From Acidimicrobiia bacterium (lineage in GTDB: Bacteria; Actinomycetota; Acidimicrobiia; Acidimicrobiales; MedAcidi-G1), in assembly GCA_012959995.1 (NCBI GenBank), contig DUCC01000009.1, positions 45,910 to 109,909 on the forward strand: a stretch of DNA of 64,000 nt, read 5' to 3'. The notes beneath the pieces were generated by a model. That model had not been told where the DNA came from, searched no databases, and saw only the letters and a list, made by a program, of their open reading frames with translations. A program made the translations under genes and the position numbers. Every line of letters starts with the position of its first letter. The stretch's first letter is position 1. Below are positions 1 to 64,000 of this stretch, in pieces.

Positions 1-450
1 GTTGCGGCGAAGAAAACGCCTGCTAAGAAAGCTGCGGCAAAGAAAACCCCGGCCAAGAAAGCTGTGGTAAAAACTCGTTTCGGCAAAGTCTTCCTTGACA
101 AGCAGAAAAAACTCCTCCTCGAAGAACGCAAGCGTTACGTAAAGAGCGCCGACATCCTCCAAGCCGAAGCCGACTCGCTTTTGGAAGGCCGCGAACCTGG
201 GGACGTTCAGTTTGATGAAGAATCCGGCGAAGGCGACTCAGTAGCGGTAGCCCGCGACCTCGACCTGGCCCTTAGCGCCCAAGCCCGCGATGCCGTAGAC
301 GCCATAGATGCAGCCCTTGAGCGCATCAAAAAGAAGACCTACGGTGTTTGCATCAAGTCAAGCAAACCGATCCCCAAAGAACGCCTTCAAGTCATTCCTT
401 GGGCCGCCGAACGAGTGGAGTACAAAGTCGGCGGACTAGGCACCCCCTAG
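1..450 (+). CDS. TraR/DksA-family protein, 5' partial, with Lys/Ala-rich N-terminus
   Basis: The reading frame is open from base 1 (GTT, not a start), so the N-terminus lies outside the window. The visible part begins with two copies of AAKKTPAKKA, a histone-H1-like basic stretch. It then shows the acidic helical region and C-terminal segment of the TraR/DksA family, whose members bind the RNA polymerase secondary channel or act as general transcription factors. The C-terminal zinc-finger region is degenerate: only the first of four expected cysteines remains (YGVCIKSS), and the later Cys-x2-Cys is replaced by RVEY. Zinc binding is therefore unlikely, although the surrounding IPKERL and IPWA residues are family-typical. 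It ends 11 nt before lspA and may be co-transcribed with it. Family assignment is good; the cellular role is inferred. Confidence 0.8.
   Translation, partial: VAAKKTPAKKAAAKKTPAKKAVVKTRFGKVFLDKQKKLLLEERKRYVKSADILQAEADSLLEGREPGDVQFDEESGEGDSVAVARDLDLALSAQARDAVDAIDAALERIKKKTYGVCIKSSKPIPKERLQVIPWAAERVEYKVGGLGTP
4..63 (+). repeat. two 30-bp tandem repeats encoding AAKKTPAKKA
   Basis: Bases 4-33 and 34-63 are near-identical 30-bp units differing at a few third-codon positions. Each encodes AAKKTPAKKA in the N-terminal tail of the DksA-like protein. More copies may lie left of the window. Confidence 0.85.
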
Positions 451-461
451 GCCTCTCCGCC

Positions 462-1007
462 ATGGTCGACATGAAAAAAATAAGCATTTGGGCCCCTGCG
501 GTCGCCGCCGGCAGTGCGGTGTTAATGAGCGACCAACTCAGCAAATGGTGGGCACTCTCTGCTCTCGACGAGCATCAGATAATAGATCTTTTTTGGACAT
601 TGCGGCTGCGTCTAGTTTTTAACACCGGAGCCGCTTTTAGCCAAGGAGAAGGCCTCGGCCCCATTTTTGCTGTCCTGGTACTCGTTGTTTTAATAGTGGT
701 AGCCCGACATGGCGCCAAACTCAATGACCCCCGTGCCCGGTTGGCCATAGGAATCATTACCGGCGGGGCCTTGGGCAACCTGGCTGACCGGCTCTTTCGC
801 TCCGACGGTTCATTTTTTAATGGAGCAGTAGTCGACTTTATTGACCTGCAATGGTGGCCGGTTTTTAACGTGGCCGATGCTGCGGTAGTGATGGGTGGGC
901 TGCTCATCATTTTGGTGGGAGTAGCCCACGACCGAACTCATGCCGGCCAAGGAACGCAAACCTCGCCAGAAACCTCTCCGGAAAGAGGTGCCACTCATGG
1001 CGACTGA
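462..1007 (+). CDS. lspA: lipoprotein signal peptidase (signal peptidase II)
   Basis: Membrane aspartic protease that removes signal peptides from prolipoproteins after lipidation. The 181-residue protein has four hydrophobic segments. It carries the family signatures FNTGAAFS near residue 55, GNLADRL (first catalytic Asp) near residue 105, and VVDFID followed by FNVADAAVV (second catalytic Asp) near residue 125. ATG 462 or 471 is the start; an upstream extension of the frame overlaps the preceding gene and lacks family similarity. Its end overlaps rluD by 11 nt, the common actinobacterial lspA-rluD pair. The C-terminus ends in a short hydrophilic tail. Confidence 0.95.
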   Translation: MVDMKKISIWAPAVAAGSAVLMSDQLSKWWALSALDEHQIIDLFWTLRLRLVFNTGAAFSQGEGLGPIFAVLVLVVLIVVARHGAKLNDPRARLAIGIITGGALGNLADRLFRSDGSFFNGAVVDFIDLQWWPVFNVADAAVVMGGLLIILVGVAHDRTHAGQGTQTSPETSPERGATHGD

Positions 1008-1935
1008 ACTCAGCGAAATAATCCCCGAAGCGTTAGCGGGCGAACGCCTCGACCGGGTGGTGGCTTTCATGGCCGACGTCAGCCGAAACCGGGCCGGCAC
1101 GGCCATCGACGAGGGGCTGGTAACCCTCAACGGAAAAGAAGCCACTGCTCGATCTCGTCGCGTAAATACCGGTGAAAAAATTGTTATCGAAAACCTGCAG
1201 CGAAGCCCCGAAGCCGGACCTACTCCGCAAGCCGAAATAGAAATACCTGTTTTGCACGCCGACGCCGAAATAATCGTGGTAAATAAGCCCGCCGGCTTGG
1301 TGGTGCATCCGGGGGCCGGCAACGAAACCGGCACCATGGTCAACGGTTTACTGGCGCAATGGCCAGAAATCTCTGGGGTGGGGTCCTCTGAACGGCCGGG
1401 CATCGTTCATCGACTCGACCGAGGAACCTCTGGCGTTTTGGTGGTCGCACGCACCCAACAGGCCTACCACCACCTAACAGAGCAACTGGCCGACCACAGC
1501 ATGGGGCGACGCTATAAAGCGCTCTGCTGGGGCCATTTTGAAGCGGCTAACGGGGTGGTCGACGCTCCCATTGGGCGTTCCGACAAAGATCGCACCCGGA
1601 TGGCCGTGGTAGCTGCTGGACGCCCCGCCCGTACCCATTACGAAGTACTTCAAGAATGGGAAAATCCTGAAGTCTCCTTGGCGGAATGCCAGTTAGAAAC
1701 CGGACGCACCCACCAGATCCGAGTACACCTCTCGGCCATTGGGCATGCCCTGGTGGGCGACGGCGCTTACGGCGGAGACCGCATCGGCTTGGACCTTGAT
1801 CGCCCTTTCCTCCATGCGGCGCATTTAGGTTTTGAACATCCCAACGGTTCAGGTTGGGTGTCGTTCGACGCAGAACTGCCTGATGATTTAGCAGACCTGC
1901 TTACTCAACTAAAAGAACCCGAGACGGATACTTAA
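997..1935 (+). CDS. rluD: RluD-family 23S rRNA pseudouridine synthase
   Basis: Isomerises uridine to pseudouridine in 23S rRNA (helix 69 in E. coli RluD). The 312-residue protein has an N-terminal S4 RNA-binding domain (about residues 10-75) and then the RluA/RluD catalytic domain. The catalytic motif HRLDRGTSG (about residues 140-148) contains the nucleophilic Asp, and RTHQIRVHL and GDGAYGG are also present. ATG 997 was chosen because a GGAAAGAGG ribosome-binding site sits just upstream and it overlaps the lspA stop. The 3' end overlaps the convergent Rrf2 gene by 4 nt. Confidence 0.93.
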   Translation: MATELSEIIPEALAGERLDRVVAFMADVSRNRAGTAIDEGLVTLNGKEATARSRRVNTGEKIVIENLQRSPEAGPTPQAEIEIPVLHADAEIIVVNKPAGLVVHPGAGNETGTMVNGLLAQWPEISGVGSSERPGIVHRLDRGTSGVLVVARTQQAYHHLTEQLADHSMGRRYKALCWGHFEAANGVVDAPIGRSDKDRTRMAVVAAGRPARTHYEVLQEWENPEVSLAECQLETGRTHQIRVHLSAIGHALVGDGAYGGDRIGLDLDRPFLHAAHLGFEHPNGSGWVSFDAELPDDLADLLTQLKEPETDT

Positions 1936-2372
1936 CTGGTTGGCCACTCTTGGTCGCCGCGAGCCATAGCCACGATGTCATGCAAACTAAACGAATCTAA
2001 ATAAGTCCGCATATGGGTACCGGCATCGGCCCAAATCGATAACAACACGCACTGCCCCTCATGGTCGCAAGCGCCCTCGGTATGCGGCTCGTTAAAATCG
2101 CCAGCCACAATTGGGCCATCGACGGCGGACACAATTTGTGATAACAAAATATCTTCCGGGGCTCGAGCCAACAAGTAGCCGCCACCCACGCCTCGTTTGG
2201 AACGCACCAAGCCAGCGCCTTTTAGCGCTAATAAAATTTGTTCAAGGTAAGGCTGAGGAAGATCGGTTTGATCAGCGATCTCGCGCACCGACCGCGGAAG
2301 ATCGCTTTCCTGAGCCAAAGCCAAGGAAAGTAAAGCACGGCTGGCGTAATCGCCACGAGTAGATACCTTCAC
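1932..2372 (-). CDS. Rrf2-family transcriptional regulator
   Basis: A 146-residue winged-helix regulator of the Rrf2 family (IscR, NsrR, RsrR relatives), whose members often sense redox state or nitric oxide through an Fe-S cluster. The N-terminal HTH matches the family (KVSTRGDYASRALLSLA, then LPQPYLEQILLALKGAGLV, then RGVGGGYLLAR). Only two cysteines are present, Cys102 and Cys108 in GACDHEGQC; the third cysteine of IscR is missing, so any cluster would need a different ligand. The GTG start lies 8 nt behind TAGTAT on the same strand. It is divergent from the phosphodiesterase gene at 2411, 38 nt away, which it could regulate. Targets are unknown. Confidence 0.88.
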   Translation of the reverse strand: MKVSTRGDYASRALLSLALAQESDLPRSVREIADQTDLPQPYLEQILLALKGAGLVRSKRGVGGGYLLARAPEDILLSQIVSAVDGPIVAGDFNEPHTEGACDHEGQCVLLSIWADAGTHMRTYLDSFSLHDIVAMARGDQEWPTS

Positions 2373-2403
2373 GCCTACCGATACTAGACGGCGAATAACT
2401 CGC

Positions 2404-2409
2404 TACGGT
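2404..2409 (+). promoter_or_regulatory. -10-like box TACGGT for the 2411/2417 gene
   Basis: TACGGT lies 7 nt before ATG 2417 (and 1 nt before ATG 2411). This fits a leaderless transcript starting at ATG 2417 and argues mildly for the second ATG as start. Confidence 0.35.
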
Positions 2410-2410
2410 C

Positions 2411-3526
2411 ATGTTCATGAACTCGGCTTCTTATGCTTCTCCGGTTTTGCCCGACTTTGCTGGCGGTTGCCTTACCGGTTTGGTCCCCGCATTGGTGGAA
2501 GGCGACACCTCGCCTGCCTGGATAGCCGCCGAAGTATTGGAAGCCCAACAAATAATTTTGTTAGTTCTGGACGGTTTAGGTTGGCACCAGTTGCAGGAGC
2601 GAACCCATATAGCTCCTACGCTCAGCGGCCTCTCGGGCGGAGCGATCACCACGGTGGCCCCCAGCACCACGGCGGCGGCCCTGACCTCTATAACCACCGG
2701 AAAGCCGCCAGGAGAACACGGCCTGGTTGGTTACCGCATGCCAATAAATGGAAAAATTTTAAACACTCTGCGCTGGTCAACCGGCCAAGGTGATGCACAA
2801 AAACAAATCATCCCCACGGAAATTCAACCCTGTTTGGCTTTCGGCGGGCAATGGCCGCCAGTGGTAAGCCAAAAGAAATTTTCTCATTCCGGCTTCACCT
2901 TGGCCCATATGACCAACACCCGGCAAGTGGGTTACGAAAACCGACAAGGCCTCGTAGATGGCGTAGTGGAACAAATCAACAACGGGGAGCCCTTCGTCTA
3001 CGCCTACTGGGATCGCATCGACCAGATGGGCCACGAGTTTGGTTTTGGTGACCAATACTGCGAAGAATTAGCTGCTTGCGACAAAATGATTACTGAACTG
3101 ATTAACCGCTTGAACCCGGGGGTGGCTTTGCTGGTGACTGCCGATCACGGGCAAGTGGAAGTCGGGGACCGCATGTTGGACCTTCCCCCAGAAGTTACCA
3201 AACTCATCGACGGGCAAAGCGGCGAAGCCCGCTTCCGATGGCTACATGCCCGTTTGGGAAGCAGTCAAGAACTCTACGCGGCAGCAACCGAAGCTTTCGC
3301 CGACGTGGCATGGGTGGTTACTGCTGAGCAAACGGTGCGCCAAGGCTGGTTTGGCCCGCAGGTGACCGAAGCGGCGCGCTCTCGATTAGGAGATATTGCG
3401 TTGGTCGCCCGAGACCCGGTGGGCTTTCGTGATGCGGCAGAGGTCATGTCCATTGAGTTAATCGGACGCCACGGCTCGCTTACCGCAGAAGAAATGCTGG
3501 TACCGGCAATAAGTGTGGTGACCTGA
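2411..3526 (+). CDS. alkaline-phosphatase-superfamily phosphodiesterase / nucleotide pyrophosphatase
   Basis: A 371-residue protein (369 if ATG 2417 is used) of the type I phosphodiesterase/nucleotide pyrophosphatase family, a two-metal hydrolase fold. Visible elements are the first metal Asp in LLVLDGLGW (about residue 54), the nucleophile Thr region TTVAPSTTAAALTS (about residues 80-93), the second metal site in DRIDQMGHEFG (about residue 200), and TADHGQVE (about residue 245). No signal peptide or membrane anchor is evident, so it is probably cytosolic. It is preceded divergently by an Rrf2 regulator and followed after 37 nt by bpa. The substrate cannot be told from sequence. Confidence 0.82.
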   Translation: MFMNSASYASPVLPDFAGGCLTGLVPALVEGDTSPAWIAAEVLEAQQIILLVLDGLGWHQLQERTHIAPTLSGLSGGAITTVAPSTTAAALTSITTGKPPGEHGLVGYRMPINGKILNTLRWSTGQGDAQKQIIPTEIQPCLAFGGQWPPVVSQKKFSHSGFTLAHMTNTRQVGYENRQGLVDGVVEQINNGEPFVYAYWDRIDQMGHEFGFGDQYCEELAACDKMITELINRLNPGVALLVTADHGQVEVGDRMLDLPPEVTKLIDGQSGEARFRWLHARLGSSQELYAAATEAFADVAWVVTAEQTVRQGWFGPQVTEAARSRLGDIALVARDPVGFRDAAEVMSIELIGRHGSLTAEEMLVPAISVVT

Positions 3527-3549
3527 CCCGCACTGCGGGTTCAGTGGCG

Positions 3550-3555
3550 TAGAGT
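3550..3555 (+). promoter_or_regulatory. -10-like box TAGAGT before bpa
   Basis: TAGAGT lies 8 nt before the bpa ATG at 3564. No Shine-Dalgarno sequence is obvious in between, consistent with a leaderless or near-leaderless transcript. Confidence 0.4.
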
Positions 3556-3563
3556 CAGTTTCA

Positions 3564-4064
3564 ATGGAATCTCAAGGCGAAAAAAACAGCAACCTCGAAC
3601 TCCCGGAAATAATTTCGGCACCCGAGTCGAGTGAAGAAAAAACGGCTGACCAACAACCCGGTGAAGTGATCGAACAACCAGCCAAGGTCATGCGGGTAGG
3701 CACCATGATGCGCCAACTCCTCGAAGAGGTGCGTTCCGCCACCTTGGACGAAGCCAGCCGAGGGCGGCTAAAAGAAATATTCGAAAGCGCCGTAGAAGAA
3801 ATCGGTTCAACCCTTACCGATGACCTACGGGCCGAACTTGATCGCCTGGTCTTGCCCTTTGCCGACGAAGCACCCAGCGCCGCCGAACTGCAGATTGCTC
3901 ACGCCCAACTGGTGGGCTGGCTAGAGGGCTTAGTACAGGGCATACAAGCCACCTTGTTTGCCCAGCAACTCGAAATGCAACAACAACTGGCCGGCATGCG
4001 CGTCGGTGAAATCGGCACCGGAGAAGAGCACAATCCCGAACGCCCCCACGGCAGCTACCTCTAA
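3564..4064 (+). CDS. bpa: bacterial proteasome activator Bpa (PafE-like)
   Basis: ATP-independent ring-forming activator of the actinobacterial 20S proteasome (Mycobacterium Rv3780, DUF2587 family), which opens the gate for unfolded substrates. The 166-residue protein has a disordered acidic N-terminus (about residues 1-40), a helical core beginning at VMRVGTMMRQLLEEVRSA and ending at the Gln-rich helix near residue 145, and a flexible tail. The extreme C-terminus is Gly-Ser-Tyr-Leu, equivalent to the Gly-Gln-Tyr-Leu tail that docks into proteasome alpha-ring pockets. No proteasome subunit gene lies in the window, but this protein implies one elsewhere. Confidence 0.9.
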   Translation: MESQGEKNSNLELPEIISAPESSEEKTADQQPGEVIEQPAKVMRVGTMMRQLLEEVRSATLDEASRGRLKEIFESAVEEIGSTLTDDLRAELDRLVLPFADEAPSAAELQIAHAQLVGWLEGLVQGIQATLFAQQLEMQQQLAGMRVGEIGTGEEHNPERPHGSYL

Positions 4065-4128
4065 GTCGGATAATTCTTTTCTATGAACCGGTTAACTGTT
4101 TCGTTATCTGATAAACCATCAGGCACCC

Positions 4129-7100
4129 ATGGCTGACTCTTTTACCCACCTCCACGTCCACACCGAGTACTCCATGCTGGACGGTGCAGCTCGCATCGAT
4201 GACCTGGTGACCGCGGCGGTAGCCGACGGACAGAGCGCTTTGGGGATCACCGACCACGGCAACATGTATGGAATTTTGGACTTCTACCGGGCCTGCCACG
4301 CACAAGGGGTGAAACCCATTTTGGGCACTGAAGCGTACATGGCCTACGACTCTCGACATGAGCGCCCCTCACGAAGAGGCCGAGTGGACGACTCAGGCGG
4401 CGACACCGGCAAAGGTCGCAAACTTTACTACCACCTGACCTTGTTGGCCGAAAACCAAACGGGCTACCGCAACCTTATTCAGGTCGCCAGCCGGGCCTTC
4501 ATGGAGGGCTACTACTACAAGCCTCGAGTGGATTGGGAAGTCCTGTCCGACCACCATGAAGGCCTGATTGCCACCACCGGTTGTCTCGGTGGGCAAGTAC
4601 TACAGGCCCTGATGGCCGACGATTATGAAGGCGCCAAAGCAAAAGCTGCCCGGCTGCAAGACATTTTTGGCCGAGAAAGCCTGTTCGTGGAGCTCCAAGA
4701 CCACGACATTCCCGAACAACACCGCACCAACCCGCAGCTCATCAAATTGGCCAAAGAAATTGGCGCCCCTTTGCTGGCCACCAACGACAGCCACTACACC
4801 CACCAGCACGACGCCAAAAACCATGATGCGTTGCTGTGTGTGCAAACCAGTTCGTTAATGAAAGACCCCAACCGTTTCAAATTCCACGGCGACCAGCACT
4901 ACCTCAAATCTGCTTACGAAATGCGCAACCTTTTTTCCGAAGTACCGGAATCCTGTGACAACACGCTGCTTATCGCCGAACGCGCCAACGTTGAAATTGA
5001 GTTCGGCAACCCGCAACTCCCGGACTTCCCTATCCCCGAAGGGTTCGACGACGACGACGCCTACCTCGAGCACCTGACCCTGAGCGGAGCAAAAAAACGC
5101 TGGGGCGACCAACTGCCCGAAAAAGTGACCGACCGCTTGGTCTACGAACTACGGGTCATTCGCGACATGGGGTTCTCCTCGTATTTCCTAATTACTTGGG
5201 ACCTCATTCGCTACGCCCGAGATCGCGGCATTCGGGTGGGTCCGGGCCGAGGAAGCGCCGCCGGTTGCGCCGTGGCCTATTGCCTGCAAATCACCGACCT
5301 CGACCCTATTCGTTACGATCTCTTGTTTGAGCGTTTCTTAAACCCCGGCCGAGCCTCTATGCCCGACATTGACATGGACTTTGACTCCCGCTACCGAGAC
5401 GAGTTGATTCGCTACGCCGCCGATAAATACGGCCGCGACCACGTAGCCCAAATCGTTACATTTTCTCAAATTAAAGCGCGTGCTGCGGTACGAGATGCCG
5501 CCCGAGTACTGGACTTTCCCTACGCCATGGGAGACAAAGTCGCCAAAGCTATGCCTCCGTTGATTATGGGCCGAGACACACCGCTGGCCGCCTGCCTAGA
5601 AGAAGTCGAAGAACACCGAGGTGGCTACAAAATGGCTACCGAATTGCGTGAAATGTACGAAACGGACGAAAACGTTCGCCAAATCATTGATGTCGCCAAA
5701 GGCCTCGAAGGGATGCGGCGTCAAGACGGTATTCATGCCGCCGCCGTGGTGATTACCAAACAACCACTCACCGACTATCTGCCCATCCAACGAAAACCAG
5801 AATCCGGCCAAGACCCAGACCTCGCTCCGGTAGTTACTCAATACGAAATGCACGGTGTGGAAGACTTAGGCCTCCTCAAAATGGACTTTTTGGGCCTCCG
5901 CAACCTTGACGTCATTACTGACACCTTGCTGCTGATTAAAAAAACCCGTGGAGAAACGGTCGACATAGACAACGTTGACCTCAAAGACGAAGAAACCTTT
6001 GCCTTATTGGCCGCCGGCGATTCCATCGGGGTGTTCCAATTGGAATCCACCCCAATGCGGGCTTTGATGCGGTCGCTGGCCCCCAACAGTTTCGAAGACG
6101 TCGCCGCTTTGGTGGCCCTGTACCGGCCCGGCCCTATGGCCGCCAACATGCACAACGACTATGCCGACCGAAAAAACAAGCGACAAAAAGTTACCTATTT
6201 TCACCCAGATGCCGAAGAAATTTTAGGCGACACCTACGGGCTCATGATTTACCAAGAATCAGTGATGCGGGTGGCACAAAAGTTCGCCGGTTACTCCTTG
6301 GCTCAAGCAGACAACCTACGGAAAGCTTGTGGCAAAAAAGTTCGCTCTTTGATGCAAGAAGAACGCCAAGGCTTTGTCCAGGGCTGCGAAGCCACTGGTT
6401 ACGGTGCTGAACTTGGCGAAGAACTTTTCGACGTGATCGAACAGTTCGCAGACTACGCCTTTAACAAGAGCCACTCTTACGGTTACGGCTTGATTGCTTA
6501 CCAGATCGCTTATTTAAAAGCCCACTATCCGGTGGAGTACTTAGCCGCTTTGCTGACCAGTGTGAAATCGAATCTTGATAAAGCGGCGGTCTACCTCAAC
6601 GAATGCCGCATCCTAGATATTGAGGTAGGGGTTCCCGACATCAACCTGGCCCATAGCGACTTTCACGCCGTGCCTGCGCTTGATGACCTAGAGGCTAAGG
6701 ACCGCATTGTTTTCGGCTTGTCGGCGGTAAGAAACGTGGGGGAGGGCTTGGTTTCTTTAATGGTGGCCGAACGAGAAGAAAACGGCCCCTTCGTGGATTT
6801 CTACGACTTTGCGGAGCGTTGCAACCAAACCGTGCTCAACAAGCGCTCGATCGAATCGTTGATCAAAGCCGGAGCTTTCGACAGCCTGGGGCATGCCCGC
6901 CAAGGATTGTTGCTGGCCTTCGAATCCATTGTGAACCACACCTTGGCCCGGCGCCGGGAGCACGATATGGGAGTAATGTCGCTCTTCGGCGAAGCTAACG
7001 ACGGCCCGGCTTTTGATGAGCGAGAACCCATCACCGATCTCGAATTTGAAAAAATGGTCCGCCTGTCTTTCGAAAAAGAAATGCTGGGCCTCTACGTCTC

Positions 7101-7671
7101 CGACCACCCATTGATGGGCATCGAAGGCGCTCTGCGGAGACGGGCCGATGTTTCGGTTGCAGACATGCTTGAACAAGAAGAGGGAGCGTTCCGCACGGTG
7201 GGCGGGGTTATCACCAACCTCGACAAAAAATGGACACGAGCGGGCAAACTCATGGCGGTGTTCCAGTTAGAAGATTTAGGGGGCGCTGTGGAGGTGGTGG
7301 TGTTCCCCAACAATATGGAGACCCACGGCCACAAGCTAGAAGATGACCGGATTGTCTTGGTAAAAGGCCGCATTGACGTGCGTGACGATACGCCCAAGAT
7401 GATCTGTCAGGACTTAGAAATCTTTACCCCCGCAGAAGTAGACGAAGCACGGCCGCTGCGGGTGAAGCTCCCCTTATCCCAAGTTAACGAAGAAATGATC
7501 GACCACTTAAAAGATCTTTTTAAAGCCCACCCCGGAAACTCGGAAGTCTTTTTGCATCTCGGAGAGCGACAAGTGCTGCGCCTACCAACTGATTTTGCGG
7601 TTAACCCGGCCGGGGGACTGGTAGCAGAACTGCGAGTTTTGTTAGGTGCCGAAGCAGTAGTTATCGGCTGA
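4129..7671 (+). CDS. dnaE: DNA polymerase III alpha subunit
   Basis: Replicative C-family DNA polymerase, 1180 residues, full length for DnaE1. The N-terminal PHP domain starts with HLHVHTEYSMLDGA (residues 7-20) and continues with TDHGNMYG. The polymerase core has GPGRGSAAG (about residue 370), the catalytic pair in PDIDMDF (residues 412-418) and the third Asp in LKMDFLGLRN (Asp586). Helix-hairpin-helix, OB-fold and C-terminal domains follow; the OB-fold covers GAFRTVGGVITNL to the DVRDDTPKM region. It stands alone with 64 nt before it and 170 nt after it, and no repair-type signatures suggest DnaE2. Confidence 0.97.
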   Translation: MADSFTHLHVHTEYSMLDGAARIDDLVTAAVADGQSALGITDHGNMYGILDFYRACHAQGVKPILGTEAYMAYDSRHERPSRRGRVDDSGGDTGKGRKLYYHLTLLAENQTGYRNLIQVASRAFMEGYYYKPRVDWEVLSDHHEGLIATTGCLGGQVLQALMADDYEGAKAKAARLQDIFGRESLFVELQDHDIPEQHRTNPQLIKLAKEIGAPLLATNDSHYTHQHDAKNHDALLCVQTSSLMKDPNRFKFHGDQHYLKSAYEMRNLFSEVPESCDNTLLIAERANVEIEFGNPQLPDFPIPEGFDDDDAYLEHLTLSGAKKRWGDQLPEKVTDRLVYELRVIRDMGFSSYFLITWDLIRYARDRGIRVGPGRGSAAGCAVAYCLQITDLDPIRYDLLFERFLNPGRASMPDIDMDFDSRYRDELIRYAADKYGRDHVAQIVTFSQIKARAAVRDAARVLDFPYAMGDKVAKAMPPLIMGRDTPLAACLEEVEEHRGGYKMATELREMYETDENVRQIIDVAKGLEGMRRQDGIHAAAVVITKQPLTDYLPIQRKPESGQDPDLAPVVTQYEMHGVEDLGLLKMDFLGLRNLDVITDTLLLIKKTRGETVDIDNVDLKDEETFALLAAGDSIGVFQLESTPMRALMRSLAPNSFEDVAALVALYRPGPMAANMHNDYADRKNKRQKVTYFHPDAEEILGDTYGLMIYQESVMRVAQKFAGYSLAQADNLRKACGKKVRSLMQEERQGFVQGCEATGYGAELGEELFDVIEQFADYAFNKSHSYGYGLIAYQIAYLKAHYPVEYLAALLTSVKSNLDKAAVYLNECRILDIEVGVPDINLAHSDFHAVPALDDLEAKDRIVFGLSAVRNVGEGLVSLMVAEREENGPFVDFYDFAERCNQTVLNKRSIESLIKAGAFDSLGHARQGLLLAFESIVNHTLARRREHDMGVMSLFGEANDGPAFDEREPITDLEFEKMVRLSFEKEMLGLYVSDHPLMGIEGALRRRADVSVADMLEQEEGAFRTVGGVITNLDKKWTRAGKLMAVFQLEDLGGAVEVVVFPNNMETHGHKLEDDRIVLVKGRIDVRDDTPKMICQDLEIFTPAEVDEARPLRVKLPLSQVNEEMIDHLKDLFKAHPGNSEVFLHLGERQVLRLPTDFAVNPAGGLVAELRVLLGAEAVVIG

Positions 7672-7840
7672 ATCAACCAAGCTAATTTTGGGGGGTTGGT
7701 AACGTGGACTCAACACGGCAGGCTTAAGAAGACAAAATTGGCCTTTAAGCGAGCATTTCGTTATGAACTGCTCCTTTAATCAAGCGAATGACAGATTCCC
7801 CAAAGACGATAAACCCTAAACCGGGTGGAGGTTGTGACCA

Positions 7841-8512
7841 ATGGCTGCTATTGAGGTAGAGACCCAAGACTGTTCCATGCTCGGTGATGCCGAAATTGAA
7901 GAAATGGCTGACCTGTGTGTTGAGGGAGCGAATGCTTTCGAAATTGGCTTGATCTCAAAGCAAACCGAAGCCTGGGTGCTGGCCACCACTGCACGAGAAA
8001 ACGGCCGACTGAAAGGCTTCGCCCTGTGCACGTTAGAACGCATCGGCGGCACCCCCAGCGTGATCATCGGCATGGCGTCAATCCATCCCACCTCGCGACG
8101 CAACACCGTGCTGCGGGCCGTGATTAACGAACTCCAATGCCGGGCCGTTATGGCTTTTCCTGACGAAGATGTTGTCTTCGGCGCTCGTTTCAATAGCCCC
8201 GAGGCCCTAGAGGCCTATCGCTCGTTAAGCGATTTGATTCCTCGGCCAGATCATCGGGCCACCGGGGAAGAACGAGCTTGGGGACGCCGCTTTGTTAAGC
8301 GTTTTGGTTTGCCTTCCGCCTCCTACGACGAACGCGCTTTTGTCACCACCGGTGACGGCTCGGCCCCCTGCGTATTTGACCATGTCTCGTTGAAACCAGA
8401 GAGTGTCGACCCAGAAATTGCTGCCATTTTTAAGAAACTGAAAACAAAGCGTGGCGACTCGGTGGTGTCTTGGGGTTGGGCCATGTCTGAGGACCTCGAA
8501 AAACTCGCCTAG
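7841..8512 (+). CDS. hypothetical protein, possibly GNAT-like
   Basis: A 223-residue protein that I do not recognise. The middle contains GFALCTLERIGGTPSVIIGM followed by SRRNTVLRAVINELQ, which resembles the beta4-beta5 and following helix of a GNAT acetyltransferase, but the Q/RxxGxG/A acyl-CoA loop is not clear. The C-terminal part is basic and has no signature. The coding frame is well supported by length and by tight linkage to the next gene (4 nt between stop and ATG). A GGTGGAGG ribosome-binding site lies about 12 nt before ATG 7841. Confidence 0.6.
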   Translation: MAAIEVETQDCSMLGDAEIEEMADLCVEGANAFEIGLISKQTEAWVLATTARENGRLKGFALCTLERIGGTPSVIIGMASIHPTSRRNTVLRAVINELQCRAVMAFPDEDVVFGARFNSPEALEAYRSLSDLIPRPDHRATGEERAWGRRFVKRFGLPSASYDERAFVTTGDGSAPCVFDHVSLKPESVDPEIAAIFKKLKTKRGDSVVSWGWAMSEDLEKLA

Positions 8513-8516
8513 AAGT

Positions 8517-9146
8517 ATGCAAAGCGCAGGTGGTGCGACACCGGGGGTTGCACAAGCCTTGGCCGCTCGCCGGAGTTGCCGCAATTACCGGCCCGACCCA
8601 CTGCCCAGTGAATTACTAAACGGACTGATTGATCAAGCGCGCCGAGCCCCCACCGCAGGGAATTGTCAAGGGGTAGAATTTTTGGTCCTTGACCAGCCTG
8701 ACCAAGTGGCTGCTTATTGGGAAATCACCTTGTCGGAGGAAAGAAAAAAAGCCTTCCCTTGGCCAGGCCTTCTACTTGCTCCTGCTTTGGTTGTTCCATA
8801 TGGGATGCCTAGCCGCTATCTCGAGCGATACCGCGAACCCGACAAAGCAATGGCCGAAATGGGAGAAAACATCGAACAATGGCCAGTGCCTTACTGGCTG
8901 GTAGACGGGGCAGCAGCAGCCATGGCCTTACAACTTTTGGTTGTGGAAGCCGGTTTGGACTGCTGCTTCTTCGGGCAATTCAGCCATGAAAAAAATATTG
9001 CCGACCGATTCGGCGTGCCCCAAGAGGCCGTGGCTGTCGGCACCTTGGCTATCGGCTATGCCGCCGATGATCGCCCCAGCAAGTCAACAAAGCGCCCCCG
9101 CCGCCCTCTGGCAGAAGTACTGCATAACGGCCGCTGGGGCCGTTAG
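8517..9146 (+). CDS. nitroreductase-family FMN oxidoreductase
   Basis: A 209-residue flavoprotein of the nitroreductase superfamily (FMN, NAD(P)H-dependent). The N-terminus has the typical [13 protein letters not shown] (phosphate and FMN-binding arginines, residues 19-31) and [11 protein letters not shown] (residues 42-52). The C-terminal half has [18 protein letters not shown] and a [17 protein letters not shown] segment that closes the FMN site. ATG 8517 was chosen because it directly follows the preceding stop; a longer frame starting at 8451 would overlap that gene. The end overlaps the convergent DUF255 gene by 4 nt. The physiological substrate is unknown. Confidence 0.85.
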
Positions 9147-11125
9147 TGCTTTTCGAGAGCTTCGAGTAAGTCCTCGGGAGTACTCACCGGCGCTCGGCAC
9201 GAAAAGTTTTGACACAGATAGGCCAAACCTTCTTGTCGGCCTTCCCAAAGGGGCCCGGGGAGGGGCTCGCCCCAAGAGAGAACCAAATTAGGTCGCCAGG
9301 TGGAGCGCACAGCAGTCAACAGGTCGGGGCGGGTTCCGGGAATGACCAACTCGCTAAGCCCGGTGAGGTGCATGTCCACGGCTCCTAAAAGGTGACCAAA
9401 AGCGGTGGCATGGGCGGCGGCGGGCGCCCCAAAAAGCGCCAGCGTGCCTTCGGCCGCCTCGAGGTAGCGGTCTTCACCGGTTAGCGCACCTAAACGCAAG
9501 AGCGCTCCGGCGGCCAAACTGTTGGCCGATGGTAAAGCATTGTCCATGATTTCTTTGGGGCGAGCCACCAGCGCCGGAGCATCGCTTCCGGTAGAAAAAA
9601 ATCCTCCTCGTTCTGGGTCGCTAAAGAACTCCAACAAAACATCAGCAGTTTGGGTAGCTACTTCAATCCAACGGGCTTCACCGGTGGCTTCGCTCAAGCG
9701 AACTAGGGCGTCAATCATGGCGGCATGGTCGGCGGCAAAGCCGAGTTGACGGGCGCCGCCGTCGGCCTGCCACGAGCGCAACCAGCGGCCCTGCCCCTGG
9801 TGTAAATGGGTACAAAGAAAGTCAGCGTTTTCTTGGGCCGCTTGCAACCAGTCGGGGCGGTCCAAAGCAGCGGCCGCTTCGGCCAGGGTGGCCAGCATCA
9901 AGCCGTTCCATTCGGTAATGACCTTGTCGTCGAGGCCTGGACGAACCCGTTTTTCTCGTTGAGCCAGCAAAGATTGGCGGGCGTTTTCTATTTGGGTAGG
10001 GCGCATCAGCTCGCCCCGTCGAGGACGAAACAAGATATTGCTGCCCTCGAAGTTCCCCGTCTCGGTTGCCCCGTACCAGTCCAAGGCGGCGGGAGCATCG
10101 GGCCCACAAACGGCTTCGATTTCTGCAGTCGACCAAACAAAAAATCGACCCTCTACTCCTTCGGAATCAGCATCCTCAGCCGACGCAAACCCGCCACCTG
10201 GTTGGGTTAGGCGGCGTAGAACGTAACTGATGGTTTCTTCAGTCACCTGCCGCCAACGTTGGTGGCCAACAACTTGCCAAGCATGCAAATAAGTACGAGC
10301 GAGCAAGGCATTGTCGTAAAGCATTTTTTCAAAGTGGGGAACCAGCCATTGTTCATCTACCGAATAACGAGAAAACCCGCCGTCAAGGTGATCGTAAATC
10401 CCCCCAGAGGCCATGGCATCTAGGGTGGTGGTTAGTGCCTCTTGTGCTGCGGGATGGGGCTGGCGAGACAACAAGCGCAGCAACACATCAAGGCTCATGG
10501 CGGGAGGAAACTTGGGGGCGCCGCCAAACCCGCCCCATTGCTCGTCATGGTGGCTGAGCAGGGTTTCTACTGCTTCTTCGATGGCGTCAGGAGCGGGCTG
10601 CCCTTGGGGCTCGCTTGAAGCACTTCTTGCCATGTGAGGCAAAATCTTTTGGGCCAACTGTTCGAGGTCGGGGCGCCGTTCGTTCCACGCTTTGCTTACC
10701 TCGTTTAAAACCTGAGAAAAAGAAGGCATTCCTCCTCGGGGCTGGTCAGGCCAGTAGGTGCCGGCATGAAAAGGGCGGCCATCGGGATAACAAAAAACGG
10801 TCATGGGCCAGCCGCCGCGCCCGGTTAAGGAAGTCAAAGCATCCATGTAAATACTGTCAATGTCGGGTCGTTCTTCACGGTCAATCTTTACGTTTACAAA
10901 TCCGGCGTTCATGATTTCGGCCGTCTCTGGGTTTTCGAAAGATTCGTGGGCCATGACGTGGCACCAGTGGCAAGCCGAATACCCGACAGAAAGCAAAATA
11001 GGCCGATCAGTATTCCGCGCCTCGGCAAAAGCTTCATCGCCCCACGGCCACCAGTCCACCGGGTTATCTGCGTGCTGACGTAAGTAAGGGCTGGTTTCAT
11101 TGGCGAGCCGCTTCACAGAGGGCAC
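9143..11125 (-). CDS. DUF255/YyaL thioredoxin-domain protein (spermatogenesis-associated protein 20-like)
   Basis: A 660-residue cytosolic protein with an N-terminal thioredoxin-like DUF255 domain (about residues 3-165) followed by an alpha/alpha-toroid six-hairpin-glycosidase-like region. Diagnostic N-terminal features are [20 protein letters not shown], the redox-type motif [11 protein letters not shown] and [15 protein letters not shown]. Later motifs include [14 protein letters not shown] and the [17 protein letters not shown] helix. GTG 11125 was chosen because GGAG lies 9-12 nt upstream and homology starts there; a longer frame to 11188 would cross the intergenic palindrome. Its molecular function is not established; a redox or sugar-related role has been suggested for the family. 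Confidence 0.88.
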
Positions 11126-11159
11126 TCTAGCCACTCCGTGTCTCCACGAGAGAGCCCCT

Positions 11160-11200
11160 CCGAGATGAAACATGGGGTCTGGCCCCATGTTTCATCTCGG
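11160..11200. repeat. perfect 18-bp inverted repeat (REP-like palindrome)
   Basis: Arms at 11160-11177 (CCGAGATGAAACATGGGG) and 11183-11200 are exact reverse complements with a 5-nt centre, TCTGG. It lies between the divergent DUF255 and menA genes, in both 5' regions. No T-tract follows on either strand, so it is not a standard terminator. The GGGGTCTGGCCCC core resembles the palindromic centre of extragenic REP-type elements. Confidence 0.85.
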
Positions 11201-11238
11201 GGAGAAGAGAGCATCCCGGGTGCGGGTGATGGCAGACT

Positions 11239-12108
11239 GTGATGATGCAACGATGGATACTAGGCGCACGATTGCGCACCTTGCCTGCAGCCGTGGTGCC
11301 AGTAATGGTCGGTACCGCCGCCGCTGCTGGCAACGGAATTATTTGGTGGCGAGCAGCCGCTGCTTTGCTGGTTGCCCTGTCGCTGCAAACCGGAACCAAC
11401 TTTGCCAACGATTACGCCGACGGAGTACGCGGCACCGATGGGCCAGATCGCGTTGGCCCAGCCCGTTTAGTGGGGGCCGGCTTGGCCCGCCCCGAAGAGG
11501 TCAAACGAGCCGCCTTGTTGTCCTTTGGGGTGGCTGCTCTCGTGGGGGCGGTGTTATCTCTGATAGTGGCGCCGTGGCTGCTTTTGGTAGGGGCGACTGC
11601 CTTGGCGGCGGGCTGGTTTTACACCGGAGGCAAAAACCCCTATGGGTATCGAGGGTTAGGCGAAGTTTTTGTTTTTGTCTTTTTTGGTTTAGTAGCCACC
11701 ATGGGAAGCACCTATGTGCAAGGCCGCCAGGTAACTTGGTTGTCTTTTTCCTCGGCGGTTGCTGTGGGCATGCTGGCTTGTGCGTTGTTGGTGATCAACA
11801 ATTTGCGCGACCGCCCAACCGATGCCCAAGGAGGAAAAATAACTTTGGCCGTGCGCTTGGGGGACCGCCCAACCCGCTTGCTTTATGTTGTGCTGATAGA
11901 CGGAGCGCTCATGGTGGCTTCGCTGGGCGTTTTTGTTCGCCCCTGGGCACCGCTAGTGCTTGGTGCAGGTTTGGTGGCCGCCCCCGCAATACGTCAAGTT
12001 TTGGGTGGAGCCAGCGGAAGTGCGCTTATTCCCGTTTTGGCTTTAACAGGAAAGGTCCAGATGGCGGCCGGCGCTTTGCTTACTTTAGGTTTGGCGCTAT
12101 CTGCCTAA
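11239..12108 (+). CDS. menA: 1,4-dihydroxy-2-naphthoate polyprenyltransferase
   Basis: Integral-membrane UbiA-superfamily prenyltransferase that attaches the polyprenyl chain to 1,4-dihydroxy-2-naphthoate in menaquinone synthesis. The 289-residue protein has about eight membrane segments. The first Asp-rich motif is TNFANDYADGVRGTD (about residues 54-68), where Asp residues bind Mg-diphosphate. The second is VINNLRDRPTDAQGGK (about residues 187-202), with the MenA-typical basic loop KITLAVRLGD. GTG 11239 is followed directly by ATG 11242 and ATG 11245, so the exact start is open. It faces menG (12113-12802) tail to tail, 4 nt apart. Confidence 0.93.
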   Translation: MMMQRWILGARLRTLPAAVVPVMVGTAAAAGNGIIWWRAAAALLVALSLQTGTNFANDYADGVRGTDGPDRVGPARLVGAGLARPEEVKRAALLSFGVAALVGAVLSLIVAPWLLLVGATALAAGWFYTGGKNPYGYRGLGEVFVFVFFGLVATMGSTYVQGRQVTWLSFSSAVAVGMLACALLVINNLRDRPTDAQGGKITLAVRLGDRPTRLLYVVLIDGALMVASLGVFVRPWAPLVLGAGLVAAPAIRQVLGGASGSALIPVLALTGKVQMAAGALLTLGLALSA

Positions 12109-12112
12109 GGCG

Positions 12113-12802
12113 TTAACTGCGGGTAGCGGTCAACAATTGGGCAATGCCTCCGTTAAGCCGGCGCTTGGTTACTTGAGTAAAGCCGGCTTGTTCCATGAGG
12201 GCCAAAAGTTCCGCTTCCGGCGGAAGGTAAGCCACTGATTTTGGGAGATATTGGTAAGCGCTGCGGTCCGAAAGAAGCCCGCCGATGAAAGGAACAACTT
12301 TGCCAAAGTAGAGGCCGTGGCCCCAACGCAGAAAACGGTTTTGCGGTTGGTCTACTTCTAAAAGCGCAACGCGGCCTCCGGGTTTTATTACCCGAGCAAG
12401 TTCGGTAAAAAAAGGTGGCAGGGCGGTGAAGTTGCGCAAAGCAAACCCACAAGTCACCCCGTCGACGCTTTGTGCCGATACCGGAAGGCGCAAAGCATCG
12501 GCATGTACCAGTGGTGCGGTAGTGCGGGCCGCCACCAACATGCCCCACGAGACGTCCACGCCCAGGGGACGAAGTTCAGCTTTTTCTAGATCCAGACATA
12601 AGTCGCCGGTTCCGCAAGCCAAATCTAAAACTACGGCGTGCTTGGGGAGATGCAAATCTCGTACGGTCCTTTTGCGCCAACCAACATCCATGCGAAAAGT
12701 CATGATGCGGTTAACCATGTCGTAGCGGGGAGCAATTTTGTCGAACATAGAACGCACGGCGGCCGCTTTTTCTTCGCCCCGTGGGAGTTCTGAACCGCTC
12801 AC
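12113..12802 (-). CDS. menG: demethylmenaquinone methyltransferase
   Basis: SAM-dependent methyltransferase of the UbiE/MenG family, catalysing the last step of menaquinone synthesis. The 229-residue protein begins with the family block VRSMFDKIAPRYDMVNRIMTF (residues 16-36). The SAM motif LDLACGTGDL is near residue 60, CGFALRNF near residue 117, and the post-motif RVIKPGGRVALLEV near residue 138. The later YQYLPKSV segment is typical of UbiE. It overlaps the upstream small membrane protein gene by 4 nt. With menA next door it gives two steps of the same pathway. Confidence 0.94.
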   Translation of the reverse strand: MSGSELPRGEEKAAAVRSMFDKIAPRYDMVNRIMTFRMDVGWRKRTVRDLHLPKHAVVLDLACGTGDLCLDLEKAELRPLGVDVSWGMLVAARTTAPLVHADALRLPVSAQSVDGVTCGFALRNFTALPPFFTELARVIKPGGRVALLEVDQPQNRFLRWGHGLYFGKVVPFIGGLLSDRSAYQYLPKSVAYLPPEAELLALMEQAGFTQVTKRRLNGGIAQLLTATRS

Positions 12803-13134
12803 TTAAACCACACCCGTTGGTGTTCTCGGCTCATGGGGTGGGTTAAGAGCACGACCAGGATGATGGGGAAAATAACGGAAAAAATAGTGTTGAAATGAAA
12901 GCCATAGATGTTTAGCCGCACCAGGACCGAAGCACCGGCGACGGCCACCCCGGCATACCAACCGAGGCGCCGGTCTTGGGCAATGAAGTAGGCGGCCGGA
13001 ATCATCAACAACCCCAACACGGTTAAGGCCTGTACCCCGCGAGCCATGTTGAACACCCCCTCGATATAAAGCAACAAGGTGGCGGTGACCAGAGTCTGTG
13101 GTTGGTGGCGGTTAACCCACCGGCGTTGTTCCAT
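12799..13134 (-). CDS. small membrane protein of unknown function
   Basis: A 111-residue protein with about four hydrophobic helices (TLLLYIEGVFNMARG; ALTVLGLLMIPAAYFIA; YAGVAVAGASVLVRLNIYG; TIFSVIFPIILVVLLTH). The N-terminus is basic and the C-terminus short and hydrophilic. I do not recognise the family. It is packed between menG (4-nt overlap) and rlmN (4 nt upstream), so it is probably translated in one operon with them. Confidence 0.65.
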   Translation of the reverse strand: MEQRRWVNRHQPQTLVTATLLLYIEGVFNMARGVQALTVLGLLMIPAAYFIAQDRRLGWYAGVAVAGASVLVRLNIYGFHFNTIFSVIFPIILVVLLTHPMSREHQRVWFK

Positions 13135-13138
13135 GGTC

Positions 13139-14239
13139 TTATTCTGGCGGCGAATCTTGACGATCGCTCCGCGAAGGGAGGTCTACCGCCACCCGAGGCC
13201 GCTCTAAGCGAGTGGAGCGAAGTTGCCCGCAAGCGGCATCAATCTCGGTGCCTCGGGTGCGACGGATGGTGGCGTTAGCTCCCAAGTTGGTGAGATGCTC
13301 AGCGAACTTGCGCACCTGCTCGGGCGAAGAACCCTGAGAAGGCCACCCGGGGGTTGGGTTGAGGGGAATCAAGTTAATGTGCGCCCCCAGCGAGCGGGCA
13401 AAACTGGCCAATTGTTGAGCATCAACGGGCTGATCGTTTACGTCGGCAATAAGCGCCCACTCTAGAGACAAGCGTCGCCCCGTACGGTCAAAATGGACTC
13501 GACAAGCGTCCGCTAATTCAGCCAGCGGCCAGCGTTGGTTTATGGGCACCAATTCGTCACGGAGGTCATCGTTGGCGGCATGAAGCGACACGGCCAAGTT
13601 GACGGGGAGTGCTTCTTCGGCCATGCGTAAAATGCCCGGGACCATGCCCACAGTGGAAACGGTTATGTGGCGTGCCGAAAGACCCAAGTCGCCGTGTAGA
13701 CGTTCCACGGCCGTCCAGGTGCGGTCGAAGTTAGCCAAAGGTTCACCCATGCCCATAAAGACCACGTTAGAGACCCGACGGTCGCCGGCTTCTTGTTGGG
13801 CTCGTATGACCTGTTCGACCATTTCTCCGGCGGTGAGGTGCCGGTCGAACCCCATTTGCCCAGTGGCGCAAAACCCGCAACCCATGGCGCAGCCCACTTG
13901 GCTACTTATGCAAACCGTGGAACGCTTTTGGTAATGCATGAGAACGGTTTCAATGAGCGCATCGTCGGTCAACCGCCATAACCATTTAATGGTTTCGCCC
14001 TGGTCGCCTACCGAGCGGACATCTTGGCGGAGAGCGGCCGGCAGAGCGGCACGGAGTTCTTCTCGCAAGTTTTTTGGCAAAGTCGAAATCTCATCGGGGT
14101 TCACCAAGTCTTTGTAGAGGCCTTGCCAAACTTGGTCTACTCGGTAGCGGGGGAGGTCGCCGAGCAGTTCGGCCAACTCGGCTCGACCGTGGTCGTAACG
14201 GGTAACCGGAAGTTGCCGGCTGGTTGGGTTCTCGGTCAC
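13139..14239 (-). CDS. rlmN: 23S rRNA (adenine2503-C2)-methyltransferase
   Basis: Radical-SAM dual-specificity methyltransferase that makes 2-methyladenosine at A2503 of 23S rRNA and A37 of some tRNAs. The 366-residue protein has the radical-SAM cluster motif Cys-x3-Cys-x2-Cys in GCAMGCGFCATGQMGF (about residues 116-131), the SAM-binding stretch NVVFMGMGEPLANFD, and ITVSTVGMVPGI. The C-terminal catalytic Cys needed for the methyl-enzyme intermediate is in GTEIDAACGQL. An accessory N-terminal domain (residues 15-90) is present. It overlaps mshD by 4 nt. Confidence 0.96.
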   Translation of the reverse strand: MTENPTSRQLPVTRYDHGRAELAELLGDLPRYRVDQVWQGLYKDLVNPDEISTLPKNLREELRAALPAALRQDVRSVGDQGETIKWLWRLTDDALIETVLMHYQKRSTVCISSQVGCAMGCGFCATGQMGFDRHLTAGEMVEQVIRAQQEAGDRRVSNVVFMGMGEPLANFDRTWTAVERLHGDLGLSARHITVSTVGMVPGILRMAEEALPVNLAVSLHAANDDLRDELVPINQRWPLAELADACRVHFDRTGRRLSLEWALIADVNDQPVDAQQLASFARSLGAHINLIPLNPTPGWPSQGSSPEQVRKFAEHLTNLGANATIRRTRGTEIDAACGQLRSTRLERPRVAVDLPSRSDRQDSPPE

Positions 14240-14982
14240 CGGACGATCCGTTGGTAGGAGCGGTTAACGAGTTCTCGTTTGAAACCCATGGCGCTGTAAA
14301 TGCGGTTGGCGGGCCGGTTGTCGGACTCCACGTAAAGCATTGAGTGTTTGAGCCCTTGTTCGGTCATCCAGTTGAGGCCAGCCAAAGTTAATTGGGCCCC
14401 GTAGCCCTGGCCATGCAGATCGGGGTCAATAGCGATGGCGTAGATTTCGCCGCGTGCCGGTTTCAGATCGTGGTGAACCTTCACCCAACAAAAACCTGCG
14501 ACCTCGCCATCTAGTTCCCAAAGTAAAAATCCTTCCGGGTCGAACCAAGGTTCAGACATTTTTTCGGCCAACTGCTGGGCCGTCATGTCGCTTTGCTCGG
14601 GGTGCCAAGCAAAGGCTCGGTTGTTGATGTCTAGGAAGTCCTCTTGGTCTTCGTCGGTATAGGGGCGGGGTTCTAAGGTGCTGAGGGGCGCAGGCAGCGG
14701 GCGTTCTAAGCGCCACAGATCACGTACCGGGGTGAACCCGGCGGCCAAAGGTACTTGGTCGCTTTGCAAGGTGGCGTTTTCGATCCAGTATTCCAGCCGG
14801 CCGCCTCCGTAGTTCATTAAGGCCTGCCCGGCGGCTTCAAGCATGCGTTGTTGGCGGGGTTTGTCTTCTTCGGGTACGACAAGGTGAACCAGCCATGCAT
14901 TGCGGGCTGGTTCAAGAGTGGCTGAGTCGGTGCCGTCAGAAACGGTGAGGGTTTGAGCGTCGTCTGGGGGAGCATTGTCCAT
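14236..14982 (-). CDS. mshD: mycothiol synthase-like GNAT acetyltransferase
   Basis: Mycothiol synthase acetylates Cys-GlcN-Ins in the last step of mycothiol synthesis, an actinobacteria-specific thiol. The 248-residue protein has the second, active GNAT domain with NNRAFAWHPEQSDMT (about residues 128-142), a signature of MshD. It also has the acetyl-CoA loop IAIDPDLHGQGYGAQLT and the C-terminal ESDNRPANRIYSAMGF. It is shorter than typical MshD (about 300 residues), and its N-terminal GNAT half is reduced. ATG 14982 was chosen with TAACCT 8 nt upstream; a longer frame to 15195 would run into nth on the other strand. It overlaps rlmN and is divergent from nth. Confidence 0.8.
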   Translation of the reverse strand: MDNAPPDDAQTLTVSDGTDSATLEPARNAWLVHLVVPEEDKPRQQRMLEAAGQALMNYGGGRLEYWIENATLQSDQVPLAAGFTPVRDLWRLERPLPAPLSTLEPRPYTDEDQEDFLDINNRAFAWHPEQSDMTAQQLAEKMSEPWFDPEGFLLWELDGEVAGFCWVKVHHDLKPARGEIYAIAIDPDLHGQGYGAQLTLAGLNWMTEQGLKHSMLYVESDNRPANRIYSAMGFKRELVNRSYQRIVR

Positions 14983-15021
14983 GACCGGCGAGGTTACCGC
15001 CTGTGGCGGCAAGTGCTGGGG

Positions 15022-15027
15022 TACGGT
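15022..15027 (+). promoter_or_regulatory. -10-like box TACGGT before nth
   Basis: TACGGT lies 7 nt before ATG 15035 with no Shine-Dalgarno between, consistent with a leaderless nth transcript. Confidence 0.4.
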
Positions 15028-15034
15028 TGAAGAT

Positions 15035-15676
15035 ATGGCACTTCCCCGATCTCCAAAAGGCCGAGCCCGCGTCACTAACCAGCGTTTATCTGAGGAATAT
15101 CCGGATGCGCTTTGTGAACTCGACCATGAAAATCCGTTCCAACTGTTGACCGCTACCATTTTGTCGGCGCAGTGCACCGATAAGCGAATCAACATGGTGA
15201 CCCCGGCATTATTTAAGCGTTACCCCACGCCAGAAGATTTAGCGGGCGCTCGCCCGGCGGAGTTAGAAGAGATCATCCGGTCGACTGGTTTTTATGCCGC
15301 TAAGGCCCGCAGCCTGTTGGGAATGGCTCAACGTTTGGTGGAGGTGTATGACAGCGAAGTGCCGGGAGACATGAAGGATTTGGTTTCTTTGCCGGGGGTC
15401 GGGCGCAAAACAGCCAATGTGGTAAGGAGCGTAGATTTAGGGCTCCCCGGATTGCCGGTAGATACTCATGTAGGCCGCTTGGCTCGCCATTTGGGCTTGA
15501 CTACCGAAACCGACCCGGTGAAAGTTGAAAGAGAACTCAACCCCATGGTGCCGGCTGATGAACGAGGTTCGTTTAGTTTGCGTTTGATTTTACACGGGCG
15601 GCGAGTGTGCCCCAGTCGCAAGCCGCGATGCGAAGAATGCGTGTTGAACGATTTTTGCCCCGATTCAACCGCTTGA
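15035..15676 (+). CDS. nth: endonuclease III (DNA glycosylase/AP lyase)
   Basis: Base-excision-repair glycosylase for oxidised pyrimidines. The 213-residue protein has the helix-hairpin-helix LPGVGRKTANVV (about residues 113-124), with the catalytic Lys in GRKTA, and the catalytic Asp in VDTHVGRLARHLGL (about residue 138). The C-terminal [4Fe-4S] ligands have the canonical spacing Cys-x6-Cys-x2-Cys-x5-Cys (CPSRKPRCEECVLNDFC). ATG 15035 matches the family start; a frame starting at 14975 would overlap mshD. It is followed by a 6C-like sRNA with its own terminator. Confidence 0.95.
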   Translation: MALPRSPKGRARVTNQRLSEEYPDALCELDHENPFQLLTATILSAQCTDKRINMVTPALFKRYPTPEDLAGARPAELEEIIRSTGFYAAKARSLLGMAQRLVEVYDSEVPGDMKDLVSLPGVGRKTANVVRSVDLGLPGLPVDTHVGRLARHLGLTTETDPVKVERELNPMVPADERGSFSLRLILHGRRVCPSRKPRCEECVLNDFCPDSTA

Positions 15677-15742
15677 GGCCGGTTGTAAAAAAAATAGCTT
15701 CGGCGTCTTTCTTTGCGCAGTATTTTGTATTACTCTAAATGT

Positions 15743-15827
15743 TGCCGGGTCCCGCCACCCGGCCGCGAGGGAGGGTCCCGCCACCCACCTCGCCCGCTTG
15801 ACGCCCTTCGGGGCGTCAAGCCTTTTT
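15743..15827 (+). ncRNA. 6C-like small RNA: two C-rich-loop hairpins plus terminator
   Basis: Two adjacent hairpins display the same loop, CCCGCC. Hairpin A pairs 15744-15750 (GCCGGGT) with 15757-15763 (ACCCGGC). Hairpin B pairs 15765-15770 (GCGAGG) with 15788-15793 and 15773-15776 (GGGT) with 15783-15786 (ACCC), with a small internal loop. A strong rho-independent terminator follows at once. This is the architecture of the actinobacterial 6C RNA, which has two stem-loops with C-rich terminal loops; here each loop has one G among the Cs. A TACTCT box at 15731-15736 would place the 5' end near 15743, giving an RNA of about 85 nt. In Mycobacterium the 6C RNA acts on mRNAs through its C-rich loops. 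Structure is seen directly; family membership is inferred. Confidence 0.65.
15796..15827 (+). terminator. rho-independent terminator with UUCG tetraloop
   Basis: An 11-bp stem GCTTGACGCCC (15796-15806) and its exact complement (15811-15821) enclose the stable tetraloop TTCG and are followed by C and TTTTT. It ends the 6C-like RNA and any read-through from nth. Confidence 0.9.
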
Positions 15828-15856
15828 ACGGCCTGTTTTCGTATTGGGGGCTGCGG

Positions 15857-16048
15857 TTAGCGTTGGCGCCCTAAGCGGCTGAGTTCACGTTGGGCAGCTT
15901 GTAGGTGGCGTTCTACCTCTAAGAGCGTGGAATTTTCGTCGGTTCGGTCGCCGTCGGGGTTTTCCATTAGCGCACTGATGCGTAGTGCCAAAGCGGTTAT
16001 TTGGGTTTCCAACGAAGAAAGTTCACCGGGAGAAGGAAGCGTGGCCAT
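15857..16048 (-). CDS. small hypothetical coiled-coil protein
   Basis: A 63-residue open frame rich in Glu, Leu and Arg, with heptad-like spacing from LSSLETQITALALRISAL to EVERHLQAAQRELSRLG, so a short coiled coil is likely. It lies alone between the 6C-like RNA terminator and hisD, divergent from hisD. I do not recognise a family. ATG 16048 has GACTTGACCT just upstream and no clear Shine-Dalgarno. It could be spurious, but amino-acid composition and third-position bias look coding. Confidence 0.5.
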   Translation of the reverse strand: MATLPSPGELSSLETQITALALRISALMENPDGDRTDENSTLLEVERHLQAAQRELSRLGRQR

Positions 16049-16131
16049 AGGTCAAGTCTGCCCGAAGTTTTGGCAATGAACAATTTTCATGGGATGAAAA
16101 AAATGATGACTTTCTCTGGGCTGTGGCCGGG

Positions 16132-16137
16132 TAGCGT
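16132..16137 (+). promoter_or_regulatory. -10-like box TAGCGT before hisD
   Basis: TAGCGT lies exactly 6 nt before the GTG start of hisD at 16144 with no ribosome-binding site between them. This suggests a leaderless his operon transcript. Confidence 0.5.
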
Positions 16138-16143
16138 GTCTAG

Positions 16144-17448
16144 GTGCTTGCTCGCTTAGATCTCCGTGGCTCTACGGCCCCCCTGGATGAAGTCTTGCCG
16201 CGTCCCGGATTGGGTGAGGGCAACCCGAAAGAAGCCGTTCAAAATATTTTGGCTCAGGTAAAAACAAACGGCGACGATGCTTTGCGTGAACTCACCGAAC
16301 GCTTTGACGGGTGCCGGCCCTCTTCGCTGGTCATCGGGCGTTCCGAGATGGAAGCAGCCTTAGGTCGAGTGCCCGAAGATTTTCGCCGGGCGCTAGAAAC
16401 CGCGGCCAAGAATATTCGCCTCCACCATCAAGACCAGCAAGAAAAAAAGCACACGGTGTCTCGTCAAGGCTTGACCGTTGAGTCCTGGGCGCAACCGGTG
16501 GAGCGTGCCGGATGCTACGTACCGGGGGGCCGCGCCGCTTACCCATCCACGGTGTTAATGACCGCCATCATTGCCCGAGTAGCAGGGGTAAAAGAATGTG
16601 TGGTGTGTGTGCCGCCGGGCCCCGATGGCTTGGTGCCCGACGCTACCTTGGCCGCCGCTGCGGTAGCGCAGGTAGATGTAGTGCACCCGGTGGGAGGCGC
16701 TCAAGCCATTGCGGCGTTGGCCTACGGTACCGAATCGGTAAAACCAGTCGAGGTCATTGTGGGCCCCGGCAACGTGTATGTGGCTTTAGCTAAGCGAGAG
16801 GTGGCCGGTTTGGTGGCGGTCCCGTCGGCTTTTGCTGGCCCCTCGGAGGTGGTGGTGATAGCCGATGAGAGCGCTCCACCCGAATTGGTAGCTATTGACC
16901 TCATGGTGCAGGCCGAACACGGACCACAAGGACTGGCTTGGCTTATCACTTGGGACTCCGCAACGGCAGACCGAGTGGACGAAGCGTTGCAAGAATTGTT
17001 GATCACCGCCCCGCGTCGGGCCGAAATTGAGTCAACGCTACAAGACGCTGGTTACTGCGTTTTGGTTGATGACCCCGCTCAAGCCTTAGCGGTGTCTGAC
17101 GCTATAGCCCCCGAACACTTAGAAATAATGACCACGGAGGCCGATGTTTTGGCGGCCCGGGTGCGTCATGCCGGTGCTATCTTTTGTGGACCATGGTCGC
17201 CGGCTTCGCTGGGCGATTACGTCGCCGGGCCTAGCCATGTTTTACCCACCGCTGGGACCGCTCGTTTTTCTGGCGCCTTGACGGTTAGCGATTTTACTAA
17301 AGAGATGCACATCGTGACGGCCAGCCCGGAAGCTATTGAAAAGCTCGGACCGACCGTGGTGGTGTTGGCGGAAGCCGAGGGTTTGGATGCTCACGCCGCT
17401 TCGCTACGCATACGTCAAGATTTGTTGATTGGTCAAAACGATGACTAA
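16144..17448 (+). CDS. hisD: histidinol dehydrogenase
   Basis: Zinc- and NAD-dependent enzyme for the last two oxidation steps from L-histidinol to histidine. The 434-residue protein has AGCYVPGGRAAYPSTVLM (about residues 121-138), PVGGAQAIAALAYGT, and GPGNVYVALAKREV. The Zn ligands are in MVQAEHGPQG (about residue 258) and the catalytic Glu-His in APEHLEI (about residue 325). GTG 16144 is the start. It is first in the hisDCBHAF cluster and overlaps hisC by 8 nt. Confidence 0.97.
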   Translation: MLARLDLRGSTAPLDEVLPRPGLGEGNPKEAVQNILAQVKTNGDDALRELTERFDGCRPSSLVIGRSEMEAALGRVPEDFRRALETAAKNIRLHHQDQQEKKHTVSRQGLTVESWAQPVERAGCYVPGGRAAYPSTVLMTAIIARVAGVKECVVCVPPGPDGLVPDATLAAAAVAQVDVVHPVGGAQAIAALAYGTESVKPVEVIVGPGNVYVALAKREVAGLVAVPSAFAGPSEVVVIADESAPPELVAIDLMVQAEHGPQGLAWLITWDSATADRVDEALQELLITAPRRAEIESTLQDAGYCVLVDDPAQALAVSDAIAPEHLEIMTTEADVLAARVRHAGAIFCGPWSPASLGDYVAGPSHVLPTAGTARFSGALTVSDFTKEMHIVTASPEAIEKLGPTVVVLAEAEGLDAHAASLRIRQDLLIGQNDD

Positions 17449-18514
17449 GCGCCCAGAGCCCCGCCAAGACCTGGCCTTGTTGGCGAGCTACCACTCGCCG
17501 CAGGTAGACGTCGAGGTGCGGCTCAACACCAACGAAGCTCCCCAAGGCCCGCCCGTGGAATTTATGACCGCCTTAGCGGAAGCCGTGGCGGCTTTGCCAT
17601 TGCATCGCTACCCGGACCGTTCGGCGGAAAAACTCCGCAACGCCCTCGCCCAGCGCTACGGCCGAAAAATGGACGAAGTCTTTGTGGCCAATGGCTCTAA
17701 TGAGGTTTTACAAAGCTTGCTTTTGACCTACGGCGGGCCGGGGCGTTCCTTAGCGCTCTTTGAACCTACCTACGGAATGCACGCCCAGATTGCCCGCACC
17801 ACCGGCACCACGGTGTTGGCTCGACCGCGCCAGGATGATTTTTCTCTGGCCCCGCACACGGTGGCTGAGGTGGTTGAAGCAGAACAACCCGATGTGGTGT
17901 TTTTGTGTTCCCCCAATAACCCCACCGGCACTCAAGACCCTCCGGGTTTGGTAGAGGACACGCTGGCTCAAGTTGAGTCCTACGGCGGGCTTTTGCTGGT
18001 CGATGAGGCCTACGGGCAGTTCGCTGACCAAAGCGCAGTGAGTCTGATCGGTGAAAGTCGTTCACTGGTGGTAAGTCGAACTTTTTCTAAAACATGGGCA
18101 CTGGCTGGGGTGCGTTTGGGCTATTTGCTGGGGCCCGCCTGGTGTGTGTCGGAGTTAGAAAAAGCTTCGCTTCCTTACCACCTTGGGGCGCTTACCCAAG
18201 CTGCTGGCCTGCTGGCTTTGGATTACCAAGAAGAGATGGATGCTCGGGTAGATTTTTTACGCTCAGAGCGGCAAAGGGTTTTTTCGGTGTTAAAAACACT
18301 GCCGGTAACCGTATGGCCCTCGGACACAAACTTCATTTTGTTTCGCCCCGAAGAAAAGGAAGGCCGTGTGGTGTGGCAAGAACTTCTGGATCGGTCAATT
18401 TTGATCCGAGACTTTTCTGCTGAGCCCGGTCTCGCGGGTTGCTTACGGGTCACTATGGGCACCAGTCAAGAAAACAATCAATTTCTCGCCGCACTTGAGG
18501 AGGTACTGTCATGA
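17441..18514 (+). CDS. hisC: histidinol-phosphate aminotransferase
   Basis: PLP-dependent class I/II aminotransferase converting imidazole-acetol phosphate to histidinol phosphate. The 357-residue protein has LNTNEAPQGPP near the N-terminus, FVANGSNEVLQ, the LCSPNNPTGTQ motif (about residues 154-164), LVDEAYGQF, and the Schiff-base Lys in SRTFSKTWALAGVRLGY (about residue 215). ATG 17441 (a TTG four codons earlier is less likely) overlaps the hisD stop by 8 nt; the end overlaps hisB by 4 nt (ATGA). Confidence 0.95.
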   Translation: MTKRPEPRQDLALLASYHSPQVDVEVRLNTNEAPQGPPVEFMTALAEAVAALPLHRYPDRSAEKLRNALAQRYGRKMDEVFVANGSNEVLQSLLLTYGGPGRSLALFEPTYGMHAQIARTTGTTVLARPRQDDFSLAPHTVAEVVEAEQPDVVFLCSPNNPTGTQDPPGLVEDTLAQVESYGGLLLVDEAYGQFADQSAVSLIGESRSLVVSRTFSKTWALAGVRLGYLLGPAWCVSELEKASLPYHLGALTQAAGLLALDYQEEMDARVDFLRSERQRVFSVLKTLPVTVWPSDTNFILFRPEEKEGRVVWQELLDRSILIRDFSAEPGLAGCLRVTMGTSQENNQFLAALEEVLS

Positions 18515-19104
18515 CCAACAATCGCACCGCTACTAGAGAACGCATCACTGCGGAAACTTCTATTGCCTTAAGCCTGGATCTCGACGGAGGTGAGGTCACC
18601 GTGGCAACGGGCATTCCGTTCTTTGACCACATGCTGAACCAACTGGGCCGCCACGGAGGCTTTGGCCTCCAAGTGGCTTGCACCGGAGATTTAGCGATCG
18701 ATGCCCACCACACGGTGGAAGATGTGGGCATCACCCTGGGCGATGCTTTTGCCGAAGCGCTCGGCGACAAAGCCGGCGTGCGGCGCTTTGCTTCGGTGGC
18801 TGTGCCTCTTGATGAAGCACTCGTTGAGGTAGCACTGGACCTTTCGGGCCGGCCCTTTATGCACTACGACGTGGAGTTCCCTGGGCAAAAAATCCTTAGC
18901 GACCCGCCCTTCGATCCACAACTCATTGAAGAGTTTTGGCGAGCCTTTAGTACCTCGGCGCAGATTACTTTGCACTTGGTTTTGGTGCGAGGAAAAAACA
19001 CCCACCACATTGTGGAAGCGAGTTTTAAAGCAGTAGCTCGAGCGCTACGAGACGCCGTGCGTGTTGAAGGCCACGAGGTTCCCTCCACCAAAGGCACTCT
19101 GTGA
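18511..19104 (+). CDS. hisB: imidazoleglycerol-phosphate dehydratase
   Basis: Manganese-dependent dehydratase of the histidine pathway, monofunctional (197 residues, no phosphatase domain). It shows GIPFFDHMLNQLGRHGGF (about residues 34-51), the metal-binding DAHHTVEDVG (about residues 71-80) and GKNTHHIVEASFK (about residues 165-177). It overlaps hisC by 4 nt and hisH by 4 nt (GTGA). Confidence 0.97.
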   Translation: MTNNRTATRERITAETSIALSLDLDGGEVTVATGIPFFDHMLNQLGRHGGFGLQVACTGDLAIDAHHTVEDVGITLGDAFAEALGDKAGVRRFASVAVPLDEALVEVALDLSGRPFMHYDVEFPGQKILSDPPFDPQLIEEFWRAFSTSAQITLHLVLVRGKNTHHIVEASFKAVARALRDAVRVEGHEVPSTKGTL

Positions 19105-19733
19105 CCTCAAGTTCTCGTATTGCCGTGCTGGATTACGGCATCGGTAACCTTCGTTCGGCACAAAAAGCCTTAGAGTACTTGGGGGCCCAAGCGGAGTTAA
19201 CCGCCGACCATCGACAGATTGCTGCCGCTGATGCGGTGGTTCTTCCTGGTGTGGGGGCCTTCGGGCGATGTGTAGAGGCCTTGGCAGAAGCGGACCTGGC
19301 CGAGGTAGCACACCAAGCGGCGATTGAAGCCAGCCAAGGTGGCCGGCCGTTCATAGGAATCTGCGTGGGCATGCAGATGCTTTTTTCAACCAGCAGCGAA
19401 TCTCCCGGACAGGGCGGCCTGGGCGTATTCCCTGGGCAGATAGGCCCGTTGGCCGATGACGTAAAACACCCACAAATGCAATGGAACCAACTGGAGTTTT
19501 CTTCTCACCCCATGTTTGCTGGGCTGTCAAAAAATGCTTGGGTTTATTTTGTACATGGCTACGCCGGGCCGATTACTGAACACACCGTGGCGACCTGCGA
19601 CTACGGAGGCCCGGTTTGTGCCGCGGTAGCCCAAAAAAATCTGTGGGCCACCCAATTCCACCCAGAAAAATCAGGCCCCACCGGTCTAACTGTGTTGACC
19701 AACTTTTTAAACGAGACGGCAGGCCCGTCATGA
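19101..19733 (+). CDS. hisH: imidazole glycerol phosphate synthase, glutaminase subunit
   Basis: Class-I glutamine amidotransferase subunit that feeds ammonia to HisF. The 210-residue protein has DYGIGNLRSAQKALE at the start, LPGVGAFG, the nucleophile Cys in GICVGMQMLF (about residue 93), and the catalytic His and Glu in QFHPEKSG (about residue 190). GTG 19101 overlaps the hisB stop; the stop overlaps hisA ATG (ATGA). Confidence 0.96.
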   Translation: MTSSSRIAVLDYGIGNLRSAQKALEYLGAQAELTADHRQIAAADAVVLPGVGAFGRCVEALAEADLAEVAHQAAIEASQGGRPFIGICVGMQMLFSTSSESPGQGGLGVFPGQIGPLADDVKHPQMQWNQLEFSSHPMFAGLSKNAWVYFVHGYAGPITEHTVATCDYGGPVCAAVAQKNLWATQFHPEKSGPTGLTVLTNFLNETAGPS

Positions 19734-20464
19734 GCCCCAAACTTTTTCCGGCTATTGATCTGCGAGGTGGCCATTGTGTGCGCCTCGTCAAAGGCGACTA
19801 CGACCAAGAAACCATCTACGGCGATGACCCGGTGGCCCAAGCCTTGGCTTTTGAAGCAGCGGGCGCCGACTGGTTGCATGTGGTGGACCTCGATGCGGCG
19901 CTAACCGGTGACCCGGTAAACCGGCCCGCCGTGCAAGCCATAACCGCCGCGTTATCTATCCCCGTGCAGACCGGGGGCGGAGTGCGTTCACTGGACGATG
20001 CCCAAGCCTTGTTTGCGGCCGGAGCGACCCGGGTAGTTATGGGGACGGCCGCCGTAGAAAACCCCCAACTGGTAGCCAAGGTAGCTGCCGTGGGTTCGGT
20101 GGCCGTGGGCCTCGACCTGCGCGGCACCGAAATAGCGGTGCACGGGTGGACCAAAGGCAGCGGTTTGCAACTCGACCAGGCTCTTGAGCGTTACGCCGCT
20201 CTGGGTGCAGAAGCATTCGTGGTGACGCAGATAGATCGAGACGGCACCTTGGCTGGCCCCGACCTTGAAGGATTAACCGACGCCTTAGATCAAACCAGCG
20301 TAGACGTGGTGGCGTCGGGCGGCGTGGGGCAAATGAAAGACCTTGAACAACTGGCCGATTTGCAAGCCCAGGGCCGCCACTTGGCCGGCATCATCATCGG
20401 TAAAGCGCTCTACGAGGGAACGGTCGACCTGGCGTCGGCGGCCCAGATGCTGGCCGAACGATGA
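19730..20464 (+). CDS. hisA: HisA isomerase (ProFAR isomerase; PriA possible)
   Basis: Isomerises ProFAR to PRFAR in histidine synthesis on a TIM barrel. The 244-residue protein has the first catalytic Asp in FPAIDLRGG (Asp10) and the second in [13 protein letters not shown]. Phosphate loops are [11 protein letters not shown] and ASGGVG. In many actinobacteria this enzyme (PriA) also does the TrpF reaction. Here a separate trpF exists at 26523, so a dedicated HisA is likely, though specificity cannot be settled by eye. ATG 19730 overlaps the hisH stop; an in-frame extension to 19616 lies inside hisH. Confidence 0.93.
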
Positions 20465-21231
20465 AATCAATTCGAGTCATCCCTTGCCTTGACGTGCACC
20501 AAGGCCGGGTAGTTAAAGGCGTTAATTTCGTCAACCTGCGTGACGCCGGCGACCCGGTAGAACTGGCCGCTCGTTACGACCAAGAGGGCGCCGATGAATT
20601 AATCTTTTTAGATATCACCGCTTCCTCTGACGAACGCAACACCATGGTCGAGGTGGTGCGCCGCACCGCAGAAGAAGTGTTTATTCCTTTCACCGTGGGG
20701 GGCGGCATCCGGTCGGTAGAAGATGCCCGCCAAATATTGCGAGCCGGAGCCGACAAAGTATCAATCAACACGGCAGCCGTAGATCGCCCCGCACTCATTT
20801 CAGAACTGGCCCAAGAGTTCGGTAGCCAGTGTGTGGTGGTTTCTGTTGATGCTCGGCGAAGTAGAGAGACACCCAGCGGGTTCGAAGTCTTTATCCACGG
20901 TGGGCGCACCGCCACCGGACGCGACGCCGTGGCCTGGATAGAAGAAGTAGTGCAGCGCGGCGCTGGAGAAATCATGCAAACCTCTATGGATCGTGACGGC
21001 ACCCGAGACGGTTTCGACCTCGAAATGTTGCAGACCCTGGGGGCCAACTGCCCGGTCCCGCTTATTGCCAGCGGGGGAGTGGGCAGCCTTGAACATTTGG
21101 TAGATGGGGCAAAACAAGGGGGCGCCGATGCGGTGTTAGCGGCCTCTATTTTCCACTTTGGCGAACACACTATTGCCGAAGCCAAGCAAGCCATGGCCCA
21201 AGCTGGTCTGCTTGTTCGCCCAATCGTTTAA
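20461..21231 (+). CDS. hisF: imidazole glycerol phosphate synthase, cyclase subunit
   Basis: TIM-barrel cyclase that with HisH makes imidazole-glycerol phosphate and AICAR. The 256-residue protein has the catalytic Asp in [14 protein letters not shown] (Asp11) and the second in [11 protein letters not shown]. It also has [23 protein letters not shown] and [12 protein letters not shown] 20461 overlaps the hisA stop (ATGA). Confidence 0.97.
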
Positions 21232-21239
21232 ACGCCCGC

Positions 21240-21245
21240 TACCGT
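21240..21245 (+). promoter_or_regulatory. -10-like box TACCGT before the GroES-like gene
   Basis: TACCGT lies 7 nt before ATG 21253. The GroES-like gene therefore may have its own leaderless transcript inside the his cluster. Confidence 0.4.
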
Positions 21246-21252
21246 TTCGCCA

Positions 21253-21606
21253 ATGACCAAAGAGACTGCGTCCCTACCCGGCCCCGACGACGAGCGACTG
21301 CCCATAAAAATGCTTAACGATCGGATATTGGTCAGCGTCGAAGGAGCCGAAGGAGAACGCCGCTCCTCTGGAGGTATTTTGATACCGGCGACTGCTCAAT
21401 TAGGCAAACGGCTTACCTGGGCCATCGTGGTGGCCGCCGGCCCCAACGTGCGGGCTATGGAAATCGGCGATCAAGTATTATTCAACCCCGAAGACCGCTA
21501 CGAAGTTGAGGTACGGGGCGCGGATTACATAATCTTGCGCGAACGAGATATTCATGCCGTGGCCGCCGAACGGCTAGAAGAAAACAGCACCGGGCTGTAC
21601 CTCTAA
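21253..21606 (+). CDS. divergent GroES-like co-chaperonin with C-terminal Leu-Tyr-Leu
   Basis: A 117-residue protein of the Cpn10/GroES fold. [17 protein letters not shown] matches the first strands. [18 protein letters not shown] occupies the mobile-loop position, with the hydrophobic I-L-I that docks on Gro[21 protein letters not shown] and [12 protein letters not shown] match the last strands of GroES. Unlike canonical GroES (about 95-100 residues) it has an acidic 18-residue N-terminal extension and a C-terminal extension [14 protein letters not shown]. The final Leu-Tyr-Leu satisfies the HbYX proteasome-docking pattern and resembles the Gly-x-Tyr-Leu tail of Bpa at 3564. No groEL is adjacent. 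It lies between hisF and hisI. Confidence 0.8.
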
Positions 21607-21636
21607 AACCTTTCTCTTAAACGACGCCTTCTACTC

Positions 21637-21642
21637 TAGGAT
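21637..21642 (+). promoter_or_regulatory. -10-like box TAGGAT before hisI
   Basis: TAGGAT lies 7 nt before ATG 21650, suggesting a separate leaderless start for the hisI-trpE unit. Confidence 0.45.
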
Positions 21643-21649
21643 TACCTTC

Positions 21650-22024
21650 ATGACCCAAACCCTTGTTTCTCAACCCATTGCCGTAACCGAAGAACAACTC
21701 AGTCACATCACCTACAACAGCGACGGTTTGGTGCCGGCTATTGTCCAAGAAGAAGGCACCGGACAGGTGCTAATGATGGCTTGGATGAACGAAGATTCAT
21801 TAAAAGAAACCATGGCCACCGGACGCACCTGGTTTTGGAGCCGAAGCCGTCAAGAATACTGGTGTAAAGGGGAAACCTCCGGTGACCGTCAATACGTGCG
21901 GTCTGCTTCCTACGACTGCGACGGCGACACATTGTTGCTCATTGTTGAACAAGAAGGCGAAGGGGCTTGCCACACTGGCGAGTACAGCTGTTTCTTCCGC
22001 CCCTTTGGTGCCACCGGCGAGTAG
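21650..22024 (+). CDS. hisI: phosphoribosyl-AMP cyclohydrolase
   Basis: Zinc enzyme opening the adenine ring of PR-AMP in histidine synthesis. The 124-residue protein is monofunctional, with no HisE domain. It has [36 protein letters not shown] with the first Zn Cys, and the other metal residues in YDCDGDTLL and [10 protein letters not shown]. It is 3 nt upstream of trpE, so the two are almost certainly co-translated. Confidence 0.96.
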
Positions 22025-22027
22025 CCG

Positions 22028-23548
22028 ATGCGTACCTCTGCCCGGGCAGCTTTTCACGAACAAGCCCGCACCCACACTGTGGTCCCGGTTTGGCGCGAAC
22101 TTTTAGCCGATCTCACCACCCCGGTGTCGTTGTTTGCCCGCTGTATTGGCGACGGCGAAGGATTCTTGCTGGAAAGCGTGGACCGTGGTGAAACCTGGGG
22201 CCGTTGGTCATTTATTGGCCGCAACCCTTCGCTGACCCTTACCTCTAAAAACGGAGCGGTGGAAGTAGACGGTGACCTCCCCGAAGGCGTAGACACCTCG
22301 CAAGGCCTTCTGGTGGCCATGGAAGGGCTTTTGGGTCACTACCGCTCACCCACCATAGAAGGCCTCCCGCCGTTGCATGGTGGCCTTATGGGGTACTTGG
22401 GTTACGACGTGGTGCGCGAGGTCGAAAATCTCCCCGACGTGCCATTCGACGACCGCGGTTACCCCGATGGGGTGATGTCGGTTATCGGAGACTTAGTGGC
22501 TATTGACCACTGGCGTCAGCGAGCAGTGCTGATGGCCAACGTGGTGGTGGCTCCTGGAATGGGCACCGCTGCTTTAAATGCCGCCTACGACGAAGCCCAA
22601 GAGCGTCTTGACCAATTGGCTTCCGATGGGGCTCGCCCGCTTGATGAACCACTCATGGAGCCTCCACGAGAAGACGATGAACCGCCAGAAGTCACCTCCA
22701 CCATGGGGGCCGAGCAGTACGGTTTAGCGGTAGAAGCGGCCCGTGAACACATCATGGCCGGCGATATTTTTCAAGTTGTGCTTTCGCAAAGGTTCGATGT
22801 AGAACTGGACGCTGAACCATTTGACGTCTACCGGGTACTGCGGCAACTGAACCCCAGCCCTTACATGTATTTTCTTCGTTACAACGATCTCACTTTGGTA
22901 GGGGCCTCACCCGAACCCATGGTGAAGTTGCTTGACGGACGGGTGGTTTCACGCCCTATTGCCGGCACCCGGCGACGCGGAAAAACCGAAGCTGACGACC
23001 GCCGCATGGCCGGGGAACTTCTCGAAGACCCCAAAGAGCGTGCCGAACACGTCATGTTGGTGGATCTGGCCCGAAACGACGTCGGGCGGGTAGCCAACTT
23101 CGGCAGCGTAGAGATGGAAGAAATGATGACCTTGGAGCGCTACAGCCATGTCATGCACCTCACCAGCCAAGTAGCCGGTGACCTCGCTGACGGGGTAACG
23201 CCCATTGATGTGTTGCGGGCTACCTTGCCTGCCGGCACCGTTTCGGGCGCTCCCAAGGTACGGGCTATGGAAATCATCGACACTTTGGAACCAGTGAAAC
23301 GCGGCCCCTACGCCGGGGTAGTGGGGTACTTTGATTTTTCGGGAAACATCGACACGGCAATAACTATTCGCACCATGTTGATAAAAAACGGGGTGGCTTC
23401 TGTGCAGGCCGGAGCGGGTATCGTGGCCGACAGCGTGCCCGAACTCGAACACCTGGAATGCGGCAATAAAGCCCGAGCGTTACTTTCGGCCATACCGGCG
23501 GCCCGACGCATGACCCAGCAACGCAAGCAGGCTCAGCAAGCGCCTTAA
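22028..23548 (+). CDS. trpE: anthranilate synthase component I
   Basis: Converts chorismate and ammonia to anthranilate, the first step of tryptophan synthesis. The 506-residue protein has the feedback-site motif FLLESVDRGETWGRWSFIG near residue 45 and the chorismate-utilising domain from about residue 235 (GDIFQVVLSQRF, PSPYMYFLRYNDLTLVGASPE). It ends with PAGTVSGAPKVRAMEIIDTLE and QAGAGIVADSVPE. It follows hisI directly. No trpG partner is adjacent. The 3' end overlaps the convergent histidine kinase gene by 4 nt. Confidence 0.96.
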   Translation: MRTSARAAFHEQARTHTVVPVWRELLADLTTPVSLFARCIGDGEGFLLESVDRGETWGRWSFIGRNPSLTLTSKNGAVEVDGDLPEGVDTSQGLLVAMEGLLGHYRSPTIEGLPPLHGGLMGYLGYDVVREVENLPDVPFDDRGYPDGVMSVIGDLVAIDHWRQRAVLMANVVVAPGMGTAALNAAYDEAQERLDQLASDGARPLDEPLMEPPREDDEPPEVTSTMGAEQYGLAVEAAREHIMAGDIFQVVLSQRFDVELDAEPFDVYRVLRQLNPSPYMYFLRYNDLTLVGASPEPMVKLLDGRVVSRPIAGTRRRGKTEADDRRMAGELLEDPKERAEHVMLVDLARNDVGRVANFGSVEMEEMMTLERYSHVMHLTSQVAGDLADGVTPIDVLRATLPAGTVSGAPKVRAMEIIDTLEPVKRGPYAGVVGYFDFSGNIDTAITIRTMLIKNGVASVQAGAGIVADSVPELEHLECGNKARALLSAIPAARRMTQQRKQAQQAP

Positions 23549-24921
23549 GGCAGCAGCGGGAACGACACGGTCATGGTGGTGCCCGAACCTAAGGTGGAGG
23601 CCACCTGCACGGTGCCCTCCATGGCTTCTACCAATTCTCGGACAATAGCGAGGCCAAGGCCAGATCCAGATTCAGTATTTTTGGGCTGATGGCGAGAAAC
23701 ATAAAGGCGTTCAAAGACATGAGCCAGGTCTTCGTCGGCGATACCGGGCCCGTTGTCGATTACCGAAAGTGTGGCGTAACCGCCCTCAAGAGCAACCCCA
23801 AGGGTGATGTGACTTGTGGTGTAACGAAGGGCGTTTTCTATCAAATTGGCCATGACCTGAGCTAACCGGTCGGGGTCTACGTTGACGTGAGCAGCGCTTG
23901 GCGCGCTGCTAAAGACTAAATCGATGTCTGCTTCTTGGGCGCTGGGCCGAAAGCCCTCCAGCGAGCGTTGTGCCGCCTGGGAAAGGTCAATGCTTTGTTG
24001 ATGCATAGTGAACTGTCGGGCATCGAGACGAGCCAACTCAAGCAAGTCACGTACCAAACGGTCAAGGCGCCGAGACTCCGACAAAATGATGGCCCCCGCC
24101 CGCTGGGCGTCGGTAGACGTACCGTCGGTAAGTGCTTCGGCGTAACCCTGAATGGAGGTCATGGGGGTGCGTAGGTCGTGTGAAACTGAGAGCAAAAATT
24201 GGCGTTCTACACCGCGAGCCCGCTCGAGGTTAGCGGCCATGGCGTTGATGGCTCGAGCGAGGTCGGCGGCTTCGTCGGTTTCTTGGGGATCGGGTTGGGG
24301 AAGCCGACTGGTTAAGTCTCCGTCAGCGAGGCGACCCGCAGTTTTGGTGGCCTCAATAATGGGTTGAGCCATTTGCTTGCTCAAGCGGAGGGCAACAAAA
24401 ACGGCCAGAATTATCGTTGCGAAGGCCGCAAACAAAAACCAACGCACCGCGTCGCCCAGCGCATCATCGTATTCTCCTGCCAGCACCACTATCGCGGCGG
24501 CCTCGTTAGGCAAACTGGTTTTCGAAAGAGAAGCGGCCCATGCGCGGCCCTCTAAAGCGCCAGAGCTGGTGCCGTTGGCGAAGAGTTCTTCCAGGTCAAG
24601 GGAGGCAAAATCTAGACCATCGGGGAGAGCCGCTAAGACAACGAGGGGTTCCGAAGAGGCTTCGTTGACGATGAGTAAGCCAAACTCGCTGACTCCTAAA
24701 GCGTGGGTAATGCGCCGCAAGCGTTCGCGGCCAAAAGGTGAGCGATCTGTCGCCATTAAAGTTTCGTCAATGAAAGCCGTTGTAGATTTCGCTCGGTCGG
24801 TGAGTTGGTCGCGGGTAAAGGATTGACGATCTAGCCGAGCTTGAAAAACCGTGCCCAAGCCCGCTAAAAAAAGACCCACTACTACGACCCCAACCAGGGT
24901 GACCACCAAGCGACGTTGCAT
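23545..24921 (-). CDS. two-component sensor histidine kinase
   Basis: A 458-residue membrane kinase. An N-terminal membrane helix (residues 5-25) is followed by a sensor segment of about 120 residues, a second helix RWFLFAAFATIILAVFVAL, and a HAMP domain. The HisKA domain has the H-box LSVSHDLRTPMTSIQGYAE (His near residue 235) and the HATPase domain has NLIENALRY, DNGPGIADEDL and GSGLGLAIV. ATG 24921 overlaps the response regulator stop by 1 nt (TGATG); a longer frame into 25164 lies inside that gene. The arrangement resembles envelope-stress kinases, but the signal is unknown. Confidence 0.93.
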   Translation of the reverse strand: MQRRLVVTLVGVVVVGLFLAGLGTVFQARLDRQSFTRDQLTDRAKSTTAFIDETLMATDRSPFGRERLRRITHALGVSEFGLLIVNEASSEPLVVLAALPDGLDFASLDLEELFANGTSSGALEGRAWAASLSKTSLPNEAAAIVVLAGEYDDALGDAVRWFLFAAFATIILAVFVALRLSKQMAQPIIEATKTAGRLADGDLTSRLPQPDPQETDEAADLARAINAMAANLERARGVERQFLLSVSHDLRTPMTSIQGYAEALTDGTSTDAQRAGAIILSESRRLDRLVRDLLELARLDARQFTMHQQSIDLSQAAQRSLEGFRPSAQEADIDLVFSSAPSAAHVNVDPDRLAQVMANLIENALRYTTSHITLGVALEGGYATLSVIDNGPGIADEDLAHVFERLYVSRHQPKNTESGSGLGLAIVRELVEAMEGTVQVASTLGSGTTMTVSFPLLP

Positions 24922-25598
24922 CAGTCGAACCGGTAGCCGATGCCTCGTACCGTTTTTACCGGCAGAGCATCGTCGAGTTTGCGGCGTAGTTGGCGCACAT
25001 GAACGTCTACGGTGCGGATGTCGCCTACCCAATCGGAGCCCCACCCACCGTCTAAAAGCTGGCGACGGGTAAGGGCCAAGCCACGGTTTTGTGCAAAAAA
25101 CCACAGGAGCGCCCACTCTTGAGCGGCTAAAGAAACGGGTTGTCCATCGAGCAAGGCTTCGCACCGTTGCCCATCAATTTGCAACGACCCTATGGTCATG
25201 AGCTGAGTATTGTCAGCAACTGAGGTGCCGCTGCGCCGCAAAATAGCATGCACCCGCCCCATGAGCTCTCGGGGGCTAAAGGGTTTGACAACGTAGTCGT
25301 CGGCCCCCAATTCGAAGCCCACTACCCGGTCAATTTCGTCATCTCGGGCGGTCAACATGATGATGGGAACGTTGGAGTCTGTTCGCAACGATCGGCAAAC
25401 GTCAAAGCCGTCCATTTCGCCGGCGAGGCCGATATCCAAAATAACTAAGTCAGGTTTACGCAAGGAGCAAACTTCCAGAGCTCGTGCCCCCGCAGTGGCC
25501 TGATAAACGCGGTGTCCCTCGTTGGTTAAATAGAGATCTACCAGGTCGGCAATGTTGGGGTCGTCTTCAACTAATACAATGATTGAACGCTCGCTCAT
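24921..25598 (-). CDS. OmpR/PhoB-family response regulator
   Basis: A 225-residue regulator. The receiver domain (residues 1-120) has LVEDDPN, the phospho-acceptor Asp in LVILDIGLAGEMDGF (about residue 55), the Thr in IIMLTARDD, and the Lys in DYVVKPFSPREL. A winged-helix DNA-binding domain follows (about residues 130-225, ending RTVDVHVRQLRRKL and VKTVRGIGYRF). It is translated just before its kinase. The pair is inserted between trpE and trpC on the opposite strand and is divergent from trpC with 99 nt between them. Confidence 0.94.
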   Translation of the reverse strand: MSERSIIVLVEDDPNIADLVDLYLTNEGHRVYQATAGARALEVCSLRKPDLVILDIGLAGEMDGFDVCRSLRTDSNVPIIMLTARDDEIDRVVGFELGADDYVVKPFSPRELMGRVHAILRRSGTSVADNTQLMTIGSLQIDGQRCEALLDGQPVSLAAQEWALLWFFAQNRGLALTRRQLLDGGWGSDWVGDIRTVDVHVRQLRRKLDDALPVKTVRGIGYRFD

Positions 25599-25685
25599 AG
25601 GTCACCATCATGTCATCATCATGTGAGGAGCGTGTTAAGAGTCTTCTCCGAAGAAAAATGATGCAGGGCCCGGCGGTGCGTTGGG

Positions 25686-25691
25686 TAGCCT
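25686..25691 (+). promoter_or_regulatory. -10-like box TAGCCT before trpC
   Basis: TAGCCT lies exactly 6 nt before ATG 25698 with no Shine-Dalgarno, consistent with a leaderless trpCFBA transcript. Confidence 0.5.
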
Positions 25692-25697
25692 CATCCC

Positions 25698-26513
25698 ATG
25701 GGCACTTACTTGGACGGCATCCTCGATTATCACCGAGAGCAAGCAGCGAACGACCTCCGTAGCGTGGACGCACTGATTGATCAGGCGGCAGAAACGGCCC
25801 CTACTCGAGGGTTCGCAGGGCACATTAAAAGTCGCCCCCCAGAAGAGTTAGCAGTAATTGCCGAGTTCAAGCGTCGATCTCCCTCTAAAGGCGATTTGGC
25901 CATGCACCTTGCCCCAGCAGAGATAGCTCAAAAATATGAACTGGGAGGAGCGACCTGCCTCTCGGTGCTTACCGACCAGCCCCATTTTGCCGGTTCCCCT
26001 CAAGACTTACAAGAGGCTCGCAGCGCCTGTTCTTTGCCCGTTTTACGTAAAGACTTCACCGTCGATTTGCGCAACATTTGCGATGCCCGCCTTATGGGTG
26101 CTGATGCGGTGCTGCTCATTGCCGCAGCCCTCGATGACTACCAGTTGAAAGATTTCTCTGCTTTGGCCCAAGAACTCACTTTGGATGTTTTGTTAGAAAT
26201 CCACGATGAAGCTGAAGCAGAGCGGGCCCTCAATGTTGGGGCTTCTTTGATTGGAGTAAATCAGCGTGACCTGCACACTTTTGCCGTGGACACCGAGCGA
26301 GCGCTACGGGTGGCTCGAGCGTTACCTACCGAAGTGCTCCGGGTAGCGGAGTCAGGGATCGCCAGCCCAGCCGATGGCCCAGCTTTAGCGCAAGCCGGTT
26401 TTGATGCGCTTTTGGTTGGGGAGTGGCTGGTCACGGCGGAAGACCCTGCTCAGAGCGTGGCCGACCTCCGGTGCTCTCCGGCGAACACCAACAGCCGCCT
26501 CGAGACACAGTAG
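25698..26513 (+). CDS. trpC: indole-3-glycerol phosphate synthase
   Basis: Ring-closing TIM-barrel enzyme of tryptophan synthesis. The 271-residue protein has IAEFKRRSPSKGDL (about residues 53-66, catalytic Lys), LRKDFTVD (Lys near residue 115), LLEIHDEAE (catalytic Glu), IGVNQRDLHTF and VAESGIASPAD. It is monofunctional, and trpF follows after 9 nt. It opens the second trp segment, trpC-F-B-A; trpD is not in the window. Confidence 0.96.
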   Translation: MGTYLDGILDYHREQAANDLRSVDALIDQAAETAPTRGFAGHIKSRPPEELAVIAEFKRRSPSKGDLAMHLAPAEIAQKYELGGATCLSVLTDQPHFAGSPQDLQEARSACSLPVLRKDFTVDLRNICDARLMGADAVLLIAAALDDYQLKDFSALAQELTLDVLLEIHDEAEAERALNVGASLIGVNQRDLHTFAVDTERALRVARALPTEVLRVAESGIASPADGPALAQAGFDALLVGEWLVTAEDPAQSVADLRCSPANTNSRLETQ

Positions 26514-26516
26514 GTT
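26511..26516 (+). promoter_or_regulatory. -10-like box TAGGTT before trpF
   Basis: TAGGTT overlaps the trpC stop and lies 6 nt before ATG 26523. It fits the same spacing rule as other starts here, but could be chance because TAG is the stop codon. Confidence 0.3.
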
Positions 26517-26522
26517 CGGACT

Positions 26523-27185
26523 ATGTTCATTAAGATTTGCGGAATCACCCGAGAGGAAGATGCCTTGCTGGCTACCGCTCTGGGCGCCGATGCAGTGGGC
26601 TTCATTTTCGCTCCGTCAGTGCGTCAGGTGGCACCACTGGCCGCTCGAGACATGGTGCGCCAACTGCCAGCGGACATCATGACGGTGGGAGTATTTCGTG
26701 ACGCCACCAAAGAAAAAGTTCTGGAGACCGTTAACCAAGTCGGGTTGCGAGCCGTACAACTACATGGGCATGAAAGCCCAGAAACTTGCCGTTGGATAGC
26801 AGAAAGAGTGCCGGTAACTATTCGTGCTTTGGCCGCCGGTTCGCCGGACCTCACAAATTTTGACCAATTTGGAGCCGACATTTTGCTGCTGGACTCGCCC
26901 ACCCCCGGGTCGGGTGAGGTTTTTGACTGGTCGCTGGCCGAAGGTGCGCCCAGCAATCAACGCCTATTGCTGGCCGGCGGGTTAACGCCAGAAAATGTGG
27001 CCACGGCTATTGCCAAAGTGAACCCCTGGGGAGTAGATGTGGCCAGTGGGGTCGAAGCCGAATCGGGGCGCAAAGACCCTCGTAAACTTCGCGCCTTCAT
27101 TACTGCAGCGCAGTCCGCCGAACCAGCAGGTTACCAAGGAGCGCAAAAGCGCCCGTTTGATTGGGAAGAAGGAACATGGAACTAA
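26523..27185 (+). CDS. trpF: phosphoribosylanthranilate isomerase
   Basis: TIM-barrel isomerase of the tryptophan pathway. The 220-residue protein has the catalytic Cys in [13 protein letters not shown] (Cys6), [21 protein letters not shown], the catalytic Asp in [12 protein letters not shown] (about residue 122), [12 protein letters not shown] and [16 protein letters not shown] dedicated TrpF is notable because many actinobacteria rely on PriA. Its last 10 nt overlap trpB. Confidence 0.95.
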
Positions 27186-28363
27186 ACGAAAACGAGGCCC
27201 TAAAAGCCCCCGACGCCTCCGGCCGTTTTGGCGATTTCGGCGGCCGTTTTGTGCCCGAAACCTTGATGCCTGCTTGCTTGGAGTTAGAAGAAGCCTTCAA
27301 CGAATCCTGGGCCGACCCGTCTTTTCGTAAAGAACTCGACGATTTGCTGGCCGACTACGCCGGGCGACCATCGCCGCTCACCGACTGCCCGAATTTGTCG
27401 GAGTTGCTGGGTTGCCGGGTGCTGCTAAAACGCGAAGACCTCAACCACACTGGATCGCACAAAATAAATAATGTTTTGGGTCAAGCTTTGCTGGCTCAAC
27501 GCATGGGCAAAACTCGGTTGGTGGCCGAAACAGGAGCCGGTCAACATGGGGTGGCTACGGCCACTGCAGCGGCGTTACTCGGGATGGAATGCTGCGTCTA
27601 TATGGGCGAGGTTGATGTGGAGCGCCAAAAACTCAATGTATTTCGTATGCGCTTGCTGGGGGCTGAAGTGCGTACCGCCTTGTCTGGAAGCCGCACGCTG
27701 AAAGACGCTATTAACGAGGCCATGCGTGACTGGGTGGCCACTGTTGAAGAGTCGCATTACTGCTTGGGTTCGGTGATGGGGCCTCACCCGTACCCCTGGA
27801 TGGTGCGGACCTTTCACGAGGTTTTGGGTAGCGAAGCCCGCAGCCAGTGCGAGGAACGACTGGGCACCACACCCGATGTGGTGGTGGCTTGTGTCGGTGG
27901 CGGTTCAAACGCCATAGGGATTTTCTCCGGTTTTGCTGATTCTCCCGCCGAATTGGTGGGCGTTGAACCAGCAGGCGGAGCGGCGGTGGGCCGCGGCGTG
28001 CCTGGTGTGGTTCATGGTTCACGGTCGTTTTTGATGCAAGACGAATTCGGCCAGGTCTTGGAAGCAGAATCCATAAGCGCCGGGCTGGATTACCCCGGGG
28101 TAGGACCCGAACATAGTTTCTTGGCTGCTTCGGGGCGTGCCCGCTACGAATCGGTGAACGACGCAGAGGTCGTGGAGGCCTTTCAGTTGCTCAGCCGTTT
28201 AGAGGGGATCATTCCCGCCCTTGAACCAGCGCATGCGTTGGCTTGGGTGTCTCGTGAGCGGGCCTCGCTGGCCGGAAAAACCGTGCTGATCAACTTGTCC
28301 GGGCGGGGCGATAAAGACGTCGACCAGATACTGCAACTCCTCGAAAAAGAAGGCCGAGCATGA
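27176..28363 (+). CDS. trpB: tryptophan synthase beta subunit
   Basis: PLP enzyme condensing indole with serine. The 395-residue protein starts with the typical [18 protein letters not shown]. The PLP Lys is in [15 protein letters not shown] (about residue 98). [10 protein letters not shown], the phosphate-binding GGGSNAIG and [11 protein letters not shown] are present. ATG 27176 with a GAAGAAGGA ribosome-binding site was chosen over TTG 27161. It overlaps trpF by 10 nt and trpA by 4 nt. Confidence 0.97.
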
Positions 28364-29145
28364 GCGGAACAGTAGAAGAAGCGCTGCGGGCTCGCCGGGA
28401 AGCGGGGGGAAAGTCTCTGGTTATTTATGTGACCGGTGCCTTGAACGACGATTTCGAAACCACGGTATTGGCGGTAGCGGCGGCCGGTGCTGATGTTATA
28501 GAAATCGGCATCCCTTTTTCTGACCCGGTAATGGATGGGCCGGTCATCCAAGAGGCCAACGAGAAAGCACTCAAAGGTGGGGCGACCCCGGCAAATATTT
28601 TGAGTCGCTTGCAGCGCCTCGAGGTGGAGGTGCCGTTGGTGGTAATGACCTACTACAACATCGCCGCCCACATGGGTTTGGAACGTTTTGCGCAAAGTTT
28701 GGCCAAGGCGGGCGTAGCCGGGTGCATCCTCCCCGATATGCCTCTAGAAGAAACAGCCGACTGGGCGGCCGTCGCCGATGCCGCCGGAGTAGAAACTATT
28801 CTTTTGGCTGCCCCCACCGGCGACGATGCACGCTTGACGGCGGTAAGCGAACGGTCACGGGGCTTTATTTATGGAGTGGGTTTGTTGGGAGTAACTGGGG
28901 TGCGCAGCGAACTGGCCTCTAGCGCCACCGAGATCGCTCGACGGTTAAAGAGCCTGACTGACCTTCCAGTACTCATCGGGGTAGGCATCGGTACCCCAGA
29001 ACAAGCGGTAGAAGCCGCAGCGGCCGGAGACGGCGTGGTGGTAGGTACCGCAGTGGTAGCCCGCATGCTGTCCCCTGAGGGCCCTCAGGGCGTTGCCGCG
29101 TTGGTTAAGGACTTCCGGGAGGCCCTCGATGCGTCGTGCGCTTAG
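28360..29145 (+). CDS. trpA: tryptophan synthase alpha subunit
   Basis: Cleaves indole-3-glycerol phosphate and channels indole to TrpB. The 261-residue protein has the catalytic Glu and Asp in [19 protein letters not shown] (about residues 46-64), the DMPLEET loop, [15 protein letters not shown] and the phosphate loop [12 protein letters not shown] 28360 overlaps the trpB stop; the end overlaps the globin gene by 17 nt. Confidence 0.97.
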
Positions 29146-29542
29146 CCAACCAGAGGGCAGTGCTTCAGGCAGCCTGCACGAAGTAGTAGGCGGAGACCAG
29201 TGGTTCGTGGACTTGGTGAATCGCTTTTACGACGGGGTGGAACAAGACCCGGTGTTGCGACCGCTTTACCCCGAGGACCTCACTGACTCGCGAAAATGGT
29301 TGGCTATGTTTTTGCAGCAATATTGGGGCGGCTCACACGCTTACGACGAACAACGCGGGCACCCACGTTTACGTATGCGGCATGCAGGTTTTGTCGTGGG
29401 GGAGCGAGAGCGTATGGCTTGGATGGTCCACATGACGGCCGCCGTTCAAAGTGGAGGTTTAGAACCCGAAGCCCAAGAGGTCGTTATGGCATACTTCGAC
29501 AATTCCGGCCGTCATCTCATCAACGATGAGAGCGCTGAATAA
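29129..29542 (+). CDS. glbO: truncated haemoglobin, group II (trHbO-like)
   Basis: A 137-residue haem protein of the 2-on-2 globin family. It shows FVDLVNRFYDGVEQDPVLRP (helices B-C), LYPEDLTDSRKWLAMFLQQYWGG (helix E with GlbO-type Trp and Gln), and the proximal His region RMRHAGFVVGERERMAWMVHM. Group II globins bind oxygen and help handle peroxide or NO. ATG 29129, with GGGAGG about 9 nt upstream, overlaps the trpA end; a longer frame from 29093 is unlikely. It is the last gene of the trp transcript. Confidence 0.92.
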   Translation: MRRALSQPEGSASGSLHEVVGGDQWFVDLVNRFYDGVEQDPVLRPLYPEDLTDSRKWLAMFLQQYWGGSHAYDEQRGHPRLRMRHAGFVVGERERMAWMVHMTAAVQSGGLEPEAQEVVMAYFDNSGRHLINDESAE

Positions 29543-29724
29543 GGCTTTGTAATTTGCGTGTAGGGCAGGCTCTTTGCCCGTAGAGGGCGGTTTTACCAAT
29601 ATGGTGCTTTAAAAAAATATTCCCAAAAAGGGCTTAAATGCTTGACATGGGCCTAGAAAAGGTGTCGCGTGTCATTTGACCCGAGAGAGGAAGTGTCTTT
29701 CTCGCTAACAGTAAGGAGTGGTCA

Positions 29725-30003
29725 ATGAATAAAAGTGAGCTAATTGCAGTTATGGCCGCAGAAACCGGAGTGTCCCAAAAGGATGCTGGTGCCTGCATTG
29801 ATGCCATGTTTGGCGCTATCGCTGGCACCGTACGCGGTGGTGGCAAAGTAAGCATCCCTGGGTGGATTTCCTTTGAGCAGGTCGATCGGGCCGCTCGTGA
29901 AGGTCGTAACCCAGCAACCGGAGCAGCAATGCACATTCCAGCCAGCAAGGCTGTGAAGGTAAAAGCTGGTTCAAAGTTGAAGGCAGCCGGCAAAGGCGCC
30001 TAA
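29725..30003 (+). CDS. hup: HU-family DNA-binding protein
   Basis: Small nucleoid-associated protein, 92 residues. It has the start MNKSELIAVMAAETGVSQKDA, the dimerisation helices, the strand KVSIPGWISFEQVDR, the DNA-binding arm region AREGRNPATG, and AMHIPASKAVKVKAGSKLK. The arm carries RNPATG as in HU. Unlike mycobacterial HupB it has no long Lys/Ala tail. AAGGAGTG precedes ATG 29725. The 182-nt gap upstream contains TTGACA at 29642 but no convincing -10. A composite hairpin terminator follows. Confidence 0.95.
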   Translation: MNKSELIAVMAAETGVSQKDAGACIDAMFGAIAGTVRGGGKVSIPGWISFEQVDRAAREGRNPATGAAMHIPASKAVKVKAGSKLKAAGKGA

Positions 30004-30020
30004 TTCAGAATCGCAGTTGA

Positions 30021-30092
30021 CTTCGGTTAACTGAACTGGCGTGGGTTGGGGTGACGTGGAAGCGTCGCCCCAACGTTCGCCGAAGTGTTTTT
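30021..30092 (+). terminator. composite hairpin terminator after hup
   Basis: The inner stem GTTGGGGTGACG (30045-30056) pairs with CGTCGCCCCAAC (30063-30074), with one G-U pair. An outer stem CTTCGG (30021-30026) pairs with CCGAAG (30080-30085) and GAAC with GTTC between them. TTTTT follows at 30088-30092. Confidence 0.75.
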
Positions 30093-30141
30093 ACTTTCCG
30101 ATGAGTCATCTGGTAAACCGTCTGTTTAAGGTCGTTGGCTA

Positions 30142-30591
30142 ATGAGTACCTTTCCGCTTCCCCAAGAAGTTATTCCTCACCGTGATCCGTTCCTGTTTTT
30201 AACCGAGGTCACGGCGCTGGAAGCCGGGGTTTCTGCTACCGGGTTTTGGCAACTCACTGGCCATGAAGATTTCTTTGCCGGGCATTTCCCTGGCCTCCCT
30301 ACCTTGCCTGGTGTCTTACAGTGCGAGTCCATTGCTCAACTCGGGGCCTATGCGTTGTTGAGTAATCCAGATTTCGCAGGAAAGTTGGCGCTCTTTGGCG
30401 GCATTGACAAGGTTCGTTTTCGCCGCCAGGTGCTCCCCGGAGATCGTTTAGAACTCGCAGTGACCCTCGATCGAGTATCGGCACGGGCCGGGCGGGGCAG
30501 TGGCACAGCAACCGTCAACGGGGAAAAAGCCTGCCAATGCGACCTGTTGTTTGTTTTTGCCCCAGTAGCAACGGGCGAAGATTCAGCTTAA
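30142..30591 (+). CDS. fabZ: FabZ-like 3-hydroxyacyl-ACP dehydratase
   Basis: Hot-dog-fold dehydratase of fatty-acid elongation. The 149-residue protein starts with IPHRDPFLFLTEV and has the catalytic His in FFAGHFPGLPTLPGV and the Glu in LQCESIAQLGAY (residues about 50-72). KVRFRRQVLPGDRLEL follows. This bacterial-type FabZ lies convergent to fabF with a 4-nt overlap, so the type II fatty-acid genes are gathered here. Other HotDog enzymes are possible but the HFPGLP...E signature is specific. Confidence 0.9.
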   Translation: MSTFPLPQEVIPHRDPFLFLTEVTALEAGVSATGFWQLTGHEDFFAGHFPGLPTLPGVLQCESIAQLGAYALLSNPDFAGKLALFGGIDKVRFRRQVLPGDRLELAVTLDRVSARAGRGSGTATVNGEKACQCDLLFVFAPVATGEDSA

Positions 30592-31760
30592 GCGGGGCCA
30601 ATAACCAGTGACCCGTTGTGGCCGCCAAAGCCAAACGAGTTAGACATGGCCGGCGCAGGCTCCCACGAAACGGGAGCGCCGGTCACCAAGTTGATGGCGG
30701 CCATGTCTGGGTCTGGGGTGGCGTAGCCCGCAGTGGGCGGAATCAATGCTTTTTGCATAGCCAAAACTACGGCTACGGCTTCGATGGCTCCGGCGGCGCC
30801 CAAAGCGTGACCGGTGATGCCTTTGGTGGAAGTAACCAACGGGTTGCCGTCGCCAAACACCTGGGCCATGGCGGCTGCTTCGGCCATATCGTTGAGAGGA
30901 GTTGAGGTGCCGTGAGCGTTTACGTGGCCGATCTGATCAGCGGTAAGGCCTGCTTCTTCTAGGGCGAGTTGCATGCAACTAATGGCTCCGACCCCGCCGG
31001 GAGAAGGTGCGGTGATGTGGTGGGCATCGGCAGTGCTCGCTCCGCCGAGTATTTCGGCCAAAATGGTGGCGCCTCGTTCTTGAGCGGTATCCCAGTCTTC
31101 AAGAACCAGCATGCCGGCACCTTCACCCATCATGAAGCCGTCTCGTTCGGCATCAAAAGGCCGAGAGATGCCGGAACTCGAAATAGCGGTCATGTTGGTA
31201 AATCCGGCAACGGCGGTCGGGGTAAAGGCCGCTTCGGTTCCACCGGCCAAAACCACGTCGCAGCGGCCTCCGGCAATTAAACGTGCAGCGTTGGCAATGG
31301 CGTGAGTGCCTGCAGCGCAAGCCGTGCATACGTTTTCGGCGGGGCCACAAAAACCGTGGCGCATAGAAACCGCGGCGGTGGCAGCATTGGCCATCATCAT
31401 GGGCACCAAAAATGGAGAGACCCTTCGTTCGCCCTTTTCGAGCAGGACTTTAATCTGTGCTTCGAGGGTGGCGATCCCCCCAATGCCGGTGGCTACAATG
31501 ACCCCTTTACGAGCGGCTTCGGCGGTTAAATCGCCGGCCTGTTCCAAAGCCATTTGTGCGGTGGCCAGAGCTAATTGGGTGCTGCGGTCACTGCGCCTTA
31601 TGTCTTTTGGGTTCGCAAAATACGGGGCGGGGTCAAAGTCTTCAATGCGGCGTTCTCCTTCGGGGGCGGGCCCACAAAGGCCATCCCAGAAAGCATCAAC
31701 GCCGGTACCACAAGAGGCGATAACGCCGAGGCCGGTAACGGCCACTCGCCTCCGGGTCAT
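30588..31760 (-). CDS. fabF: beta-ketoacyl-ACP synthase II
   Basis: Condensing enzyme of type II fatty-acid synthesis. The 390-residue protein has the nucleophile Cys in NVCTACAAGTHAIANA (about residue 147) and the two catalytic His in VNAHGTSTPLND and STKGITGHALGAAGA. It also has GFGGHNGSLV near the end. It is last in the fabD-fabG-acpP-fabF operon; its ATG shares one base with the acpP stop (TAATG). Confidence 0.96.
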   Translation of the reverse strand: MTRRRVAVTGLGVIASCGTGVDAFWDGLCGPAPEGERRIEDFDPAPYFANPKDIRRSDRSTQLALATAQMALEQAGDLTAEAARKGVIVATGIGGIATLEAQIKVLLEKGERRVSPFLVPMMMANAATAAVSMRHGFCGPAENVCTACAAGTHAIANAARLIAGGRCDVVLAGGTEAAFTPTAVAGFTNMTAISSSGISRPFDAERDGFMMGEGAGMLVLEDWDTAQERGATILAEILGGASTADAHHITAPSPGGVGAISCMQLALEEAGLTADQIGHVNAHGTSTPLNDMAEAAAMAQVFGDGNPLVTSTKGITGHALGAAGAIEAVAVVLAMQKALIPPTAGYATPDPDMAAINLVTGAPVSWEPAPAMSNSFGFGGHNGSLVIGPA

Positions 31761-31996
31761 TAGAGCTTGCCGGTAATGAGGTCGAAGGCGCCGCCAATGG
31801 TGGCAATGCCTTCTAATTCGTCCTCTTCGACGGTTACGTCAAATTCTTCTTCCAAAGCCATGACCAACTCGACTAAGTCCAAGCTGTCGGCGTCTAGGTC
31901 GTCAGCGAAGCTGGCTTCCTTAGTGATTTGTGCGGCATCCACGGCAAGGACCTCCACGGCACATTTAGTAAATCGTTCAAAGTTTTCTTCGCTCAC
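31760..31996 (-). CDS. acpP: acyl carrier protein
   Basis: A 78-residue acidic four-helix carrier. The 4'-phosphopantetheine Ser is in DLDADSLDLVELVMALEEEF (about residue 37). It has a GTG start with GGAG 8-10 nt upstream. It sits between fabG and fabF, the usual position. A 104-nt gap separates it from fabG; that gap has TAACAT near 32018 on the minus strand as a possible separate -10. Confidence 0.96.
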   Translation of the reverse strand: MSEENFERFTKCAVEVLAVDAAQITKEASFADDLDADSLDLVELVMALEEEFDVTVEEDELEGIATIGGAFDLITGKL

Positions 31997-32100
31997 CGGT
32001 TTCTCCAGTTCAATAATGTTAGGGAACGGTCAGTACTGTAGTGGGGCAATTCGGTGCTTAAACCTTTTTTTGTTCCAAAAAATGGTCACCAGGCACAGAC

Positions 32101-32841
32101 CTAACCCATGAACAACCCGCCATCAACCGGTAAAACGGCTCCGGTGACGTAGCCGGCAGCATCGGAGGCCAAAAAAGCTACCACATCAGCCACCTCTTGA
32201 GGTAGGCCGAGGCGTTTCAAAGGCACCGCTTCGGCGTAAGCATCTTGTTGCTCCTCGGGCAGGGCCGACAGCATGTCGGTCAAAATAGGCCCCGGAGCCA
32301 CCACGTTGACGGTGATGTTGCGGCTCGCAAACTCTTTGGCCAGAGAACGCCCTAAACCCACTAACCCTGCTTTTGATGCTGCATAGTTGGCTTGCCCCGT
32401 TTGTCCGATGCGGCCGGCGATAGAAGAAACAAAAACAATACGGCCCCAGCGTTTTTTCATCATGCCTTTAACGGCACGGCGAGCCACCTTAAAGTTGCCG
32501 GTCAGGTTGGTGTCAATAACTGAAGAAAAATCGTCGTCGGACATGCGCAACACCAGACCGTCTCGGGTGATACCCGCGTTGGCCACCAAAATTTCTACCG
32601 GGCCGAGTTTTTCTTCAATTTCCGCAAAAGCGGCGTCGATCTGCTCGGTGTCGGTGATGTCGCAACTTACGGCGAGCAAACCGGCGTCGGTAACCTCTGG
32701 CGGGGCTTCACCTCGACAGGTCACGGCCACCTGGTGCCCTTGGGCGGCAAAAGCTTGAGCACAGGCCAGGCCGATGCCTCGGTTGCCGCCGGTCACCAAA
32801 ACGACGCGTGAACCTTCAGCGGGGGTTGAGTCTTGATTCAT
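32101..32841 (-). CDS. fabG: 3-oxoacyl-ACP reductase
   Basis: NADPH-dependent short-chain dehydrogenase of fatty-acid elongation, 246 residues. It has the cofactor loop TGGNRGIGLA (about residues 17-26), VANAGITRDGL, and the catalytic Ser-Tyr-Lys in FVSSIAGRIG and NYAASKAG, ending in YVTGAVLPVDGGL. ATG 32841 was chosen because GAGGAG sits 6 nt upstream; an earlier ATG at 32865 would overlap fabD. It is placed 20 nt after the fabD stop. Confidence 0.94.
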   Translation of the reverse strand: MNQDSTPAEGSRVVLVTGGNRGIGLACAQAFAAQGHQVAVTCRGEAPPEVTDAGLLAVSCDITDTEQIDAAFAEIEEKLGPVEILVANAGITRDGLVLRMSDDDFSSVIDTNLTGNFKVARRAVKGMMKKRWGRIVFVSSIAGRIGQTGQANYAASKAGLVGLGRSLAKEFASRNITVNVVAPGPILTDMLSALPEEQQDAYAEAVPLKRLGLPQEVADVVAFLASDAAGYVTGAVLPVDGGLFMG

Positions 32842-32861
32842 GGAGTTCTCCTCGGTAATGC

Positions 32862-34037
32862 TCATTGCTCAACAATGAGCCAAGCGATGGGTTGACTAGC
32901 TGAGACACGTTCGGTATCGACGGCCAACCAGCCTTGTAGCTTTCCGGCGAACGAAGAACGCACTTCTTCTTGCCCGACGTGTCCCAAAAGGTCACCGGCT
33001 TGGACTGGTGATCCAAGCTCTCGCCCAGAAACTGGAGTAAAGACCCCGGCGGCGGGGCTGACCACCAATCGTTCGGTGGCGTAGAGATGCTCGCCTTCTT
33101 GCTCGCTGCTTGAAGACTGGGGCCCCGCCAAGGCTTCGAGCAGCAAGTCGAGATGGTCGGGGGTGTTTACCGAATGACGGGTGGCTTCTTTGATAGTGCG
33201 TTTTACTAGGCCGGTAAGCACGGTCCCCGGGCCTAGTTCGATAAAGGTGGTGAACCCGGCGCTCTCTAAGGTGGCCAAACTTTGATGCCAACGCACCGGG
33301 CTACAGAGTTGAGCGTTCATTAAGACCCGCCAAGTTTCGGGGCTTTGATGGGCGGTGGCGTCCACATTGGCCACCACTGTTCCTTCCGGTGGGCGAATCT
33401 CGGTGTTGTCAATAGCAGCAGAAAGACGCTGGCGAGCGCCATCCATGAGCGGGGTATGAAACGCTCCGGCCACGGCAAGCGGGGTGATCCGTTTTGCTCC
33501 ACGATCTTTTGCTTCTTGCCCGGCGGCCGCCACCCCGGATGGGCTGCCGGCGATAACTACTTGGCCGGGGGCGTTGTAGTTGGCTACCCAAACTGGTTCG
33601 TCGACTGCCGCACAGGCTTCTTCAACGGGGGCATCTTTGAGGCCAAGAACCACGGCCATAGAGCCCTCTTGGTCTTCGATGGCTTGCCGCATGGCTTCGC
33701 CGCGCTCGATTACTAAACGCACTCCATCGGCGAAGTCCAAAGCGCCGCTCGCCGTAAGGGCGCTGAATTCTCCCAAACTGTGCCCGGCGTGGCCGACGGC
33801 ATCAACGCCTACCCGCTCTACGGCATCGAGGACCATCATGGACATGAGGTAGGTGGCCAGTTGGGCATTATGTGTTTCTTGTAACTCTTCTGCCGAGGCG
33901 TGGAGCAAAAGGTGAGCAACGTCTCGTTGGGCGATGCTGGCCGCTTCTTCAACCAATTCCCAAGAAGGGTGATCTACCCACGGGGCGCCCATGGCGGGCT
34001 TTTGGGATCCTTGCCCAGAATAGGTAAAAACAATCAT
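32862..34037 (-). CDS. fabD: malonyl-CoA:ACP transacylase fused to a biotinyl/lipoyl-like domain
   Basis: Transfers malonyl from CoA to ACP. The first 305 residues are a complete FabD: FTYSGQGSQKPAMG, the nucleophile Ser in GHAGHSLGEFSAL (about residue 92), Arg in VIERGEAMR, and His in VAGAFHTPLMDGA. After a Ser/Glu linker the last 65 residues look like a biotinyl/lipoyl hybrid barrel: VVSPAAGVFTPV, SPVQAGDLLGHV, FAGKLQGWLAV and VSASQPIAWLIV. The Met-Lys-Met or Asp-Lys attachment site is absent at the hairpin, so it is probably not biotinylated. Typical FabD is about 310 residues. GAGGAG precedes ATG 34037. Confidence 0.9.
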   Translation of the reverse strand: MIVFTYSGQGSQKPAMGAPWVDHPSWELVEEAASIAQRDVAHLLLHASAEELQETHNAQLATYLMSMMVLDAVERVGVDAVGHAGHSLGEFSALTASGALDFADGVRLVIERGEAMRQAIEDQEGSMAVVLGLKDAPVEEACAAVDEPVWVANYNAPGQVVIAGSPSGVAAAGQEAKDRGAKRITPLAVAGAFHTPLMDGARQRLSAAIDNTEIRPPEGTVVANVDATAHQSPETWRVLMNAQLCSPVRWHQSLATLESAGFTTFIELGPGTVLTGLVKRTIKEATRHSVNTPDHLDLLLEALAGPQSSSSEQEGEHLYATERLVVSPAAGVFTPVSGRELGSPVQAGDLLGHVGQEEVRSSFAGKLQGWLAVDTERVSASQPIAWLIVEQ

Positions 34038-34150
34038 CTGGGGGGGGTCTCCTCAGTGGTGGCCAGCGGCGCGTAAACGATGATGCAACTACGGTAGTCG
34101 TTCAAAACGAGAATGGGGGAATGAGGGTCTGATGCTGCGTCTGATGACGG

Positions 34151-34156
34151 TAGGCT
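34151..34156 (+). promoter_or_regulatory. -10-like box TAGGCT for tRNA-Leu(CAA)
   Basis: TAGGCT lies 17 nt before the first base of the tRNA. No good -35 element is visible. Confidence 0.35.
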
Positions 34157-34173
34157 CCCGTCCACGGTTCCCT

Positions 34174-34260
34174 GCCCGGGTGGCGGAATTGGCAGACGCG
34201 AAGGATTCAAAATCCTTTGGCCGCAAGGTCGTGAGGGTTCAAGTCCCTCCCCGGGCACCA
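34174..34260 (+). tRNA. tRNA-Leu (anticodon CAA)
   Basis: The acceptor stem GCCCGGG (34174-34180) pairs with CCCGGGC (34250-34256), followed by A and an encoded CCA. The anticodon stem AAGGA/TCCTT encloses the loop TTCAAAA, giving anticodon CAA. A long variable arm and GGTTCAAGTCC T-arm are present, as in class II tRNA-Leu. It reads UUG codons. Confidence 0.97.
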
Positions 34261-34313
34261 CGAGTTTTATGAGAAGAAGGAAACTTCTTCTTTGGCATTT
34301 TCTCCGGAGGGTT

Positions 34314-34619
34314 ATGAATCGCAAGTTGTTAGAACGTCGACTCAAAAGTATTGGAGCGCTCTTGCGCCGCCAACGGATGGAACTTTCCATTGCCGATGAA
34401 CAACTGCGTCATCTAAAAAACGAGGCCGACGATGCTCGGGTTCGTTCTTTAGTGTCCGAAACCGCTCTGGCCGACCGGGAGCGGAGAGGTTCGGACCAAC
34501 AGGCTCGTGCCATGTACCGCCACCACACGTTGCTGAGTAACGAAATAGCCGAACTAGAAATGCAACAAGATGAGTTGTTGGATCAAATCGCCGTGCTGGC
34601 CGAGGGGTCCGATGTCTGA
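34314..34619 (+). CDS. coiled-coil hypothetical protein upstream of ANTAR regulator
   Basis: A 101-residue basic-acidic protein that is predicted almost entirely helical: KLLERRLKSIGALLRRQR, ELSIADEQLRHLKNEADDARV, and a C-terminal Leu/Glu-rich helix. GGAGG at 34305-34310 supports ATG 34314. It overlaps the response regulator start by 8 nt, so the two products may work together. I do not recognise a family. The heptad pattern suggests dimerisation. Confidence 0.7.
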   Translation: MNRKLLERRLKSIGALLRRQRMELSIADEQLRHLKNEADDARVRSLVSETALADRERRGSDQQARAMYRHHTLLSNEIAELEMQQDELLDQIAVLAEGSDV

Positions 34620-35202
34620 GTTGGTTCGTGTGGTGTTGGCCGAAGATGAAGCGATCATCCGTTTGGACCTGAAAGAAACCTTGCAAGACGAGGGCTACGA
34701 GGTGGTCGGCGATACCGGTCGGGGCGATGTTGCTCTCGACCTGGTGGCCCAGCACAACCCAGATGTAGTGATTTTAGATATCAAAATGCCGGGGCTTGAC
34801 GGGATTGAAGTGGCCCGGCAAATTTCGGCATCTCACGACACCGCAGTAGTAATCTTGACGGCCTTTAGCCAAAAAGATCTCATCGACCGAGCAGTGGCCG
34901 CCGGCGCATTGGCTTACCTGGTCAAACCCTTTCAACGATCCGATTTGATCCCCGCAGTCGAAGTGGCTCGAGCCCGACACCAAGAAATGCGAGCATTGAC
35001 CGACCAAGCCCATACCTTGGCGGAGCGCTTAGCGGCCCGCAAGGTTCTCGACCGTGCAAAAGGCCGCCTAATGGATGAAAACGGACTAAGCGAAGCAGAT
35101 GCTTACGGTTTTATCCAAAAAGAAGCAATGTCGGGGCGACGTTCCATGCTGGAGGTGGCTAACGAAATACTGGCACAAACCTCGCCGCCTGCTACTTCGT
35201 GA
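34612..35202 (+). CDS. response regulator with ANTAR RNA-binding output domain
   Basis: A 196-residue protein related to mycobacterial PdtaR (Rv1626). The receiver domain has LAEDEAIIRLDLKETL, the phospho-acceptor Asp in VVILDIKMPGLDGIEVA (about residue 55), the Thr in VVILTAFSQ, and the Lys in AYLVKPF. The C-terminal three-helix ANTAR domain (about residues 135-190) has LAERLAARKVLDRAKGRLM and GLSEADAYGFIQKEAM, which in this family bind two-hairpin terminators in mRNA. No partner kinase is adjacent. polA starts 26 nt downstream. Confidence 0.92.
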   Translation: MSELVRVVLAEDEAIIRLDLKETLQDEGYEVVGDTGRGDVALDLVAQHNPDVVILDIKMPGLDGIEVARQISASHDTAVVILTAFSQKDLIDRAVAAGALAYLVKPFQRSDLIPAVEVARARHQEMRALTDQAHTLAERLAARKVLDRAKGRLMDENGLSEADAYGFIQKEAMSGRRSMLEVANEILAQTSPPATS

Positions 35203-35216
35203 CCATCGAGAAAAGG

Positions 35217-35222
35217 TAAGGT
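35217..35222 (+). promoter_or_regulatory. -10-like box TAAGGT before polA
   Basis: TAAGGT lies exactly 6 nt before GTG 35229 with no Shine-Dalgarno, consistent with leaderless polA mRNA. Confidence 0.45.
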
Positions 35223-35228
35223 CGCCTC

Positions 35229-37907
35229 GTGTCTGGCCTCATGCTCATCGATGGAAACTCGTTGACCTATCGGGCGTTCTTTGCCTTGCCGACCGATATG
35301 GCGACCGCTTCGGGCCAGGTGACCAATGCGGTATACGGCTTTACCGCCATGCTTACCGCATTGCTGAGAGACCACCAGCCGGACGGCATTGCCGTGGCTT
35401 TTGATCTTCCTGACCCTACTTTTCGCCATCAGCGGCTGGACTCCTACAAAGCCAACCGTGAAAAGCAGCCCGATATTTTGTATGAACAACTGGCCTTGGT
35501 GCGTGAGTTGGTAGAGGCTTTAGGTTTTGTGGTGGTAGATGCAAAGGGTTTTGAGGCCGACGATGTTTTGGCCACCTTGGCCACCGTGGCTCGAGACGCC
35601 GGTCAAGAAGTGATGATCGTGACCGGTGATCGTGACAGTTATCAGCTGGTAGAGGACCCTTTGGTGAGGGTCTTGTACAACAAGCGGGGGGTTTCTGACT
35701 ATGCCCTTTACGACGAAGCAGGTATTTTGGAACGCACCGGGGTGCACCCTCGGGACTATGTGGCCTACGCCGCTTTGCGAGGCGATACCTCAGACAACTT
35801 GCCGGGGGTCCCGGGAGTCGGTGAAAAAACTGCAGCCAAACTCATTAACGCCTATGGAGGGTTGGCGGGCATTTTTGCGGCCAGCGAAGAGCAAACACCA
35901 AAGTTGCGGCAAAATTTAGAAGAGAATGAGTCGCTGGCTTTACTCAATGAAGAGATGATGGTTTTGGTACGTGACGTGCCGCTGGGCCTTACCGTGGATG
36001 ACCTTGCTCGAGGCCCGGTGCAGGTGGACCAAGCAAATGCTTTGTTCGATGCACTGGAGTTGAGCACGGCACGCCAACGGTTGGGGCCGTTATTGGGTAC
36101 CGACTTCGGGGTCGACGATGACGAAGAAGCCGGACCCAGCGGGGGAGAACTGGCCGTGACCGTGCATCAAGTAAGCGGAGCGAAAGACTTGGCCGCTCTT
36201 GAAAAAAACGCTACCGCCGAATGCATCTTAGGTTTGGGTCTGAGCGACCAGCCAGAAGATGGTTTCGCTCTTTCTTTGCCGGGAACTCCCGAAAAAAGAG
36301 AAGCCTGGTGGATAAGCGCCGCGGCCCTCAACGACTCAGCGGTAGTTGAAGCCTTAGGGAAGATTTTGGGCCCCGAAGGTTCAGGAATAGCGACCCACCG
36401 AGCCAAAGCCACCGTGGCCTTGTTGCGTCGCTTTGGGGTGGATCCACTCCGCCTGCAGATAGATACCGAGTTGGCGGCTTACCTGCTGGACCCCGCCGAT
36501 AGCAAAACAGATTTACCGAGCCTTTTTGGGCGCTACACGGGGGGAACAATCCCCGAATTGGGGGTCCCCGACGGCCAACTGGACTTGGGAGGAGACACTA
36601 CGGATAGCGGAGAAATGGCCGGGTATCGGGCGGCCGCCGTTGCGCAATTGGTCGACCCTCTGGCGGAAACTCTGGTGGCGCAAAACCTTTGCCAACTCAA
36701 CGAGACTATTGAGATTCCCTTGGTGCGGGTCCTCGTAAAAATGGAAGAGATTGGTGTCGGGGTGGACGTTGAAGAACTGACTCGTTTGCGGGATCACCTC
36801 ACCGCAGAATGCGTGCGCCTGCGAGCCACCATTCACAAAGCAGCCGGCGAAGAGTTCAACGTGAACTCTCCAAAACAACTCCAAGTGATTTTGTTTGACA
36901 AACTCGGGTTAACGCCCGGAAAGAAAACGAAAACCGGTTTTTCGACCAATGCGGCAACGCTGGAACGTTTACGCAACGAGCACCCCATGGTTGAACATCT
37001 GCTGGCCTACCGGGAAGTAGAAAAACTCCGCTCAACTTACGGCGAGGGTTTGCTGGCCGAAGTAGGCCCCGGGGACCGTATTCGCGCTTCTTTTAACCAA
37101 ACGGTGGCTCGCACCGGGCGGCTAAGTTCTGATGCCCCAAACTTGCATAACATTCCGGTACGCACCGAGGCCGGGCGAGCATTTCGTCGAGCTTTTGTGC
37201 CGGCCGCAGGCTGCCAACTTTTGGTGGCCGACTACAACCAGATTGAATTGCGCTGCATTGCCCACTTGGCCCAAGACCCCGGACTGATTGCCGCTTTTAC
37301 CGCCGGGAACGACGTGCACTCTGCAGTAGCGGCTCAAGTCTGGCATTTGGAGCCTTCTGAGGTGACTTACGAACTCCGGTCTCGAGCCAAAATGGTTTCT
37401 TATGGTTTGGCCTACGGCATGGAGGCTTACGGGCTCTCTCAACGTTTAGACATTCCGGTGGGCGAAGCAACAGAAATTTTAGAAGCCTTTTTTGGCGCTT
37501 TCCCGGCGATACAGGACTACATGGGTCGAACCATTGAGGAGGCCCGCCAAAAGGGTTACACCGAAACGTTGTTTGGCCGTCGGCGTCGCATTCCAGAACT
37601 TTCGGCTTCGCAATTTAATGTGCGCCAAGCAGGGGAGCGCCAGGCCATGAACTCGGGGATTCAGGGTTTAGCGGCCGACATTTTCAAAGTGGCTTTGATC
37701 GGCATTGATCAATATTTAGAGCAAGAAAATTTAGCCAGCCGGCTTATTTTGCAAGTACATGACGAAGTGATTTTAGAAGTGCCGGCCGACGAAGAAGAAG
37801 CAGCCTTGGCTTTCGTACCCGAAATAATGGGGAACGCTTTTGACCTCGATGTTGAGTTGACGGTAGATGTGGCATTAGGAGCCACCTGGGCCGATGCCAA
37901 AGGGTAA
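35229..37907 (+). CDS. polA: DNA polymerase I
   Basis: Repair and Okazaki-fragment polymerase, 892 residues. The 5'-nuclease domain (residues 1-290) has LIDGNSLTYRAFFA, GFEADDVLATLA and GDTSDNLPGVPGVGEKTA. The middle 3'-5' exonuclease domain (about 310-490) has lost the DxE and other metal residues, as in most actinobacterial enzymes. The polymerase domain has RTGRLSSDAPNLHNIP, motif A VADYNQIELR with Asp668, motif B RAKMVSYGLAYGM and motif C LQVHDEVILE with Asp845. GTG 35229 is the start. It overlaps the next methyltransferase by 14 nt. Confidence 0.97.
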   Translation: MSGLMLIDGNSLTYRAFFALPTDMATASGQVTNAVYGFTAMLTALLRDHQPDGIAVAFDLPDPTFRHQRLDSYKANREKQPDILYEQLALVRELVEALGFVVVDAKGFEADDVLATLATVARDAGQEVMIVTGDRDSYQLVEDPLVRVLYNKRGVSDYALYDEAGILERTGVHPRDYVAYAALRGDTSDNLPGVPGVGEKTAAKLINAYGGLAGIFAASEEQTPKLRQNLEENESLALLNEEMMVLVRDVPLGLTVDDLARGPVQVDQANALFDALELSTARQRLGPLLGTDFGVDDDEEAGPSGGELAVTVHQVSGAKDLAALEKNATAECILGLGLSDQPEDGFALSLPGTPEKREAWWISAAALNDSAVVEALGKILGPEGSGIATHRAKATVALLRRFGVDPLRLQIDTELAAYLLDPADSKTDLPSLFGRYTGGTIPELGVPDGQLDLGGDTTDSGEMAGYRAAAVAQLVDPLAETLVAQNLCQLNETIEIPLVRVLVKMEEIGVGVDVEELTRLRDHLTAECVRLRATIHKAAGEEFNVNSPKQLQVILFDKLGLTPGKKTKTGFSTNAATLERLRNEHPMVEHLLAYREVEKLRSTYGEGLLAEVGPGDRIRASFNQTVARTGRLSSDAPNLHNIPVRTEAGRAFRRAFVPAAGCQLLVADYNQIELRCIAHLAQDPGLIAAFTAGNDVHSAVAAQVWHLEPSEVTYELRSRAKMVSYGLAYGMEAYGLSQRLDIPVGEATEILEAFFGAFPAIQDYMGRTIEEARQKGYTETLFGRRRRIPELSASQFNVRQAGERQAMNSGIQGLAADIFKVALIGIDQYLEQENLASRLILQVHDEVILEVPADEEEAALAFVPEIMGNAFDLDVELTVDVALGATWADAKG

Positions 37908-38646
37908 ACCGGGCCACTGGTTTGAAGAAGTCGCCGACCATTTAGGGCCCGCATATTTGCGTTATTCGTTTACTTATGGGACGAAACAAGAAGTAGATGC
38001 CTTAGAAAAAGCTTTGGCGTTAAAACCGGGCGACCATGTTTTAGATGTGGGTTGCGGCCCGGGGCGGCACGCTCACGAACTGGCACGACGGGGGTATCGA
38101 GTGACCGGTCTGGATATTTCTTCGACCTTTATTGAACTCGCTCAGGCGGAAGCAGACCCTAAAGTAACGTTTGTTTGTGGAGATGCTCGGGAAATGGTTT
38201 TTGATCAAGAATTTGATGCGGTGATCTCGCTCTGTCAAGGCGCCTTCGGCTTGGCCAGGGGGCCGGGCAGCAACCAAGAGGTTCTGGACCCCGACGGAGT
38301 GATTTTGGAGCGCATGGCTCAGGCCCTTAAGCCAGAAGGCCGACTGGCGGCCAGTGCTTTCTCCGCCTATTTTCAGGTTCGTTTTCTCGAAAACTCTGAC
38401 ACCTTTGATGCTGAGTCAGGGGTAAATCATGAAAAAACAACGATTCGTAACCCGTTTGGGGATGAGGTAGAGACCGACCTGTGGACTACGTGTTTCACCC
38501 CACGCGAACTGCGTTTGTTAGCGGATCGGGCCGGGCTGCTGGTGGAAGATATTTGGTCGGTGACTCCCGGGGACTACCGTAAGCGAGCGCCTGATACAGG
38601 CCATGCAGAGTACTTGTTGCTGGCCCAACGCCCGGCGGGTAAATAG
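37894..38646 (+). CDS. class I SAM-dependent methyltransferase
   Basis: A 250-residue protein with the SAM motif VLDVGCGPGRHAHELARRG (about residues 49-67), the acidic ribose-binding end of beta2 in VTGLDISS, CGDAREM and a post-motif near LKPEGRLAASAF. The N-terminal FEEVADHLGPAYLRYSFT segment is shared with a subset of actinobacterial methyltransferases. Substrate is unknown. It overlaps the polA end and is followed by the rpsA leader. ATG 37894 is the only sensible start. Confidence 0.82.
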   Translation: MPKGKPGHWFEEVADHLGPAYLRYSFTYGTKQEVDALEKALALKPGDHVLDVGCGPGRHAHELARRGYRVTGLDISSTFIELAQAEADPKVTFVCGDAREMVFDQEFDAVISLCQGAFGLARGPGSNQEVLDPDGVILERMAQALKPEGRLAASAFSAYFQVRFLENSDTFDAESGVNHEKTTIRNPFGDEVETDLWTTCFTPRELRLLADRAGLLVEDIWSVTPGDYRKRAPDTGHAEYLLLAQRPAGK

Positions 38647-38748
38647 TTCAGAAAAAGCAGGGAAAAAGCAGGGAAACGGTAGGCTCATTAGGTCCGTGCC
38701 ACCGGTGCGGAAGCAATTTCCACCTATTTCCTATCCGACGAGAAGAAC

Positions 38749-40266
38749 GTGTCCGACCAAACCCCTACCGATCCCGCCCTTATTTCCCCACCCATGGGGA
38801 GTTTCGATGAGAGCGGTGAGTACATCCCCCGTCAAATTGTTGACAACGACTTAGGCAGCTTGAGCATTGAAGAGGCCTACTCCGCCACCATGGTGGACGT
38901 TGTTCCCGGCCAACTCGTTGAGGGCACCGTAGTCCGAGTCGATAAAGACGAAGTCCTGTTGGACATTGGCTACAAATCCGAAGGGGTTATTCCTCCTCGT
39001 GAGCTGTCCATTCGCAACGGGGTTGACCCGTCCGAAATAGTTTCCATGGGCGAAAAAATCGAAGCAGTTATCGTCACTTTGGAAGACAAAGAAGGCCGCT
39101 TAGTTCTCTCTAAGAAACGTGCCCAGTACGAACGTGCTTGGGGCCAAATTGAAGAAGTTAAAGAAGCCAACGGCACCGTTTCTGGTTCGGTTATCGAAGT
39201 GGTCAAGGGTGGCCTCATCGTGGACATCGGCTTGCGAGGCTTCTTACCCGCCTCGCTGGTGGAGTTGCGTCGAGTACGTGACCTGCAGCCCTACATTGGC
39301 CAAACCATAGAAGCCAAGATCATCGAGTTGGACAAAAACCGCAACAACGTAGTGCTTTCTCGTCGTGGATGGCTTGAAGAGAGCCACAAAGAACAACGCG
39401 AAGAGTTCCTGCATGACTTGCGTCCTGGGGAAAACCGTAAGGGAGTTATCTCCAGCGTGGTCAACTTTGGTGCCTTCGTAGACTTGGGCGGCATGGACGG
39501 TTTGATCCATGTGTCTGAACTTTCTTGGAAGCACGTAGACCACCCCAGTGCAGTAGTTGCCGTGGGCGACGAAGTAGAAGTTCAGGTACTGGACATTGAC
39601 CTCAGTCGTGAGCGCATCAGCTTGTCGTTGAAAGCCACGCAGGCTGACCCATGGCAAGAGTTTGCTACCGCTCACCAAACCGGTGAGTTGGTTTATGGCC
39701 GGGTTACCAAGTTGGTGCCCTTCGGGTCATTTGTTCAGGTCGGCGACGGCATCGAAGGATTGGTGCACATTTCGGAAATGTCTGCCCACCACGTTGACCT
39801 TCCCGAACAAGTAGTTACCCCGGGCGAAGAACTCTGGGTCAAGATCATCGACTTGGACCTCCAACGTCGACGCATCAGCTTGTCTATTAAACAAGCCGCA
39901 GAAGGCGGAACGGTAGCTGCCGAATACCAAGAGCACTTCGGCGAGCACGCCTACGATGATGAAGGAAACTTCGTTGGTAACGAAGACTCCGAAGGCCAAG
40001 AAGCCTGGGCTGAGCTTTACGCTGAAACCACGGAAGCTGCCGAGGAAACTCCGGCCGCTGAAGCTGCAGAAGAAGCTCCCGCAGAAGAACCCGCCGAGAC
40101 TGTAGAAGCAGTAGAAGAGGCACCTGCAGAAGAACCTGCCGAGGCCGCTGAAACTGTAGAAGCTACAGAAGAGGCACCTGCAGAAGAACCTGCCGAGGTT
40201 GAAGCATCTGAGGAAGCGGCGGTTGAAGAAACCGGCGAAGCCGACGAGGATCCAGCTCAAGCCTGA
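38749..40266 (+). CDS. rpsA: 30S ribosomal protein S1 with repetitive acidic tail
   Basis: mRNA-binding ribosomal protein, 505 residues, with four S1 OB-folds: about residues 50-120 (GQLVEGTVVRVDKDEVLLDI), 135-205 (GTVSGSVIEVVKGGLIVDIG), 222-292 (NRKGVISSVVNFGAFVDLGG) and 308-378 (GELVYGRVTKLVPFGSFVQV). Four domains is the actinobacterial form, against six in E. coli. After residue 425 comes an Ala/Glu/Pro-rich tail with repeats of EEAPAEEPAE. GTG 38749 is the start, with AGAAGAA upstream. A 102-nt leader contains TAGGCT at 38680-38685 as a likely -10. Confidence 0.96.
   Translation: MSDQTPTDPALISPPMGSFDESGEYIPRQIVDNDLGSLSIEEAYSATMVDVVPGQLVEGTVVRVDKDEVLLDIGYKSEGVIPPRELSIRNGVDPSEIVSMGEKIEAVIVTLEDKEGRLVLSKKRAQYERAWGQIEEVKEANGTVSGSVIEVVKGGLIVDIGLRGFLPASLVELRRVRDLQPYIGQTIEAKIIELDKNRNNVVLSRRGWLEESHKEQREEFLHDLRPGENRKGVISSVVNFGAFVDLGGMDGLIHVSELSWKHVDHPSAVVAVGDEVEVQVLDIDLSRERISLSLKATQADPWQEFATAHQTGELVYGRVTKLVPFGSFVQVGDGIEGLVHISEMSAHHVDLPEQVVTPGEELWVKIIDLDLQRRRISLSIKQAAEGGTVAAEYQEHFGEHAYDDEGNFVGNEDSEGQEAWAELYAETTEAAEETPAAEAAEEAPAEEPAETVEAVEEAPAEEPAEAAETVEATEEAPAEEPAEVEASEEAAVEETGEADEDPAQA
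40069..40197 (+). repeat. imperfect repeats encoding EEAPAEEPAE in the S1 tail
   Basis: Three imperfect units of about 51-54 bp each contain codons for EEAPAEEPAE separated by VEA/VET-type spacers. They form a low-complexity acidic tail and are prone to slippage. Confidence 0.75.
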
Positions 40267-40273
40267 GCTACGC

Positions 40274-40897
40274 ATGACTGCCCCAGTCCAACCTCAGGCC
40301 GTGCTTGAGATCGGACTGACCGGTGGCATAGGTTCGGGAAAATCTACGGTAGCCCTCTTGCTCATAGAGCGCGGAGCGGTTTTGGTAGATGCCGACGCCA
40401 TCGTTCGCAAACTGCAAGAACCAGGCCAAACGGTTTACCAGTCCATGGTGGACCGTTGGGGCACAAAAATCTTGGACCAACACGGGGCTATAAATCGCCC
40501 GGCTTTGGCCGACATTGTCTTCAACGACCAAGACGAATTAGCGGCGCTTAACGACTTGGTGCACCCTGCGGTGCGCCAAGAAATGGCTACCCAGCGAGCC
40601 GAACATGCGTCGGGTAAGGCCCCTATCATTTTGGACATCCCTCTTCTGGTGGAATCCGGCCACGACGACCTGACCCATGTGTTGGTGGTAGACGTCGACC
40701 CAGAGATCGCTGTTGAGCGCTTGATGAAATACCGGGGCTTTAGCGAAGAGGATGCCCGCAACCGAGTGGCCAACCAAGCCTCACGCGAACAGCGCAAAGA
40801 AAAAGCAGGGTTCGTCATTGACAACTGCGGCGATCAAGTTTTTTTGGCGCAGCAAGTAGATGCTGCTTGGGAGTGGATCCAGAGCCTCGATTCATGA
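40274..40897 (+). CDS. coaE: dephospho-CoA kinase
   Basis: Last enzyme of coenzyme A synthesis. The 207-residue protein has the P-loop [14 protein letters not shown] (about residues 14-27), [14 protein letters not shown], and DIPLLVESG with the substrate-binding acidic residue, plus the lid [17 protein letters not shown]. It is shorter than mycobacterial CoaE, which has an added C-terminal domain. ATG 40274 follows the rpsA stop by 7 nt; the end overlaps uvrB (ATGA). Confidence 0.94.
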
Positions 40898-42915
40898 GCA
40901 CACCATTTCGCGTAGAGGCCCCGTTCTCACCCGCCGGGGATCAACCAGCGGCCATTTCTGCTTTGGCTGAAGGCATCGAAGGCGGCGAACGTTTTCAAAC
41001 CTTGTTAGGCATCACCGGGAGCGGTAAAAGCGCCACCATTGCTTGGACCATTGAAAAAGTTCAGCGGCCTACTTTGGTGATTGCCCCCAACAAAGCGTTG
41101 GCTGCCCAGTTGGCAAACGAATTGCGCTCGTTCTTTCCCGACAACCGGGTGGAGTATTTCGTCTCCTACTACGACTACTACCAACCCGAGGCTTACATGC
41201 CTACCTCGGACACTTTTATCGAAAAGGACTCGTCGGTAAACGATGAGATTGAACGCCTCCGCCACGCCACTACAGCGTCCTTGCTGACCCGGCGAGACAC
41301 CATCGTGGTGGCCTCGGTGTCGTGCATCTATGGGTTGGGGAACCCCGAGTTCTATCGTGACAACCTTTTGGTCTTAGCGGTTGGTGAAGAAATCAATCAA
41401 CGGTCGGCACTGCGGCGGCTTATTGAGATGCAGTATGAACGCAACGACATGGTGCTGGGCCGAGGCAAGTTTCGGGTCAAAGGCGACACCATGGAAATCC
41501 ACCCCTCGTACGAACAGTCTGCGTTTCGTATTTCGCTTTTCGGCGACGAAATTGAAAGCATTACTGAAGTTGACCCGTTGACCGGCGAACATTTGCAGGA
41601 ACTCACCGATCTGGTGGTGTTCCCGGCCACGCATTACGCCGCTGATTCGGTGGTCTTGGCTCGGGCAATGGCATCCATCGAAGTCGAGTTGCAAGAACGT
41701 TTGGCCTTTTTTGAAAAAGAAGGCAAGTTGTTAGAAGCCCAGCGTCTGCGTATGCGTACCGAACACGACCTTGAAATGTTGGGCGAAGTGGGATTCTGCA
41801 GCGGAGTAGAAAACTACAGCGCCCCCATAGATGGACGCCGCGCCGGGGAGCGGCCCTACACGTTGTTGGATTATTTCCCCGATGATTTTTTAGTAGTCCT
41901 CGACGAATCGCACGTGGCGGTGCCGCAACTCAATGGCCAATATCACGGCGACCGCAGCCGCAAAGCAACCCTGATCGAACACGGTTTTCGCTTGCCGTCG
42001 GCGGCCGACAACCGTCCTTTGCGCTTTGAAGAGTTCATGGAACGGGTAGGCCAAGTGGTGTTCCTTTCCGCCACCCCCGGCCCCTGGGAGTTAGAAAATA
42101 GCAGCAACGTTGTTGAACAAATTGTGCGCCCCACGGGCTTGGTAGACCCCGAGGTCATCGTCAAACCCACGTCCGGGCAGATAGATGATCTGCAGGCCTT
42201 AATCGCCGACCGGGTAGTTAAAGACCAACGGGTGTTGGTTACCACCTTGACGAAAAAAATGGCGGAAGACCTCACCGACTACTTGCTAGAAAACGGGGCG
42301 CGGGTGCGTTACCTGCATAGCGACGTTGACACTTTGGAACGTATCGAGATTCTTCGCGACCTACGTTTGGGGGAGTTCGATGTGCTGGTGGGCATCAACT
42401 TGCTCCGGGAAGGGCTAGACCTGCCGGAGGTTTCACTGGTCGCTATTTTGGATGCTGACAAAGAAGGATTTTTGCGCAGCGAAACCTCGCTGGTGCAGAC
42501 CATCGGCCGGGCGGCCCGCAACGTGGACGGCCAGGTGGTGATGTACGCCGACAAGGTCACTGCTTCCATGCAGAAAGCCATTTCGGAAACCATGCGCCGT
42601 CGAAAACTTCAGCAGGAGTACAACAAAGAACACGGAATTAACCCGCAGACCATTCGTAAAGCGGTGACCGATATTTTAGAGATGCTGCGCCCCTCTAAAG
42701 AAGCCCCCATGCCGGAAGGGCGTAAGCGCCGCACCAAAAAACTGGTGGAGGGGCTCAGCGAAATGCCCCACGAAGATTTATCTCGTTTGGTGCACACTCT
42801 GGAAGAAGAAATGAACGAAGCGGCCGGGGATCTTCGCTTTGAATACGCGGCCCGGTTGCGAGACGAAATACGCGAGATGCAACGCGAACTGCGTGACCTG
42901 AGCGAGCATCGTTAG
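40894..42915 (+). CDS. uvrB: UvrABC system protein B
   Basis: DNA-damage verifying helicase-like ATPase of nucleotide excision repair. The 673-residue protein has Walker [14 protein letters not shown] (about residues 38-50), the beta-hairpin tip [12 protein letters not shown] (about residues 93-104), Walker [25 protein letters not shown], motif [11 protein letters not shown], and the C-terminal UVR helix ([21 protein letters not shown]) that contacts UvrC. ATG 40894 overlaps the coaE stop. uvrA follows after 10 nt. Confidence 0.98.
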
Positions 42916-42918
42916 ACT
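42913..42918 (+). promoter_or_regulatory. -10-like box TAGACT before uvrA
   Basis: TAGACT overlaps the uvrB stop and lies 7 nt before ATG 42926. It fits the leaderless spacing seen elsewhere; chance cannot be excluded. Confidence 0.3.
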
Positions 42919-42925
42919 CCCGGCA

Positions 42926-45757
<2,832 letters not shown>

Positions 45758-45759
45758 CC

Positions 45760-45791
45760 CCCGTCATATGGTCTCAGAGGTGCATGACGGG
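45760..45791. terminator. hairpin between convergent uvrA and nadA
   Basis: CCCGTCAT (45760-45767) pairs with ATGACGGG (45784-45791) across a 16-nt loop, directly between two gene ends. There is no U-tract, so termination activity is a guess. Confidence 0.35.
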
Positions 45792-45793
45792 CG

Positions 45794-46885
45794 CTAGGTG
45801 ATTTCCAGCATGCGGTTGAGGGCTACTTTGGCCCACACTTGAGTTTCGGCATCCACGGAGATTTGGTTTTCTACCCGGCCCTCTACGAGGCCTTCCAGAA
45901 CCCAGGCCAGGTGGCTGGCGTCGATACGGTTCATGGTGGCGCACGGGCAAAGGTCTGGGTCAAGGCAGACAATGGTTTTATCGGGGTGTTGGCTGGCCAA
46001 GCGGCTCACCAAATGCACCTCGGTGCCGATACCAATGATCGCACCGGCCGGTTGGGCCTCCACGTAGCGAATGATGGCATCGGTAGAGCCCACGGCATCG
46101 GCCAAAAGGACGGTTGCGTGTTCGCATTCGGGGTGCACGATGATGGTGGCATTGGGGTGTTCCGCCCGAAAATTCAAAAGGTTTTGGGGAGTAAAACGTA
46201 GGTGTACTGAGCAGAACCCTTTCCACAAAAGAAAAGTGCTGTCCTTAACCGCTGCTTCCGAAAGCCCACCACACTCTTGGCGGGGGTCCCATAACGCCAT
46301 GTCGTCCACGGAGTAACCCATGGCTACCCCGGTATTGCGGCCCAAATGTTGGTCAGGAAAAAACAGTACCTGGTCGCCTCGTTGAAAAGCCCACTCCAGC
46401 ACCGCTCGGGCATTGCTTGATGTGCAGACCGCTCCACCTTTTTGGCCCACAAAGGCCTTGATGGCGGCCGTGGAGTTCATATAGGTAATGGGTACTACCC
46501 GGTCAATGTCGGTCACCTGAGCAATGGCCTCCCAAGCTTCTTCCACCTCGTCGATGTCGGCCATATCGGCCATGGTGCAACCGGCCCGCAGGTCGGGCAA
46601 AACCACCTGTTGATGATCTTTGGTCAAAATGTCGGCAGATTCGGCCATAAAATGCACACCACAAAAAACAATGTAGTCGGCTTCCGAGTGTTCCTGGGCA
46701 AGTTGCGAAAGGCGAAAAGAATCACCCGAAGCATCGGCCCAACACATGACCTCGTCTCGTTGATAATGGTGACCCAAAATAAATACCCGGTCGCCCAAGG
46801 TTTCTTTAGCTGCTTGGATGCGGGCCGCGTTGAGTGGGGTGTCAGTAATGAACCGCTCGGGAAGCGGAGGCTGTAGTTGAAGCAT
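45794..46885 (-). CDS. nadA: quinolinate synthase A
   Basis: [4Fe-4S] enzyme condensing iminoaspartate with dihydroxyacetone phosphate to quinolinate in NAD synthesis. The 363-residue protein has FILGHHYQRDEVMCWAD, the first cluster Cys in IVFCGVHFMAESA (about residue 80), MNSTAAIKAF, FPDQHLGRNTG, the second Cys in VHPECEHATV, and the third in LCPCATMNRID. ATG 46885 with GAGGTA upstream was chosen; a long in-frame extension to 47131 runs through uvrC's start and is not conserved. nadB and nadC are not adjacent. Confidence 0.95.
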   Translation of the reverse strand: MLQLQPPLPERFITDTPLNAARIQAAKETLGDRVFILGHHYQRDEVMCWADASGDSFRLSQLAQEHSEADYIVFCGVHFMAESADILTKDHQQVVLPDLRAGCTMADMADIDEVEEAWEAIAQVTDIDRVVPITYMNSTAAIKAFVGQKGGAVCTSSNARAVLEWAFQRGDQVLFFPDQHLGRNTGVAMGYSVDDMALWDPRQECGGLSEAAVKDSTFLLWKGFCSVHLRFTPQNLLNFRAEHPNATIIVHPECEHATVLLADAVGSTDAIIRYVEAQPAGAIIGIGTEVHLVSRLASQHPDKTIVCLDPDLCPCATMNRIDASHLAWVLEGLVEGRVENQISVDAETQVWAKVALNRMLEIT

Positions 46886-47065
46886 GGATACCTCATTTGT
46901 AGGAGTTCCCAATTGATGGCCGGTGGGGGCAGCTTGGACGCCTCGCCACGGGTATGGCGGCCTTGGGAACAGATATGTTGCCGGAAACCAAGCCGACACC
47001 CAGAAGTGTACGCCTCGGTAGCCATGATGGGGCAGCAAAGAGAGACAAAAAGCCGTTTCGGCATC

Positions 47066-47071
47066 TACGCT
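47066..47071 (+). promoter_or_regulatory. -10-like box TACGCT before uvrC
   Basis: TACGCT lies exactly 6 nt before ATG 47078, supporting this ATG as the leaderless start of uvrC. Confidence 0.4.
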
Positions 47072-47077
47072 GCAGGC

Positions 47078-48940
47078 ATGGTTGAGCGTCCCCCCACTGG
47101 CACTATCCCCGATGCGCCGGGCTCGTACCAATTCTTGGACCCTTATGGGCGGGTTCTTTACGTCGGCAAAGCCAAGAGTTTGCGTAGCCGCTTAAATAGT
47201 TATTTCGGGCGGCGGGATCGCCTGGCGGCCCGTACCGCCCAAATGCTGGATGAAGCGGCCACCGTGGAGTGGATTCAAGTAGCTAATGAACTCGAAGCGC
47301 TCATGTTGGAGTTCAGCCTGATCAAAACCCACGACCCGCGTTTCAACATTGATCTCAAAGACGACAAGAGTTACCCGTATCTGGCTATCACCGTGGACCA
47401 AGAGTGGCCACGAGCTTTGGTGGTGCGAGAGCGCCGCCGTAAAGGGTCCCGATATTTTGGCCCCTACGGCCAAGCGGCGGCTATCCGAGACACCTTGGAC
47501 CTTTTGTTAAAAACTTTTCCGGTGCGTACCTGCCCAGACACCAAACTGCGTGAGCATCAACGAGCCGGGCGGCCGTGTTTGTTGTTTCATATTGAAAAAT
47601 GTTCTGGACCATGCGTGGGGGAGGTCAGTAGTGAAGAATACCAAGGCATGGTTAGCGACTTGATGCGGGTTATCGGCGGCGACACCAAAGAAGTCGAAGT
47701 GCGCCTACAGGGGCAGATGGATGCGGCTTCCCAAAGTCAGGAATATGAAGCGGCGGCCCGGCACCGTGATCATTTGATCAGCGTGCGGCGAGCCTCGGAA
47801 AAACAACAAATGGTGGGCACCGGTAACGAGTCGTTTGATCTGATTTCGGTAGCGGGCGACCAACTCGAAGTAGCGGTGCAGGTATTTACCGTTCGTCACG
47901 GCCGGGTGGTAGGGCGCAAAGGTTCCATCGTGGACCGAGTATCCGACCTCAAAGAGCCAGAACTTTTGGCACAGATCGTGGCCGGCCATTATCGAAATGA
48001 GCCGCCCCAAGGGGTACCCCGCTGGGTTTACGTCGCCGAAATGCCCGCCGATCAAAAGCTTTTAGAAAAGTGGCTCAGCAACGAGCGGCAAGGACCAGTG
48101 GGCTTTCGGGTACCGCAGCGCGGTGGCAAGCGAGACCTCCTCAAAACCGTGACCATCAATGCCGAAGAAGAGTTCATCCGGCACCGCATGAAACGGGCCG
48201 CTGACCACAACAGCCGGGCCCGAGCCTTAAACGAACTCCAAGTAGCCCTCAACTTGCCCGCTGCCCCGTTGCGCATCGAGTGCTACGACATGAGTCATCT
48301 GCAAGGCACCGACTACGTGGGGTCTATGGTGGTCATGGAAGATGGTCTGCCTAACAAAAACGAGTATCGCCGCTTTAAAATTCGCCACGTGGAAGGCAAC
48401 GATGACTACGCCGCCATGGAAGAAGTGTTAACCCGCCGTTTGACGGCCTTCCTAGAAGAAGAGAAGCTTCCAGTCACTGAACGCTCCGGCCGGTTCGCTT
48501 ACCCGCCGCAACTGTTGTTAGTAGATGGCGGCAAAGGCCAGTTGTCGGTGGCTCAACGAGTGGTTGGGCAATTAGGCCTAGCCGACCGAATACCGGTGGC
48601 TTCGCTGGCCAAACAGTTCGAAGAGGTGTACCGCCCGGGAAGCAAGGCACCAATTTTGTTATCAAGAACCTCCGAGGCGCTTTTTTTACTGCAGCGCATA
48701 CGCGACGAATCGCATCGTTTTGCCGTCACCTACCACCGCCAGCTTCGCGCTAAACGCATGACCGGTTCGGTACTCGACGACATCGCGGGTTTAGGCCCCG
48801 AGCGTCGTAAAAAACTGGTTAAAGAACTGGGCGGGGTGCGGTCAATCCAAAATACTTCGTTGGAGGATTTGCTGGCCTTGCCCTGGCTACCCGATGCCGT
48901 GGGGCAAGCGGTTTACGCCAAAATGCACGCCGAGGGTTGA
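47078..48940 (+). CDS. uvrC: UvrABC system protein C (excinuclease)
   Basis: Dual-incision nuclease of nucleotide excision repair, 620 residues. The GIY-YIG domain (residues about 10-90) has APGSYQFLD and VLYVGKAKSLRSRL. Next are FGPYGQAAAIRDTLDLL, a Cys-bearing stretch CLLFHIEKCSGPC, and the UVR motif EYEAAARHRDHL (about residue 210). The RNase H-like domain has ECYDMSHLQGTDYVGSMVV and LLVDGGKGQLSVA. C-terminal helix-hairpin-helix motifs are LDDIAGLGPERRKKLV and SLEDLLALPWL. ATG 47078 was chosen; longer frames overlap the nadA start. It is convergent with the EamA gene, 4 nt apart. Confidence 0.97.
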   Translation: MVERPPTGTIPDAPGSYQFLDPYGRVLYVGKAKSLRSRLNSYFGRRDRLAARTAQMLDEAATVEWIQVANELEALMLEFSLIKTHDPRFNIDLKDDKSYPYLAITVDQEWPRALVVRERRRKGSRYFGPYGQAAAIRDTLDLLLKTFPVRTCPDTKLREHQRAGRPCLLFHIEKCSGPCVGEVSSEEYQGMVSDLMRVIGGDTKEVEVRLQGQMDAASQSQEYEAAARHRDHLISVRRASEKQQMVGTGNESFDLISVAGDQLEVAVQVFTVRHGRVVGRKGSIVDRVSDLKEPELLAQIVAGHYRNEPPQGVPRWVYVAEMPADQKLLEKWLSNERQGPVGFRVPQRGGKRDLLKTVTINAEEEFIRHRMKRAADHNSRARALNELQVALNLPAAPLRIECYDMSHLQGTDYVGSMVVMEDGLPNKNEYRRFKIRHVEGNDDYAAMEEVLTRRLTAFLEEEKLPVTERSGRFAYPPQLLLVDGGKGQLSVAQRVVGQLGLADRIPVASLAKQFEEVYRPGSKAPILLSRTSEALFLLQRIRDESHRFAVTYHRQLRAKRMTGSVLDDIAGLGPERRKKLVKELGGVRSIQNTSLEDLLALPWLPDAVGQAVYAKMHAEG

Positions 48941-48944
48941 ACCG

Positions 48945-49784
48945 CTAACCCAAAGCGATGAGAGCGCTGGCGGCCACCGCTCCGAACAACCCTAGGACTT
49001 GTATCCGTTGAAGACTTTCTTTAAGTATCCAGCGAGCCAGCAACACGGTGGCTGCGGGGTAAAGCGAACTCAACACCGCCACCAGGCTCAAAAGCCCCCG
49101 GTTGGTAGCCATCAAGAAAGCCACGTTGGCCACCACATCGGCTACCCCGGCGCCGACCACTAAGACGGTGACTTCTCGCTCCGGCCAAAACGAACGTTTA
49201 GGACCGAAGGCCGCCACTACCAAAAAGGTCACGGTAACTAAACGGGCGCCCACCAACGGCCAAGGCTCGGTGGCGGCAGAAGTGTTGTCAATAACGATGA
49301 AGAACCCGGCGAAACTTACGCCAGCCAGCAGCGATTCGGTAATAAGCCACGGAGGCAAGGGGGCCAAGTTTTGCTTTTCTGGCGTATGGCGAGAGATCAA
49401 AAGAATGCTCACTAGCCCCAGGCCGATGCCCAGCAAGTGAAGCGGCGAAAGGTGTTCGCCAAAGCCCAACCCCCAAAAAACCGGAATGATGGCCGCAGCC
49501 ACGGAAGTAATCGGTGCCACCACGGTCATGGGGCCTCTGCTCAAACTGTGGTAGATCAAAAATATTCCGACCAAACCAAAGAGGCCGCTTATTGCCCCCA
49601 GCCCTAAATCCACCCAGAGAAACTGGTCAGCCATAAAGGGCACCAAACCCAAAACCAAAACGAAGCCCACCAGATGAGAGGTAGCGATAACGCTGAAAAC
49701 CCCGGTTTTTCGTGCGGCTGCTCCGCCCATGAAGTCGCCGGCTCCAAAAAGGCCCGCACTAATTAACGCAAGAAAAGCAGCCAT
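48945..49784 (-). CDS. EamA/DMT-superfamily transporter
   Basis: A 279-residue inner-membrane protein with about ten hydrophobic helices arranged as two EamA repeats (about residues 1-130 and 145-279), each ending in the family-typical P/G-rich helices (SLSRGPMTVVAPITSVAAAIIPVFWG; GLLSLVAVLSSLYPAATVLLA). The second repeat ends ILKESLQRIQVLGL. Such proteins export metabolites or amino acids; the substrate is unknown. ATG 49784 has TAGGAT 8 nt upstream on the minus strand; a longer frame to 49928 would overlap the divergent methyltransferase. Confidence 0.88.
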   Translation of the reverse strand: MAAFLALISAGLFGAGDFMGGAAARKTGVFSVIATSHLVGFVLVLGLVPFMADQFLWVDLGLGAISGLFGLVGIFLIYHSLSRGPMTVVAPITSVAAAIIPVFWGLGFGEHLSPLHLLGIGLGLVSILLISRHTPEKQNLAPLPPWLITESLLAGVSFAGFFIVIDNTSAATEPWPLVGARLVTVTFLVVAAFGPKRSFWPEREVTVLVVGAGVADVVANVAFLMATNRGLLSLVAVLSSLYPAATVLLARWILKESLQRIQVLGLFGAVAASALIALG

Positions 49785-49832
49785 GGCGAGCCATCCTAAG
49801 GAATTGTTCGCACAACATGGCAACCTGTGGTC

Positions 49833-50576
49833 ATGAACGGAGTAAACAGTTTGGACCCCTGGGAAAAACACGCCCAATGGTGGCAAGAGGGTTTTACCGA
49901 GGGAGCCGACGAAGAGTACACGGAACAAATTTTGCCGTTAGCTAGCGCCTTGCTCGAGGGCTATGAAGAGGTCCTAGATTTAGGCGCCGGCGAAGGGCAG
50001 ATAAGCCGTTTGCTGGCCGCACAGGGTTCGCAGGTGGTCGGTGTCGACCCCAGCAACGCCCAAGTAACTGAGGCGCAACGCCGTGGTGGGAGCCCGGCGT
50101 ATTTGCGGTCCTTGGCCGACGGGCTGCCTTTTGCTGATCAAAGCTTTGATGCCGTGGTGGCCTGCCTAGTTTTTGAACACATTTTGTCGGTAGATGAAGC
50201 CATAGCCGAGGTGGCTCGAGTGCTGCGCCCCGGAGGCCGGTTCTTATTTTTCCTCAACCATCCGCTCATTCAGACCCCGGACAGCGGTTGGGTGGACGAC
50301 CAAATCATGGAACCTCCCGAGCAGTATTGGCGTATTGGCGCTTACCTTGGTGAATCTATTGAAATGGAAGAAGTAGACAAAGACGTGTTTTTGCCTTATG
50401 TGCATCGGCCCTTAAGTCGCTACGTCAACGCCTTGGCCGAAGCCGGGTTGATGCTGCAACGCATGCACGAACCGGCCCCACCGGAAGGCTTTTTGCGCCG
50501 GGTCGGCCAGTACGGATCGGCGGCGGCTATCCCTCGTTTATTGGTGTTGGTCACCGAACGAACCGACAGCGTCTAG
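49833..50576 (+). CDS. class I SAM-dependent methyltransferase
   Basis: A 247-residue methyltransferase with LDLGAGEGQISRLLAAQG (about residues 48-65), the acidic residue in VVGVDPSN, DGLPFADQSFDAVVACLVFEH and VLRPGGRFLFF. The C-terminal part has YWRIGAYLGESIEMEEVDKD and YVNALAEAGLML. It resembles small-molecule methyltransferases; the substrate is unknown. GTG 49827 two codons earlier is possible. It lies between uvrC/EamA and rapZ where actinobacteria usually have other genes. Confidence 0.85.
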   Translation: MNGVNSLDPWEKHAQWWQEGFTEGADEEYTEQILPLASALLEGYEEVLDLGAGEGQISRLLAAQGSQVVGVDPSNAQVTEAQRRGGSPAYLRSLADGLPFADQSFDAVVACLVFEHILSVDEAIAEVARVLRPGGRFLFFLNHPLIQTPDSGWVDDQIMEPPEQYWRIGAYLGESIEMEEVDKDVFLPYVHRPLSRYVNALAEAGLMLQRMHEPAPPEGFLRRVGQYGSAAAIPRLLVLVTERTDSV

Positions 50577-50579
50577 CAT
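50574..50579 (+). promoter_or_regulatory. -10-like box TAGCAT before rapZ
   Basis: TAGCAT lies exactly 6 nt before ATG 50586, with no Shine-Dalgarno between. Confidence 0.45.
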
Positions 50580-50585
50580 CAAACC

Positions 50586-51434
50586 ATGAGCAACGTTCTG
50601 GTAGTTACGGGGTTATCGGGGGGAGGCCGTTCAGAGTTTGCTAAAGACCTCGACGATCTCGGATGGTATGTCATGGATCGCGTGCCGGCCGATCTGTTGG
50701 TAAAAATGGCCGACCTGGCTGGGGCCCCGGGTACTCCATGGGAAAGAGTGGCTTTTACTTTGCGTCCCGATAGTCAACAAGGCGAAACGCTGCAGGCTAT
50801 TGAAGAACTGCGTTCCACGGTAAATGGGCTACAAGTAGTCTTTTTGGATTGTTCCACTGAGGTGTTGGTGCACCGCTACGAGAACACCCGCCGCCCGCAT
50901 CCCTTTGGTGTTGATTCAGGGCTGGAAGGGGCTATCGAAGCCGAGCGCAGCAGTTTGGAACCCGTGCGTTCTATTTCTGATCTGGTTATTGACACCTCTG
51001 AACTCAATGTGCATCAGTTGCGAGAAAAAGTCGACGCTCTCTACGGGCAAGCCCATGACCACCCGATGCGTATCGCCGTAACCTCTTTTGGTTTTAAACA
51101 TGGAGCTCCTCGAGACGCCGACATGGTGTTGGACTGTCGTTTTTTGCCGAATCCGCATTGGGAAGAAGATCTCCGCAACTTGAGCGGTTTAGATGCACCG
51201 GTGCAAAACTTTGTGGAGGGCCAAGACCTCACCGAGCCCTTCTTGATGCACTTGTACGGGATGTTGGCCGTGTTGCTGCCGGCCTATGTCGCTGAGGGTC
51301 GGTCGTTTCTTTCCTTAGCTTTTGGCTGCACCGGCGGCCATCATCGGTCGGTGGCCATCGCCGAAACGGTGGTCAGTCATCTTCGCAAGCAGAGTTTTGA
51401 CCCGTTGGTCACCCATCGCGACATCAACCGGTGA
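50586..51434 (+). CDS. rapZ: RapZ/YvcJ-family nucleotide-binding protein
   Basis: P-loop protein; in E. coli RapZ is an adaptor that targets the sRNA GlmZ for cleavage, and in Gram-positives YvcJ affects competence and phosphorylated metabolites. The 282-residue protein has the P-loop GLSGGGRSEFAKDLDDLG (residues 9-26), with Arg in place of the usual Lys, as in other actinobacterial members. It also has VMDRVPADLL, LVHRYENTRRPHPF and the C-terminal signature FGCTGGHHRSVAIAE (about residue 253). Normally yvcK and whiA follow; here gap follows after 130 nt. Confidence 0.94.
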   Translation: MSNVLVVTGLSGGGRSEFAKDLDDLGWYVMDRVPADLLVKMADLAGAPGTPWERVAFTLRPDSQQGETLQAIEELRSTVNGLQVVFLDCSTEVLVHRYENTRRPHPFGVDSGLEGAIEAERSSLEPVRSISDLVIDTSELNVHQLREKVDALYGQAHDHPMRIAVTSFGFKHGAPRDADMVLDCRFLPNPHWEEDLRNLSGLDAPVQNFVEGQDLTEPFLMHLYGMLAVLLPAYVAEGRSFLSLAFGCTGGHHRSVAIAETVVSHLRKQSFDPLVTHRDINR

Positions 51435-51481
51435 TAATAAGGGACGAAGCAGGATTTTAGTGTGACCAATCTCTCAGAGTT

Positions 51482-51501
51482 TTGGGGTGCGAGCACCCCA
51501 A
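51482..51501. promoter_or_regulatory. GC-rich hairpin in the gap leader
   Basis: TTGGGGTG (51482-51489) and CACCCCAA (51494-51501) form a perfect 8-bp stem with loop CGAG, in the leader before gap. It may be a regulatory mRNA element or a rapZ terminator, although no T-tract follows. Confidence 0.45.
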
Positions 51502-51529
51502 GAAGCGAGTAGCAATGAACCAACCAACG

Positions 51530-51543
51530 CTGGTGGCCACCAG
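51530..51543. promoter_or_regulatory. 14-bp perfect palindrome upstream of gap
   Basis: CTGGTGGCCACCAG is its own reverse complement and lies about 6 nt before the AGGAGG-like ribosome-binding site of gap (51549-51553). It could be an operator or a site occluding translation initiation. Confidence 0.45.
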
Positions 51544-51564
51544 GCCACAGGAGGCAAAAATATT

Positions 51565-52692
51565 ATGACCATTCGTGTAGGCATCAACGGCTTCGGCCGC
51601 ATCGGCCGTAACTTCTTCCGGGCTGCTCGAGCCAGCGGGGCGGACTTCGAGTTCGTGGCCGTCAACGACTTGGGCTCTGTAAAGACGCTGGCCTTTTTGC
51701 TGGGCAATGATTCGGTACACGGCACCCTTGATGCCAAGATCCGCACCACCAAAGATTCCATTGTGGTCGACGGCCACAAGATTCGTGTCTTCTCTGAACG
51801 TAACCCAGGAGACATTCCGTGGGGCGAGTTAAACGTTGATGTAGTGATTGAATCCACGGGCTTTTTTACCGCTCGTGATCAAGCGGCTTTACACCTCAAA
51901 GGCGGAGCCAAAAAAGTTATTATTTCGGCTCCCTCTGGCGACTGTGATGCCACCTTTGTGGTGGGGGTCAACGACGATAGCTACAACCCAGCAAAGCATC
52001 ATGTGATCTCTAATGCCTCGTGTACCACCAACTGTTTCGTCCCCATGATCAAGGTACTGGACGACAAATTCGGCGTGGTGCAAGGCTTCATGACCACTAC
52101 CCATGCCTACACCGGCGATCAAAGCCTTGTGGATGGCCCGCACAGCGACCTGCGTCGGGCACGAGCAGCGGCGGTAAACATTGTGCCTACCTCTACGGGG
52201 GCAGCGCGGGCTACCGCTTTGGTCATGCCCAAGATGAAGGGCAAACTTGACGGCATCTCTTTACGGGTCCCTATCCCTGACGGTTCGGTTACCGACTTTG
52301 TGGGCACGCTGAAAAAGGCGGCCACCGCAGAACAAATCAATGCCGCTTTCGCGGAAGCCGCACGAAAAGGGCCTTTAGCCAAGGTATTGGATTACAGCGA
52401 AGATCCGTTGGTGTCTTCGGACATCGTGGGCCGCCCCGCATCGTGCACCATTGATGGGGACATGACCATGGCCACCGGCAACATGGTGAAGGTTCTGGGT
52501 TGGTATGACAACGAGATGGGCTACTCCACCCGCATGGTGGATTTGACCAAAATCGTGGGCACTCGTCGTACCAAGAAAACCAAGGCCGGCAAAAAAGCGG
52601 CAGCCAAGACGCCTGCAGTTAAGAAGGCGGCGGCGAAGAAGCCTGCAGCGAAAAAAGCTCCAGCCAAGAAGGGCGCCAAGCGCGGTAAATAG
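51565..52692 (+). CDS. gap: glyceraldehyde-3-phosphate dehydrogenase with Lys/Ala-rich tail
   Basis: NAD-dependent glycolytic enzyme. Residues 1-333 are a complete GAPDH: INGFGRIGRNFFRAA, VAVNDLGSVKTLAFLL, ISAPSGDCDATFVVGVN, the catalytic Cys in SNASCTTNCF (about residue 157), the catalytic His in TTHAYTGDQSL, and WYDNEMGYSTRMVDL near the end. It is followed by about 42 extra residues of Lys/Ala/Pro repeats (KKAAAK, KTPAVKK, KKPAAKK, KKGAKRGK), like histone H1 or the DksA-like protein at base 1. Normal GAPDH ends near residue 335. CAGGAGGC precedes ATG 51565. pgk starts 5 nt after the stop. Confidence 0.96.
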   Translation: MTIRVGINGFGRIGRNFFRAARASGADFEFVAVNDLGSVKTLAFLLGNDSVHGTLDAKIRTTKDSIVVDGHKIRVFSERNPGDIPWGELNVDVVIESTGFFTARDQAALHLKGGAKKVIISAPSGDCDATFVVGVNDDSYNPAKHHVISNASCTTNCFVPMIKVLDDKFGVVQGFMTTTHAYTGDQSLVDGPHSDLRRARAAAVNIVPTSTGAARATALVMPKMKGKLDGISLRVPIPDGSVTDFVGTLKKAATAEQINAAFAEAARKGPLAKVLDYSEDPLVSSDIVGRPASCTIDGDMTMATGNMVKVLGWYDNEMGYSTRMVDLTKIVGTRRTKKTKAGKKAAAKTPAVKKAAAKKPAAKKAPAKKGAKRGK

Positions 52693-52697
52693 TCCTC

Positions 52698-53822
52698 ATG
52701 GATGTTCCGTCTTTAGAAGATCTGGGTGATCTGTCGGGCCGCCGGGTGTTGGTGCGTTGTGATTTCAACGTGCCCATTCGTGGCGGGCAGATCACCGATG
52801 ATCTCCGTATAAAAGCGGCCTTACCCACGCTGAAGTACCTCGTGGATGCTGGGGCGTCGGTAACGGCTTGTTCCCATTTGGGGCGCCCCAAAGGCCAACC
52901 CGACCTGGCCTATTCCATGGAACCGGTTCGCCAGCGCCTGGCGAAGTTACTCCCTGGGGTTGCCTTGTTGGAGAACCTGCGCTTTAACCCTGGGGAAACC
53001 AGCAACGCCCCAGATTTTGTGGCCGAGTTGGTGGCCGGCCAAGATGCCTATGTCAACGATGCGTTTGGGGCATCGCATCGAACGCACGCCTCAATAGTGG
53101 GCCCGCCGTTGCACCTCCCTTCGGCCGCTGGGCGCCTGTTGCAACGCGAGGTAGAGGTTCTTGGTGGGCTACGCAATTCGCCTCGACGGCCCTTTGTGGG
53201 CATTATGGGCGGCGCCAAGGTGAGCGACAAACTTGGGGTCATCGAGGCCCTGCTTGGGGTGGTCGACGAGTTAATTATTGGCGGCGGCATGTGCTTTACC
53301 TTCTTGGCCGCTCAGGGGGCCTCGGTGGGGGCCTCGCTGCTGGAAGAAGACATGATCGATACTTGTCGCCGTTTGTTGGACTCCGGAGCCAACATTCGCT
53401 TACCGATGGATATCACCGCTTTGGGCCCGGGTGGCAAAATTGGCGATCCAGAAGCCGGGGGAGAGGTACGCCAAATGGGCAAGTCCTTGCCCGACGGCTG
53501 GATGGGGTTAGACATCGGCCCCGGTACGGCGGTTGATTTCTGCGACGTCATCACCAACGCTCGAACAGTTTTATGGAATGGCCCCATGGGGGTTTTTGAA
53601 GATCCTCGTTTTGCTGCCGGCACCCAAACGGTGGCCGAAGCAGTTGCTGAGTGTCGAGGCTTTACCGTGGTGGGGGGCGGCGACAGCGCGGCGGCGGCCC
53701 GCCAGTTTGGGGTGGCCGACCAAATGAGCCATGTCTCTACTGGCGGCGGAGCGGCCTTAGAATTAATCGAAAGCGGCGATTTGCCGGGCTTGGTGGCCCT
53801 GCGGAATGCCCAAAACTCTTAA
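52698..53822 (+). CDS. pgk: phosphoglycerate kinase
   Basis: ATP-forming glycolytic enzyme, 374 residues, slightly shorter than most. The N-domain has VRCDFNVPIRGGQITDD, SHLGRPKGQP, LLENLRFNPGE and VNDAFGASHRTHAS. The C-domain has GGAKVSDKLGVIEALL, LWNGPMGVFE and the nucleotide site VVGGGDSAAAARQFG, ending STGGGAALELI. It lies between gap and tpiA in the standard order. Confidence 0.97.
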   Translation: MDVPSLEDLGDLSGRRVLVRCDFNVPIRGGQITDDLRIKAALPTLKYLVDAGASVTACSHLGRPKGQPDLAYSMEPVRQRLAKLLPGVALLENLRFNPGETSNAPDFVAELVAGQDAYVNDAFGASHRTHASIVGPPLHLPSAAGRLLQREVEVLGGLRNSPRRPFVGIMGGAKVSDKLGVIEALLGVVDELIIGGGMCFTFLAAQGASVGASLLEEDMIDTCRRLLDSGANIRLPMDITALGPGGKIGDPEAGGEVRQMGKSLPDGWMGLDIGPGTAVDFCDVITNARTVLWNGPMGVFEDPRFAAGTQTVAEAVAECRGFTVVGGGDSAAAARQFGVADQMSHVSTGGGAALELIESGDLPGLVALRNAQNS

Positions 53823-53859
53823 ATCTGAGAATCAAGAACTAGAGGCCAGGAGGCCAGAA

Positions 53860-54636
53860 GTGTCGAAGCGTAAACCGTTAATAAGCGGTAACTGGAAAAT
53901 GCATCACAACCATTTTGAAGCGATTCAGATGGTGCAGAAACTTTCTTACTTAATTAACCCCGGCGACTATGAAGCGGTTGATGTTTCTATCCACCCACCG
54001 TTTACTGACTTGCGTTCGGTGCAGACGGTTTTGGAATCAGATCGTATTCCTGTTGTTTTGGGGGCCCAGAACTGCCATTGGGAAGAAAAGGGCGCCTTCA
54101 CCGGCGAGGTGGCACCCACCATGTTGGCCAAAATGAACGTTTCTCTGGTGATTGTGGGCCATTCGGAACGTCGTGAACTATTCGGCGAAACCGACCAGCA
54201 GGTCAACAAAAAAGTAAAAGCGGTCCTCAAAGCAGAGATGACCCCTATTTTGTGTTGCGGTGAAACCCTCAAAGAACGCGAAGCGGGGGGCACGGCCGAC
54301 AAAGTGTCCGGGCAAATCAAAGCAGGTTTGGCGGGCCTCAAAGCTGAACAGGTTGCGGGCTTGGTTATTGCTTATGAACCCATTTGGGCTATTGGTACGG
54401 GCCGTACAGCAACGCCAGAAGATGCCCAGGCGGTATGTGCAGCGATCCGCCAGGTAGTGGCCGACGGTTGGAAAGATGCGGCAGATTCGGTGCGCATTCA
54501 GTACGGGGGTTCGGTAAAGCCCGCTACGGCACCCGATTTGATGCGTCAACCAGATATTGATGGCGCTTTGGTGGGTGGAGCAGCGCTGGACCCTGACGAA
54601 TTTTCTCGTATCATCAACTATCGCTTAGTCGGCTAA
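53860..54636 (+). CDS. tpiA: triosephosphate isomerase
   Basis: TIM-barrel enzyme interconverting the triose phosphates. The 258-residue protein has the catalytic Lys in SGNWKMHHN (about residue 13), the His in VIVGHSERRELFGE (about residue 102) and the Glu in AYEPIWAIGTGRTAT (about residue 174), with YGGSVKP and GGAALDPDEF. GTG 53860 was chosen because CAGGAGG lies 6-10 nt upstream; a longer frame from ATG 53806 would add a non-conserved 18-residue extension overlapping pgk. Confidence 0.95.
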   Translation: MSKRKPLISGNWKMHHNHFEAIQMVQKLSYLINPGDYEAVDVSIHPPFTDLRSVQTVLESDRIPVVLGAQNCHWEEKGAFTGEVAPTMLAKMNVSLVIVGHSERRELFGETDQQVNKKVKAVLKAEMTPILCCGETLKEREAGGTADKVSGQIKAGLAGLKAEQVAGLVIAYEPIWAIGTGRTATPEDAQAVCAAIRQVVADGWKDAADSVRIQYGGSVKPATAPDLMRQPDIDGALVGGAALDPDEFSRIINYRLVG

Positions 54637-54650
54637 GGCGCTGACCCCGA

Positions 54651-54656
54651 TAGCCT
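54651..54656 (+). promoter_or_regulatory. -10-like box TAGCCT before secG
   Basis: TAGCCT lies 7 nt before ATG 54664, so secG may have its own leaderless transcript besides read-through from tpiA. Confidence 0.45.
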
Positions 54657-54663
54657 GTACCCC

Positions 54664-54891
54664 ATGATGCTTTATCTCACCATTTTCCTTCAGGTCTCTT
54701 CTGGCTTGGGCTTAATCTTCCTCGTCTTGTTGCACAGCGGTAAAGGCGGCGGTTTGTCCGACATGTTTGGCGGCGGTGTGGGAGCCCAAACTGCTGGTTC
54801 GACGGTGGTTGAGCAAAACTTAGATCGCATTACCATTGTGACGGCACTGGTTTTTGCCTTCACTACGGTGGGGCTTTCGTTGCAGTTTTAG
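54664..54891 (+). CDS. secG: preprotein translocase subunit SecG
   Basis: Small membrane subunit of the SecYEG channel. The 75-residue protein has two hydrophobic helices (residues 2-22 and about 54-73) joined by the conserved LLHSGKGGGLSDMFGGG loop. secG after tpiA is the usual actinobacterial context. Confidence 0.93.
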   Translation: MMLYLTIFLQVSSGLGLIFLVLLHSGKGGGLSDMFGGGVGAQTAGSTVVEQNLDRITIVTALVFAFTTVGLSLQF

Positions 54892-54935
54892 TCTTTGCTG
54901 CTCTTGCCATGGTTCGGTGGGGCGTTGGTTGTCTG

Positions 54936-54941
54936 TAAACT
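54936..54941 (+). promoter_or_regulatory. -10-like box TAAACT before the hydrolase gene
   Basis: TAAACT lies exactly 6 nt before ATG 54948, with no ribosome-binding site between. Confidence 0.45.
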
Positions 54942-54947
54942 CTGCCG

Positions 54948-55916
54948 ATGGATTCTTGGCGACGTTTTGCTGAACAAACACTAGTTTTCCATGGGGTAAC
55001 GGGTCGTCGGTTGGTGGTGCCCAGTGCAAACCCGGTTAACTATTATCAAGCCGTTACCCAAACACAACGGTGTGCAGAACTTGCTATAGATGGTTTGTTC
55101 TTTTCATCTCAGAACAACCAAGATCAAGCCTCGGTCCTCATGGTGCCGGGCAGTCTTGGAGTTGGTGATAATCTTCTGGCTCATGCCGAGACCATGGTGG
55201 GTGCCGGGTTTTCGGTTTTTGTATTAGACCCCTTCGGGGCACGTTCGGTTACTTCTACGGTGGCCAATCAAACGGCGTATTCTTTTGCCGCTAGCGCTTT
55301 TGATGTGGTGCGAGCCCACCAAGTTTTAGCCCAGCACCCAGAAGTTAACCCGGCCAAGATTTCTTGGCAGGGGCACAGTCGAGGTGGCTCTGCCGTGCTC
55401 ACGGCGGCTACTCGGTGCTTTATGGATCAAGTGGCCGGGCCCGAGGTATGGCCCGTGGGGGTGTACGCCGTCTACCCGTGGTGCGGGCATCAGTTTTTGA
55501 ATCCCCAGGTGGGGCGAACCAAAGTGCGGGTCATTTCAGGGAGTTTGGATGAATGGTGTTCTCCCCAGCAGGCGCAGGGGCATGTGCAGGCCATAGGGGC
55601 CGCCGGGGGGTCAGCAAGCATGCGTATGGTGGCGGGCGCTCATCATAGTTTCGACCGCAGTACTCCTTTAGAAAACTTGGCCGATGCCGCGGTGGCTCCT
55701 TGGGCGCCCACGGTGTTTCTTGATCAAGAAGGGGCCATGATCGACCCCATGACCGGTTTGGTCGACCAGGAAATGACTGATCTGGTGGCCTTTCGTGCGG
55801 CCAACGCTGCGGGTTTTGGTCGCCGAGGCGCCCATATTGGTGGTTCCCCGGCCTTTGCTGAACTTTTTGTTGAAGACATGCTGCGCTTTCATCAATCGCT
55901 TGATGGGGCTTCTTAG
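54948..55916 (+). CDS. alpha/beta hydrolase (dienelactone-hydrolase-like)
   Basis: A 322-residue cytosolic alpha/beta hydrolase. It has a nucleophile elbow GHSRGGSAV (Ser near residue 145), the acid in ISGSLDEWCSPQQA and the His in VAGAHHSFDRST, giving the Ser-Asp-His triad. LMVPGSLGVGDNLLAHAE replaces the usual oxyanion loop region. After the triad there is an unusual C-terminal segment from about residue 255 (PTVFLDQEGAMIDPMTGL to FHQSLDGAS). That segment is duplicated as a remnant at 57378-57655. Substrate unknown. Confidence 0.8.
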   Translation: MDSWRRFAEQTLVFHGVTGRRLVVPSANPVNYYQAVTQTQRCAELAIDGLFFSSQNNQDQASVLMVPGSLGVGDNLLAHAETMVGAGFSVFVLDPFGARSVTSTVANQTAYSFAASAFDVVRAHQVLAQHPEVNPAKISWQGHSRGGSAVLTAATRCFMDQVAGPEVWPVGVYAVYPWCGHQFLNPQVGRTKVRVISGSLDEWCSPQQAQGHVQAIGAAGGSASMRMVAGAHHSFDRSTPLENLADAAVAPWAPTVFLDQEGAMIDPMTGLVDQEMTDLVAFRAANAAGFGRRGAHIGGSPAFAELFVEDMLRFHQSLDGAS

Positions 55917-55931
55917 TTGCGCTGGTTGGCA
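55688..55931 (+). repeat. intact copy of the duplicated hydrolase 3' end
   Basis: This stretch, the last 76 codons of the hydrolase plus about 15 nt beyond the stop, is closely similar to 57410-57655. Identity continues past the stop (CTTCTTAGTTGCGCTGGT in both). Confidence 0.85.
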
Positions 55932-55944
55932 GTGTGAAAATGCT

Positions 55945-55959
55945 TCTCAAATCTTGAGA
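55945..55959. promoter_or_regulatory. inverted repeat TCTCAA-N3-TTGAGA upstream of secreted-protein gene
   Basis: A 6-bp inverted repeat lies 13 nt before TATGAT (55972-55977), the best -10-like hexamer in this gap. It could be an operator for the 56027 gene. No matching -35 is visible. Confidence 0.35.
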
Positions 55960-56026
55960 TCTAAGAACAAGTATGATTCAGTGGGACGAGATGGATCTCT
56001 AATCTGCTAAAGAGAGATGGAAGCCT

Positions 56027-56983
56027 ATGTTGAAGTTTGGTGAGTCGAGTTTGAGTTATGGAAAAACAATTGCGGTTGCGGTAGTGATTGCGTTGTTTTC
56101 TGCAATGGCTGCAACATCAGCATTGGCCGAAGAGTTACCTCCCGGAAGCCTTGATATCGACACGGCAGTAGCCAGCGTCCCCGGACTGGGCATCTTGCTA
56201 GATGCCACCGAGGCGACAATCGCCGATGGCGTCGACATCCACGCCCCGGGGAGCAATGCGGTGGTGTACGTTTCAGACAATGGAGGAGTGGAAATCCCAG
56301 ATGATCCAACAATTGGGGTGACACTCACCGGGCCCGATGGGGCATCAATCAACATTGGTGTGCCGGGCAACCCCGACGACGCGGCGGTTTCCTCCAACGG
56401 CACCGTGACCTACGGAAATGCGTATCGTGACACGTCAGTCATTGTGCAACCCCAAATCGGCGGCGGGGCACGAATGATCACCATCTTGGGATCCATCCAT
56501 GAGCGAACAAACTACGATTTCGTAGTCACCTTGGCCGCCGAACAGGAAATTAACCTCTCCGAGGGTGGTGGAGTTAGCATTACCGATTCAATGGGTGAAG
56601 TTGATATGACGATTCCGCCTCCTTGGGCCTATGACGCGAGCGGTTCGGTTGTGGCCAGCGATTACTCACTTGAAGGCACCACGCTCACCCTCAACATCCA
56701 CCCTGGTAGTAGTGCCGTCTATCCGATCATCGCTGACCCTGTATTTACGTGGGGGTGGGTTACCGGAACGGTGTACTTCAACAAGTTGGAGACCCGGATG
56801 ATCTGCACCAACACGGCGCAGTCTCTGGCCTGGCTCGGTATTACCGGATTCTGGTATCCGATTCTTGTTGCACTCGGGTGGTACCTCACTATCTATTCCT
56901 GTATCGCTGGGATAACCGATCGGTGTATAAAGGTGAAGTCGTATGGCAGCGTATTTATTTACGCCGGGACCCACTGCAACTGA
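56027..56983 (+). CDS. secreted protein of unknown function
   Basis: A 318-residue protein with a long N-terminal signal peptide (basic start, hydrophobic IAVAVVIALFSAMAATSALA, likely cleavage after ALA near residue 34). The mature part begins with a beta-rich domain: GSLDIDTAVASVPGLG, DIHAPGSNAVVYVSDNGG, YRDTSVIVQPQIGGGARM. A second segment starts YPIIADPVFTWGWVTGTVYF and contains a hydrophobic stretch (WLGITGFWYPILVALGWYL) with four Cys in the last 60 residues. The ADPxxTWGW element recurs in other actinobacterial secreted proteins, as far as I remember, but I cannot name a family. GAGATGGA precedes ATG 56027. It is followed by a small membrane protein gene. A toxin-like or surface role is a guess. 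Confidence 0.65.
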   Translation: MLKFGESSLSYGKTIAVAVVIALFSAMAATSALAEELPPGSLDIDTAVASVPGLGILLDATEATIADGVDIHAPGSNAVVYVSDNGGVEIPDDPTIGVTLTGPDGASINIGVPGNPDDAAVSSNGTVTYGNAYRDTSVIVQPQIGGGARMITILGSIHERTNYDFVVTLAAEQEINLSEGGGVSITDSMGEVDMTIPPPWAYDASGSVVASDYSLEGTTLTLNIHPGSSAVYPIIADPVFTWGWVTGTVYFNKLETRMICTNTAQSLAWLGITGFWYPILVALGWYLTIYSCIAGITDRCIKVKSYGSVFIYAGTHCN

Positions 56984-56996
56984 AACGGAGGCCACG

Positions 56997-57356
56997 ATGG
57001 CACAGAAACCAACCCCACAGATGAAACGATCAATTGCCTTCTTGCCGTTCTGGGCCCTTGCCTTGGTGGCGGCGGGGCAGTTTAAATTTGAGGGAATTAC
57101 TTTCTTGGCTGTGGTGGTTCTCGGAGCGGTGGTTCCCGGGTACATGGTCGTGCGAATATGGCCTATTGATGGGGTTTCGCTGAAGTGGCCAAGCATGAAA
57201 GAGTCTCATGGGACGCTCACCCGCTGGGTTCCGTTCTTTGCTGCGGTGTTCGCCGGTGCTGGGTTCGATCTACTGTTAGAAAGCCAATGGGTCTCCGTCA
57301 CTGCCGCTCTTGTCGCCGGGGTTTCGGCCAAGGTTTTGGTGCAGCGTCTGTTGTGA
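56997..57356 (+). CDS. small membrane protein of unknown function
   Basis: A 119-residue protein with three to four hydrophobic helices (SIAFLPFWALALVAAGQF; ITFLAVVVLGAVVPGYMVV; WVPFFAAVFAGAGFDLLL; VSVTAALVAGVSAKVLV). ACGGAGG 7 nt before ATG 56997 supports this start. It follows the secreted protein by 13 nt and is probably in one transcript with it, so the two may function as a pair, for example as effector and immunity or anchor protein; this is inference only. Confidence 0.65.
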   Translation: MAQKPTPQMKRSIAFLPFWALALVAAGQFKFEGITFLAVVVLGAVVPGYMVVRIWPIDGVSLKWPSMKESHGTLTRWVPFFAAVFAGAGFDLLLESQWVSVTAALVAGVSAKVLVQRLL

Positions 57357-57377
57357 TGAGCGTTTACACCAGACGTT

Positions 57378-57655
57378 GACCGCCCGTTCCTTTAGAGAGC
57401 ATGGTAGTTGCGGCGGTGGCCCCCGCTGCGCCGACGGTTTTCCTCGATGAAGAAGGGGCCATGATCGACCCGATGACCGGTCTGACGAATCGGGAAATGA
57501 CTGACCTGGTGGCCTTTCGTGCCGCCAATGCTGAAGGTTTTGGTCGCCGAGGCGCCCATATTGATGGATCTCCGGCTTTGGTCGAACTTTTTACCGAAGA
57601 CATGCTTACCTTTCACCGTTCTCTCGGTGCGGCTTCTTAGTTGCGCTGGTGTTGG
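57378..57655 (+). pseudogene. remnant of a second hydrolase copy (3' end only)
   Basis: The frame 57401-57640 encodes a tail nearly identical in sequence to residues 245-322 of the hydrolase at 54948 (for example EEGAMIDPMTGL and FRAANAEGFGRRGAHI). Similarity begins near 57378, with a 1-nt length difference and an in-frame TGA at 57377, and continues past the stop. The first three quarters of the gene, including the catalytic triad, are missing. It is a relic of a tandem duplication or of an insertion between paralogs. Confidence 0.8.
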
Positions 57656-57705
57656 GGCCGTTTGTCGCTGGTAACCTGACGCCGGTTCGCAAGAACTGAG
57701 GTCAC

Positions 57706-57793
57706 GTCGGAGTGGCGGAATTGGCAGACGCGCAAGGTTAAGGACCTTGTGCCCGTTAAGGGCGTGGGGGTTCAAGTCCCCCCTCCGACACCA
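57706..57793 (+). tRNA. tRNA-Leu (anticodon AAG)
   Basis: The acceptor stem GTCGGAG (57706-57712) pairs with CTCCGAC (57783-57789), followed by A and encoded CCA. The anticodon stem CAAGG (57733-57737) pairs with CCTTG (57745-57749) around the loop TTAAGGA, so the anticodon is AAG with G at position 37. A long variable arm and GGTTCAAGTCC T-arm fit tRNA-Leu. A34 is rare in bacteria outside tRNA-Arg(ACG) and would probably be edited to inosine. Confidence 0.93.
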
Positions 57794-57796
57794 TTA

Positions 57797-57838
57797 CCTA
57801 ACGCTTTAGGGTTAGGTCAGGTTGGTTTCTGAACCAAC
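57797..57838. repeat. two short inverted repeats right after tRNA-Leu(AAG)
   Basis: CCTAAC (57797-57802) pairs with GTTAGG (57811-57816), and GTTGGTT (57821-57827) with AACCAAC (57832-57838) across the loop TCTG. They could end the tRNA transcript or mark the left edge of the foreign-looking segment. There is no T-tract. Confidence 0.55.
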
Positions 57839-57869
57839 TCCCCCCCGCAAGCCCCACAAAGAACCACCC

Positions 57870-58934
57870 ATGGCGGATTCGTCGGATACTCCAACCGAAG
57901 CCAAGTACGAGATCCTCATCGAGGCCGAAGAGTTCAACGACTTTGGCGGTTGGACGCTGGATTCACAGTTTGAGACCGAGATGGGGTCGCCCTATCTGCT
58001 GGCCCACGGGTTGGGGCGGCCGGTCGACGACGCCCGGACCTCGATCGAGCTCGCCGAGTCGGGTGAGTACCACGTGTGGGTCAGGGCCAAGGACTGGGTC
58101 CCCTCTCACCACCCAGGTCGCTTCGCAGTCTCGGTGGGAGGTCAGCGTCTGGACCGTGAGTTTGGGGCCGACGGTCTCGACTGGGGCTGGGAGCCTGCGG
58201 GCACGATGCAACTCACGGCCGGGCCGCTCGACGTGGTCCTGCATGACCTGACCGGCTTCGAGGGTCGGTGCGATGCCATTTATCTGAGCCGGACTGGCTC
58301 CGAGCCGGTGGACGGGGCTGGACCCGACGCTCGGGCCTGGCGTCGAACGCGGCGCGGGCTGCCGGCGGAGCCGACGTTCGGCGGCGAATTCGACGTGGTC
58401 GTTGTCGGTGGGGGAGTGACGGGTTCGGTGGGCGCACTGGCGGCCGTCCGGCTCGGTCTGCGCGTGGCACTGCTCCAGAATCGTCCCGTTCTCGGCGGCA
58501 ACGCCAGTACGGAGATCGGCATCGGCCCTCGGGGAGAGATAGGTTCGCTGGTTGCCGAGGCAATTGCTCGCAAGCCAGGGGGTGACCTGCAGGCCTTGCA
58601 GTTACTCCAGTTGGAACCCAACGTTACGATCTTCACCGAGTATCAGGTGTACGACCTGGTGATGGAAGGAGCGACGATCGCCTCAGTCGATGCGAGGCAC
58701 GCCCGGTCAGGGCGTGAGATGCGCATCGTCGGATCGCAGTTCATCGACTGCTCCGGCACGGCCATCCTCGGCATTCTGGCCGGGGCGCCCACGATGTTCG
58801 GAGTCGAGTCGTCGGCCGAGTTCGGCGAGAGCCATGCCCCCGACGAGCACCTCGACCAGCATCACGGGCACACCGTCTTCTTCCGCACACGCATGGTCGA
58901 CCACCCTTCTCGTAGTCAACTTGGTCGCTCATGA
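57870..58934 (+). pseudogene. FAD-dependent oxidoreductase, 3' truncated, in a G+C-rich segment
   Basis: The frame starts at ATG 57870 and runs 354 residues. Residues about 10-145 look like a beta-sandwich carbohydrate-binding-type module (ILIEAEEFNDFGGWTLDSQF, GEYHVWVRAKDW, PLDVVLHDLTGFEGRCDAIY). From about residue 170 a FAD_oxidored-type Rossmann domain begins: FDVVVVGGGVTGSVGALAA, then VLGGNASTEIGIGPRGE. It is cut around 58905, after HTVFFRTRMVD, and runs into a short unrelated tail. Codon use is much richer in G+C than in the neighbours. No clear ribosome-binding site is seen. Such module combinations are known from polysaccharide-degrading bacteria. Confidence 0.75.
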
Positions 58935-59531
58935 AACCTCGCCCTTGGAAGGTTTCCGGAGTGGCACCGATGGCCTGCAAGGCCGCCGTGTTGAGGTGCC
59001 ATTCGTGGCAGGTGCGCTGCCAGATAGCTACTGGACGGTCACCACAGATTTCATCAAGTTCCGAACGGTGGAGGTCACCGTGCCACATTTTGTGGTATCC
59101 CCAAAAAAAAGCCATGCTCCGGGTTCTAAGTCTTGGTGGGCCTGGCCAAGAAGTCGCCGGTAATCCTGAGGGCTATCGGCGGCGTCAAAGGTGAGGCGAG
59201 GCATCACCCAACGCTCGGGGGCAATGACCTTGGTAGTTAAGGTGGCTGCAGCAAGAATGGGGTGCAGGTGTTGGTCGATGAGGCCGGGCAAAACCACTCG
59301 ATCGGCGAACTTTTCATCAATCTGGTAATCGGTGCCGGCTTGTTCAATTACGTCATCCAAGGGGCCCACGGCCACGATGCGGCCATCAGAGACCGCTACT
59401 GCTTTGGCCCGCGGCAAGGATTCGTCCATGGTGATTATTGAACGAGCCGGGTAAACGGTGGTGCGTTGGTCGGCGCTTTGCCGTGTCTCGCTGCGCTGTT
59501 GATGCAAAGGGCCATCCTTTTCGCTGGTCAT
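58905..59531 (-). pseudogene. amidohydrolase (YtcJ-like) fragment, frameshifted and 3' truncated
   Basis: The N-terminal part (59531 downward) reads TVYPARSIITMDESLPRAKAVAVSDGRIVAVGPLDD and VVLPGLIDQHLHPILAA with the metal-binding HxH, as in the YtcJ-like amidohydrolase 3 family. Around 59102-59110 a run of eight A on the plus strand (T8 on the coding strand) causes a frame break: one further T would join GAWLFF to WGYHKMWHGDLHRSELDEIC. Reading continues in the second frame to about DQVDYEKGG near 58905, where homology ends at the G+C-rich segment. Most of the barrel is missing, so this is a broken gene unless the assembly is wrong. Confidence 0.78.
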
Positions 59532-59618
59532 GGGACGGAGAGTAGTTCATTGGCCGCGGACGGGTAAGACATCGGCAAAGAGTTTTATTTCTTTGGCAAT
59601 GTGAAAGGAAAGAGACCC

Positions 59619-60155
59619 ATGCTGGACTGCTGGTGTCGTAGGCTTACTCTTGTGCCGGAACTCATTGCTCGCGACCTCGCTCAAAACAACGCTCATTTTG
59701 CGGAAGATTTCACCGACGGTGGGCTCTCAGTCGCCCCGGAAAAACATGTAGCGGTAGTGACCTGCATGGATTCGCGCATGGATATTTTCAAAATTTTGGG
59801 GCTCAAAAACGGTGAAGCGCATATTATTCGCAACGCCGGTGGAGTGGTCACCGATGACGTCATCCGGTCGCTGTGTCTGTCGCAACGCTTGTTAAAGACT
59901 CAAGAGATCATCGTGCTTCACCACACCGACTGCGGTATGCAACAAGTCAGCGAAGACCAGTTTAAAGCGGAGTTAGAAGCCGAGTTGGGGGTGAAGCCTT
60001 TGTGGGCTTTGGAATCCTTTGCCGACCCCTACGTGGATGTTCGCCAGTCCATTCAGCGCTTGTTGCAGACCCCGTTTTTGGTGCACAAAGACCAAATCAG
60101 CGGCTACGTCTACGAGGTAACCACCGGCCTAGCGCACGAAGTATCTACTGCCTAG
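59619..60155 (+). CDS. beta-class carbonic anhydrase
   Basis: Zinc enzyme interconverting CO2 and bicarbonate. The 178-residue protein resembles the short mycobacterial Rv1284 form: LAQNNAHFAEDF at the start, the Zn Cys and Asp-Arg dyad in VVTCMDSRMDIFKILGL (about residue 40), HIIRNAGGVVTDDVIRSL, and the other Zn ligands in LHHTDCGMQQ (about residue 95). ATG 59619 with GGAAAGAG upstream is preferred to GTG 59601. It is convergent with the racemase-like gene, with a 4-nt overlap. Confidence 0.93.
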   Translation: MLDCWCRRLTLVPELIARDLAQNNAHFAEDFTDGGLSVAPEKHVAVVTCMDSRMDIFKILGLKNGEAHIIRNAGGVVTDDVIRSLCLSQRLLKTQEIIVLHHTDCGMQQVSEDQFKAELEAELGVKPLWALESFADPYVDVRQSIQRLLQTPFLVHKDQISGYVYEVTTGLAHEVSTA

Positions 60156-60919
60156 AGCAGCGATTGGAGCCCCAACATTCCGTGGGTTTCTAAAACATCG
60201 TTGATTCCCGCCAAGCGCAGCAGGTGCCAGGTCAAAGCCAAGTTGCTGGACACCACCGGTTTGTTGAGAGATTCCTCTAACTGGTTTACTACGCCGAAAA
60301 GGCGCAAGCTGGTGCAAGAAACAAACACTGCGTCGCAGGGGGCTTGCTGGGCAACTTGTTCGACGGCGCTGGCAACGGAATCTTCGGTGATGCGGCACAC
60401 CACAGAATCAAGAGGCTCCAAAAAAGATCCAACAGTAGAAACCTCAAAGCCTTCTTTTTCGAAAAGACTGACGATCGGTGCGGTTACTTCAGCGGTGTAT
60501 GGGGTAACGATGGCAATGCGTTGCGCCTTCAACGAGCGAAAAGCAGCGACGGCTGCCGATACCGGATTGGTGCAAGGCACCTCTGGGTGGACGCTTTGCA
60601 AAGCCTGGCTGACCGCTACTTCACCGATAAGCGTGGACGCCGACGTGCAGCCATAGCCCAGAGCATCAAAAGCGAAACCTGGAGGGAGCAAAGCGGCGGC
60701 CTCGGGTAGCCGGTCTCTCATAGCGGTAAGGGTTTCGGGGGTTACCTCATCATCGTTGTGGATGCGAGCGTGCAGCCAGTCAACGCCATCTATTTGAATC
60801 TGGCGCATCTCTGCTTCGAGGGTACGGTCGCTTGCTAAAACAATAAGGCCCAACAGTGCACGGGCCCCAAAACCAGCATCGGTGGTGAAGTCTAGGGGAA
60901 GTAACTCTCGGTCTATCAC
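60152..60919 (-). CDS. maleate isomerase / Asp-Glu racemase-like protein
   Basis: A 255-residue protein of the maleate cis-trans isomerase, arylmalonate decarboxylase and Asp/Glu racemase superfamily. The two catalytic cysteines sit in LGYGCTSASTL (about residue 91) and VFVSCTSLRLFG (about residue 200). IAIVTPYTAEVTAPI and VVSSNLALTWHLLRL are family-typical. Related genes (eutA) occur in ectoine utilisation clusters. It overlaps the PhyH gene by 4 nt, forming an apparent operon with the genes to 62984. The substrate is unknown. Confidence 0.84.
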   Translation of the reverse strand: MIDRELLPLDFTTDAGFGARALLGLIVLASDRTLEAEMRQIQIDGVDWLHARIHNDDEVTPETLTAMRDRLPEAAALLPPGFAFDALGYGCTSASTLIGEVAVSQALQSVHPEVPCTNPVSAAVAAFRSLKAQRIAIVTPYTAEVTAPIVSLFEKEGFEVSTVGSFLEPLDSVVCRITEDSVASAVEQVAQQAPCDAVFVSCTSLRLFGVVNQLEESLNKPVVSSNLALTWHLLRLAGINDVLETHGMLGLQSLL

Positions 60920-61797
60920 AGCGTGGGAGTGGGGTCGTTTGCTTGCTGATCAAAAAAAGAAGCACCGGTGGGAACCTCTGGATAAAGCATTTGGTAATTG
61001 GTGCAGCGCACTCGGTTGCTGACCTCACCCCGCAGCAACTCGCCTTCCATGCGGCTGGGGAGGTGGCTAACTTGTAAAGGCTGGGCATCTTCTGACCGGT
61101 ACTCGCAAATAAACAGGGTGCGGGCCTCTGCGGAGGTGTTGGGCCCCGACCCATGCAGCGTGCGGTTATGCAGCAAACAAGCCGATCCGGCCGGTGCTTC
61201 AATGGTGACCATTTGTGGTTGGTGTTCGTCCACCACGTGGGCGCTGACCGCACCGGTGAACACCCCGTGGTGCCAGTGGTCGTAGAGCGGGCCCCGGTGG
61301 CTGCCGGGCGCTACCTCTAAAGGCCCATTTTCTAAGGTCATGTCGTCCAGACACAAGAGCACGGCAATGAGGTCGTCGTTGGTGTGGGGTTGAAACAAAA
61401 AATCTTGGTGGAACTGCACTTTGGTAGAAGACTTTGGCTGTTTTGAATTAATTTTTGCATTGTTGAAGACTACGTTGGGCCCTACTAATTGGACTACTGC
61501 GTCGAGCGCTCGGTTGGAGCGCATGACGTCAAGGTAGGCCTCGGAAATCTCAACGGGTGACGCCACCCGACGCAAAGCGGGGGATTCAGCACAATGTCCT
61601 GGTTCAAGGTCAAAGCGCGGGCGACCATCAAAGGTTTCCCCGTAAGGATCGTCATGTTGCCGACTTTCTTGACGCCATTGTTCGAAATCGACCCGGAGAT
61701 CAGCGAGTTGTTTTGCCGTGACGACGTCTTCTAAAAGCAGATAGCCATCTTCCCAAAATTGTTGCATTTGGTCTTCGCTCAAAGGTTGGTTATCCAT
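60916..61797 (-). CDS. phytanoyl-CoA dioxygenase (PhyH) family protein
   Basis: A 293-residue Fe(II)/2-oxoglutarate oxygenase. It starts FWEDGYLLLEDVVTAKQLADL. The metal ligands are His and Asp in VQFHQDFLFQP (about residue 130) and the distal His in LLHNRTLHGSGPN (about residue 213). The 2-oxoglutarate-binding Arg is in ARTLFICEYRSE. LVGPNVVFNNAKINSKQP precedes the facial triad. PhyH enzymes hydroxylate small molecules such as ectoine, phytanoyl-CoA or mitomycins. GAGGG precedes the ATG. Substrate unknown. Confidence 0.87.
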   Translation of the reverse strand: MDNQPLSEDQMQQFWEDGYLLLEDVVTAKQLADLRVDFEQWRQESRQHDDPYGETFDGRPRFDLEPGHCAESPALRRVASPVEISEAYLDVMRSNRALDAVVQLVGPNVVFNNAKINSKQPKSSTKVQFHQDFLFQPHTNDDLIAVLLCLDDMTLENGPLEVAPGSHRGPLYDHWHHGVFTGAVSAHVVDEHQPQMVTIEAPAGSACLLHNRTLHGSGPNTSAEARTLFICEYRSEDAQPLQVSHLPSRMEGELLRGEVSNRVRCTNYQMLYPEVPTGASFFDQQANDPTPTL

Positions 61798-61817
61798 GTA
61801 TACCCTCTCGTTTGTTA

Positions 61818-62984
61818 TTAGATAATAGGCAGTTCAGGAGCGGCTCGGCGGCTCAACCATTGCGCCCCGTGGGCCGTTACCACCAGATTTTCTTCGTGAA
61901 CCATGGTTTTGCCGGGCGCCCACAAGAGACCGGGCTCAAGGGTGAGGACCATGTTTTCTTCAATGATCGTGTCGTCGCTGGCGGTATGCGAGGGCCATTC
62001 GGTGACCTGCATACCTAAGCCGTGTCCCAAGCGGCCTACATCGTTACCGAGAGAGCCGTGGCCTTGGAGCACGTTGTTCATGGCGTGGAAAACTTCGGTA
62101 GTGGTGGCTCCGGGAGCAATGGCGGCGAAACCGGCTTCGGTTGCTTCCCACACTGCTTGGTAAGCATCTTGAGCCCCTTGGTCGGCATGGCCAAAAGCAA
62201 AGTTGCGGTCAAAATCACTGAAGTAACCGTCGAAAGTAGATCCGGTGTCGAAGATCAACAGGTCACCTGCGCTAATGATCCGATCGGTGGGCTGGCGAAT
62301 AATGTCGTCAATGCCACCCGGGCCGGTAGCGCCCACCAGGTAGGGAACGTCGTCGGCACCTTGACGCAAGATTTCTGAGCGGAAAGCAGCAAAAGCTTGC
62401 CGCTCGGTCATGCCGGTAGCCAACAAGCCAGGGAGGGCATCAAAAGCATCGGACACGATGTGGCAGATTTGCTGGTGTTTCGCAATCTCTGCTGGCGATT
62501 TAACCATGCGGAGAGAACGAATTATGGCCGTGGCATCGACGAATTCGCCGACTTGAGCACGTATTTGGTCAAAGTCGTTTAGTGGCATACGTACATGGGT
62601 CTCTGGCCCCATGGGCAGGCCGATCTTTCCCTGGGGGCCAGCAGTTTCTCGAAGGCATCCCACCAGCAACGACACCCCGTCGTCGTTGGGCTGAGGGGCG
62701 GGCCAAGTACGGATGTCATCAACCCAAGTGGCCGCCATGGAGGCACCACCGATTCCGGGGATGACGGCAATGGGTTTACCAGCCGCCGGCAATATTACGA
62801 ACCAAGGGCGGGTCGGGCTTTGCCAAAAGGGGGTATGAAAACCCGTGAAGTAGCGCACCTCGGGTTCGGTGCAAACCAACAAAGCGTCAAGACCCTGGGC
62901 GGCCATCATGGTTTGCGCGGCCATGGTTCTTTGCAGAAACTCTTGATCGGTAAAACCGCGGACCGGTATTTTTTGGGGTTTCAT
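61818..62984 (-). CDS. M24-family metallopeptidase-like hydrolase
   Basis: A 388-residue pita-bread-fold enzyme (Xaa-Pro dipeptidase, creatinase and ectoine hydrolase relatives). The N-terminal creatinase-like domain ends near residue 165. The catalytic domain keeps all five metal ligands: the two Asp in FDTGSTFDGYFSDFDRNF (about residues 245-262), His in GRLGHGLGMQVTEWP, Glu in VLTLEPGLL and Glu in MVHEENLVV. Ectoine hydrolases belong here, but sequence alone does not settle the substrate. ATG 62984 lies 6 nt behind TAGGCT on the minus strand. It heads the cluster 62984 to 60152. Confidence 0.86.
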   Translation of the reverse strand: MKPQKIPVRGFTDQEFLQRTMAAQTMMAAQGLDALLVCTEPEVRYFTGFHTPFWQSPTRPWFVILPAAGKPIAVIPGIGGASMAATWVDDIRTWPAPQPNDDGVSLLVGCLRETAGPQGKIGLPMGPETHVRMPLNDFDQIRAQVGEFVDATAIIRSLRMVKSPAEIAKHQQICHIVSDAFDALPGLLATGMTERQAFAAFRSEILRQGADDVPYLVGATGPGGIDDIIRQPTDRIISAGDLLIFDTGSTFDGYFSDFDRNFAFGHADQGAQDAYQAVWEATEAGFAAIAPGATTTEVFHAMNNVLQGHGSLGNDVGRLGHGLGMQVTEWPSHTASDDTIIEENMVLTLEPGLLWAPGKTMVHEENLVVTAHGAQWLSRRAAPELPII

Positions 62985-62990
62985 GGGCGG

Positions 62991-62996
62991 AGCCTA
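62991..62996 (-). promoter_or_regulatory. -10-like box TAGGCT before the M24 gene
   Basis: On the minus strand TAGGCT lies exactly 6 nt before the ATG at 62984, consistent with a leaderless transcript of the catabolic cluster. Confidence 0.45.
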
Positions 62997-63020
62997 AACC
63001 GTTTTTCTGTTGGGCGAAAG

Positions 63021-63404
63021 CTAAATCGTGGGGTGGCGGGCTACTAGTTCAATTTCGATGTCTGAACCCAAAGGCAGGGAGGCCACCCCAATGGTGGTGC
63101 GCGCTGGGTAGGGCTCGGCAAACTGAGTGGCATACACCTCGTTCATGGCGGCAAAATCATCCATATTGGTGAGGTATACGTTGACCTTGACCACCTGGTC
63201 GGGCCCCAGGCCAGCCGCCGCTAATACGCCGAAAAGGTTGGAGAAGCACTGGGCGGTTCGGTCGCCAATGGAGCCTTCGGCCAAGAGGCCGGTGGTCGGG
63301 TCAAGGGGAGTCTGCCCCGAGCAAAAGACCAACGGGTCAACATCTATGCCATGGCTATAGGGCCCAACGGCTGTAGCGGATGGATTGGTGAGCGGTGTCC
63401 TCAT
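63021..63404 (-). CDS. RidA-family enamine/imine deaminase
   Basis: A 127-residue protein of the Rid/YjgF/UK114 family, which hydrolyses reactive enamine or imine intermediates of PLP enzymes. It shows VGPYSHGIDVDPLVFCSGQ near the N-terminus, KVNVYLTNMDDFAAMNEVY, and the catalytic Arg in YPARTTIGVASLPLGSDIEIE (about residue 105). ATG 63404 with AAAGGA upstream was chosen over a longer frame to 63458. Its place beside a racemase-like protein, an M24 hydrolase and an aminotransferase fits amino-acid-like catabolism. Confidence 0.9.
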   Translation of the reverse strand: MRTPLTNPSATAVGPYSHGIDVDPLVFCSGQTPLDPTTGLLAEGSIGDRTAQCFSNLFGVLAAAGLGPDQVVKVNVYLTNMDDFAAMNEVYATQFAEPYPARTTIGVASLPLGSDIEIELVARHPTI

Positions 63405-63478
63405 GGGGTTCCTTTGGTAGTGCGGCAACCGTAGCGCAACCCTGAAGACAAGAGTCAAGGTACGGGGGCCAAGGGGTT

Positions 63479-63484
63479 TAAGGT
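63479..63484 (+). promoter_or_regulatory. -10-like box TAAGGT before the aminotransferase gene
   Basis: TAAGGT lies exactly 6 nt before ATG 63491. Confidence 0.4.
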
Positions 63485-63490
63485 GAGGCC

Positions 63491-64000
63491 ATGACTACTT
63501 TTTTTGACCAAACTTTTCCGATAGAACAAGTTCGCCATGACACTCCGGGGGCGGCTGAGGTCATCCATTTCAACAATGCGGGGAGCGCCCTTCCCCCTCA
63601 GGTGGTGGTGGACACCGTGGTAGAGCACCTTCACCGAGAAGCCGCCATCGGTGGTTATGAGGCATCAGACGAAGCACATGACCGCCTCGAAGCGGTTTAC
63701 CAGTCCATCGCCACGCTGATCGGCGCCCAACCCAACCAAATCGCCATCATAGAAAACGCTACTCGGGCCTGGGACATGGCAGTTTATGGCTACCCCTTTG
63801 AACCCGGTGACCGGGTGTTAACTTGCCGAGCGGAATATTCCAGCAATGTGATTGCTTTGCTGCAGTTACAAAAGCGCCACGGCTTAGAAATCGTGTTGAT
63901 TGATGACGATGAGTTTGGTCAAATTGATTTAACCCATTTAGAACAAGAACTTGCTCGGGGGGCCACCATGTTGTGCATGACCCACGCCCCAACCAGTGGT
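63491..64000 (+). CDS. class V aminotransferase, 3' partial
   Basis: The frame is open from ATG 63491 to the window edge (170 codons). The start has VIHFNNAGSALPPQVVVDTV, the PLP-fold opening motif of class V enzymes (cysteine desulfurase, isopenicillin N epimerase, EgtE-like). AIIENATRAWDMAVYGY and VLTCRAEYSSNVIALLQL follow, and the visible part ends at MLCMTHAPTSG. The PLP Lys lies beyond the window, so the exact activity cannot be judged. It is divergent from ridA with 86 nt between them. Confidence 0.88.
   Translation, partial: MTTFFDQTFPIEQVRHDTPGAAEVIHFNNAGSALPPQVVVDTVVEHLHREAAIGGYEASDEAHDRLEAVYQSIATLIGAQPNQIAIIENATRAWDMAVYGYPFEPGDRVLTCRAEYSSNVIALLQLQKRHGLEIVLIDDDEFGQIDLTHLEQELARGATMLCMTHAPTSG

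Follow-up and report, generated by a model that had tools for sequence, protein, structure and literature searches.

The region between the nth and hisD genes of an Acidimicrobiia bacterium contains two adjacent hairpins with the same C-rich loop, and the question is whether they belong to a small RNA gene and, if so, to which family this RNA should be assigned. The window analysed here is the whole stretch of 64,000 nucleotides, and positions are given in its numbering. In the preliminary description, the element was presented as a 6C-like small RNA with two C-rich-loop hairpins, either a divergent 6C member or a related C-rich-loop regulator that would target G-rich ribosome-binding sites. 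The hairpins and their loops were confirmed and a small RNA was supported, while membership in 6C was rejected and targeting of ribosome-binding sites was not supported. The element represents a new predicted small-RNA family, which in all likelihood would work like the known C-loop RNAs, and not a member of 6C.

Structure and Covariation of the Element

The predicted small RNA is about 85 nt long and occupies positions 15743–15827 of the forward strand; its start is predicted, and its end is the U tract. Hairpin 1 (15744–15763, forward strand) consists of the stem GCCGGGT/ACCCGGC and the loop CCCGCC at 15751–15756. In hairpin 2 (15765–15793, forward strand), the loop CCCGCC at 15777–15782 is closed by the upper stem GGGT/ACCC, which is joined to the lower stem GCGAGG/CCTCGC through ga on the 5′ side and a single a on the 3′ side. 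The intrinsic terminator (15796–15827, forward strand) comprises an 11-bp stem with a UUCG loop (15796–15821) followed by U5 (15823–15827). The common loop closed by GGGT/ACCC in two adjacent hairpins and the UUCG-loop terminator straight after them, both reported earlier, are thus read directly in the sequence. The minimum free energy of the element is −53.7 kcal/mol versus −35.0 ± 3.4 kcal/mol in dinucleotide shuffles (z = −5.5), and none of the 200 shuffles was as good; the MFE and centroid folds contain the identical three hairpins. The word GGGTCCCGCCACCC, which comprises the loop and its closing stem, has exactly two copies in the 2.03 Mb genome, both inside the element.

A covariance model, R1, was trained on six relatives with the window sequence left out. 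It finds the window element at 15743–15828 with 67.3 bits (E = 9e-12), and a second model, R2, scores the same element at 82.9 bits. R1 recovers all 28 elements in the set of related loci and gives no other match in those loci, nor in the loci without the element. When the collected sequences of relatives were folded independently, the same three hairpins were obtained. In the alignment of 28 sequences, 97.9% of the pair cells are kept and both sides have changed in 22 of the 29 pairs; in the alignment of 55 rows, the respective values are 97.6% and 24 of the 29. Among relatives, both-side changes are found in six of the seven pairs of hairpin 1, six of the ten pairs of hairpin 2, and all 12 modelled pairs of the terminator. 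The same intergenic region of relatives, the comparison proposed earlier, therefore does contain covarying stems with C-rich loops. A model-based alignment was used, since the loops differ by one base in length and MAFFT misplaced hairpin 1 for this reason. As this alignment is fitted to the covariance model, the controls with slid and shuffled structures weigh more than the raw pairing percentages: the covariation score of the 55 rows is 0.574, compared with 0.184 for shuffles and no more than 0.112 for slid structures, none of the 500 shuffles reaches any of the measures, and the slid structures fall to 34–44% paired. One of the 55 rows (alignment A5) is an incomplete second match in the L122 locus, which does not materially alter the counts.

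Distribution in Acidimicrobiales

A DNA search of 61 relatives showed that, in several genera of the same family, the majority of genomes carry the element; wherever its flanks could be seen, they were nth on one side and hisD on the other. Inspection of the regions 3′ of nth in named contigs added more lineages, among them Microthrixaceae and Candidatus Microthrix. Large genome samples were searched with strict filters, so that the counts from them are lower bounds: in the class sample, a match was found in 39 of the 247 genomes, one per genome, and 38 of these genomes belong to many families of the window's order, Acidimicrobiales. The 39th match comes from a genome that is 85% complete, in which it adjoins mshD and nth on a short contig. 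Within the own family, 24 of the 40 genomes have a strong copy.

The element was not found in genus g6, nor in six of the eight genomes of its own genus (G001 and G003–G007), several of which are small. A more sensitive search of 26 genomes that were earlier negative or weak added one clear case. The absence from some, often smaller, genomes points to lineage-specific loss, so that the element is not essential. A wider spread in the phylum was also considered and rejected: the candidates from other classes (L150–L155, E from 4e-4 to 0.009) are strong terminators only, in which the two loops are absent.

The element is absent from Rfam and from the open-access papers searched, which yielded no small RNAs of Acidimicrobiales. 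The order is abundant and mostly uncultured (marine, freshwater, soil, and wastewater habitats), and its small RNAs are almost undescribed. The family is single-copy and strongly covarying and has a fixed locus; as its covariance model is already available, annotation and testing can begin immediately.

Genomic Neighbourhood and Putative Promoter

The upstream neighbour, nth (15038–15676, forward strand), encodes endonuclease III with the Pfam domains HhH-GPD and EndIII_4Fe-2S, and its stop codon lies about 65 nt before the RNA. The nearest relatives of its product are proteins of MAGs of Acidimicrobiales and Acidimicrobiia. Next to it is a gene of a GNAT acetyltransferase (14236–14982, reverse strand; Pfam Acetyltransf_1), putatively mshD (mycothiol synthase). 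The downstream neighbour is hisD (16144–17448, forward strand; Pfam Histidinol_dh, E = 1.7e-148). Between the RNA and hisD, there is a small convergent ORF of 63 aa (15857–16048, reverse strand) without a Pfam match, which is a neighbour and not a part of the RNA; this ORF (LLEVERHLQAAQRELSRL) is conserved in all loci read. The mshD-like gene is the neighbour kept in all families, and its tblastn matches adjoin nearly all tested elements. In six loci (L130, L136, L141, L143, L145, and L149), no adjacent nth match was found, and the RNA is still beside mshD.

The -10-like hexamer TACTCT at 15731–15736 (forward strand) is the presumed promoter element of the small RNA, and with the usual spacing it would place the RNA start at the first hairpin, near 15743. 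The preliminary description already made this prediction, which gains weight from comparison: TAnnnT starts at −17 to −12 from hairpin 1 in about 45 of the 57 related loci, whereas all other positions rarely have it. Within −22 to −3, it is present in 46 of the 57 loci versus 13 expected, and the highest count among 500 shuffles was 23. This conservation supports a separate promoter of the putative small RNA. A convincing -35 element was not found in the window; it is visible in some relatives. In six loci of one genus (L008–L012 and L038), palindromes GAAC-N2-GTTC or GAACC-GCTTC cover the presumed -35 region, about 20–35 nt before the -10, and possibly serve as an operator for the small RNA. 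Given that the place beside mshD is kept without nth and that the -10-like TAnnnT is conserved, the element most likely constitutes a small-RNA gene in its own right, about 85 nt long, that would be transcribed separately, not the tail of nth.

Conserved Loops

While the stems vary, hardly any change is seen in the loop core CCGC(C). In hairpin 1, the columns of the CCGC core contain C in 53/53, C in 53/53, G in 52/53, and C in 53/53 rows; in hairpin 2, CCGC is present in every row, four of which are one column off in the alignment. Hairpin 1 typically has the loop UUCCCGCCA and reads U-UCCCGCC-A, and hairpin 2 typically reads GG-AUCCGCCG-CC or UCCCGCC. The first loop is seven nt long in 39 of the 53 first hairpins of relatives and six nt long in the window. 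UCCC lies wholly inside the loop in approximately 32 of the 53 first hairpins; in the window, its U belongs to the closing pair. Taken together, the loop columns of both hairpins give one common motif, GG-N-CCGCC-R-CC. As the stems that carry it are unrelated, this suggests a single kind of partner that is read twice.

Comparison with 6C RNA

When all Rfam 15 families were compared with the window, the only matches at the gathering score were two tRNAs, and none of them was on the element; its best sub-threshold match was BjrC1505, with 19.4 bits versus the 50 needed. The 6C model, RF01066, whose use had been advised earlier, gave no match at E ≤ 10 on 15600–15950 and none at E ≤ 0.5 on 12 diverse relatives carrying the element. 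A 6C-like locus (L001:1501-1585, or G000:C9:6201-6285) was found on the same contig, about 40 kb before the window start and 55 kb from the element. It scores 39.8 bits, and the corresponding locus of a near relative, G002, scores 46.2 bits; both values are below the 47-bit cut-off. The loops of the former are ACCCCCCC and ACCCCCC (C7 and C6 loops), and R1 does not match this locus. The loop word of the new RNA, UUCCCGCC, is also present in the second stem of this 6C-like locus. In the class sample, believable 6C candidates were found in only these two genomes, and two other weak matches resemble C-loop terminators.

In what the cell is offered, the element resembles 6C/B11: both are small actinobacterial RNAs with two hairpins exposing C-rich loops. 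However, the loops of 6C run to at least six C, whereas the loop core of the element is CCGCC; the element also has a separate third hairpin as a terminator, a different locus, and no match to the covariance model. The presence of a separate 6C-like locus in the genome means that the element is not the 6C RNA of this genome, and the assignment to 6C was rejected, as was the corresponding part of the preliminary description.

Possible Mode of Action

Actinobacterial small RNAs of known action pair with G-rich RNA through C-rich loops (PMC10470900). The 6C RNA of M. abscessus, B11, represses eccB4 via a G6 tract in its leader unless both loops are mutated, and either C-rich loop suffices to repress a G-tract mRNA (PMC10470900). 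LhrC of Listeria has three UCCC sites and pairs in trans (PMC4132741). LhrC and other UCCC-motif RNAs (RsaE, RNAIII, FsrA) have a repeated C-rich seed, often UCCC, in single-stranded loops, together with a terminator (PMC4132741); a repeated C-rich loop and a terminator are also present in the element. Unlike the element with its CCGCC seed, these RNAs are from low-GC bacteria and have a different structure with mostly AU-rich surroundings, and no start-codon enrichment was found for the complement of the element's loop.

By analogy with these RNAs, base pairing would most likely be the mode of action. We consider it probable that the element is an independently transcribed RNA of about 85 nt with its own terminator, which presents the same C-rich loop twice and acts in trans by pairing. 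The RNA would be transcribed from its own promoter and ended by its own intrinsic terminator; the two rigid hairpins would present the common loop with the CCGCC core; and either loop could pair with a restricted number of mRNAs at G-rich sites that contain GGCGG, altering the translation or stability of these mRNAs, as in the case of 6C/B11 and LhrC.

The earlier proposal that G-rich ribosome-binding sites are the targets is unsupported, since the start codons of this genome show no enrichment of complementary sites: in a weak test, the pattern GGCGGGA-N4-9-ATG occurs 24 times versus 21 for the reversed pattern. At the gene starts of the window, GGCGG is present in three of the 62 start regions versus three in the reversed control, and the duplex energies are equal to those of shuffled loops, with no excess complementarity, these tests also being weak. 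Complementarity to start codons did not reveal a target mRNA in the own genome or among the window genes. In two relatives with higher GC, G009 and G010, the counts are 57 versus 31 and 38 versus 18; this twofold excess may reflect codon composition only.

More broadly, we tentatively propose that the element belongs to a hitherto undescribed family of small RNAs with bivalent C-loops, which spans the order and could replace the rarely detectable 6C in Acidimicrobiales and have a regulon of its own. The data suggest that RNAs with a pair of equivalent C-rich loops have also arisen independently of the 6C family; if this is true, C-loop bivalency would be a recurring design in high-GC bacteria.

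Alternative Explanations

It is highly improbable that the element is a divergent true member of 6C: two hairpins with C-rich loops in an actinobacterium would fit, but RF01066 finds neither the element (E ≤ 10) nor 12 diverse relatives of it (E ≤ 0.5), the G of the loop is kept in 52 of the 53 first hairpins, the third hairpin is a terminator, and the genus has 6C-like loci of its own. The element could also lack a role in trans and merely form the 3′ end of the nth transcript or act in cis as an attenuator for the his genes, given that it lies 65 nt past the nth stop codon, ends in a terminator, and would be included in any read-through from nth. This is very unlikely, because the element stays where nth is missing, has its own conserved -10-like hexamer, and is separated from hisD by a convergent ORF, and because a plain terminator needs no two invariant loops upstream of it.

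A protein partner of the putative RNA would account for the same pattern of conservation as pairing in trans. An RNA that serves as a scaffold or sponge for a protein other than an ANTAR regulator, bound through the two identical loops, would agree with the motif GG-N-CCGCC-R-CC on two different stems, the invariant upper stem pair, and the lack of enrichment of complementary sites at starts; this explanation is doubtful, as there is no candidate protein and the known actinobacterial C-rich loops pair with G-rich RNA (PMC10470900). A separate explanation, also unlikely, is a dual hairpin that titrates a protein, most plausibly as a decoy for an ANTAR regulator of the PdtaR type; comparable RNAs are PPE1-5′ in M. 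tuberculosis and those acting in trans in Enterococcus and Listeria. The titration of ANTAR regulators by RNA is documented (PMC8131098), and the element shares with these RNAs the adjacent small hairpins and G at loop position 4 (both window loops and 52 of the 53 first-hairpin loops); the two loops in the window have six nt. ANTAR proteins (PF03861; E = 4.1e-17 in G000) are encoded by almost every genome of the order, often in a single copy, but equally in genomes with and without the RNA. For recognition by ANTAR proteins, loop position 1 must be A, which is required for binding and induction (PMC3369931, PMC8164766), whereas this position contains C in 47 and A in three of the 50 first hairpins and is always U or C in the 50 second hairpins; that is, A is found in only three of the 100 loops. 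The strictly kept bases C2, C3, C5, and C6 are those that ANTAR RNAs vary, the first loops are mostly seven nt long (39 of 53), and the second hairpin does not overlap with the terminator, in contrast to ANTAR-target RNAs. The element was therefore rejected as an ANTAR-target RNA, and pairing in trans is the reading that we favour.

In many genomes (e.g., G002:C24, G009:C24, G014:C60, and G055:C34), the contig with the small RNA also carries a gene encoding a PdtaR-like ANTAR protein at a distance of about 17–25 kb, which is probably explained by old synteny of the his region.
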